DNA of 29,094 bases from a virus, in the IMG/VR virus record IMGVR_UViG_3300032820_003406, positions 1 through 29,094 of that record; one strand, given 5' to 3'. A model generated the notes under the pieces. It was given only the letters and a program-made list of their open reading frames with translations. It searched no databases and was not told where the DNA came from. Positions 1 through 29,094 of the stretch are shown here, in pieces. Every line of letters begins with the position of its first letter. Position 1 is the stretch's first letter. The translations under genes were made by a program, and so were the position numbers.

Positions 1-1159
1 CTCCAATTGTTCTATATGCATATGTTAAAGATGTTCCTTCTTTTCCGCTAGGAACACTGGTCATCAAGTCATCACCCTTTGTGCTTACATAAAGATTTGT
101 TGGACTTGAATAAGAGGTATTATCTACGTAAAATTTTGTTGCTGCTTGTAAATCTTCAATACCATTAGGATATCCTGATCCAGATAGTTCTCCAGGATGG
201 TCATGTAAGTATAAAGGACCTTCCATATCATCGCCTTGACGCCGTACAATACTCTTACGAGGTAATGCAACGTCGGATAAGAAATTTCCATATAAAGTAG
301 AATCATAAGATTTATCAAGTAATGTATGTGTATCATCGGCTGCAATCGATCCAGATACAGCTACTTTTGTAGCATTGGCTGTATCTTGATTCTCACTAGC
401 AGCAGATACTGCGTCTGTGTGTAAAGAAAAGAAGTTTTCATCAACACGTCGAATATAATAAGTAGTGTCTGTTGTTAATCCTGAAGGATCTGTATCTTCT
501 GCATTAAATACGTAAGCAGTTCCGTTTACACTAGAATCAAAACCATGACTAAGAACTTCTACGTTATTATTTAAATATCTACTAATAGCTAGTGTATATT
601 CTGATACATCAACCGGTTCGTCAGCAATGCGAACATGTGCTCCTGTGCCAGTAGCCCCTATAATATATCTTTTATCTGCATATCCTTTTGTAATTACGAG
701 ATCATCGATAGTAACTGATTCAGCATGACTAGTTGCAAAATTAGCCGCCGCTGCATCAGTTATGGCTACTTTTGCTATTGGATTATTATTAGCAAAAAGA
801 GGCCCACCTAAAGTAGGAGTAAGATCATCTGAAACTCTAGTAAAAGATGTTGAAATTATAAGTTTGCCGGTTTGATTAAAGCTAAATGTGATTGTGTCTT
901 GTAAAGCTGGATCTATTGCTGAGTTAGAAGCTAAAGTTACAAGTTGAACGGCTGTAGCTGCATCGTTAACAAGCGGAATAGTATTTGCAGTTAATTCATC
1001 TGGCGTATCACTTAATGCTGTGAATCGTATAGTACCACCTTGACCAAAAACTGCATATAATTCTGAAAAGTTCTCGTTAGTTTTACGAAATGATTCTCGT
1101 ATACTATCACCAGTACCGTCATTACCCTCTACGCCTATGTTTACTTCTTGTCTTGCCAT
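1..1159 (-). CDS. Virion structural protein (tail-fibre-like), 3' end cut by the window
   Basis: The reading frame opens at an ATG at 1159 and stays open to the left edge, giving at least 386 residues. It begins MARQEVNIGVEGNDGTGD and continues with SIRESFRKTNENFSELYAVF. I recognise this N-terminus from large structural proteins of T4-like cyanophages and other marine myoviruses, where it precedes beta-rich repeat regions. The visible part is rich in Ser, Thr, Asp and Asn, has no signal peptide or membrane segment, and contains a KGYADKRYI element typical of fibre repeats. It lies 12 bases downstream of the A-type Fe-S carrier gene on the same strand. The exact role (fibre, baseplate wedge or neck) cannot be told from the N-terminus alone, and the C-terminal half is outside the window. 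Confidence 0.8.
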   Translation of the reverse strand, partial: MARQEVNIGVEGNDGTGDSIRESFRKTNENFSELYAVFGQGGTIRFTALSDTPDELTANTIPLVNDAATAVQLVTLASNSAIDPALQDTITFSFNQTGKLIISTSFTRVSDDLTPTLGGPLFANNNPIAKVAITDAAAANFATSHAESVTIDDLVITKGYADKRYIIGATGTGAHVRIADEPVDVSEYTLAISRYLNNNVEVLSHGFDSSVNGTAYVFNAEDTDPSGLTTDTTYYIRRVDENFFSLHTDAVSAASENQDTANATKVAVSGSIAADDTHTLLDKSYDSTLYGNFLSDVALPRKSIVRRQGDDMEGPLYLHDHPGELSGSGYPNGIEDLQAATKFYVDNTSYSSPTNLYVSTKGDDLMTSVPSGKEGTSLTYAYRTIG

Positions 1160-1171
1160 TTTATTACCCCA

Positions 1172-1534
1172 TTATAAGATTGGTTGTGGTTGCAAATTTT
1201 CTAAGTCAAAATTTACACTTACTCCACATCCGCATGAACTAGTACTATTAGGATTTCGTATTTCAAACATTGAACCAAACATTTCATTAACATAATCTAG
1301 TTCAGTACCCATTAAAAACATAATACTGTGACTTCCAAGTACTAATTTGCCATTACCAGTATCAATAATTTCATCTCCAGATTGCACTTCATCTTCTGAA
1401 CAGAAGCCCCAATCATATTCAAATCCAGCACATCCGCCGCCTTTCATGTTTAAACTTACTGCCCAATTGTTAGTTTCTTGGCATAAAGTATTAATTTTGT
1501 CTACAGCAGACGGTGTAACGTTCATAATATTCAT
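1172..1534 (-). CDS. A-type iron-sulfur carrier (IscA/SufA/ErpA/HesB family), copy 1
   Basis: A 120-residue protein of the A-type Fe-S carrier family, which receives and passes on iron-sulfur clusters. The three expected cysteines are present: one in GGGCAGFEYDWG and two in the C-terminal SSCGCGV. The central FLMGTELDYVNEMFGSMFEI segment matches the family fold. I place the start at the ATG at 1534 rather than the upstream ATG at 1549 because a GAGAGG ribosome-binding site (1541-1547) lies six bases before it. A late-promoter box CATAAATA lies just upstream at 1556-1563. The product probably acts in the cytoplasm alongside host Suf or Isc machinery. A second divergent copy sits at 21115-21465. 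Family assignment is strong; the client protein is unknown. Confidence 0.9.
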   Translation of the reverse strand: MNIMNVTPSAVDKINTLCQETNNWAVSLNMKGGGCAGFEYDWGFCSEDEVQSGDEIIDTGNGKLVLGSHSIMFLMGTELDYVNEMFGSMFEIRNPNSTSSCGCGVSVNFDLENLQPQPIL

Positions 1535-1555
1535 AGAAAAGCCTCTCATTTTATG

Positions 1556-1563
1556 TATTTATG
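1556..1563 (-). promoter_or_regulatory. T4-type late promoter box, CATAAATA
   Basis: The minus strand reads CATAAATA, one substitution from the T4 late consensus TATAAATA. Transcription starting about six bases past the box would give the Fe-S carrier gene a short leader of about 15 bases with its GAGAGG ribosome-binding site. Confidence 0.55.
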
Positions 1564-1583
1564 ATAATATTTTATAATCTTAA

Positions 1584-1591
1584 TGTAAATA
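1584..1591 (+). promoter_or_regulatory. Late promoter box TGTAAATA, 5 bases before a start codon
   Basis: The plus strand reads TGTAAATA followed by five bases and the ATG at 1597. No ribosome-binding site precedes the gene, so a transcript from this box would be leaderless or nearly so. The same box-N5-ATG layout recurs at five other genes in the window (N4 at one of them). Confidence 0.5.
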
Positions 1592-1596
1592 TACTT

Positions 1597-1884
1597 ATGT
1601 ATTTAGGCGAGACAAAGAAAAAAGTAAAATATAAGCGTAAATCTAAAAAGGGTGTAGAACACGAATATTTTAGATATAAAACAATGATTTCTTTAAGATG
1701 TGATAATTGTAATATTACTTTTACAAGATCTCGAGGATCAATGGATCCTAAACGACTTAACAACAATTACTTTCATGTATGTAGCAATTGTAATAATAAA
1801 ACATTTGCCCAAAAAAAAGGTATAGAAAAAAAGCAAATGTGGAATTTATCTGCTTCGAGTGATTTGCCTGTAGGTAAGTTGTAG
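1597..1884 (+). CDS. Small basic zinc-ribbon protein, function unknown
   Basis: A 95-residue, strongly basic protein. The N-terminus is lysine-rich (KKKVKYKRKSKK). Two CxxC knuckles (C35/C38 in CDNC and C62/C65 in CSNC) are separated by about 24 residues, a spacing that suits a treble-clef or zinc-ribbon nucleic-acid-binding fold. I choose the ATG at 1597 over the frame's earlier ATG because the late-promoter box TGTAAATA ends five bases before it. The gene points against the minus-strand neighbours and ends in the GC-rich palindrome at 1884-1917. No catalytic motif is visible. It could be a transcription accessory or a nuclease-associated finger; I do not recognise a named family. Confidence 0.7.
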   Translation: MYLGETKKKVKYKRKSKKGVEHEYFRYKTMISLRCDNCNITFTRSRGSMDPKRLNNNYFHVCSNCNNKTFAQKKGIEKKQMWNLSASSDLPVGKL

Positions 1885-1917
1885 GTATTTAGGGGGGTGG
1901 CCACCCCCCTATATACC
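1884..1917. terminator. Long GC-rich palindrome between convergent genes
   Basis: A 34-base inverted repeat centred at 1900/1901. The inner 22 bases are a perfect palindrome (TAG, a run of G, T, GGCC, A, a run of C, CTA). The outer part continues for five more pairs after one mismatch. It begins inside the stop codon of the plus-strand gene and lies 17 bases from the end of the minus-strand membrane protein gene, so it can form a hairpin in both transcripts. There is no long U tract. A bidirectional terminator or a 3'-end-protecting hairpin is the simplest reading. Confidence 0.7.
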
Positions 1918-1933
1918 GTTAATCAAAACTATC

Positions 1934-2185
1934 TTAGCCTTTTCGTGGACTATTGTCCGTAAAAATCCAGTAGATAATTCCGACGGTGATTAGACCAGTT
2001 AGTCCAGCACCACCTAGTGTAGTTACTAGGCCCGTGATGTTACCGATCACATCTACGGGTAAGAACATGACGTTAGGTCCAAATAGAACCTGCAGTACGA
2101 TCCCGAGAGCTAAAAGTGACCAAGCTACATCAACAAAGTTCATCACCCAGCCTCTTATTTTCGCTACTATATTTTCTCCAGCCAT
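1934..2185 (-). CDS. Small two-helix membrane protein
   Basis: An 83-residue protein with two clear hydrophobic helices, roughly residues 17-40 (FVDVAWSLLALGIVLQVLFG) and 52-74 (GLVTTLGGAGLTGLITVGII), and a short basic tail SPRKG. The start is firm: an AAGGAGGT ribosome-binding site lies nine bases before the ATG. Small inner-membrane proteins of this kind are common in T4-like marine phages and may act in membrane remodelling or lysis timing. No holin signature is decisive. A perfect 15-base inverted repeat at 2219-2233 sits in its leader. Confidence 0.75.
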   Translation of the reverse strand: MAGENIVAKIRGWVMNFVDVAWSLLALGIVLQVLFGPNVMFLPVDVIGNITGLVTTLGGAGLTGLITVGIIYWIFTDNSPRKG

Positions 2186-2218
2186 TGAGTTTACCTCCTT
2201 TGATTGGTGTTATATAAT

Positions 2219-2233
2219 CTCACCTACGGTGAG
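2219..2233. repeat. Perfect short inverted repeat in leader region
   Basis: CTCACC-TAC-GGTGAG, a 6-bp stem with a 3-base spacer, located 34-48 bases upstream of the membrane protein gene on the minus strand. It overlaps the end of a possible 38-residue ORF. It could be an operator, or a hairpin in the leader RNA. Confidence 0.5.
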
Positions 2234-2336
2234 TCTGTCGATTATAACAATAAGTTGTTCGACATAGGATAGTTACTTCTAAATTGTTAGCTGTAGAAAT
2301 AACCTTCCATTCTGTGTTTTCTATTAATTGAAACAT
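2220..2336 (-). CDS. Possible 38-residue mini-protein
   Basis: A short frame from an ATG at 2336 to a TGA at 2220 encodes MFQLIENTEWKVISTANN and then LEVTILCRTTYCYNRQTHRR. The composition is protein-like (alternating hydrophobic strands, two cysteines, basic tail). It fills the only otherwise empty 200-base gap near here. No ribosome-binding site is visible and it shares no recognised motif, so it may be chance. Confidence 0.3.
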   Translation of the reverse strand: MFQLIENTEWKVISTANNLEVTILCRTTYCYNRQTHRR

Positions 2337-2348
2337 TAGTTAATAGAA

Positions 2349-2383
2349 AAGAAGCAGACAAGGAATGAAGTTCTCTGCTTCTT
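2349..2383 (-). terminator. Hairpin terminator after the 57-residue membrane protein gene
   Basis: A perfect 10-bp stem (AAGAAGCAGA paired with TCTGCTTCTT) around a 15-base loop. On the minus strand it is followed by a T-rich stretch (TTCTTTTCTATT). It lies 22 bases beyond the stop codon of the gene at 2405-2578, which fits an intrinsic terminator. Confidence 0.65.
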
Positions 2384-2404
2384 AAATTTGTGTAGGGGTT
2401 AAGG

Positions 2405-2578
2405 TTACTCGGCCTTCCAGAGATTATATGCACCCCAAGCGAGTGCTCCCCAAATAACCATTTTAGCTAAAGGCACTATTCCAAAAATTACTAATAGTGC
2501 AGCACCTCCAATAATAATACCATTCCAGGATGTGCGTTCTTTAAATCTATCACTTACCCATGTAATCGGATTCGACAT
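2405..2578 (-). CDS. 57-residue membrane protein
   Basis: Encodes MSNPITWVSDRFKERTSW followed by a hydrophobic helix from about residue 19 to 40 (NGIIIGGAALLVIFGIVPLA), then a second apolar stretch ending YNLWKAE. A GGAGG ribosome-binding site precedes the ATG by 8 bases. A late box GATAAATA lies 20 bases upstream (2598-2605), back to back with the box for the plus-strand gene at 2618. Function is unknown; similar short membrane proteins are usual in this phage group. Confidence 0.75.
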   Translation of the reverse strand: MSNPITWVSDRFKERTSWNGIIIGGAALLVIFGIVPLAKMVIWGALAWGAYNLWKAE

Positions 2579-2597
2579 TTTTTTTCCTCCAGTAATC

Positions 2598-2612
2598 TAT
2601 TTATCATAAATA
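2598..2612. promoter_or_regulatory. Back-to-back divergent late promoters in a 15-base palindrome
   Basis: The bases TATTTATCATAAATA form an odd palindrome around C2605. They hold GATAAATA on the minus strand (2598-2605, serving 2578) and CATAAATA on the plus strand (2605-2612, serving the ATG at 2618). The two boxes share one base. Confidence 0.6.
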
Positions 2613-2617
2613 TGCGT

Positions 2618-2809
2618 ATGAACCTGTGGAAAGCGATAAAGAGGAAGTTTGACGACTATGTAGCATTTTCTAGTGGAGAGCCACGTATTTTTATTGATTT
2701 GAATGCTATGAAGAAAAAAGAATTGCTAAATTATGCCAAAAGTATGGGGATTAATGCTAAAAATAGTATGACTAAGAAAACTATTATAGAACTAATTGAT
2801 TCTGCTTGA
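2618..2809 (+). CDS. Small protein with SAP / Rho-N-like helix-extension-helix
   Basis: A 63-residue basic protein. The C-terminal half (MKKKELLNYAKSMGINAKNS and following) has the pattern of a SAP or Rho-N domain: two short helices joined by an extension, with L, A, G and I in the expected places. Such domains bind nucleic acid. I choose the ATG at 2618 because the late box CATAAATA ends five bases before it; the ATG at 2612 overlaps the box. The 3' end overlaps the converging gene at 2792 by 18 bases. The role is inferred from the fold only. Confidence 0.65.
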   Translation: MNLWKAIKRKFDDYVAFSSGEPRIFIDLNAMKKKELLNYAKSMGINAKNSMTKKTIIELIDSA

Positions 2810-3070
2810 TGCACTTATCAATGATTGGATTGCTGTATCACATCGCATTAATTTTCTTTCCAAAACATTAATAGCTGCTCTTTGTTTTCGTAATTGTTCT
2901 TCCAAACTTTGAACATAACGTTGTGTTGGAATTAGTTGTTCACTTCCATCTTCCGAAACCATAATAAAATGATCTACTCCTTGTGCTCTTAGACCACCTG
3001 ATACTCGATTTGGATTTTTATCAGTAGTAGAATTTGTATCACTTCCATACATTTTGTTTAAATAACTCAT
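2792..3070 (-). CDS. Coiled-coil protein, unknown function
   Basis: A 92-residue protein with a low-complexity N-terminus (SDTNSTTDKNPNRVSGGLRA), a short strand region (HFIMVSEDGSEQLIPTQRYV) and a C-terminal heptad-rich helix (SLEEQLRKQRAAINVLERKL) predicting a coiled coil. The stop lies inside the end of the plus-strand SAP-like gene. It is two bases downstream of the His-rich membrane protein and probably co-transcribed with it. I do not recognise a named family. Confidence 0.7.
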   Translation of the reverse strand: MSYLNKMYGSDTNSTTDKNPNRVSGGLRAQGVDHFIMVSEDGSEQLIPTQRYVQSLEEQLRKQRAAINVLERKLMRCDTAIQSLISASSRIN

Positions 3071-3072
3071 TT

Positions 3073-3339
3073 TTAATCCTTAAGTTTTTTAGTATTCGTT
3101 TTCTTTTTTCTTGGCTTTCTTGTTTGTGTTTGATTATTATGGTGATGATGGTGATGATGTTCTTGTAATTTTTGTTTCCAATTATTTTGCCAAAACATTC
3201 CCATGCCACCCCAAATGATTGCTAATAAAGAAACAGCCATCCAAGGATCAATACCGCCAAGTCCAACAATACCAAATACTACTAAAGTAGCCCCACCCCA
3301 AAATTTTCTTGTTTTTAATCTTTCGTTTAAATTATTCAT
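3073..3339 (-). CDS. Membrane protein with a natural seven-histidine tract and polybasic tail
   Basis: An 88-residue protein: a basic N-terminus (NNLNERLKTRKFW), two hydrophobic stretches at about 14-31 and 33-50 (the second MAVSLLAIIWGGMGMFW), then KLQEHHHHHHHNNQTQ and a lysine-rich tail (KPRKKKTNTKKLKD). An AGGAG ribosome-binding site lies before the ATG, and a perfect T4 late box (TATAAATA, 3369-3376) about 30 bases upstream. The His tract could bind metal, and the tail could contact DNA or phospholipid. The function is unknown. Confidence 0.75.
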   Translation of the reverse strand: MNNLNERLKTRKFWGGATLVVFGIVGLGGIDPWMAVSLLAIIWGGMGMFWQNNWKQKLQEHHHHHHHNNQTQTRKPRKKKTNTKKLKD

Positions 3340-3368
3340 TATTTCTCCTGACTTTTTACAGTCGTTAA

Positions 3369-3376
3369 TATTTATA
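3369..3376 (-). promoter_or_regulatory. Perfect T4 late promoter TATAAATA
   Basis: The minus strand matches the T4 late consensus 8 of 8. It is placed 29 bases before the start of the His-rich membrane protein gene, leaving room for a normal leader with an AGGAG ribosome-binding site. Confidence 0.75.
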
Positions 3377-3381
3377 TGTGT

Positions 3382-3948
3382 TTATGATAGAGTTAATTTT
3401 TCTCGCATCTGTCTTCGACGTAGTACAGTTCTATTAAATACTTGTTCGCCATATCTTTCTGCATAATAACCTTTTCCCTCTAAAATTTTACTGTGGTCGT
3501 CTAAATCAGTAATTTTTTGTATAATCGCCATTGTATATGAGTCACCTTGTGTGCCAGTTGGCGCATGCCACTGATAATCTAGAAGCCATAAATTTTTATT
3601 TTGTGTATTTAGAAAACTATTTAAAGCATCAACACCTCCCGCAAGTTGAGCACCATTTATTATGCCGTCGTTTACAATTACAGCTACTATAACAACATCG
3701 TACTCGTGTTTATTAAAATCATTACACTCCGATGAAACAGTTGACCAAAATTTGTCTATTTTTTTAAACTCAAATTCTTCATCAACTTGAATAATTTTTA
3801 CTTTATTTTCTTCCCATATAAATTTAGCATAAGGACATGCTGGACCTGAATATGAACGATTCGGACCAACCGACTTAGATAATTCTATTATCCAATCATT
3901 TATAAATTTTTCTATCCCGCCTCGATGGTAACCGTCTGCGTCTAACAT
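3382..3948 (-). CDS. Conserved-looking protein of unknown function, weak DUF1415-like motif
   Basis: A 188-residue soluble protein. The N-terminal part (FINDWIIELSKSVGP and then PACPYAKFIWEENKVKI) recalls the WVxxxVxxLNLCPFA pattern of DUF1415 proteins, but the match is partial. The middle holds a strand DVVIVAVIVND followed by a helix, and the C-terminus is charged. A GGAG ribosome-binding site precedes the ATG. It sits four bases below the glycosyltransferase gene, so it belongs to the queD-kdsA-glycosyltransferase transcription unit and may serve surface or sugar chemistry. No catalytic residue can be named. Confidence 0.6.
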   Translation of the reverse strand: MLDADGYHRGGIEKFINDWIIELSKSVGPNRSYSGPACPYAKFIWEENKVKIIQVDEEFEFKKIDKFWSTVSSECNDFNKHEYDVVIVAVIVNDGIINGAQLAGGVDALNSFLNTQNKNLWLLDYQWHAPTGTQGDSYTMAIIQKITDLDDHSKILEGKGYYAERYGEQVFNRTVLRRRQMREKLTLS

Positions 3949-3952
3949 AATA

Positions 3953-4876
3953 TTATCTCCAATTTTTAATTATCCACGGATCGTGGCATCTGTGTGGATG
4001 GGGATCTCCATGGAAAACGCATATGCAGCAATCCTTAGGAGGAGTAACATTTTCTATATCTTGAAATTTTCTATGTCCCTTTGTAGCACCAGGAGCAAAT
4101 TCTTTAGATTTTCTTATTTCCCACTTCCAACTTTTAACCCAATGATCAGGAAATAATTCTGGAAAATTTTTATCTTTAATTGTTGATTCATACAGCCAGT
4201 CTTGATCTCCAAAAAGTCTTATTTGAATATTTTGATAATCTTTTTCAAAGTCTTTCCAAACTTTTGTTAATTGCCCTGTTTGGAATCTTATTACTGAACT
4301 ATTATATCTTTCCCAGTTAGGGCGAAGTACTCTTGTAAAGTCTCTAATAACGCACCACGACGTGGGAGCAAAAGAAAACAATTTATCCATATTACCTGAA
4401 ATAACTACATCTAGGTCTAAGTATAATATTGTACCTTTTATTCTTAGATCACTAAAAATATAAGGTTTGCACCACCATCCTTTTAAATGATTAGGTAATG
4501 GTAAAGTTTTAATTCGAGGATCTAATCCTGAAATGTCTTCTGTTAAACAATAAAATTGATGTTGAACATTGCAGTATCGTTGTGTCATATTATATAATTT
4601 GTTTACGTATTCGGGAGAATATTTAACTCCATGCTTTAAACAAAGAATATAATTATCTAGATATTCAGGAGCAGAGTGTTGGGTAGCAGGCGGCGGCGAT
4701 GGCTTTGTTGGTATAGAAGGAACCGCCGGCGGGAGAGGTTTTGTTCCTTTTAATTTTCTTTTACGGCGTTTTTCTTTTTGACGTCTTTTTTCTTCTTTGT
4801 GAAGCTTCCACTCTTCTTTAACACGCCGCCACTCGTCTTTAGTAAATTTGCTCTTGTCGGGTTTTTCCATTTTCAT
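3953..4876 (-). CDS. GT-A-fold glycosyltransferase-like protein with basic N-terminal extension
   Basis: About 307 residues. The N-terminus is a highly charged Lys/Arg helix (KEEKRRQKEKRRKRKLKG) followed by a proline-rich linker (PLPPAVPSIPTKPSPPP). The rest resembles retaining GT-A glycosyltransferases: a hydrophobic strand then YLDLDVVISG with the metal- and nucleotide-sugar-binding DxD motif, preceded by KGWWCKPYIFSDL. It overlaps the end of kdsA by 38 bases, so it is translationally coupled to a KDO-pathway enzyme, which fits lipopolysaccharide modification. The start is uncertain (ATG at 4876 or 4870). Donor and acceptor sugars cannot be deduced. Confidence 0.75.
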   Translation of the reverse strand: MKMEKPDKSKFTKDEWRRVKEEWKLHKEEKRRQKEKRRKRKLKGTKPLPPAVPSIPTKPSPPPATQHSAPEYLDNYILCLKHGVKYSPEYVNKLYNMTQRYCNVQHQFYCLTEDISGLDPRIKTLPLPNHLKGWWCKPYIFSDLRIKGTILYLDLDVVISGNMDKLFSFAPTSWCVIRDFTRVLRPNWERYNSSVIRFQTGQLTKVWKDFEKDYQNIQIRLFGDQDWLYESTIKDKNFPELFPDHWVKSWKWEIRKSKEFAPGATKGHRKFQDIENVTPPKDCCICVFHGDPHPHRCHDPWIIKNWR

Positions 4877-5705
4877 AAACTTTCTTTGTAACATTATCTA
4901 TTTCTATAATACTTTGAATAATCCCTTCAAGGTCTTTAATATGCACATTGTTAGGTCCATCACTTGCTGCATTATCGGGATCATCGTGTGTTTCCATAAA
5001 AATACCAGCAACTCCTACAGCAGTTGCAGCTTTGGCTAACGGTAATACCATTCTTCTATCGCCTCCACTAGATTCTCCCAATCCACTAGGCTGTTGGACT
5101 GAGTGTGTAGCATCAAAAATAATAGGATAACCTGTTTCAGCCATTTGTACTAAAGAACGCATGTCATTAACAAGAGTGTTATATCCAAAACTTACTCCTC
5201 TTTCTGTTAGAAGTATATTTTCGTTTCCTGTTTTTGAAACTTTATTTGCAACTTTCTCCATATCCCACGGAGCAAGAAATTGTCCTTTTTTGATATTAAT
5301 TACTTTACCTGTTCTTCCTGCTTCTACTAATAAATCTGTTTGTCTACAAAGAAAAGCAGGTATTTGAATTATATCTACTATTTCTGCTACTTTTGCTACT
5401 TGATGGGTTTCATGTACATCTGTTAGTACAGGTATCTTAAGTCTTTCTTTTATATTTTTAAGAGTAAATAATCCACCATCAATACCTACTCCGCGCTCTC
5501 CATTTATGCTAGTTCGATTCGCTTTATCAAAACTAGCTTTAAAAACAAAATCTACATTACATTTTTTGGCTATATCATATATTTGTACTGCCATTTTCAT
5601 TGCATGTATATGGCTTTCGATTTGGCACGGTCCTAATATAAATTTTATTTTTGACTCATTACTAAAGCTAAAATCTTTAAGACTAACTTTCTTTGTTTTA
5701 ACCAC
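4839..5705 (-). CDS. kdsA: 3-deoxy-D-manno-octulosonate 8-phosphate synthase
   Basis: A full-length (288-residue) KDO-8-phosphate synthase. It condenses phosphoenolpyruvate with arabinose 5-phosphate to make the core sugar precursor of lipopolysaccharide. Family signatures are intact: ILGPCQIES near residue 27, FKASFDKANRTS, the loop ATHSVQQPSG with GGDR, and ETHDDPDNAASDGPN. Cys27 in GPCxIES points to the metal-dependent subclass. The start is a GTG directly after the stop codon of the QueD-like gene, so the two are coupled. A host-like biosynthetic enzyme in a phage suggests the phage boosts or redirects LPS synthesis, possibly for receptor masking; that role is inferred. Confidence 0.93.
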   Translation of the reverse strand: MVKTKKVSLKDFSFSNESKIKFILGPCQIESHIHAMKMAVQIYDIAKKCNVDFVFKASFDKANRTSINGERGVGIDGGLFTLKNIKERLKIPVLTDVHETHQVAKVAEIVDIIQIPAFLCRQTDLLVEAGRTGKVINIKKGQFLAPWDMEKVANKVSKTGNENILLTERGVSFGYNTLVNDMRSLVQMAETGYPIIFDATHSVQQPSGLGESSGGDRRMVLPLAKAATAVGVAGIFMETHDDPDNAASDGPNNVHIKDLEGIIQSIIEIDNVTKKVYENGKTRQEQIY

Positions 5706-6176
5706 TTATTCAAATTCCTTATCTTCTCTGTGTCCAATCCTCATAGCCATATTATTATCTGTTTCTCTTACTTGTACTTTACAACACCATACGCGATCTT
5801 TCTCTCCGTAATCTTTTAAGAAGATAGTATTAACATATTCATATAGCCAATTAGCAAGACCTTCACATCCTGTTTTTTCAACTATAGTACATTTTGCAAG
5901 ACCCTTCTCTTGCAAAGCAATAAAGTCATCATAATTAGGATCATCTTCAGAAACCAAAAGTGTATGATCAAACCAATCTTCTAATAAATTTTTTAGAGGT
6001 TTTAATCCACCGTAATCCATACACCAGTTACGAGAATCCAAATCATCGCATTCAAATTCAAAATGAAATGAAAGAGCATATCCATGAATAAGATTGCAGT
6101 GACTATCTGCTCTCCATTGTCGATATGCTACAGGTCCAATGTGTGTGTAAGTTTTTGTTGAAATATACTTTGCCAT
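5706..6176 (-). CDS. 6-pyruvoyl-tetrahydropterin / 6-carboxytetrahydropterin synthase family protein (QueD-like)
   Basis: A 156-residue member of the PTPS/QueD superfamily, which acts on dihydroneopterin triphosphate in pterin or 7-deazaguanine (queuosine) synthesis. Visible landmarks are the SHCNLIHGYALSF segment with candidate catalytic Cys27, DYGGLKPLK, the Asp70-His71 pair in WFDHTLL, and RETDNN near residue 138 with the conserved Glu. The usual zinc motif HGH is HGY here, and the usual upstream SAxH reads VAYRQ, so this is a divergent subfamily. An AGGAG-like ribosome-binding site precedes the ATG. A consensus sigma70 promoter at 6245-6273 drives it together with kdsA. No other queuosine genes are in the window. 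Confidence 0.8.
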   Translation of the reverse strand: MAKYISTKTYTHIGPVAYRQWRADSHCNLIHGYALSFHFEFECDDLDSRNWCMDYGGLKPLKNLLEDWFDHTLLVSEDDPNYDDFIALQEKGLAKCTIVEKTGCEGLANWLYEYVNTIFLKDYGEKDRVWCCKVQVRETDNNMAMRIGHREDKEFE

Positions 6177-6207
6177 TATATTCTCCTATATCCAATATGC
6201 GGCAGAG

Positions 6208-6215
6208 TATTTAGA
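6208..6215 (-). promoter_or_regulatory. Possible late box TCTAAATA
   Basis: The minus strand reads TCTAAATA, 31 bases before the QueD-like start. It differs from the late consensus at the first two positions. It lies downstream of the strong sigma70-type promoter, so the operon may have both early and late starts. Confidence 0.35.
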
Positions 6216-6244
6216 GTGGGATGACGCTTAAGACCACTTTACAT

Positions 6245-6273
6245 ATTATATTATAAATTACTTATCTTGTCAA
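6245..6273 (-). promoter_or_regulatory. Consensus sigma70 promoter, TTGACA-17-TATAAT
   Basis: On the minus strand, TTGACA (6273-6268), a 17-base spacer and TATAAT (6250-6245) match the bacterial consensus exactly. It lies across the 3' end of the upstream gene and drives the queD-like, kdsA and glycosyltransferase genes with the host polymerase, most likely as an early promoter. Confidence 0.85.
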
Positions 6274-6829
6274 GCAATACATTGTCTTTTTTCCATGTAT
6301 TAGGTAGTTGCCATAAATTTTCTTGATATATAGTAAATGTTATTTTAGGAAACCATTCAAAAACTTTGCTTATTTGATAAATCCAATAACTAGGATCTAC
6401 AGCATTTTTTGATGAAGGATCATATCCATTTGTGTTTTTATAGATATTATTTACTGTTTTTTGTTTACTGTAAAGGTCAAAACCGATAAGATCTATTTTA
6501 TTTTTTTCACAAAGACTAGCTCCTAGTAAAACTGCATAAGGACCGCTTCCCCATTGGAAAGGCTCATCCCATCGTTGGTTTCCTATATAAGGAAGTTCTG
6601 GAACAGTTTGTATTCCTTTGTATTCTTTGTATAGATTAATCCAGTCTTTTCTAGTATATATTATACTATGAGTTTTACTATTAATAGCTTCCTCAACCAT
6701 TCTTCGATCTACACAAATTAAATGGTCTACATGATAATCACGTATAATAGCATTACAGCCAATTTTACATGTTAAAATACTATCAATAGAAATATTTTTA
6801 CGGCTTTCACCGTTTCCTACTATCAGCAT
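6251..6829 (-). CDS. Unknown protein with Rossmann-like start, glycosyltransferase/DUF115-like
   Basis: A 192-residue protein starting MLIVGNGESRKNI, a glycine-rich turn like that opening DUF115/sialyltransferase-type folds. It has paired strand-helix units (HLICVDRRMVEEAI) and a conserved-looking centre (RWDEPFQWGSGPYAVLLGA then IDLIGFDLYS). I suspect a nucleotide-sugar-dependent transferase or a relative, but no catalytic residue can be fixed. The gene overlaps the upstream membrane protein gene by 23 bases, and its 3' end carries the promoter of the queD-kdsA unit. No ribosome-binding site is obvious, so translational coupling is likely. Confidence 0.6.
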   Translation of the reverse strand: MLIVGNGESRKNISIDSILTCKIGCNAIIRDYHVDHLICVDRRMVEEAINSKTHSIIYTRKDWINLYKEYKGIQTVPELPYIGNQRWDEPFQWGSGPYAVLLGASLCEKNKIDLIGFDLYSKQKTVNNIYKNTNGYDPSSKNAVDPSYWIYQISKVFEWFPKITFTIYQENLWQLPNTWKKDNVLLDKISNL

Positions 6830-7145
6830 TTTTCATTTCATCTAAAATAGGATTATGAGTTGTTTTTAACATATCTTTAGTATCTTTAAGATATGATTTT
6901 ACATCTAGAAAATGTTTTTCTGTAGTTTCAAGTGCCTGTAATAGATTTAATATTTGTACAATTGTCCACCACCACCATACTATACATACTGATGTAAAAA
7001 TTATTAAACCTCCAAATAGAAGATATTCTCTAGTAGTGTTTAGATCAAATAGTTCCATGCCTAAAATTGCCGTAAGAGCAGTATACGGCAAAGTTACCCC
7101 TGCGTACTTCCAATATTTAATATGCCTTTTCATTTTTTCGAACAT
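6807..7145 (-). CDS. Two-helix membrane protein with coiled-coil tail
   Basis: A 112-residue protein with two hydrophobic segments (about 15-32, and 42-66 containing the run VWWWWTIVQIL), followed by an amphipathic helix (LETTEKHFLDVKSYLKDTKD). A strong AGGAGG ribosome-binding site precedes the ATG. Similar membrane proteins are widespread in marine T4-like phages, without known function. It is co-transcribed with, and overlaps, the Rossmann-like gene at 6251-6829. Confidence 0.75.
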   Translation of the reverse strand: MFEKMKRHIKYWKYAGVTLPYTALTAILGMELFDLNTTREYLLFGGLIIFTSVCIVWWWWTIVQILNLLQALETTEKHFLDVKSYLKDTKDMLKTTHNPILDEMKNADSRKR

Positions 7146-7174
7146 GCATGCCTCCTGTAAATTGCTTACAAAAT

Positions 7175-7195
7175 TATTTACTCTAAGAATTTATA
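7175..7195 (-). promoter_or_regulatory. Two overlapping late-box candidates
   Basis: The minus strand carries TATAAATT (7195-7188) and AGTAAATA (7182-7175), each near the late consensus, 30-50 bases before the membrane protein gene at 7145. One of them probably provides its late transcript. Confidence 0.4.
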
Positions 7196-7211
7196 AAATT
7201 AAATATTGAGA

Positions 7212-8312
7212 TTACGAAGAAATTTGCCCAAAAGATTTCCATAAACCTGGGGAACCTTCTCGGATACAAATCCAACCTACATAGCCTGTAGGTTGAGGAC
7301 CGTCATTCCAAACTATATCACCTAAACTATAATTTCCACTTGTAGGAATTTCTGATCCAACTTCTTGTTTTTTGCCTTGAACTCTTATAGGCCCTGCGGT
7401 TGTTATATCTACATCTTCTCCAAAGTTTTTTACACCTATGCCTAATTTACCTAAAATATTTACTTTGTTTCTTAAAGTAATATTACCTTCGGCTCCTATA
7501 GTTATTCTAGCAGTATCGTCTGTGATAATATCAAGATTGCTTGTTGTCCAAGTTCCCACTTTGAAATCTTTTTCTTCTGAATCGATAATAAATTCATGGT
7601 CTAAAGACGCAATACTTAATGCTCCGTTTGGACTTTCTATTCCTAAACCTAGTCGTTGATTTTCATCTTCCCAAAAAATAAAATGTCCAATTGAGAAATT
7701 TCCCTCTACATTTAAATCTTGTAATGTACCTACCTTGCGTAAATTACTTTTTATTACAGATGACCCTAATTCGGCAGCAGACAGTACTGTTACGTTTCCG
7801 ATTTTATAGGTTTTATCTTTATTTACATCTATCGATTCTGAACTAAAAAACCTATCGTCTCCACCTTGATACATGAACTGTCTTGTTGGACCATTTCCTG
7901 ACCAAATTAAACCCTTTCCATATGGCGGTTTTCCTTTTTCTCCTTTAAATTCTAAAGGAGCAGATCGTTCTGTTCGTGTATCGGTAGTTAATTCATCTAC
8001 ATGTAGTTTAAGTGCTTTAATTTCGCCATCTACTGTTAAATTTCCATCTACTGTTATTGAATTTTTTATTTCTTTAACAGAAATAGCAGGTGCAATAATT
8101 TGATCGTTTTCTACTACTAAAATAGGATCTCCTACATATGTAGCATTGTCTTTAATACCTACACTTGCAAAATTTGCATATATCCCTCCACTAAGTTTAT
8201 TGCCACTAATGGACCTATCTACTATTTCTTGTTGAGGAGGTGGAGTAGATGCTAGTTCTTCAATAGCATCGCCTAAAGATGATAATGTGTGATGTAAATT
8301 TTCTTTGCTCAT
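7212..8312 (-). CDS. Virion structural protein, tail-fibre-like
   Basis: A 366-residue beta-rich protein typical of T4-like marine phage fibres. It has an N-terminal helix (MSKENLHHTLSSLGDAIEEL), repeated strand-turn units (SITVDGNLTVDGEIKALKL), a KGLIWSGNGPTRQFMYQGG element, and a C-terminal cap (GDIVWNDGPQPTGYVGWIC then REGSPGLWKSFG) that I associate with cyanophage structural proteins. The longer frame starts with TTG at 8327; I use the ATG at 8312, which lies five bases after the late box GATAAATA (8318-8325). It follows the gene at 8324-9622 by 11 bases. Its exact place in the virion is not known. Confidence 0.8.
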   Translation of the reverse strand: MSKENLHHTLSSLGDAIEELASTPPPQQEIVDRSISGNKLSGGIYANFASVGIKDNATYVGDPILVVENDQIIAPAISVKEIKNSITVDGNLTVDGEIKALKLHVDELTTDTRTERSAPLEFKGEKGKPPYGKGLIWSGNGPTRQFMYQGGDDRFFSSESIDVNKDKTYKIGNVTVLSAAELGSSVIKSNLRKVGTLQDLNVEGNFSIGHFIFWEDENQRLGLGIESPNGALSIASLDHEFIIDSEEKDFKVGTWTTSNLDIITDDTARITIGAEGNITLRNKVNILGKLGIGVKNFGEDVDITTAGPIRVQGKKQEVGSEIPTSGNYSLGDIVWNDGPQPTGYVGWICIREGSPGLWKSFGQISS

Positions 8313-8317
8313 GTAAG

Positions 8318-8325
8318 TATTTATC
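8318..8325 (-). promoter_or_regulatory. Late promoter GATAAATA, 5 bases before a start codon
   Basis: The minus strand reads GATAAATA, then five bases, then the ATG at 8312. No ribosome-binding site separates them. It overlaps the stop codon of the upstream gene, so late transcription of the fibre gene can be independent. Confidence 0.6.
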
Positions 8326-9622
8326 AAGTTACCTTGAGCAATACCGTATCTACATTAATGCGCCCTGTTAATAGTGTATCAGTAGTATTAATTGAATCCA
8401 TAAATGTTCTTAATGCTACTTTTCCTGAAGCCTTAAATTCTTTAAGTTGATCATCAGGCTTCCGAAGGGTTTTTTGGTAACTATTTTCTAAATTAAATCC
8501 TGTAATAGTAGTACCTTTTGCTTGTAATCCTGTCCCTGTTCGAGCAAGTCCTTTAGGATCTTGATTATTAGCAATATATTTTCCTATCTTGCGTGTTTTA
8601 ATATTAAACACCCAAAGTTCATTTGAACCAATAATGTCTACAGGGTTAATTGATGCTAATTTGTACTTGTCATTTGCTCTACAATATTTTAGTTTTGCAA
8701 TTAATTTATCTGCACTCTTAGGTTTAGCTTTCCGAGGCTTACGGGTTGCTTTACTAGACTCTATAACAAAAGTACAAGCTTCTATAAGTACTTCTAAAGC
8801 ACTAGTAAATTTTTGTACATCTTTTTTTGTTAAATGAGAATAACCTTCTTTAAGTTGCTCCCACATATCAGAATCTGATTCATCCATCTTTTCTAATTTT
8901 TTAGGAGTAGGCATTTGCTGAAGTTCGTGCATTTCAGCTAGTTCACTCTCGTAAAATTTAATTAATTTACGAGCATGAGCTTGTGTTACTCCTCTTTGTT
9001 GAAAATGAGTTTTAAAATCAAAACCTTTTGGATCAAAGTTCTTTTTGTCCATAACAAAACCGTCTAACCATTCGTCTATATCTTCAGCTGTAGATAGAGC
9101 TTGTGACTGAATTCTTTCTTGGATAGTTGGTACATACTTATTAGCATTGGCTTTTTCTTCTTTTTTATTTTCAGCAACCACTTTCCCACCATGCTCTATA
9201 ACTTCACTTAGTTTTTTTTGAATCCATGTATGAGATGAATAAGGTTCATAATCTTCATCATATGAATGATCATATTTTGGATCTGTTTTATAAGGATTCG
9301 TAATATATTCAGGCATACCTTCATTAAGCATTTTACATATACACGAAACTGTAATACCTGTACGCCAGTTCTCTGCGGCCTTCCATTTTTGAATTTGTGT
9401 TTTGGTATACTTGTTATTCTTAAGATATAATTCAACGTCTTTACGTAAATCCTTAGAATGATGATTATAGTTATACCATTGCATACTACTTGAATGATAA
9501 CTATATATCTCTAAGACTGTTGGATTCTTTTCTAAGAACTCTGGCCAATTAGGTTGAGGTCCTACATCGCTTTTTTTACGAGAACCTCTTTTTTTCTTAC
9601 GCTTAGTTTTCGGAAGTGCCAT
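8324..9622 (-). CDS. Large conserved-looking phage protein of unknown function
   Basis: A 432-residue, highly charged protein with a basic N-terminus (PKTKRKKKRGSRKKSD), predicted helices throughout, a second basic patch (SSKATRKPRKAKPKS near residue 300) and a more ordered C-terminus (LWVFNIKTRKIGKYI). The basic patches suggest contact with nucleic acid. The ATG is preceded by AAGGAA. A TTGACT-17-TATAAT promoter lies at 9652-9680. It is followed by the fibre protein. I recall comparable proteins in marine T4-like phages but no assigned role, so I name none. Confidence 0.7.
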   Translation of the reverse strand: MALPKTKRKKKRGSRKKSDVGPQPNWPEFLEKNPTVLEIYSYHSSSMQWYNYNHHSKDLRKDVELYLKNNKYTKTQIQKWKAAENWRTGITVSCICKMLNEGMPEYITNPYKTDPKYDHSYDEDYEPYSSHTWIQKKLSEVIEHGGKVVAENKKEEKANANKYVPTIQERIQSQALSTAEDIDEWLDGFVMDKKNFDPKGFDFKTHFQQRGVTQAHARKLIKFYESELAEMHELQQMPTPKKLEKMDESDSDMWEQLKEGYSHLTKKDVQKFTSALEVLIEACTFVIESSKATRKPRKAKPKSADKLIAKLKYCRANDKYKLASINPVDIIGSNELWVFNIKTRKIGKYIANNQDPKGLARTGTGLQAKGTTITGFNLENSYQKTLRKPDDQLKEFKASGKVALRTFMDSINTTDTLLTGRINVDTVLLKVT

Positions 9623-9651
9623 TATATATTCCTTACTCTGAGTGTTTTTAT

Positions 9652-9680
9652 ATTATATATGATTATTGCTTAGAAGTCAA
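9652..9680 (-). promoter_or_regulatory. Near-consensus sigma70 promoter, TTGACT-17-TATAAT
   Basis: On the minus strand, TTGACT (9680-9675), a 17-base spacer and TATAAT (9657-9652). It overlaps the 3' end of hemC and would drive the gene at 8324-9622 with host polymerase. Confidence 0.75.
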
Positions 9681-10499
9681 TCTTATTTTTTGAGCAGTAT
9701 TATATCCTAAATCTTTTATAAGATTAATAGGAACTGTTGAAGAATATTTATTACAAGTATAATCTTCAAAATAATATTCTGCTTTTAAAGTAATATTTTC
9801 ATTTCCTGTAGCATAGCCAGCTACCATAGTATGGCAGTCACCACCTACTCCTTTTAGAAGATCTCGTTCGACCATTGCATGTATATATGTAGGCTTATGA
9901 TTAATTTCGGCTATTATAGAGTTAGTTCGTTCATCATTTATTCGAGTTTGTACAGCAATAATACCTTGACCAATAGCAGGTAAAGAAGGTAAAACATCAT
10001 ACTTAACTTTTATATTAAGACAGTCTAGTCCTGCTTGTGCTAAAACAATCGCATCATATTCTCCAGAATTAAGTTTAGAAAGCCTAGTGTCTACATTTCC
10101 TCTAATATCACAGACGTTAACATCTGGAAATTGATTAATTATCTGTGCTTTTCGTCTAGGAGAACTTGTACCTATTTTTGCATTTTTAAATATATTCCCT
10201 ACAATAACATCATAAGGACTGTTTCTTTCAAGTACTGCATTTACTATTAAACCTTCTGTTTCTTCACCCGGCATATCTTTTAAACTATGCACAGCTATAT
10301 CTATATTTCCATTTAACAGTTGAGATTCTATTGTGCTACAAAATACTCCCTTGCCCCCCATTTCATGGATAGGAGTATTTTCATGTATATCGCCTATAGT
10401 TTTTATAACTACAATTTCTGCATTCATTGGCAGAAGTTTACAAACCTTCTCCGTATACACACGAGAAAGATTGCTGCCTCTGGCTCCTACTTTAAGCAA
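9663..10499 (-). CDS. hemC: Porphobilinogen deaminase (hydroxymethylbilane synthase)
   Basis: A 278-residue HemC, which joins four porphobilinogens into hydroxymethylbilane, the common precursor of heme and other tetrapyrroles. Conserved parts are in order: VGARGSNLS, GGKGVF, AVHSLKDMP with catalytic Asp75, GTSSPRRKAQ, IRGNVDTRLSKL, DAIVLAQAGL, PAIGQG and GGDCHTMVAGYA with the dipyrromethane-cofactor cysteine C222. It is shorter than the roughly 310-residue bacterial enzymes because the C-terminal domain is compact. The start is a TTG directly behind the ligase stop codon, in the same frame. Together with the heme oxygenase and bilin reductase at the right end it suggests phage control of tetrapyrrole flow. 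Confidence 0.93.
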   Translation of the reverse strand: MLKVGARGSNLSRVYTEKVCKLLPMNAEIVVIKTIGDIHENTPIHEMGGKGVFCSTIESQLLNGNIDIAVHSLKDMPGEETEGLIVNAVLERNSPYDVIVGNIFKNAKIGTSSPRRKAQIINQFPDVNVCDIRGNVDTRLSKLNSGEYDAIVLAQAGLDCLNIKVKYDVLPSLPAIGQGIIAVQTRINDERTNSIIAEINHKPTYIHAMVERDLLKGVGGDCHTMVAGYATGNENITLKAEYYFEDYTCNKYSSTVPINLIKDLGYNTAQKIRLTSKQ

Positions 10500-11831
10500 T
10501 TAAATTTTCTCATCTATATCAAATCCTCTAAAACATTTGAATCTAGGAAACCTTAAACTATAAGTATTAGAATCTTGTGACTTGGTCTTAGCGTCTGCTC
10601 TTATTTCAACTAAAACACCAATGAGGTTATCACGGCTAAGCCAGAATATATCACGTTCACGGTCAGTGAAACCACTGCCGCAGTTAAGATGATAAGTGTC
10701 TCCATCGTCGTCTCCTTCCACTATAATAGCACCCAAACGTCCTTTGTTACGTCCTGTGCCTTCTTCTACTGCAATTACTTTCAAAGTTACTTCGATAAAG
10801 GGCTTTAATTTTAACCAATACATAGATCTTTTACATTCATACGGTGCATCTAGATCTTTAATCATTATACCTTCATATCCACCGTCTACAGCCGCTTTGT
10901 TTACGTCTGTGTACGTTTTTTGCCCTTCAGGTGTGTCTAAGTATACAATTTCATGATCAAGCACTTGTACGTGCTCTAAGGCGTCTTTATTTTGTTCGTA
11001 CCAGTACTTTAACATTAAAGTTCGTTGTTCTTGTGATTTATCCCATCCACCATCCAAAAAGTCTTTTAATGGTATAAAATCAAAAAGATGTAAAATAGCA
11101 TCTTTAGCAGTAACATTACTTTTCCGATGTACTTGTTTCATTAAGTCTTGAAAGTTATCACTCATAACTTCTCCATCTAAAACTAAATCGTAAGGAGGAG
11201 GAGTTTTTTTAACTACTTCCGCAATTTCATCTATAATATGTTGAAAATTTAAAAACTGTTTTCCGTTTCTACTAAATTGCTCAACGTTGCCATCTTTCCG
11301 AACAATGGTTATAACTCTAACACCGTCTAATTTAACTTCTAGCATTTTCTTGCCAATAAGTTTCTTTTCATGTTTAGCAGAATCTTGTGCTAGTTGACAG
11401 TTAAAAACAGGAACAGTATAATCGTCAAATCCATTTTTCTTAGCAACATTGTTTACAGTTTTTTCACTTACGCCACAACGTAAATCTTTAATAAGGATTC
11501 TACGATAAAATCCATTCCATTGTTCTGCGGTTGCTGAACTTTTTACAAGATTAATAGCATCTCGTGCCGCATGGCCTGTAAGTTCGCGTTTATTAAGTTT
11601 CTCAGCTAGTTCTTTAAAGATTTTCCATTCACATCCCTGTGCTGAAACAACTGTGTCTTTTGTAGTAACTTGTTTAACACCAAATGTATATAATGGATCA
11701 AGACACATTCGAACACCTTCAAAGAACTCATCTAAGCCTTCGTTCATTGCATCTAGTAAGATTGCTTCTTTAGCAAGTCGAGAATTATCTGCTTCTAACT
11801 GATCTATAATTGTTTGCGGTTGTGTTTTCAT
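10500..11831 (-). CDS. ATP-dependent DNA ligase, T4 gp30 type
   Basis: A 443-residue NTP-dependent DNA ligase that seals nicks in phage replication and repair. Motif I is EVKLDGVR with the adenylated Lys167. Later nucleotidyltransferase motifs include LVLDGEVM, YEGIMIKD and YWLKLKPF, and an OB-fold domain closes the protein. Length and layout resemble T4 gp30 (487 residues). I choose the ATG at 11831, just after the stop of the upstream gene (11842) and behind an AGAGAG ribosome-binding site, over an upstream alternative. Its TAA stop is followed at once, in frame, by the TTG start of hemC. Confidence 0.92.
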   Translation of the reverse strand: MKTQPQTIIDQLEADNSRLAKEAILLDAMNEGLDEFFEGVRMCLDPLYTFGVKQVTTKDTVVSAQGCEWKIFKELAEKLNKRELTGHAARDAINLVKSSATAEQWNGFYRRILIKDLRCGVSEKTVNNVAKKNGFDDYTVPVFNCQLAQDSAKHEKKLIGKKMLEVKLDGVRVITIVRKDGNVEQFSRNGKQFLNFQHIIDEIAEVVKKTPPPYDLVLDGEVMSDNFQDLMKQVHRKSNVTAKDAILHLFDFIPLKDFLDGGWDKSQEQRTLMLKYWYEQNKDALEHVQVLDHEIVYLDTPEGQKTYTDVNKAAVDGGYEGIMIKDLDAPYECKRSMYWLKLKPFIEVTLKVIAVEEGTGRNKGRLGAIIVEGDDDGDTYHLNCGSGFTDRERDIFWLSRDNLIGVLVEIRADAKTKSQDSNTYSLRFPRFKCFRGFDIDEKI

Positions 11832-11841
11832 TTGTGTCTCT

Positions 11842-12480
11842 CTAAGAAAGGAATGTCTGGACGCCCTGGGCCGGTCCAATTCTGCTTGCTTGAATATTTG
11901 TATTAATAGTTATTCTGAGTTTATCACTATTATTTTTTTCTGTACGATGCAGTAACCATCCAGGAAATATAACTACATCTCCTGTTTGTACAGTAACATG
12001 TGTCCAAGCATTGGTTCCACCTTTCTGTCTAGTCCCCTGCCAATGATAGAATAAAGGATTGTGTACTTCTAAATTTCCACTATTGGGAGGAACATCTAGA
12101 TACAATACAGCTACTTGATCTGCTTCTCCGTGAGTATGTTCTTTAGTCCAAGCACCGTTAGGATGTAAATTTGCCCAACTTCTTTCTATTTGCCTTTGTT
12201 CAGGAATTTTATAATTCCAATGACACCAAATTTCATAACTAGGTCCTTCCATTAACCAATTGTAATAGTCTTTTGCTTCTAGCCATATATGTGGCATATT
12301 ATTATCAGATGAAGAACTTGCACCGCCGCCTTCTTCTAAGGCGTTATTTAGGTCATTACTATTGTTAAGAAATTCAAGAGTTTTTTCTTGGAATGCTGAC
12401 AAGTCTCCTGAATAATGTCCTTTCCAAAGAGGATCAGAAAATACATCAGCAGTTTTCCAAGAATCTGTTGTAATTTTCAT
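11842..12480 (-). CDS. Putative 2OG-Fe(II) oxygenase (PF13759-like), copy A
   Basis: A 212-residue protein resembling the putative 2OG-Fe(II) oxygenase family found in cyanophages. It has an iron-binding EHTHGEADQ (H115/H117), a jelly-roll strand VAVLYLDVPPNSGNLEVHNP, and GDVVIFPGWLLHRT with H178, followed by the likely 2-oxoglutarate Arg189 (KLRITIN). The substrate is unknown. It is a tandem paralogue of the gene at 12480-13082, to which it is coupled by a TGATG stop-start overlap. Ligase follows 10 bases downstream. Both copies have HxH rather than the more common HxD as the first iron site. Confidence 0.75.
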   Translation of the reverse strand: MKITTDSWKTADVFSDPLWKGHYSGDLSAFQEKTLEFLNNSNDLNNALEEGGGASSSSDNNMPHIWLEAKDYYNWLMEGPSYEIWCHWNYKIPEQRQIERSWANLHPNGAWTKEHTHGEADQVAVLYLDVPPNSGNLEVHNPLFYHWQGTRQKGGTNAWTHVTVQTGDVVIFPGWLLHRTEKNNSDKLRITINTNIQASRIGPAQGVQTFLS

Positions 12481-13082
12481 CAAAAATTTATCCTAGTATT
12501 TGTAGATATTACACTTAAATTCACACTCATAGTTATTCGATCGTCTTTACTTTTATTAGGTGTAGTTCGATGCAGTAACCATCCGGGAAATATAACTACA
12601 TCTCCCGTTTCAACTTCTATTTCTTCCCAAAAATGTCCATCGGCTCGAGGTGTATTTTCCCAATGATAAAATAAAGGATTATTTATTTCTAAATTTCCTC
12701 CATCTTTACCAATTGGTTTTTCTATATATAATACTATTACAAGGCAATCACGACAGTGTGTATGTTCACCTGTCCAAGCAGTTTGTGGATATGAATTTAC
12801 CCAACTAGTTTGCTCAATTTCTTCCCAAGGCATTGTTTGATAATTCCAGTCTTCCCAAACTTTATTACAAAAGTTAGCTGACCAATCCATAAATCCTTTT
12901 GCTTCTTTCCATTCATGAGGAGGTTGTGGATCAGGACCTGAACTTATACCGCCATCCATTAAGGCAGATACATTAGTGTTAGGATCTTTTAAAAAGTTAA
13001 GAGATCGCTCTTTTAGTTTGATTAAATCTCCAGTAAAACGTCCCTTCCATATAGGTGAAGGAAATATATTACATGGTTCCAT
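12480..13082 (-). CDS. Putative 2OG-Fe(II) oxygenase (PF13759-like), copy B
   Basis: A 200-residue paralogue of copy A, with EHTHCRDC (H107/H109), IVLYIEKPIGKDGGNLEINN, GDVVIFPGWLLHRT (H171) and DRITMSVN (Arg182). Similarity runs end to end, including the N-terminal SPIWKGRFTGDL versus SDPLWKGHYSGDL, so the pair arose by duplication. It is preceded by a possible sigma70-type promoter at 13116-13144. Such oxygenases are frequent in marine T4-like phages and may hydroxylate proteins or nucleobases. The substrate is not deducible. Confidence 0.75.
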   Translation of the reverse strand: MEPCNIFPSPIWKGRFTGDLIKLKERSLNFLKDPNTNVSALMDGGISSGPDPQPPHEWKEAKGFMDWSANFCNKVWEDWNYQTMPWEEIEQTSWVNSYPQTAWTGEHTHCRDCLVIVLYIEKPIGKDGGNLEINNPLFYHWENTPRADGHFWEEIEVETGDVVIFPGWLLHRTTPNKSKDDRITMSVNLSVISTNTRINF

Positions 13083-13115
13083 GCTTGGTTCCTACTAAAT
13101 ATTATTTTATAATAT

Positions 13116-13144
13116 ACTTTAACACAGGATAAGTAAGAAGTCAA
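13116..13144 (-). promoter_or_regulatory. Candidate sigma70 promoter, TTGACT-17-TAAAGT
   Basis: On the minus strand, TTGACT (13144-13139), a 17-base spacer and TAAAGT (13121-13116). It lies just past the tRNA and before the tandem oxygenase genes. The -10 matches only four of six. Confidence 0.5.
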
Positions 13145-13151
13145 GAAGATT

Positions 13152-13238
13152 TGGCTCCGGGGGGTGGATTCGAACCACCACGCTCGTGCAAGCACCTGTT
13201 AAACAGACAGGCATGTCTACCATTTCCATCACCCCGGA
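13152..13238 (-). tRNA. Unusual class II tRNA with GUU (Asn) anticodon and leucine-like body
   Basis: All 87 bases fold. Acceptor stem: 7 bp (TCCGGGG with CCCCGGA). D stem: 3 bp with a leucine-like loop holding GGTAGA. Anticodon stem: 5 bp, CCTGT with ACAGG. Variable region: 15 bases with its own 4-bp stem (GCTT/GAGC, one G-U pair). T stem: 5 bp with loop TTCGAAT. The anticodon loop is CTGTTTA, giving anticodon GTT (Asn) with an unusual U at position 37. The discriminator base is G and CCA is encoded. The long variable arm belongs to Leu/Ser/Tyr tRNAs, not Asn; G73 with GUU fits Asn identity. It begins six bases after the synthetase-like gene. Confidence 0.82.
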
Positions 13239-13244
13239 TCAATC

Positions 13245-14096
13245 TTACATATTTGCTACTATTTTTCTAACATTATACACTTCGTTAGCTCGAAGTAACC
13301 TTGTTACTCCGATTCCGCCACCAACTCGCGGAATAAAGTCGTAACTTAAGAATTCGTTTAGTTCAGCTTCTACACGGTCCTTGCCAAATTGTCCAAATAG
13401 CAAATCAGCATATTGTCCTTCACTTATAGTATGAAACATTTCTTTCATTTCTTCAGTATCAGCACTACGTTCTGCTGATCCTATTGTTTCTTGTCCAGCT
13501 ATAATAACATCAATTTTCGCAGCCGTTCCGTCTCCGTTTTGTTTCATATTCCAAAAAGGACTAGTATAATTTGGAAAGTTTTTAATCATGCATACTCGAC
13601 CCTGCCATTTGTCATGCATTGCCGTTTCTTCTGCGTGAGTTAATTCTTCTACCCCAAATTCATCCGCCCATTCTTTATAATCTTTAGCAACAACTCCGTG
13701 TTTGGTGCCAAATCCCATATGTTCTACAAGTTCCTTTTCTAGTTCTTCTAGTTCGACTATTGTTCCTGGAAACTCAAACTCAAACATAGGAAATATTAAA
13801 TCATGTCGTCCTTCAACAGGGTTAGGTTCTTGTCTATAAGAAGTTGAGACACAAAAAAACCCCTCTTGAGTGGGGCGTTTAAGTAATTCGTATTCGAGCC
13901 ACATTTGGCCCGTCTGAGGTAGGGGCCAAACATTGCCTGCGTAGTTATATGTTGATACTGTAGTAGGGTCTTCACATGCCGCTAAAATGCTTAATCGATT
14001 TTGTGTGTGAACTTCTAAAAAATTTTTATCCAAAAAAAAGGACCGTAAACGGCCCACGACTTCTGTATATTTTTCGGGTTCAATAAGTTGTGTCAT
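13245..14096 (-). CDS. Class IIb aminoacyl-tRNA-synthetase core (AsnRS/AspRS-like) without anticodon domain
   Basis: A 283-residue protein equal to just the catalytic domain of Asp/Asn/Lys-type class II synthetases. Motif 2 is STSYRQEPNPVEGRHDLIF followed by FEFEF. A GSAERSADTEEMKEMF segment matches the AsnRS/AspRS flipping and acid region, and motif 3 is VGGGIGVTRLLRA with its arginine. The N-terminal OB-fold anticodon-binding domain is missing. Archaeal AsnRS-like asparagine synthetase (AS-AR) has the same reduced plan, so the enzyme may make asparagine rather than charge tRNA. It is followed six bases later by a tRNA with an Asn anticodon. An AAAAGG ribosome-binding site precedes the ATG. 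Two terminator-like hairpins lie inside the coding region. Confidence 0.82.
   Translation of the reverse strand: MTQLIEPEKYTEVVGRLRSFFLDKNFLEVHTQNRLSILAACEDPTTVSTYNYAGNVWPLPQTGQMWLEYELLKRPTQEGFFCVSTSYRQEPNPVEGRHDLIFPMFEFEFPGTIVELEELEKELVEHMGFGTKHGVVAKDYKEWADEFGVEELTHAEETAMHDKWQGRVCMIKNFPNYTSPFWNMKQNGDGTAAKIDVIIAGQETIGSAERSADTEEMKEMFHTISEGQYADLLFGQFGKDRVEAELNEFLSYDFIPRVGGGIGVTRLLRANEVYNVRKIVANM
13853..13875 (-). terminator. Terminator-like hairpin inside the synthetase-like gene (second)
   Basis: The minus strand has CCCC-ACTCAAGA-GGGG followed directly by seven T. It is in frame within the coding sequence and encodes part of RPTQEGFF. It looks like an intrinsic terminator although it lies mid-gene. 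Confidence 0.5.
14032..14055 (-). terminator. Terminator-like hairpin near the 5' end of the synthetase-like gene
   Basis: The minus strand has GGGCCG-TTTA-CGGTCC (6 bp, one G-U pair, tetraloop) followed by eight T, some 40 bases inside the coding region. It has the form of an intrinsic terminator or attenuator, which a translating ribosome would disrupt. Confidence 0.55.
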
Positions 14097-14117
14097 TTTT
14101 CATTTTTCCTTTTGGTC

Positions 14118-14148
14118 AAAAAAAATTAACCGATTACGTAAGTTAATT
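14118..14148 (-). terminator. Intergenic intrinsic terminator after the lipoprotein gene
   Basis: The minus strand has AATTAAC, an 11-base loop, GTTAATT, merging into a run of eight T. It stands between the stop of the lipoprotein gene (14190) and the synthetase-like gene (14096). The stem is AT-rich, so termination may be partial. Confidence 0.5.
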
Positions 14149-14153
14149 GATAG

Positions 14154-14161
14154 TATTTATC
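14154..14161 (-). promoter_or_regulatory. Late promoter box GATAAATA
   Basis: The minus strand reads GATAAATA, embedded in a TTGATA-N5-TATCAA inverted repeat, 57 bases before the synthetase-like gene. Transcripts from it would run through the hairpin at 14118-14148. Confidence 0.5.
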
Positions 14162-14189
14162 AATTAGACATAAAAAGTGATTTTTTCTT

Positions 14190-15236
14190 TTAGTGTGTTA
14201 CTAATTTATAATTCATAGATTTAATATCCATTACTCCTCGTCCATATTTAAGTTCGTTATTAAATTCAAGTCCTAACAAAGTATGATGGTCTTTGATATA
14301 TCCTTGCTTCTTCATACCTAAGATTAGATCTTTAAGTTTTAAATTAAACGTATGTTTTCCATTATGCCCTGAATTAACTTTAGGGTGATGAATATCTAAA
14401 GAGTCAAATCTCATCATCGTTTGGCTATTGCCATTTTGTGTCCACCCACTTCCTTTAAAACAATACGACCACCTTTGTTTCATTATTTTGAAGGAACCGT
14501 CATGACATGGATAGTCTGTATTGTGACTTAATCTAACCATTGTTTCTAGAAAAGGTTCGTCTCCTACCCAATCACTAGATACTCTTTTTTCATCTACAAA
14601 CCACATTGCTAAATGTACATCTGATTGTCCTATAATATCATATGTATATTCAACGTCAAAATTAAGTTCTTTTATATCACCTACTTTTACGGGGAATTGA
14701 GATTTTTCTCGCACAAACGTATTGCCTACACTACTCCAACCTTTATGACCTATGTGAATAGAATGCTCATGCCAATATAAAGATGACCATTTGCCAGTAG
14801 GAGGGACGTCCCAAAAGAAACCTGTACCATCTTTAAATATACAAGATGCTTGTCGTATTCTATTTTGATTAACAGCTTCGACAATATACTCGTCGCGCCA
14901 AGCAGAACCCCAATCATTATTGTAATACCAATCTGCATTAATGTTTGGATTTCTAATACTGCCTATACCAGCTGTCCAGGAACTACTCGAACCACTAAAG
15001 TAAGTAAAGCCAAAATCGCAATCTAAAATTTCATTACTATCTGGAAACTTTATTTGTTGAATATCTTTTGCTTTAATGGATTTATAGTTTTCAGGTTCTG
15101 ATAGAACTAAGTTTTCTGTTCCAGGTGCCGGTGTAGCGGAAATTCCTATACTTGTAGGGCCAGCAAAAGAATAGCACCCTTGTAAAGAAATAAGTCCAAA
15201 AGTTAATAATAGACTTTTATAAATTGATTTATGCAT
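14190..15236 (-). CDS. Secreted lipoprotein with jelly-roll (GH12/lectin-like) domain
   Basis: A 348-residue protein with a signal peptide (KSIYKSLLLTFGLISLQGC) and lipobox cysteine C21, so it is probably a membrane-anchored lipoprotein in the host envelope. The mature part is rich in Trp, Tyr, Gly and His and has alternating strands. The stretch SDVHLAMWFVDEKR, then PFLETMVRLSHN, and the terminal LLGLEFNNELKYGRGVMDI recall the concanavalin-type sandwich of GH12 glycanases, but catalytic glutamates cannot be assigned with certainty. It has its own sigma70-type promoter (15270-15297). An envelope lipoprotein made by a phage could block superinfection or act on surface glycans; both ideas are inference. 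Confidence 0.7.
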   Translation of the reverse strand: MHKSIYKSLLLTFGLISLQGCYSFAGPTSIGISATPAPGTENLVLSEPENYKSIKAKDIQQIKFPDSNEILDCDFGFTYFSGSSSSWTAGIGSIRNPNINADWYYNNDWGSAWRDEYIVEAVNQNRIRQASCIFKDGTGFFWDVPPTGKWSSLYWHEHSIHIGHKGWSSVGNTFVREKSQFPVKVGDIKELNFDVEYTYDIIGQSDVHLAMWFVDEKRVSSDWVGDEPFLETMVRLSHNTDYPCHDGSFKIMKQRWSYCFKGSGWTQNGNSQTMMRFDSLDIHHPKVNSGHNGKHTFNLKLKDLILGMKKQGYIKDHHTLLGLEFNNELKYGRGVMDIKSMNYKLVTH

Positions 15237-15269
15237 AACGATACTTTCTGTATTAATTTACTTACATAC

Positions 15270-15297
15270 AGTTTAGCATCAATATCTAAATTGTCAA
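15270..15297 (-). promoter_or_regulatory. Sigma70-type promoter, TTGACA-16-TAAACT
   Basis: On the minus strand, a perfect TTGACA (15297-15292), a 16-base spacer and TAAACT (15275-15270, four of six). It lies 34 bases before the lipoprotein start, in the gap after the acidic protein gene. Confidence 0.6.
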
Positions 15298-15321
15298 GGT
15301 AATATTTTACCAGAATATCAA

Positions 15322-15522
15322 TTAATGATATACAGGTTGTTCCTCGTCTAATAAATCAATACCAGCGGCTTCTAATAAATTTGATATTGCTATAGGAACT
15401 TCGGCATCGTCACTACCTTGTGGTATAAAAATTCCTTTAATTTTACCATCAGATCCAAAAATTAGTGCCCAATCATCATTTTCCATTAATTCGTCCAATT
15501 CACCAGTAACTTCAACTTGCAT
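15322..15522 (-). CDS. Small acidic protein, unknown function
   Basis: A 66-residue, very acidic protein (MQVEVTGELDELMENDDWAL followed by a GKIKGIFIPQGSDD core). I recall short proteins with a similar GKxKGxFIPxGxD pattern in T4-like marine phages, without known role. An AAAGGAG ribosome-binding site lies before the ATG, and a possible late box ACTAAATA lies 58 bases upstream (15581-15588). Confidence 0.7.
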   Translation of the reverse strand: MQVEVTGELDELMENDDWALIFGSDGKIKGIFIPQGSDDAEVPIAISNLLEAAGIDLLDEEQPVYH

Positions 15523-15580
15523 GATAGTCTCCTTTAGAGCGTTGCGTTGTTTGCTTCTGATTTACTATTGTTTGTATTAG

Positions 15581-15588
15581 TATTTAGT
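15581..15588 (-). promoter_or_regulatory. Possible late box ACTAAATA
   Basis: The minus strand reads ACTAAATA, directly after the stop codon of the dehydrogenase gene and 58 bases before the acidic protein gene. It deviates from the consensus at the first two positions. Confidence 0.35.
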
Positions 15589-16127
15589 TAAGCTGAAGAT
15601 CCTGGATCTGGGTAAGGCGCAATTCTAAGAGTCATTAAGTATTCAGGTTGTTCTATGCACCACATCACTACTTTTGCTATATAGTCAGGATCCATTTTGT
15701 GTCCCGAACCAAAAGAAGCTACCCTAGGCGTATCTACAAATCCTGGTTTAATGTTTATTATTCTACAATTACCTTTGCTATTTTGTAATTGTTCACATGC
15801 ATGATCTAACGCACATTTTTCTGTACTATAAGGCCAGATTGTATTTTTAGTAACATCGGGACTTAAAGAACTAACTGATACTATTTGCTTTTTTTCTTCC
15901 TTCCATTTTTGCCATAAATGATACAATACCCAAACTTGTGCATATTTGTCATGTGCATTATTAATAAAAACATCACAATCTAATGCTTTTTCTATAATAG
16001 GATGAGGATCATTAATATCATAACCATTACTACGAGAAAAACCAATCCATTCGTGATTGTTATTATCACAGTAGGTAGTTAAAGATAAACCTATGCCGCT
16101 AGTATGTCCTGTTATTGCAAATTTCAT
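15588..16127 (-). CDS. Short-chain dehydrogenase/reductase (SDR) family protein
   Basis: A 179-residue, short member of the SDR family of NAD(P)-dependent oxidoreductases. The nucleotide-binding turn is TGHTSGIG (residues 6-13), the structural NNAH follows, the catalytic serine lies in VSVSSLSP, and the YxxxK pair is in YSTEKCALDHA. KPGFVDTPRV is the usual loop after it. The protein is shorter than the typical 240-260 residues, missing part of the C-terminal substrate region. Its ATG overlaps the stop of the upstream oxygenase-like gene by four bases. The substrate is unknown; nearby oxygenase and sugar genes suggest small-molecule or sugar modification. Confidence 0.82.
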   Translation of the reverse strand: MKFAITGHTSGIGLSLTTYCDNNNHEWIGFSRSNGYDINDPHPIIEKALDCDVFINNAHDKYAQVWVLYHLWQKWKEEKKQIVSVSSLSPDVTKNTIWPYSTEKCALDHACEQLQNSKGNCRIINIKPGFVDTPRVASFGSGHKMDPDYIAKVVMWCIEQPEYLMTLRIAPYPDPGSSA

Positions 16128-16804
16128 TCTGATTTCTTTTTTTCTAAAATTTGATCCTTTAGAGGAAAGTTACAATTAGTGTAAGACCATTTATACAATT
16201 TTCTTGCTGAAGCTAATAGTTCTTCGTCATCAAATTCTTTTTCTAAATTGGTAACAGCATTTTTTTTATAACCTGTAATAGAACATAAAAAATTGTATCT
16301 AGGTTCAAATCCTCCATTAAATGCTGAATGCGTAAGAATTAAATTAACAATATAAGAACTACCATCTGCTGGTAAAAAATAACACTTATTTAAAATAGCA
16401 AGCATATTACCAGAATTAGAAATTATAGGTACATGAATTCGTTCTTGTTGATCAATATGCCAACTTAAACAACGTTTTGGTTGAATTTGTAATAAACGCA
16501 CTCTTCCTAAATTATACATTGTTGACAATGTTTTATATACTTCATAAAAATAAGTATCTTTAAGATCTTCATTAAATTCTGTAAAGTCATTTTCTGTAGG
16601 AAAACTTTTTGAAGCAAAAGAACCGCATGCTTCGTATCTTTTATCTTTCCCTTCATATTCGTTAGCAGTATGTGTTAAACCTATTTGTCCAGTAGGGTTA
16701 TCAAATGAAGCATATTTTTCTATATCTTTTAATGCCTTTTTAAGTTCTTCAATGTCAAACTTAAATGGCAATTTTGTCATATGTTCTTGGTCATAGATAT
16801 CCAT
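16124..16804 (-). CDS. Aspartyl/asparaginyl beta-hydroxylase-like 2OG oxygenase
   Basis: A 226-residue protein with the cupin-type pattern of the Asp/Asn beta-hydroxylase family. RVRLLQIQPKRCLSWHIDQQ carries the iron ligands His116 and Asp118, followed by ERIHVPIISN. NLILTHSAFNGG contains His159, and EPRYNFL carries a candidate 2-oxoglutarate Arg169. The N-terminus is helical and charged. It is coupled by a 4-base overlap to the SDR gene and lies directly downstream of tRNA-Gly. Phage members of this family are known in marine viruses, but substrates are undefined. Confidence 0.75.
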   Translation of the reverse strand: MDIYDQEHMTKLPFKFDIEELKKALKDIEKYASFDNPTGQIGLTHTANEYEGKDKRYEACGSFASKSFPTENDFTEFNEDLKDTYFYEVYKTLSTMYNLGRVRLLQIQPKRCLSWHIDQQERIHVPIISNSGNMLAILNKCYFLPADGSSYIVNLILTHSAFNGGFEPRYNFLCSITGYKKNAVTNLEKEFDDEELLASARKLYKWSYTNCNFPLKDQILEKKKSE

Positions 16805-16831
16805 AGCGCATCTTTATTTAATTCTTTGAAG

Positions 16832-16905
16832 TGGAGCGGGTAAGGAGAATCGAACTCCTAGCATCAGCTTGGAAGGCTGAGGTATTACCACTATACGATA
16901 CCCGC
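16832..16905 (-). tRNA. tRNA-Gly (anticodon UCC)
   Basis: A regular 74-base tRNA: acceptor GCGGGTA paired with TACCCGC, anticodon stem TCAGC/GCTGA around loop CTTCCAA (anticodon TCC), T loop TTCGATT, discriminator U and encoded CCA. It reads GGA/GGG glycine codons, which would be favoured in this AT-rich genome. Confidence 0.93.
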
Positions 16906-16909
16906 AAAA

Positions 16910-17071
16910 TTAGTTACTGGTTTCGATTTTGAGTTGTGCCATTCTTTGTGTAATCCAGTTTTCAACAATTACTTCTTGGTCTGTTTTGTTCTCTTTTTGA
17001 GATAAAGAAAGTAATGCTATACCTAGTCCACTTAGTTCTGCATACTCTACACTAGAAATAGATTTTTTCAT
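16910..17071 (-). CDS. 53-residue protein of unknown function
   Basis: Encodes MKKSISSVEYAELSGLGIAL followed by LSLSQKENKTDQEVIVENWI and a TQRMAQLKIETSN tail. It looks like a short helical protein. It starts 10 bases after the WYL_2-like gene, behind a purine-rich AAGAAAG, and ends four bases before tRNA-Gly on the same strand. It fills the gap between two real genes in the same operon direction, which supports it. No family recognised. Confidence 0.6.
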   Translation of the reverse strand: MKKSISSVEYAELSGLGIALLSLSQKENKTDQEVIVENWITQRMAQLKIETSN

Positions 17072-17081
17072 AGTAGCTTTC

Positions 17082-17387
17082 TTAACGTTGCTGTAATATT
17101 TCTACTTTTTTTATTCTATTGTATTTAAACGATCTCCAACCCTTAGCAGTTAAATCCCAAACAGTAATATTCCCTTCAGTTGGTTTTTTGTCAGTTTTTG
17201 GTCTATTTTCTTCAGGAATAATATCAAAGTTTTTTGTGCATGTCATTATGCGTTCGTCACCATTTAATTTATCAAATGTGACAATCATAGTTTTTTGTTT
17301 TAGGTTCTCTAATAATTGTTCTTCGTTAGGAATACCCTTCATTTCGGCTATTCTATCTTTAACATCAACTGTTTTTTCTTCAGTCAT
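17082..17387 (-). CDS. WYL_2 / DUF2693-like Sm-fold protein
   Basis: A 101-residue protein. After a charged helix, the core LKQKTMIVTFDKLNGDERIM followed by WDLTAKGWRSFKYNRIKKVE matches the small Sm-like beta-barrel found in T4-like phages (WYL_2, formerly DUF2693). The name refers to likeness with WYL regulatory domains; ligand and partner are unknown. It overlaps the peptidyl-tRNA hydrolase gene by eight bases. Confidence 0.75.
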   Translation of the reverse strand: MTEEKTVDVKDRIAEMKGIPNEEQLLENLKQKTMIVTFDKLNGDERIMTCTKNFDIIPEENRPKTDKKPTEGNITVWDLTAKGWRSFKYNRIKKVEILQQR

Positions 17388-17781
17388 GTAAAGGAAAATT
17401 CTGTAATATTGCTGTTAACATAAGGTCGTCTTTTTCACCAAATACATAAGCACATGTATCAACAGGTATATGCCAGGTAACTTCGCCGTCTTGCACAGGA
17501 TAAGTAGGATCATGTATTACGGCTGCTGGAAACTTACAAGCTCGGGCAACTCTAACTGCTTGTGTCATTTCTAACTCATTTACAGCTAATACTAAAACTG
17601 TACCAAAACCTTGTGGTGTTTCTTTTTCCCATTGCTTGTATAAATCATCGCCTTTTAATACGTAAGATTTTACAAATGCATTACTAGCATGAGATGCTTG
17701 AGCCATTGCTTTCCCAGGATTCATACTATCTAAATCATTTCGCATTAAAATATAAAGAACAGGTATATTGTCTGTTTTCAT
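17380..17781 (-). CDS. Peptidyl-tRNA hydrolase, Pth2 type
   Basis: A 133-residue Pth2-family protein. Pth2 enzymes, typical of archaea and eukaryotes but also seen in phages, release peptides from stalled peptidyl-tRNA. Visible features are the N-terminal strand VLYILMRNDLDSMNPGKAMA followed by QASHASNAFV (the G/K-AAQxxHA region), then VLVLAVNE and helices with KFPAAVIHDPTYPV, and a terminal acidic stretch. I choose the ATG at 17781, behind AAGGAG and one base after the ferredoxin stop, rather than the longer frame. It belongs with IF-1, the tRNAs and the synthetase core as phage-supplied translation support. Confidence 0.8.
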   Translation of the reverse strand: MKTDNIPVLYILMRNDLDSMNPGKAMAQASHASNAFVKSYVLKGDDLYKQWEKETPQGFGTVLVLAVNELEMTQAVRVARACKFPAAVIHDPTYPVQDGEVTWHIPVDTCAYVFGEKDDLMLTAILQNFPLHD

Positions 17782-17782
17782 T

Positions 17783-18124
17783 TTAATCTCCTTTGCCGGG
17801 TGATTCACTAAAGTATTGCATTTTGCCAGGAACATATTCCCAATCTTTAACATCGCCAGGAACGTCTTCTTCTCTCTTTTGTGTAATGTTAGGCCATACA
17901 TCTGCCCATTTAGTATTTAGAGTTAACCATTCTTCACTATCAGGCGCACCATCATCAATAATTGCTTCAACCGGACATTCAGGTTCACAAACGCCACAAT
18001 CGATACATTCATCTGGATGTATAACTAACATATTTTCACCTTCATAAAAACAATCAACTGGGCATACTTCTACACAATCCATATGTTTGCATTTGATACA
18101 ACTATCATTGACCAAATATGTCAT
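17783..18124 (-). CDS. 7Fe ferredoxin (FdxA / Azotobacter FdI type)
   Basis: A 113-residue bacterial-type ferredoxin, with cysteines in [20 protein letters not shown] and in [17 protein letters not shown]. These bind one [3Fe-4S] and one [4Fe-4S] cluster. The C-terminal extension ([19 protein letters not shown] and onward) matches the Azotobacter FdI plan, so this is a full-length protein. It carries electrons at low potential. Heme oxygenase and ferredoxin-dependent bilin reductase, both encoded in this window, need a ferredoxin donor. Whether this type can serve them is not known, since plant-type [2Fe-2S] ferredoxin is the usual partner. It starts directly behind the gene at 18125. Confidence 0.93.
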
Positions 18125-18385
18125 TTACCGCCTTCTTCCTCTATAATTTATTGTTTCTTCTGGTCCTTTACTAACAAATTCTACACCGTGTAAGTTACCA
18201 ACATAAATTCTATTAGCATTTCTATCAACAAAATTTAATGTAACCTTTATACTACGTCCTACACTTGCGGTTATTACCTTTTCAGGAATAAAATTTAATA
18301 TTTCAGCTTCAACTATAACACCGTTATTTGTATTTGTTAATTTACAAGTATCAGCGTATGTAGTATCATAATCTCTGTTACCCAT
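18125..18385 (-). CDS. 86-residue beta-rich protein, unknown function
   Basis: A small protein (MGNRDYDTTYADTCKLTNTN, then strands VIVEAEILNFIPEKVITASV and IKVTLNFVDRNANRIYVGNL) that looks like a single beta-barrel, ending in an RGRRR tail. I recall similar short proteins in T4-like marine phages. It lies just before the ferredoxin gene and 18 bases behind the 18404 gene. An AGGAA-type site precedes the ATG. No function is recognised. Confidence 0.7.
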   Translation of the reverse strand: MGNRDYDTTYADTCKLTNTNNGVIVEAEILNFIPEKVITASVGRSIKVTLNFVDRNANRIYVGNLHGVEFVSKGPEETINYRGRRR

Positions 18386-18403
18386 TTTATTATTTTTCCT
18401 ATA

Positions 18404-19099
18404 TTATACTTTAAATAATTTTACATAATTAAGTCGAGTTTCACACACGTCAAAGTTACGATTTTTACCATGGTCTTTAACTTTGCCTTTAATGCGTTTC
18501 CGTTCACCTACTTTGTATTCTACCTTGTTCATGAAGCTTACCAAGTCACCATTAAAATCTGCAACATAGTTGAAGCTTTCCCATTTTTCAGAATAAAATT
18601 TGTTAAGAAATTTTATAACACCTTCTACTTTATCTTTAATAGATCCTACATTTTTACTGTTACGATAGTCTATACGTAATTTTTTCTTAAACGCATTAGT
18701 TTCTACTTCTCGTTTAACCAGTTCGGGGATATATGCTACTAATCCTAGTTTATTAAACGGAACAGTATCTTGACTAATTGCATTAAATGCATCTTTTTGG
18801 AAATCAGTTAATCCATTTCCTAATAGTTCCATTGAATAGCGATGAAAATGTTTTTGAGCAATATCTACAGCATCAAAATCTTCATCAATAGCATTAAAAT
18901 CTTCAAAATCATGTGGTTTAAAATCATTAACATTAAAATGAAATTTTACCATATCTTTATTAGCATGGATTGTATGATTATCTTCTTCTGAAAATCGTTG
19001 TGTATATTTGTGATATGCTCCATTAATACGATAAGCTGCAAATGCTATAGCAAGAACTTCTTGGGTAGGAGCAGTTTTTTGGTGCGGTTTTTTAACCAT
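18404..19099 (-). CDS. 231-residue phage protein, possible nucleic-acid binding
   Basis: A basic and aromatic-rich protein with a helical first half and a C-terminal segment KVGERKRIKGKVKDHGKNRN followed by a CETRLNYVKLFKV tail that looks like an OB-type strand set seen at the ends of some phage replication proteins. There is no enzyme motif. An AGAGG ribosome-binding site precedes the ATG, and a fully consensus sigma70 promoter lies at 19136-19164. Early expression and the basic tail would suit a DNA- or RNA-binding role; this is inference. Confidence 0.65.
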   Translation of the reverse strand: MVKKPHQKTAPTQEVLAIAFAAYRINGAYHKYTQRFSEEDNHTIHANKDMVKFHFNVNDFKPHDFEDFNAIDEDFDAVDIAQKHFHRYSMELLGNGLTDFQKDAFNAISQDTVPFNKLGLVAYIPELVKREVETNAFKKKLRIDYRNSKNVGSIKDKVEGVIKFLNKFYSEKWESFNYVADFNGDLVSFMNKVEYKVGERKRIKGKVKDHGKNRNFDVCETRLNYVKLFKV

Positions 19100-19135
19100 T
19101 TTGCCTTTTACCTCTGTGCCTTAATTTATATACTA

Positions 19136-19164
19136 ATTATAAGTTCATTTTGTTAGAATGTCAA
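19136..19164 (-). promoter_or_regulatory. Consensus sigma70 promoter, TTGACA-17-TATAAT
   Basis: On the minus strand, TTGACA (19164-19159), a 17-base spacer and TATAAT (19141-19136) match exactly. It overlaps the 3' end of the HNH gene and drives the gene at 18404-19099 and probably the ferredoxin and Pth2 run beyond it. A TATAAATT sequence follows just downstream (late-like). Confidence 0.85.
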
Positions 19165-19522
19165 GACCTTTATCTTTCCAATCTTCATTAATAAACGTTT
19201 TATAATTATGGCAATTATGACACAAAGTTTGGAGATTGCTTTCATCATCATTATTGTGATTTCCATCTATGTGATCTACGCTAAGTTGCCCTTGCAAAAT
19301 AATAGTTGCAGTGCATTTGAAACCTAGTCTACTATCACGATTTTCACAATATTCTTTACGATATGCTAGATAGCCACCCTTCATATTATATTGATGAGCG
19401 TGATGTATTTTACATTTTGCTCGTCGAATTCGAACCCCGTCACGTTTACGTATTTTTCCGTAATAAGCCCCGATACGAGTACAGCCTTCTATTTCACAAA
19501 TTCGATTATCATGATCTATCAT
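19145..19522 (-). CDS. HNH endonuclease
   Basis: A 125-residue HNH nuclease. The motif is in QLSVDHIDGNHNNDDESNLQ followed by LCHNCHNYKT, giving the HNH residues His84, the central Asn and His105, with a CxxC zinc knuckle (C101/C104). An N-terminal finger-like region (C9, C14, C37, H40/41) may help DNA binding. It is coupled by a 4-base overlap to the protease gene. It could be a homing endonuclease or a nuclease for packaging or host DNA breakdown; a free-standing homing type is common in T4-like phages. Confidence 0.87.
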   Translation of the reverse strand: MIDHDNRICEIEGCTRIGAYYGKIRKRDGVRIRRAKCKIHHAHQYNMKGGYLAYRKEYCENRDSRLGFKCTATIILQGQLSVDHIDGNHNNDDESNLQTLCHNCHNYKTFINEDWKDKGLDILTK

Positions 19523-19998
19523 GCATCTTTAACCCATTTCCGTTTAGAATAGCCTTCTTTTTCCGCCCAACGAATAAAAAGTCCTATCTCACGACCATGT
19601 GCTTCGATTTCCCAAGGTTGATCCCAATAATCAGGATTTTTCTTTAACCATTTACCATTCCACCGATGCTTACCAAGTCTAGTACTTTCGTAAAGTTCTC
19701 CTCTTGCAAATTGCTTTACATGTACCATTTCGTGTGCAACAGTTTCTAGTACTCTTCGTAATTTTACATTTTTATTAACTTCGATTTCAAAGAATCTAGG
19801 ATATGCTTCATCTTCTGTAGGAATTGCATAACCATGATCTGTTTCATTTACTTCTGGATCTTCAGCTGTAAATTTTTTTAAGAAAATTTCGACATTAAGA
19901 GATTGCATCCGAGGCATAAGCATACCTACGCAAAAATAGGCCATGCTCAAAGATAACTCTCGTTGTTTTTTTGTGCCACCTTTTACTGTAATATCCAT
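19519..19998 (-). CDS. Zinc metallopeptidase (SprT-like, HExxH)
   Basis: A 159-residue protein with the zincin motif VAHEMVHVKQ (His89-Glu90, His93). A downstream DQPWEIEAHGREIG supplies the likely third ligand and matches the compact SprT-like/phage metallopeptidase plan. It could process a phage or host protein, or cut DNA-protein crosslinks as SprT relatives do; the target is not visible. A fully consensus sigma70 promoter (20038-20066) lies 40 bases upstream. It overlaps the HNH gene, so the two are co-translated. Confidence 0.8.
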   Translation of the reverse strand: MDITVKGGTKKQRELSLSMAYFCVGMLMPRMQSLNVEIFLKKFTAEDPEVNETDHGYAIPTEDEAYPRFFEIEVNKNVKLRRVLETVAHEMVHVKQFARGELYESTRLGKHRWNGKWLKKNPDYWDQPWEIEAHGREIGLFIRWAEKEGYSKRKWVKDA

Positions 19999-20037
19999 AA
20001 TGCCCTATACTTCTTGTAAAACTACTAGCAATATCAT

Positions 20038-20066
20038 ATTATAGCAGTTTAAAGAAAAATTGTCAA
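20038..20066 (-). promoter_or_regulatory. Consensus sigma70 promoter, TTGACA-17-TATAAT
   Basis: On the minus strand, TTGACA (20066-20061), a 17-base spacer and TATAAT (20043-20038), an exact match. It lies in the gap between the IF-1 gene and the metallopeptidase gene and would be read by unmodified host polymerase. Confidence 0.88.
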
Positions 20067-20078
20067 TAGGTTTTTTGA

Positions 20079-20294
20079 TTAATAACGATATACAATTCTT
20101 CCTCTCGTTAAATCATAAGGAGACATTTCAATTTTAACGTTATCGTTCATTATAATTTTTATTTTATTTTGCCTCATTCGTCCACTTGTATAACAAATCA
20201 ACTCATGCCCATTATCTAGATTTACTCTAAACATTTGATTTGGCAAAACTTCAACAACCTTGGCATCATATGAAATTAGTTCTTCTTTTGCCAT
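20079..20294 (-). CDS. infA: Translation initiation factor IF-1
   Basis: A 71-residue protein that matches bacterial IF-1 along its full length: MAKEELISYDAKVVEVLPNQ, MFRVNLDNGHELICYTSG, RMRQNKIKI and PYDLTRGRIVYRY. IF-1 is a single OB-fold that occupies the ribosomal A site during initiation. I choose the ATG at 20294 because it gives the normal length and follows the AbrB-like stop by one base. A phage copy could favour initiation on phage messages, for instance leaderless late transcripts, which depend differently on initiation factors; that link is speculation. The family is certain. Confidence 0.95.
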   Translation of the reverse strand: MAKEELISYDAKVVEVLPNQMFRVNLDNGHELICYTSGRMRQNKIKIIMNDNVKIEMSPYDLTRGRIVYRY

Positions 20295-20295
20295 C

Positions 20296-20475
20296 TTATA
20301 TTTTTTCAATAATAATGGTGCCTTGATCCCCAAGCAAAATTTTAATATTATCTCCTTCTTTCCAACCTTTTTCGCTCATTATTTCTTTAGGTATTTTCAT
20401 AAGAATATTTTCATCATCATCTTCTATGTTTTCAAAAATATCTTTTGATTTAAATTCCCATTTATTATCTACCAT
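20296..20475 (-). CDS. SpoVT/AbrB-like small protein
   Basis: A 59-residue protein. After an acidic N-terminus (NIEDDDENILMKIPKEIM) it carries the swapped-hairpin AbrB/MazE pattern, IPKEIMSEKGWKEGDNIKI followed by GTIIIEKI. Such domains bind DNA or act as antitoxins; no toxin lies nearby. The late box GATAAATA is placed five bases before its ATG and no ribosome-binding site is present. The IF-1 gene follows one base after its stop, so the pair is a two-gene late unit. Confidence 0.75.
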   Translation of the reverse strand: MVDNKWEFKSKDIFENIEDDDENILMKIPKEIMSEKGWKEGDNIKILLGDQGTIIIEKI

Positions 20476-20480
20476 GTTAA

Positions 20481-20488
20481 TATTTATC
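20481..20488 (-). promoter_or_regulatory. Late promoter GATAAATA, 5 bases before a start codon
   Basis: The minus strand reads GATAAATA, then five bases, then the ATG at 20475, predicting a leaderless transcript for the AbrB-like/IF-1 pair. Confidence 0.6.
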
Positions 20489-20524
20489 AGAGTTTACTAT
20501 TAGTATTATACTTCTTTGTGGAGT

Positions 20525-20532
20525 ATTAAATA
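20525..20532 (+). promoter_or_regulatory. Late-like box ATTAAATA, 4 bases before a start codon
   Basis: The plus strand reads ATTAAATA, then four bases, then the ATG at 20537. It differs from the consensus at the first two positions, but the placement matches the other boxes. Confidence 0.4.
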
Positions 20533-20536
20533 CTTT

Positions 20537-20971
20537 ATGGATGAGTATTTCAGTGCTTTTCATGGTATAGTACGTGAAACGCAAGAGAAAATAGGGTATA
20601 CTTTACCAGTAGATCTTGAATCATACATTATTATGCTTCTTTCTCATCACCTTGACCGTCCAGATTTTCTTCCTGAGAAGTCCTTTGCAGAAGCATATTT
20701 TAAAGTTTCACATAGACGAAAAACAAATGCAAAAGAATTAGGTGATACGTGTCTTTTTTTAACAGGAGTATTTCCTACTTATGGCAAGCGTAGAGGAATA
20801 AGTCGTCGATATTATCAACATATAGGATCTAGCTCGTATAGTATTGTAGCAGAATCTTCAAAGGGAGAGTTATTCGTCCAGCTCGCTACGCATTTTAAAT
20901 TCTTATCAAATTTTATTGAAGTATCTGTTAGGAATCCTAAACACAAGCATAATTTAATTGATATTAATTAA
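20537..20971 (+). CDS. 144-residue helical protein, unknown function
   Basis: Starts MDEYFSAFHGIVRETQEKIG. It is helical at first, with a conserved-looking middle (ESYIIMLLSHHLDRPDFLPE, KVSHRRKTNAKELGDTCLFL) and a basic stretch TYGKRRGISRRYYQHIG, then ends in a charged tail. The TTG-initiated longer frame at 20516 is less likely because a late-like box ends four bases before the ATG at 20537. It overlaps the converging gene at 20968 by four bases. The HH and Tyr/His residues could bind metal, but I recognise no family. Confidence 0.65.
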   Translation: MDEYFSAFHGIVRETQEKIGYTLPVDLESYIIMLLSHHLDRPDFLPEKSFAEAYFKVSHRRKTNAKELGDTCLFLTGVFPTYGKRRGISRRYYQHIGSSSYSIVAESSKGELFVQLATHFKFLSNFIEVSVRNPKHKHNLIDIN

Positions 20972-21114
20972 GCCTGAATATCTAGTACATGTTTCTTTTT
21001 CTTATTTAAAGGTTTCTCATAAGAAAAAGCAACTTTTTTAGGAAGATTTTTTGCTTTGTAGATTGGTTCTACTTTACGAATTACTGTAAACGGTGTAGAA
21101 GGGATTGTTATCAT
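20968..21114 (-). CDS. 48-residue basic protein, unknown
   Basis: Encodes MITIPSTPFTVIRKVEPIYK followed by AKNLPKKVAFSYEKPLNKKK and a KHVLDIQA tail. It begins with an ATG directly after the stop (TAA-ATG) of the second Fe-S carrier gene, so it is translationally coupled to it. It is lysine-rich. No motif is recognised; tight coupling is the main support for a real gene. Confidence 0.6.
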   Translation of the reverse strand: MITIPSTPFTVIRKVEPIYKAKNLPKKVAFSYEKPLNKKKKHVLDIQA

Positions 21115-21465
21115 TTAGTGTGACTTATAGCCAGGACCAGTAGCAGACCCGCAGCCTCCACACATACCTGTACCACCCTGTGCTTTAAATACGTCATTGA
21201 AAACAAATGTTTCTCGCATTCCATCATTTACATAGTCAATAGTAGCGCCATCCATAAATTGTAAAGCAACAGGATCAATATACATTTGAGGAGCAAACTC
21301 AATATCTCTTAATTCTTTTTTCTCTACAAAAGTCATAGAGTGTTGCATGCCAGAGCACCCTCCTCCAAATACAAAAGGTCGAACAGCCTCCATTTCTGGT
21401 GCGTTTTTTAGTAGTTCGTGTATCTTTGTTAATGCTGCTTCAGTAACAGATATAGGTGATGTCAT
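21115..21465 (-). CDS. A-type iron-sulfur carrier (IscA/ErpA-like), copy 2
   Basis: A 116-residue A-type carrier with GGGCSGMQHSMTF (Cys37) and a C-terminal GTGMCGGCGSATGPG that supplies the paired cysteines (CGGC rather than the usual CGC). Central VALQFMDGATIDYVNDGMRE fits the fold. It differs clearly from copy 1, so they are not recent duplicates. Its ATG overlaps the stop of the 41-residue cysteine-rich gene (TAATG), and the 48-residue gene follows it directly. It probably serves Fe-S loading of phage or host proteins during infection; the client is unknown. Confidence 0.9.
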   Translation of the reverse strand: MTSPISVTEAALTKIHELLKNAPEMEAVRPFVFGGGCSGMQHSMTFVEKKELRDIEFAPQMYIDPVALQFMDGATIDYVNDGMRETFVFNDVFKAQGGTGMCGGCGSATGPGYKSH

Positions 21466-21590
21466 TAAACTATTGGCGGAACGCCTTTAATTTTTGGATC
21501 ACAACCACAAGGTTTATCTTCTCTGCACATGCAAGGATCGCATTCGCAACCTTCACAGTAACAATCAGGGTTTTTAGCTTTACATGCCAT
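21465..21590 (-). CDS. 41-residue cysteine-rich metallothionein-like mini-protein
   Basis: Encodes MACKAKNPDCYCEGCECDPC followed by MCREDKPCGCDPKIKG and VPPIV. Nine of 41 residues are cysteine (positions 3, 10, 12, 15, 17, 20, 22, 28, 30), in the CxC and CxxC spacing of metallothioneins and metal-binding peptides. It starts one base after the upstream coiled-coil gene and shares TAATG with the A-type Fe-S carrier. That makes a metal or cluster handover role plausible. There is no enzyme motif. Confidence 0.78.
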   Translation of the reverse strand: MACKAKNPDCYCEGCECDPCMCREDKPCGCDPKIKGVPPIV

Positions 21591-21591
21591 T

Positions 21592-21999
21592 TTATTTGAT
21601 TCCTTTGTTATCTCTTATTTTATCTTTTAGTTCTTCAATGTCAGACATCATTTTATCAACGTCTTTCTGGAGTCTATCTATATTTACCTTATTATGCATA
21701 CCTGCTTCTAATTTGTCGTTTATCTTATCTAATTGTTGATCTATATGATCTATACGCATAAATTGTTGAGCATCATCGGGTAACGCACCTAGTTCTCCCA
21801 AAGGCCACTTAATTCTAAAATCAGTATTTTTTTCTATATCGCCCGATATTAATATATAATTAGTTTCTATGCTATTAAGTCTTTCAATTATTCCAAAGTA
21901 TGCCCATACACCTAGGCCAACCGCGGCCAAAATACTTATTAAATTTCTCATAGGCATGCTAATAGCAGTGCTATCACTAACTTTTACTTGGTTTGTCAT
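21592..21999 (-). CDS. Single-pass membrane protein with coiled coil
   Basis: A 135-residue protein. One TM helix spans about residues 18-36 (RNLISILAAVGLGVWAYFGI), followed by a loop with FRIKWPLGELGALPDDAQQF and a long C-terminal coiled coil (IDRLQKDVDKMMSDIEELKD). I recognise this plan, TM helix plus FRIKWPxGELG, from T4-like marine phages; its role is unknown. An AAGGAG ribosome-binding site lies before the ATG, and a divergent late-box palindrome lies at 22036-22049. Confidence 0.8.
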   Translation of the reverse strand: MTNQVKVSDSTAISMPMRNLISILAAVGLGVWAYFGIIERLNSIETNYILISGDIEKNTDFRIKWPLGELGALPDDAQQFMRIDHIDQQLDKINDKLEAGMHNKVNIDRLQKDVDKMMSDIEELKDKIRDNKGIK

Positions 22000-22035
22000 A
22001 CACTAATTTTCTCCTTCGATTGTCTATTATCGACT

Positions 22036-22049
22036 AATAAATATTTATT
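22036..22049. promoter_or_regulatory. Divergent late boxes in a perfect 14-base palindrome
   Basis: AATAAATATTTATT carries AATAAATA on the plus strand (22036-22043) and on the minus strand (22042-22049). It sits between the membrane protein gene reading left (42-base leader) and the MscS-like gene reading right. Confidence 0.5.
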
Positions 22050-22086
22050 AATTGATTAATACTGTTATTATACAGCTATAATGAAA

Positions 22087-22094
22087 AATAAATA
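22087..22094 (+). promoter_or_regulatory. Late promoter AATAAATA, 5 bases before a start codon
   Basis: The plus strand reads AATAAATA, then five bases, then the ATG at 22100, with no ribosome-binding site, again predicting a leaderless transcript. Confidence 0.55.
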
Positions 22095-22099
22095 CAGTT

Positions 22100-22561
22100 A
22101 TGAGTCTATTTGATAAATTTGGTTTAGATTTTGCAGAGTTAATAGGTCCTTGGATAGGAGTTCTTGTCTCTATTTCAGTAGCATTTTGGTTTAAGGATTT
22201 TGTAACTAACTTAATGCAAGGGTTAAAATTTAAATTAAACCCTGCATTTAGTGAAGGCGATCATGTTATATTAAATGATGAAGATGCTATTATTGTTAAA
22301 ATAGGAATTAGAGAAACTGTATTTGGTGTATATTCGAAAAAAGGTTATACTTGGAGATTTGTTCAAAATAACAGAATTCAAATGTTAAAATTAGAAAAAG
22401 TTATTAATAAAGATTTGCATTTAGATACTAAAGCAGAAAAGGGACAGCGCCTACAAGAATTAATAGATTATGCACAGACTGAAAAAATACAAAAGAATGC
22501 AGATGCTATAAATAGTAATACAGATGCGATACACAATATTAAAAACGGCAACAAAAAGTAA
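22100..22561 (+). CDS. Small membrane protein resembling the MscS channel core
   Basis: A 153-residue protein. A hydrophobic helix at about residues 17-36 (PWIGVLVSISVAFWFKDFVT) leads into GLKFKLNPAFSEGDHVIL, then VKIGIRETVFGVYSKKGYTW and VQNNRI. This order (pore-lining helix, then the small beta domain with FxxGDxV, IGIRxT and xxNxxI) matches the TM3-beta region of MscS mechanosensitive channels. The other helices are absent. The C-terminal third is a charged helix with repeated NADAINSNTDAIHN. It might plug or co-assemble with host channels. The resemblance is by eye, so function stays tentative. Confidence 0.6.
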   Translation: MSLFDKFGLDFAELIGPWIGVLVSISVAFWFKDFVTNLMQGLKFKLNPAFSEGDHVILNDEDAIIVKIGIRETVFGVYSKKGYTWRFVQNNRIQMLKLEKVINKDLHLDTKAEKGQRLQELIDYAQTEKIQKNADAINSNTDAIHNIKNGNKK

Positions 22562-22572
22562 GAGAAAAGATT

Positions 22573-22737
22573 ATGACAACTTGTGAAAATTGCGGACATG
22601 AATCACATTGCGGTGTGCCATTAAGAAAAAAATTTAATGGTCGATCAGAGTTTCCGATTGATTATCCTATTGATTTACAAGAAATAGAAGTTTGTAAGAA
22701 CTGTCGTTGTAAATTGTGTGAAAAAGAAACCGAATAG
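22573..22737 (+). CDS. 54-residue zinc-ribbon-like protein
   Basis: Encodes MTTCENCGHESHCGVPLRKK and so on to a C-terminal CKNCRCKLCEKETE. Cysteine/histidine pairs at C4/C7, H9/H12/C13 and C41/C44/C46/C49 form a likely zinc ribbon. It starts 11 bases after the MscS-like gene and reads the same way. Function is not known; such ribbons usually hold nucleic acid or protein contacts. Confidence 0.72.
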   Translation: MTTCENCGHESHCGVPLRKKFNGRSEFPIDYPIDLQEIEVCKNCRCKLCEKETE

Positions 22738-22745
22738 TTATTTAA

Positions 22746-22753
22746 AATAAATA
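22746..22753 (+). promoter_or_regulatory. Late promoter AATAAATA before the lipoprotein gene
   Basis: The plus strand reads AATAAATA, then nine bases including GAGG, then the ATG at 22763. This transcript would carry a minimal leader or none. Confidence 0.5.
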
Positions 22754-22762
22754 CACGAGGAC

Positions 22763-23044
22763 ATGCCTCGTTGTTTAAAAATAATATTTCCTTTAACCTT
22801 TAGTATATTCCTTCTATCGGGTTGTGCCGCAATCGTAGGATCATTAGGTTTTCCGTCTATTGTTGCTAAAACATTAAACATGGTAGGTGTTTCTACCACA
22901 GTATATGATGGTATTGCGATTATAGATGGAAATAAAACTATTAATGATCAAATACTTAGCGGAGTTACTTCTAAAGATTGTAGAACTATTAGATTATTCC
23001 GAGATCAGAAAATTTGTCAAAAAGAAATTGATCTTAAGTTGTAG
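22763..23044 (+). CDS. Small lipoprotein
   Basis: A 93-residue protein with a short signal peptide and lipobox (LTFSIFLLSGC, Cys21), so it is probably lipid-anchored. The mature part has small hydrophobic stretches and a conserved-looking end, SGVTSKDCRTIRLFRDQKIC, with two cysteines that may form a disulfide. Alphaproteobacteria have similar small lipoproteins ending in a DC...C pattern, so it may have been taken from a host. Candidate roles are superinfection exclusion or an outer-membrane spanin. It converges on and overlaps the gene at 23034 by 11 bases. Confidence 0.72.
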   Translation: MPRCLKIIFPLTFSIFLLSGCAAIVGSLGFPSIVAKTLNMVGVSTTVYDGIAIIDGNKTINDQILSGVTSKDCRTIRLFRDQKICQKEIDLKL

Positions 23045-24464
23045 GTAAACTAAAAGAGAATTTACTTTTTACAGTTGTGCCATAATAAGCATTAGCTTCT
23101 ATTTTTGCTTTATCTTGAAAGTTTGGAGGATATACTACATTAATATTTCTAATCATAGCATCTTTTGTTTTAATACCTACAGATGTTTTTGCCTGTACCA
23201 TTGCAGAACTATTAAGGAAAGAACGAATAGCTTCCCCAAAGTCAATTTCAGGATCACTATTAATATGCTCTGCAACAAGTGTAGCAACTCTTGCTAAACA
23301 AAGGTAGCTAACAAAACTTCCTCTTTTATAGCCGCCCATTTTAAATATACGTAATAACTCTTGAGGTACTTTGGCAGTATCTGTATCTGTAGCTTGTCTT
23401 ACAACAGCTTTTGGCGACATTGCATTACCTTCTAACCGCAATGCTGGATCCATTGGATTTTGCATTAGTTCTGTTAATTTATTAGCTTCTTCTTCAGATA
23501 TTAAGTTAAATCTTGAAGCGAGTATAATAGGCTGTGTTGCCGCATTTTCTTCCCTGCATATATCAAGTATAGCTACAGCTTCTGGGTATTTTTCTATATA
23601 AGCTAAACCTGTAGTTGTTTGAGATGCTTCTTCTTTTGCTCTCCAGATATTTGTAATACTTGCTCTTGCACCAGTTTTACCTTTATGACTAATTCCCATT
23701 TCAATACCATTTCTAATAACAAATGCATCAATGAGAGGATTATTTTGTTCTGGAGGAAACATAATTAAAGCATCGTTAATTTTAGAAGTTTTAAAAATGT
23801 CTGTAATTGCTTGCTGAATAGAACCTGTAACTACATTGTGTCCTGAAATTATTGCTATTGGTGCAAGTACTTCACAAAAGTCGTCTTGGATAGCTGTACG
23901 ATATTGAGCTCCGTCTGTAAAAACAACTTCTTGATTTGAACTTGCTTCTAGAGCTGCTTTTGATAGCATATCACCTTGTTCGTGGTTTTTAATAATGTTT
24001 ACAATAGCCTGAGTATTTCTAGAATTACCATCCGCAACTCCTAAGTGCCCAGGCTGCATATTAACAGATGCTTTAGTTACTGCACTTCCCTTAGCTGGTG
24101 TTAGATTAACTGCAATTGCTTCTTTATCATAAATTGTATTTGTAGGTTTAACAGATTGAAAATATTTACCTAGCCATAACTCTTTATTTGTATCAGATAT
24201 AAATTTACCAAATGCAAAGGCTCTTAATCGACTTGAAGGGGCATTGACCCAGCGAATTTCTATTTGTGGATTTGCAAGTTCTTCGATAGCATTTTGCACA
24301 TCTTCGGGAGTTTCAAAAGTATCAGCATCATTCGGATATTCAAATTCCCATAGATTAAAGTTATATTCTGTGCCATCACGATCAACATAGACTTCGTCTA
24401 CAGTAGCAGCCCGTAGTCCAGTTCCTTCTGTTAGGTGTGTTTGTCTAAATTCTAAAAATCGCAT
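23034..24464 (-). CDS. 476-residue protein of unknown function, possible nuclease-like core
   Basis: Begins MRFLEFRQTHLTEGTG, a short N-terminal tag seen on several large proteins of T4-like marine phages. The rest is soluble and mixed alpha/beta. The stretch NPLIDAFVIRNGIEMGISHK followed by GKTGARASITNI vaguely recalls PD-(D/E)xK nucleases, with a lysine after a strand, but no full motif can be fixed. A perfect late box TATAAATA (24472-24479) lies seven bases before the start, overlapping the stop of the bilin reductase gene, so it can be transcribed on its own. It is the only long gene here with no assignable family. Confidence 0.6.
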   Translation of the reverse strand: MRFLEFRQTHLTEGTGLRAATVDEVYVDRDGTEYNFNLWEFEYPNDADTFETPEDVQNAIEELANPQIEIRWVNAPSSRLRAFAFGKFISDTNKELWLGKYFQSVKPTNTIYDKEAIAVNLTPAKGSAVTKASVNMQPGHLGVADGNSRNTQAIVNIIKNHEQGDMLSKAALEASSNQEVVFTDGAQYRTAIQDDFCEVLAPIAIISGHNVVTGSIQQAITDIFKTSKINDALIMFPPEQNNPLIDAFVIRNGIEMGISHKGKTGARASITNIWRAKEEASQTTTGLAYIEKYPEAVAILDICREENAATQPIILASRFNLISEEEANKLTELMQNPMDPALRLEGNAMSPKAVVRQATDTDTAKVPQELLRIFKMGGYKRGSFVSYLCLARVATLVAEHINSDPEIDFGEAIRSFLNSSAMVQAKTSVGIKTKDAMIRNINVVYPPNFQDKAKIEANAYYGTTVKSKFSFSLPTT

Positions 24465-24471
24465 TATATTA

Positions 24472-24479
24472 TATTTATA
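24472..24479 (-). promoter_or_regulatory. Perfect T4 late promoter TATAAATA
   Basis: The minus strand matches the late consensus 8 of 8, seven bases before the ATG at 24464 and overlapping the stop codon (24475-24477) of the bilin reductase gene. Confidence 0.75.
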
Positions 24480-25170
24480 CTAGTTTAGGGAATAGCATAT
24501 CTGTACAAAATTTTTGTACGTCAGCTTCGTCGAGTCCTAAACTAGTCATTACACGCGGTGTATGTGGATTTTTTTGTTGATTCTCGCAGTAATAGTTTTG
24601 TGATGCTATAGTAAGGTCTCTATCTGCACATCCATTATATTGACCTATGCTTTCAAAATAAACTTCTAGATTATTTACTGCTAGATTTATTATAGCAGTT
24701 GCTTCTTCATCTGTTTTCACGTTACCTGCAGCAATCATACTAGGTGTAAAGATATTTTTTGCCCATTCAGGTAATTCGCGTTTTTTGCTTGGAATAAAAT
24801 CTTCCACCGCGTGTTCATACCATTCTATTAAAGGATGGTCTTCGCCTCCTGACGAAGAAGAAAAATCATGAAAAGCTCCTGTCATTTTGTTCTTTCCTGC
24901 TATTACATCAAATCCATAAATAGGACCATCATTGTTTAATTCTGGAAAACAACAAACATGCATCATCCATAATCCTTTAGATTCTCGTGCATCAACCACA
25001 TCAATATGAGCTCTGCGTATATTTTCATTAGCCCATACTCTATTAATCCAACCACCATCTGCTTGATTAAAATGATTCATCCCTGGTTCATAAATTTCGG
25101 TTGCATTTTCTTCAAATATTTGTATAATATCTTCTTGACATGATATAAGTTGATCCCATAATATACTCAT
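24475..25170 (-). CDS. Ferredoxin-dependent bilin reductase (PcyX/PebS/PcyA family)
   Basis: A 231-residue member of the ferredoxin-dependent bilin reductases, which reduce biliverdin to coloured bilins. Recognisable parts are NRVWANENIRRAHIDVVDAR, GLWMMHVCCFPELNNDGPIY and GFDVIAGKNKMTGAFHDFS, and a C-terminal YYCENQQKNPHTPRVMTSLG that fits the family end. Asp57, His71 and Asp88 align with PcyA Glu76, His88 and Asp105. In cyanophages PebS makes phycoerythrobilin, and PcyX enzymes of uncultured marine phages do the same; I cannot say which product applies here. It is the last gene of the operon starting at clpS, one base after the oxygenase. No cyanobacterial phycobiliprotein gene is seen. Confidence 0.88.
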   Translation of the reverse strand: MSILWDQLISCQEDIIQIFEENATEIYEPGMNHFNQADGGWINRVWANENIRRAHIDVVDARESKGLWMMHVCCFPELNNDGPIYGFDVIAGKNKMTGAFHDFSSSSGGEDHPLIEWYEHAVEDFIPSKKRELPEWAKNIFTPSMIAAGNVKTDEEATAIINLAVNNLEVYFESIGQYNGCADRDLTIASQNYYCENQQKNPHTPRVMTSLGLDEADVQKFCTDMLFPKLV

Positions 25171-25171
25171 T

Positions 25172-25843
25172 TTATTGATTCTCTTTAATAAGTTTATTTA
25201 GATCTAAATCTTTTGACGTAAAAACTAAGTTAGAAACTATTCTATTTTCATGATGGACGGGAGAACAACCTGTATGCATTCTATTAGCTTTAAATAAAAC
25301 TGCTCTGCCTTTTTTTGGTTCGATTTCACCTATAACTTTTAGATCTTTATGAGGCAATCGATCTTGGGTTGTTTTATCAAATAATCGAGTAGGGCCGTCA
25401 CTATCGTTTATGTAATATATAGCTACTATTAAGTTTGGATCAGGAGAATCAAAATGAGGAGGAGGATACATCCCTTCATTATGAGGCATTTGATAGCCCA
25501 TATTTGTTTTTATTCTGAAGATTGAATCTATTCTAAATTTAAATTTAAATTCAAGAAAATAAAGAACAAGCCTTAGATCATTATAAGATTCTTCAATTAA
25601 CGGTTCGATGACAGTTTCATCTACATCCATTGGCGGCGGCAAATTAGTTATTTTAGGTGCTAGAGAATGTACAGACATATGTGTAAATTGAGAAATTTCG
25701 CATATATTTGGATCGTTCTCATCAAATTCATCTTCGCCACTAGATTTACTAGCATATTGCCAGAGTGTACTCCATTGGAATCTATAGAACAACATGTCCT
25801 GAACAGATTCTGGTAAGAAATCGTCAACTATTAAATAACTCAA
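25172..25843 (-). CDS. 2OG-Fe(II) oxygenase, P4H-like
   Basis: A 223-residue dioxygenase of the 2-oxoglutarate/Fe(II) superfamily. The iron triad is His130-x-Asp132 (in PPPHFDSPDPN) and His190 (in ANRMHTGCSPV), with Arg201 (ENRIVSNLVF) as likely 2-oxoglutarate anchor. The strand VAIYYINDSDGPTRLF between them fits the P4H-like jelly roll. It overlaps the degenerate heme-oxygenase gene by four bases and precedes the bilin reductase by one base, so it belongs to the bilin operon. A bilin or a bilin-binding protein is a possible substrate, but nothing in the sequence proves it. Confidence 0.82.
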   Translation of the reverse strand: MSYLIVDDFLPESVQDMLFYRFQWSTLWQYASKSSGEDEFDENDPNICEISQFTHMSVHSLAPKITNLPPPMDVDETVIEPLIEESYNDLRLVLYFLEFKFKFRIDSIFRIKTNMGYQMPHNEGMYPPPHFDSPDPNLIVAIYYINDSDGPTRLFDKTTQDRLPHKDLKVIGEIEPKKGRAVLFKANRMHTGCSPVHHENRIVSNLVFTSKDLDLNKLIKENQ

Positions 25844-26466
25844 ATATCTAATTCCATTAGTTCGTTGCGAAGTTCAATAGATGACTCAAAACAGTATGCA
25901 CATTCAATTCCTGTGCTGAAGGCTTCCCAGTGATGTCTGACGTTGTTAGTAGCTGTTTCTATTTTAGTATCTAGTACTTGCTTTAAATCGATTGTATTCG
26001 TATCATACTGAAATAGTCTTCCTTCACCTGGAACTTTTGCGCTAAGGTAGTCTCCATGCTCTAGATTACCTATATATAAAGCATACATATGTCCCAATAG
26101 TGCAATATTGTCATGCATTACTTCTCTAAAATGTTTTATATATTCGTTTGTACTATTAAGTATCGGCGCCGGTTCATCATCATTCCAAAGTTCGTTGTAA
26201 TCTTCTAGAGCTTTTGATTTACGTTTAAGATCATGTAAATCTTCAAATAAATTAATTCCGTCTGCTATTGTTTCTAATAAATCATACTTTTTGTGTAAAT
26301 TCCATAAGTAAATAGCATATAATTTAGAAGATAATTCTCCTTCTTGTAAAATTTGTATAAATTTTTGTTTTCCTGCTTCGTCATAATATTTGGCGGTGTA
26401 CATTTCTAAATCCGACAAAGTGGACTGGCCTAGTCCACTCCAACGAGTTGATGGTTTGTCATTCAT
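25840..26466 (-). CDS. Degenerate heme-oxygenase paralogue
   Basis: A 208-residue protein that aligns along its length with the heme oxygenase at 27388-27966 (for example KLYAIYLWNLHKKYDLLE against EIYAIFLANQWPMYDILE, and AKVPGEGRLFQYD against KKVPGEKRLYTF). The heme ligand is lost: the proximal histidine (H11 in the intact enzyme) is Tyr28 here, and GDLSGGR is replaced by GNLEHGD (133-139), removing the catalytic Asp. It keeps the fold length and an intact start and stop, so it is a maintained gene rather than a pseudogene. It may bind a bilin or partner the intact enzyme. Confidence 0.85.
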   Translation of the reverse strand: MNDKPSTRWSGLGQSTLSDLEMYTAKYYDEAGKQKFIQILQEGELSSKLYAIYLWNLHKKYDLLETIADGINLFEDLHDLKRKSKALEDYNELWNDDEPAPILNSTNEYIKHFREVMHDNIALLGHMYALYIGNLEHGDYLSAKVPGEGRLFQYDTNTIDLKQVLDTKIETATNNVRHHWEAFSTGIECAYCFESSIELRNELMELDI

Positions 26467-26476
26467 TTTTTTCTCC

Positions 26477-27388
26477 TCATCTGCTATATGGCTTGTATGT
26501 TAATCCTTGATGGTCAGGTTCGTCTTCATAACACGACTCTATATATTCTGTAGTAAAATCAAAATAAAAATATTGTTTTCCAACTCGAGGTACTTTTGTA
26601 TGCCATTTGCTATTTATAATAACTCCACTTTCACTAGAAGTAGGACAATTAGTTGCTTCTCCAGTCATAAGATTACAATTATCAACAGTAATAATAGGAA
26701 TTTTTGTCATAAAGCTCATCATTCTTAAATGAGCATCATGCCAGTCATTATATAATTCATCATCTTTATTTCCTCGACCTCCATTAGTAGAATGAATAAA
26801 AAGATGAACCTTGTTAGATAAGGTAGTTTTGTCAACTGTATTAATAGACTCTCTTCCTAAATTAAAAGTGCCATAAGCAGCCCAAGGCAAACTTACTTCA
26901 CTTTCCCAAATGCTGCCCCATAAGTCATTGCATATTAATCCTACTGCATTAAATTGTTCTTTTTCAGTTTCTAGCTTAATTACCTTAATGCCTGCTTTTT
27001 TCAAGTCATGTGCTAAAAAATTTCCATCCCAACCTTTAATTAGATAAGTTTTGTTTGTTGCTCCTAAGAAAGTACCTTCTTTATCATAAAATCGAATTTG
27101 ATTTCTTTTAACATAACCTATTTCTTCTAGATCATGGAATAGGGTTCCCAAGCATAAACCTATTTTTAAATTTTTAGAATATTCTTCAATTTCAGATAAT
27201 ACTGCCATTAAGCCTTCATTAGCTTCCGCACTCATTATTGCTTGAGGATAGTAACCACTTAATGAACCTTCTGGCGTAACTAAAAAGTCACAATTGTTTT
27301 CAGATGCCCAATCTATACTTTCTTTAATAGTTTTAGTATTAGCAACAATATCCCGTGTGACAGGTATTTGTGCACCTGCAATTCTCAT
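26477..27388 (-). CDS. Nitrilase-superfamily carbon-nitrogen hydrolase
   Basis: A 303-residue CN-hydrolase with an intact Glu-Lys-Cys triad: Glu40 in VTPEGSLSGY, Lys113 in NKTYLI and Cys153 in GLICNDLWG. The fold begins with MRIAGAQIPVTRDI, a normal family start. These enzymes hydrolyse amides, nitriles or carbamoyl groups. The substrate cannot be read from the sequence. Its ATG overlaps the stop of heme oxygenase by one base (TAATG), placing it inside the bilin operon, where such an enzyme has no known part. It may process an amide of a tetrapyrrole, or have an independent task in nitrogen use. Confidence 0.88.
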   Translation of the reverse strand: MRIAGAQIPVTRDIVANTKTIKESIDWASENNCDFLVTPEGSLSGYYPQAIMSAEANEGLMAVLSEIEEYSKNLKIGLCLGTLFHDLEEIGYVKRNQIRFYDKEGTFLGATNKTYLIKGWDGNFLAHDLKKAGIKVIKLETEKEQFNAVGLICNDLWGSIWESEVSLPWAAYGTFNLGRESINTVDKTTLSNKVHLFIHSTNGGRGNKDDELYNDWHDAHLRMMSFMTKIPIITVDNCNLMTGEATNCPTSSESGVIINSKWHTKVPRVGKQYFYFDFTTEYIESCYEDEPDHQGLTYKPYSR

Positions 27389-27966
27389 TAGAAAGGATCA
27401 CCGATTCTCTTAAATATTGAATAATTCGGCGCCTTAGCAAGAGCCATCATTTCGCGGAAAGTGTCTGTAGCGAAATCAAAACAAATTTTTGCCTCGTCAG
27501 CCATATCATCTGTCAGGCGTTCTCGAATTTTTGTTTTTAGTGTATCAGGATCTTTAAAAGTATAAAGTCTTTTTTCTCCTGGTACTTTTTTTGCTATCAT
27601 GCGACCGCCACTTAAATCTCCCATATGACGAGTATATATGTGTGCAAATAATTTTGTTTCGTCGTCTTTTATATCCATTATATGAGCTGTGTATTTTTCT
27701 GTAACTTCTAAGCGAGGAGGTAGTTCTTCTTTAGTCCACAATTCTCTCCAGTCTTGCCAGATGGCATATGTTCTACGTATATCAAGTAATCCATCTAGTA
27801 GCCCTGCCCCTAAAGCACTAGCTTCTAATATGTCATACATAGGCCATTGATTTGCTAAGAATATTGCATAAATTTCAGGATCAATGTTTCCAGACATTAA
27901 AATTGTTACAAATTCTTGTCTTTCAGCGTTTTGATGATGCTCTTTAGTTAATTCTCTTAAGCTCAT
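27388..27966 (-). CDS. Heme oxygenase (HO-1 type)
   Basis: A 192-residue heme oxygenase, which opens heme to biliverdin, CO and iron, using ferredoxin or other electrons. Proximal His11 lies in LTKEHHQNAERQEFV. The distal-helix signature is HIYTRHMGDLSGGRM with Asp117 (Asp140 of human HO-1). VPGEKRLYTF follows as in cyanobacterial and phage Ho1. Its start overlaps clpS by four bases, and its stop overlaps the nitrilase start. Biliverdin is the substrate of the bilin reductase downstream, so the pair forms a two-step path from host heme to a reduced bilin. Confidence 0.93.
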   Translation of the reverse strand: MSLRELTKEHHQNAERQEFVTILMSGNIDPEIYAIFLANQWPMYDILEASALGAGLLDGLLDIRRTYAIWQDWRELWTKEELPPRLEVTEKYTAHIMDIKDDETKLFAHIYTRHMGDLSGGRMIAKKVPGEKRLYTFKDPDTLKTKIRERLTDDMADEAKICFDFATDTFREMMALAKAPNYSIFKRIGDPF

Positions 27967-28277
27967 TCTTCTTCTACTTTTATTTGGAGAGGATATCCTT
28001 TGTCTTTGCTTGCTAAAGTAGCTTCTACACTTTTTTGTTCAGCTATCTCGTATACATATATACCTACAACTGCACTTCCTTCTTCATGAATTTGAAGCAT
28101 AATAGCTTGACTAGATTCTAGTGTATGTTTAAAAATTGTTGCAAGAATTTCTACGACCCATTCCATGGGAGTTGCATTGTCGTTAAAGAAAATCACTTTA
28201 TATCTAGGAGGTTCGATAATTCTTTTTTCAATCTTTTCATCGATCTTAACATCGATTGCAACATCACATCCGCTCAT
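27963..28277 (-). CDS. clpS: ClpS adaptor for ClpAP/ClpCP protease
   Basis: A 104-residue ClpS. It delivers N-degron proteins to the Clp unfoldase. RYKVIFFNDNATPMEWVVEI contains the N-end-rule pocket pattern, IMLQIHEEGSAVVGIYVYEI carries the pocket His, and the C-terminal YPLQIKVEEE is the family end. I choose the ATG at 28277, behind GGGAGAG, giving a normal length. Its stop overlaps the heme oxygenase start. A phage ClpS could redirect host proteolysis, and sits behind dnaK with a hairpin between them. Its link to the bilin genes is positional only. Confidence 0.92.
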   Translation of the reverse strand: MSGCDVAIDVKIDEKIEKRIIEPPRYKVIFFNDNATPMEWVVEILATIFKHTLESSQAIMLQIHEEGSAVVGIYVYEIAEQKSVEATLASKDKGYPLQIKVEEE

Positions 28278-28295
28278 AATTCTCTCCCAAGAGCT

Positions 28296-28326
28296 GTAAT
28301 GCGTGGATCTCAGACCCACGCACTAC
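28296..28326 (-). terminator. Strong hairpin between dnaK and clpS
   Basis: The arms GTAGTGCGTGG and CCACGCATTAC (minus strand) form an 11-bp stem with one G-U pair around a 9-base loop. No U tract follows; the clpS ribosome-binding site lies some 10 bases on. It may be a partial terminator, a processing site, or a structure that lowers expression of the operon beyond dnaK. Confidence 0.6.
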
Positions 28327-28362
28327 AATTACTTATCTTTTACAGTATAACTAGCGATACTC

Positions 28363-29094
28363 TTACGGTTTATCGTCAACTGTTGTAAATTCTGCATCTA
28401 CAACATCGTCGTCATTATTAAAATCTTCTGTAGGAGTTTCTGTTTGCTCTTGTTGACTTTTATAGATAGCTTCACCTAACTTCATAGACACTTGACTTAA
28501 ATTTTCTGTTTCTTGTTTTATTAATTCAGAATCAGAACCTTTAAGTGCGTCTTTTAGATTAGTAATACTAGTTTCTATAGCAGTTTTGTCATCAGTTGAA
28601 ATTTTATCTCCGTGTTCTTCTAGAGACTTTTCAATTGAATGAGCAAGTGCGTCTGCTTGATTTCTAGTTTCGGCTTCTTCGCGTTTCTTTTGATCTGCTT
28701 CTTTATTAGTCTCAGCGTCTCTTATCATTTGTTCAATGTCAGCATCACTTAATCCACTAGATGCTTGTATTTGAATTGATTGTTCCTTACCTGTTCCTTT
28801 ATCTTTAGCAGACACATTAACAATACCATTAGCATCAATATCAAAAGTAACTTCAATTTGTGGCATACCACGAGGTGCAGGGGGTATATCTTGTAAATCA
28901 AAATTCCCCAATAGCTTGTTATCGTTTGCCATTTCGCGTTCACCTTGAACAACTTTAATTGTAACTGCTGGTTGATTATTTTCAGCAGTAGAAAAGATTT
29001 GACTCTTTTTAGTAGGTATTGTTGTGTTTTTATCAATTAATCTTGTAGTAACAGCACCTAGTGTTTCTATACCCAATGATAGCGGAGTTACATC
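28363..29094 (-). CDS. dnaK: Molecular chaperone DnaK (Hsp70), C-terminal half, cut by the window edge
   Basis: The frame enters at the right edge in [20 protein letters not shown], the start of the substrate-binding domain. It runs through [37 protein letters not shown], the helical lid and the usual acidic tail ([16 protein letters not shown]). At least 243 residues are present, and the ATPase domain lies outside. No frameshift is seen. A complete, host-type C-terminus suggests a functional chaperone. Phages usually rely on host DnaK, so a phage copy is notable; it may aid virion assembly or heat-shock handling. Confidence 0.93.

Follow-up and report, generated by a model that had tools for sequence, protein, structure and literature searches.

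Phage bilin genes and the locus analysed

Marine phages are already known to carry a two-enzyme pathway from heme to bilin, composed of a heme oxygenase (HO) and a PcyX-type reductase. In the hemO-pcyX cassette (PcyX_EBK42635, structure 5owg; pelagimyophage contigs, PMC11480375; Pelagibacter phage Mosig, EXVC030M, MT647606), the HO gene lies upstream of the reductase gene, and the purpose of phycobilin genes in phages of non-photosynthetic hosts has been regarded as open to speculation only (PMC11480375). The ho1-pebS and pcyA genes of cyanophages are likewise auxiliary bilin genes of T4-like marine phages. The window studied here, i.e., the whole stretch of DNA analysed, is a linear viral fragment of 29,094 bp, which shares with the hemO-pcyX cassette the order of the two pathway genes, but adds ClpS and chaperone genes upstream, and three further genes (NIT, HO2 and 2OG) between them. 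In Mosig, unlike the window, the genes upstream of HO include 2OG oxygenases and a ferrochelatase. With respect to the cyanophages, the window reductase is distant (weak similarity, 23-31%), and no sign of a cyanobacterial host was seen. What goes beyond the known cassette is the presence of variable accessory enzymes between the HO and PcyX genes; in the literature searched, which covered few subscription papers, no report was found of a halogenase, a nitrilase or ClpS together with a phage HO or ferredoxin-dependent bilin reductase (FDBR). Overall, we read the locus as a PcyX-type phage bilin operon whose exchangeable accessories would act on its substrate or product, and we give this reading a probability of roughly 0.45.

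Gene organization

Six co-directional ORFs occupy positions 24475-28277 of the minus strand, with spacing from -4 to +10 nt. All six products scored above the Pfam cut-offs, in agreement with the first-pass annotation, which had proposed a tight block of ClpS, heme oxygenase, CN-hydrolase, degenerate heme oxygenase, 2OG oxygenase and bilin reductase genes. The features are as follows:

23034..24464, minus strand: 476-aa ORF, function not assigned (cluster c25 homologues)
24475..25170, minus strand: FDBR, PcyX-type ferredoxin-dependent bilin reductase, 231 aa (PF05996 Fe_bilin_red, 5e-16)
25172..25843, minus strand: 2OG-Fe(II) oxygenase, 223 aa, TTG start (PF13640 2OG-FeII_Oxy_3, 1.8e-6)
25840..26466, minus strand: HO2, heme-oxygenase fold without proximal His, 208 aa (PF01126 Heme_oxygenase, 5.8e-7)
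26477..27388, minus strand: NIT, nitrilase-superfamily amidase, 303 aa (PF00795 CN_hydrolase, 2.4e-11)
27388..27966, minus strand: HO1, canonical heme oxygenase, 192 aa (PF01126 Heme_oxygenase, 1.5e-19)
27963..28277, minus strand: ClpS protease adaptor, 104 aa, ATG start (PF02617, 4.2e-26)
28363..29094, minus strand: DnaK C-terminal part, truncated by the window end (PF00012, 2.1e-76)

The gene block exceeds six genes, as DnaK is located upstream and the 476-aa ORF begins 10 nt past FDBR; this ORF had no match in the PHROG comparison, and its c25 homologues come after FDBR in other operons too. For ClpS, a longer GTG-start frame reaches 28319. A promoter and terminator scan of the locus performed no better than on shuffled sequences. 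An alternative label for the 2OG gene, 'DNA endonuclease V' (PHROG 274), was ruled out by Pfam and by its 2OG oxygenase motif.

Heme oxygenase and PcyX-type reductase

HO1 carries the proximal His11 and the distal motif GDLSGG (residues 116-121), which conforms to the GDxxGG of canonical heme oxygenases, and it matched heme oxygenases in the PDB (2e-10). The reductase belongs to the FDBR fold and family, its nearest solved structure being PcyX_EBK42635 (5owg, E 1.3e-83 over residues 3-228), and it is 55% identical to the reductase of Mosig. Its catalytic residues D57, H71 and D88 are in place. D57 aligns with Asp55 of PcyX, described as a PcyX-specific catalytic residue (PMC11480375), at the position taken by Glu76 in PcyA. 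The intact catalytic residues claimed in the first-pass annotation were found in these two enzymes as well as in NIT and the 2OG oxygenase (see below), and both families and residues support its proposal of a bilin pathway.

In this pathway, HO1 would open heme, releasing CO and iron and leaving biliverdin IXalpha, which the reductase would then reduce by four electrons with the help of a ferredoxin. Considering gene identity, residues and gene order, all directly observed, we are confident that the two enzymes would together produce a bilin, and phycoerythrobilin (PEB) is its probable identity. That this phage has no visible phycobiliprotein held for its relatives too: phycobiliprotein (Phycobilisome) was found in 0/35 and phytochrome (PHY) in 0/30 related records, which may be incomplete, so that no acceptor protein of either kind was seen for the bilin operon to feed.

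The HO/PcyX junction in related phages

Slot contents were counted for 171 distinct phage reductases, other than that of the window, that have an HO gene upstream. The block conserved in relatives is (Hsp20)-ClpS-HO-PcyX, with a slot for recurrent insertions at the HO/PcyX junction. This slot is empty in 131 of the 171 operons, so the accessories are dispensable; elsewhere it contains, among others, a flavin-dependent halogenase (12 operons), NIT (9), a 2OG oxygenase (5, three from the window's 2OG family), a small ORF of no assigned function (c32; 17) or, in locus L055, a tandem pair of unannotated proteins. The slot halogenase (PF04820, 1.6e-87) matches tryptophan halogenases in the PDB, including the phage enzyme VirX1 (6qgm; 2e-53), but differs from VirX1 in being located inside a bilin operon; the window itself has no halogenase. 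Many slot genes overlap their neighbours by 1-4 nt, and the accessories probably share one transcript with HO and the reductase. In the reductase tree, ClpS-type enzymes cluster in one clade, which a long branch with good support sets apart from the Mosig type, and gains or losses in the slot amounted to six for NIT, two for the halogenase and four for 2OG. Moreover, slot NITs fall into at least two groups of the NIT tree.

These results bear on the proposal that the extra genes tailor, bind or attach the bilin. Part of it stood, as NIT and 2OG co-occur repeatedly with the bilin pathway in other lineages, as accessories; HO2 was present in no other operon searched, and a conserved six-gene order was not borne out. 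An action of the accessories on the heme/bilin pathway is a tentative reading, drawn from gene identity, order and repeated recruitment. The HO/reductase junction would then be a docking site where lineages add a flavin halogenase, NIT, 2OG or, as here, NIT, HO2 and 2OG together, whose most likely targets are the product or the substrate of the flanking enzymes, with the bilin being oxidized or undergoing amide chemistry. The separate addition of a halogenase, an amidase and an oxygenase by several lineages suggests that the pathway may continue past the plain bilin, and the slot families name the enzymes to assay. A more elaborate version, which we consider rather unlikely, has marine phages producing modified bilins: the HO-PcyX core would be combined with exchangeable tailoring by halogenase, 2OG and NIT and with a dead HO that carries heme or biliverdin, and each lineage would thereby obtain tetrapyrroles of its own (halogenated, hydroxylated or processed at amides) in hosts that lack light-harvesting biliproteins.

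The strongest competing explanation, a serious one although short of even odds, is that the junction is merely insertion-permissive within an island of auxiliary genes, with accessories serving general host takeover unrelated to bilins. A plain insertion hotspot would also yield recurrence, and the slot does accept the short c32 ORFs and the L055 pair. In addition, the NIT and halogenase families are widespread elsewhere in marine phages, and in Mosig-type phages the island around HO-PcyX is variable and has many 2OG oxygenases, a halogenase being found within 5 kb in 9/37 loci. Nevertheless, the same few families (halogenase, NIT and 2OG) return, whereas the ClpS/HO junction is seldom interrupted, ClpS being immediately upstream in 97 of the 105 distinct operons (out of 171) that have it within three genes of HO. 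Moreover, the slot holds the only halogenase copy in 11/13 halogenase-bearing ClpS-type records. Over 35 records (3.09 Mb, some near-identical), 11/17 Trp_halogenase and 7/11 CN_hydrolase matches are found in the HO/PcyX junction.

HO2, a heme oxygenase paralogue without proximal His

In HO2, Tyr28 replaces the proximal His, and GNLEHG (residues 133-138) replaces GDLSGG. Its AlphaFold2 model (pLDDT 90.6) had only heme oxygenases as best Foldseek matches (E 4.9e-7, TM about 0.78), and HO2 is thereby predicted to keep the HO fold. The second-best match was human HO-1 H25R with biliverdin (5btq), in which the proximal His is also replaced; HO2 differs in its natural Tyr replacement and its altered distal motif. 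As part of the accessory reading, a catalytically dead HO2 would bind heme or biliverdin.

HO2 grouped in the HO clade of loci L017/L070 (support 100/99), with a very long branch (2.21) that leaves its exact position uncertain. An in-place duplication of HO1 is disfavoured, as HO2 is nearer to the L017/L070 HOs (44% identity), within whose clade it lies, than to HO1 (31%). No orthologue was obtained by a single-sequence scan of viral contigs, and a profile search returned ordinary HOs only (best identity 42%); as HO2 is a singleton, selection on it could not be measured. The long branch, the lost His and distal motif, and the lack of orthologues in these searches could also be expected of a decaying pseudogene copy, the extra genes being passengers of one phage. 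However, this is unlikely in view of the confidently predicted fold, the intact 208-aa frame, which has a purine-rich ribosome-binding site and overlaps 2OG by 4 nt, and a GC3 resembling that of neighbouring genes. Furthermore, L008/L009 have a His-less HO of their own, which is under strong purifying selection (dN/dS 0.067; 0.058 for the reductase there).

NIT and the 2OG oxygenase

NIT has the Glu-Lys-Cys triad (E40, K113 and C153) of nitrilase-superfamily amidases in a CN-hydrolase fold, and the triad is unchanged across 25 divergent relatives. Neither biliverdin nor PEB offers NIT a side-chain amide as substrate, a point against its acting on the bilin. Foldseek matches of its model (pLDDT 87) ranked D-carbamoylase and N-carbamoylputrescine amidohydrolase above Nit2, whereas a profile search against the PDB placed yeast Nit2 first (5.8e-5), together with NAD-synthetase glutaminase domains. 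As to its branch, identity to solved amidases is 13-18%, and all NCBIfam models were far under cut-off, for which reason NAD synthetase, aguB and de-GSH amidase were rejected. A single-sequence scan of viral contigs yielded no NIT orthologues, unlike a profile search, which recovered them.

In the 2OG oxygenase, the metal triad (H130-x-D132 and H190) and the 2OG-binding R201 can be read from the sequence. Orthologues 40-44% identical to it are found between HO and NIT in L091-L093, another lineage where 2OG and NIT occur together (dN/dS 0.09-0.29), and a 32% homologue lies in the slot of L370. The NIT family occurs more often outside bilin operons than within them (about 48 non-redundant loci outside), and in those outside loci a 2OG gene within two genes is enriched (7.0% vs 2.4%, permutation p 0.007, with relatives not independent). 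Such pairing, seen also in the window and in L091-L093, together with the Nit2 match, would suit a bilin-independent pair, in which an omega-amidase-like NIT frees 2-oxoglutarate from 2-oxoglutaramate for 2OG, or both modify another small molecule, but this is improbable given the higher-ranking carbamoyl hydrolases and the separate occurrence of slot NIT without slot 2OG (L003-L005, L051, L078, L114 and L254) and of slot 2OG without NIT (L370).

Proteostasis genes and other context

The operon lies among phage proteostasis genes (DnaK/Hsp20/GroEL-ClpS), with ClpS as Clp protease adaptor. In the nearest relatives, DnaK comes ahead of ClpS or Hsp20, and ClpA-like Clp_N and ClpP-family genes occur in 9/30 and 27/30 related records, respectively. 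Through its constant association with ClpS, chaperones and, in relatives, these Clp genes, heme breakdown is connected to phage proteostasis, a link of which no description was found in the literature searched. The genome collection yielded just four MAG contigs, apparently mis-binned phage. AlaS, absent from the window fragment, is present in 9/30 relatives of the window phage, outside the bilin operon in the loci examined.

The bilin block and its core pathway

The six ORFs of the bilin block were recovered where the first-pass annotation had placed them. All six lie on the minus strand, spaced at -4 to +10 nt (negative values being overlaps), and each scores above its Pfam cut-off; for ClpS, an ATG at 28277 agrees better with relatives than the longer GTG frame. 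A DnaK gene truncated at the window end lies ahead of the block, and a 476-aa ORF (23034-24464) follows it. Proteins after the bilin reductase (FDBR) in many ClpS-type operons, including this one, are highly divergent (350-560 aa, N-terminus MRF..F), some with a GD...EVK pattern resembling PD-(D/E)XK nucleases. The record is a linear viral fragment of 29 kb. Elsewhere it has genes typical of myophages, among them a tail-fibre connector, a DNA ligase, 2OG oxygenases and a glycosyltransferase. A DAHP synthase (4839-6176; PF00793, 1.8e-72) adjoins a 6-pyruvoyl-tetrahydropterin-synthase/QueD-like gene, so the phage carries genes for aromatic as well as pterin/queuosine metabolism; it also encodes a peptidyl-tRNA hydrolase PTH2 domain (17380-17901; 7e-11).

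The structure closest to the reductase is the crystallised phage PcyX_EBK42635 (5owg, 1.3e-83), and the closest isolate reductase, at 55%, is that of Pelagibacter phage Mosig. D57 occupies the position of PcyX Asp55/PcyA Glu76, while H71 and D88 correspond to PcyA His88 and Asp105; Asp55 has been tied to the activity of PcyX, which makes PEB, as opposed to that of PcyA (PMC11480375). The canonical heme oxygenase, HO1, retains both the proximal His and GDLSGG. The operon core is an already known pathway; what is new is the variable accessory slot between the HO and FDBR genes.

Operon types and slot contents

Scans of viral contigs yielded 171 distinct reductases with HO upstream, which a long branch of the reductase tree separates into two operon types. 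The ClpS type, which includes the window, has Hsp20, often DnaK or GroEL/GroES, then ClpS-HO-FDBR; the Mosig type often has 2OG oxygenases, sometimes halogenases, then HO-FDBR, usually followed by a neck-protein gene. ClpS lies within three genes upstream of HO in 105 of the 171.

Slot contents (distinct operons of 171)
Empty: 131
Short ORF of one cluster (c32): 17
Halogenase alone: 9
Halogenase and nitrilase-superfamily amidase (NIT): 3
NIT without halogenase or 2OG: 4
2OG and NIT: 2
Window-family 2OG alone: 1
Other 2OG: 2
Unknown genes: 2
NIT-HO2-2OG: the window, additional to the 171

Slot genes frequently overlap their neighbours by 1-4 nt. A flavin-dependent (Trp) halogenase lies between HO and PcyX in 12/171 operons and as a rule shares 4 nt with the start of the gene that follows; it matches PF04820 (1.6e-87) and PDB tryptophan halogenases, and by inspection retains GxGxxG and PLES motifs. 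It is present in the window phage's nearest relatives (L003-L006) and absent from the window.

Slot halogenases (examples; other slot loci also carry one)
L003, 7537-9105
L048, 8511-10004

The slot accounts for 7 of 11 CN_hydrolase matches and for 11 of 17 halogenase matches in 35 related records (3.09 Mb), some of which are near-copies. The reductase tree requires at least 6 changes for NIT, 2 for halogenase and 4 for 2OG, and on NIT's own tree the slot copies are divided among at least two groups. Allowing for the near-copies, a reading of the tree puts the independent arrivals of NIT at probably closer to four, and those of the halogenase at one or two.

Do the slot genes tailor the bilin?

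The first-pass annotation proposed that NIT, 2OG and HO2 may tailor, bind or attach the bilin, to be judged by their co-conservation with HO and reductase. Co-conservation held in part for NIT and 2OG: the window NIT has an intact triad and shares 60% identity with the NIT in the L003 slot, and 2OG has orthologues in L091-L093 (40-44%; order HO-2OG-NIT-FDBR) and a homologue in L370. HO2 fared less well, its best match in related records reaching 44%, and no other record examined carries a second HO. Bilin tailoring, partly supported, best explains the repeated arrival of halogenase, 2OG and amidase genes in the slot. Two alternatives, that NIT and 2OG act as a pair and that slot genes are passengers, stay alive because about 48 NIT loci lie outside bilin operons, themselves linked with 2OG genes. 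A large, mostly uncharacterised phage amidase family of the nitrilase superfamily (L085-L162), often in 2-3 tandem copies and often near 2OG oxygenases, also has members in cyanophages P-SSM2 and P-SSM5. As to acceptors, searches of related records found no phycobiliprotein (0/35) and no phytochrome PHY domain (0/30).

Heme oxygenases lacking the proximal His

HO2 is only 31% identical to HO1, hence no close copy, and clusters with HOs of other ClpS-type phages. Its predicted fold is confidently that of an HO. In place of the proximal His it has Tyr28, and two GDLSGG positions are taken by Asn134 and His137; a Tyr/His heme site is conceivable. Only 3 of 154 distinct HO sequences lack the proximal His, namely HO2 and two others.

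HOs with GDLEGK and no proximal His, next to PcyX
L008, 9421-9990
L009, 9419-9988

Each is the only HO found in its record (48 and 50 kb), with dN/dS of 0.067 against 0.058 for the adjoining reductase, indicating strong purifying selection. Such a constrained sole HO suggests that an HO without the proximal His can be useful.

ClpS, proteostasis genes and MAG contigs

Of 30 related records, 9 encode a ClpA-like Clp_N protein (about 750 aa), 9 encode AlaS and 27 encode ClpP-family proteins, although one divergent ClpP class could be prohead proteases. Since relatives encode both ClpA-like and ClpP-family proteins, ClpS probably serves a partly phage-encoded Clp protease. In plants, ClpS and a heme-binding protein jointly control tetrapyrrole synthesis (GluTR/GBP, PMC6597238); any relevance of this precedent to the phage operon would be speculation by analogy. 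Together with ClpS, Hsp20, DnaK and GroEL/ES, the ClpA-like and ClpP-family proteins of relatives (records of L008-L296, G005-G035) make up an almost full complement of proteostasis genes in phage. In addition, PcyX operons occur on MAG contigs (L326-L329) assigned to Neomarinimicrobiota, Pirellulales, Halobacteroidaceae and Rickettsiales, which are probably mis-binned phage.
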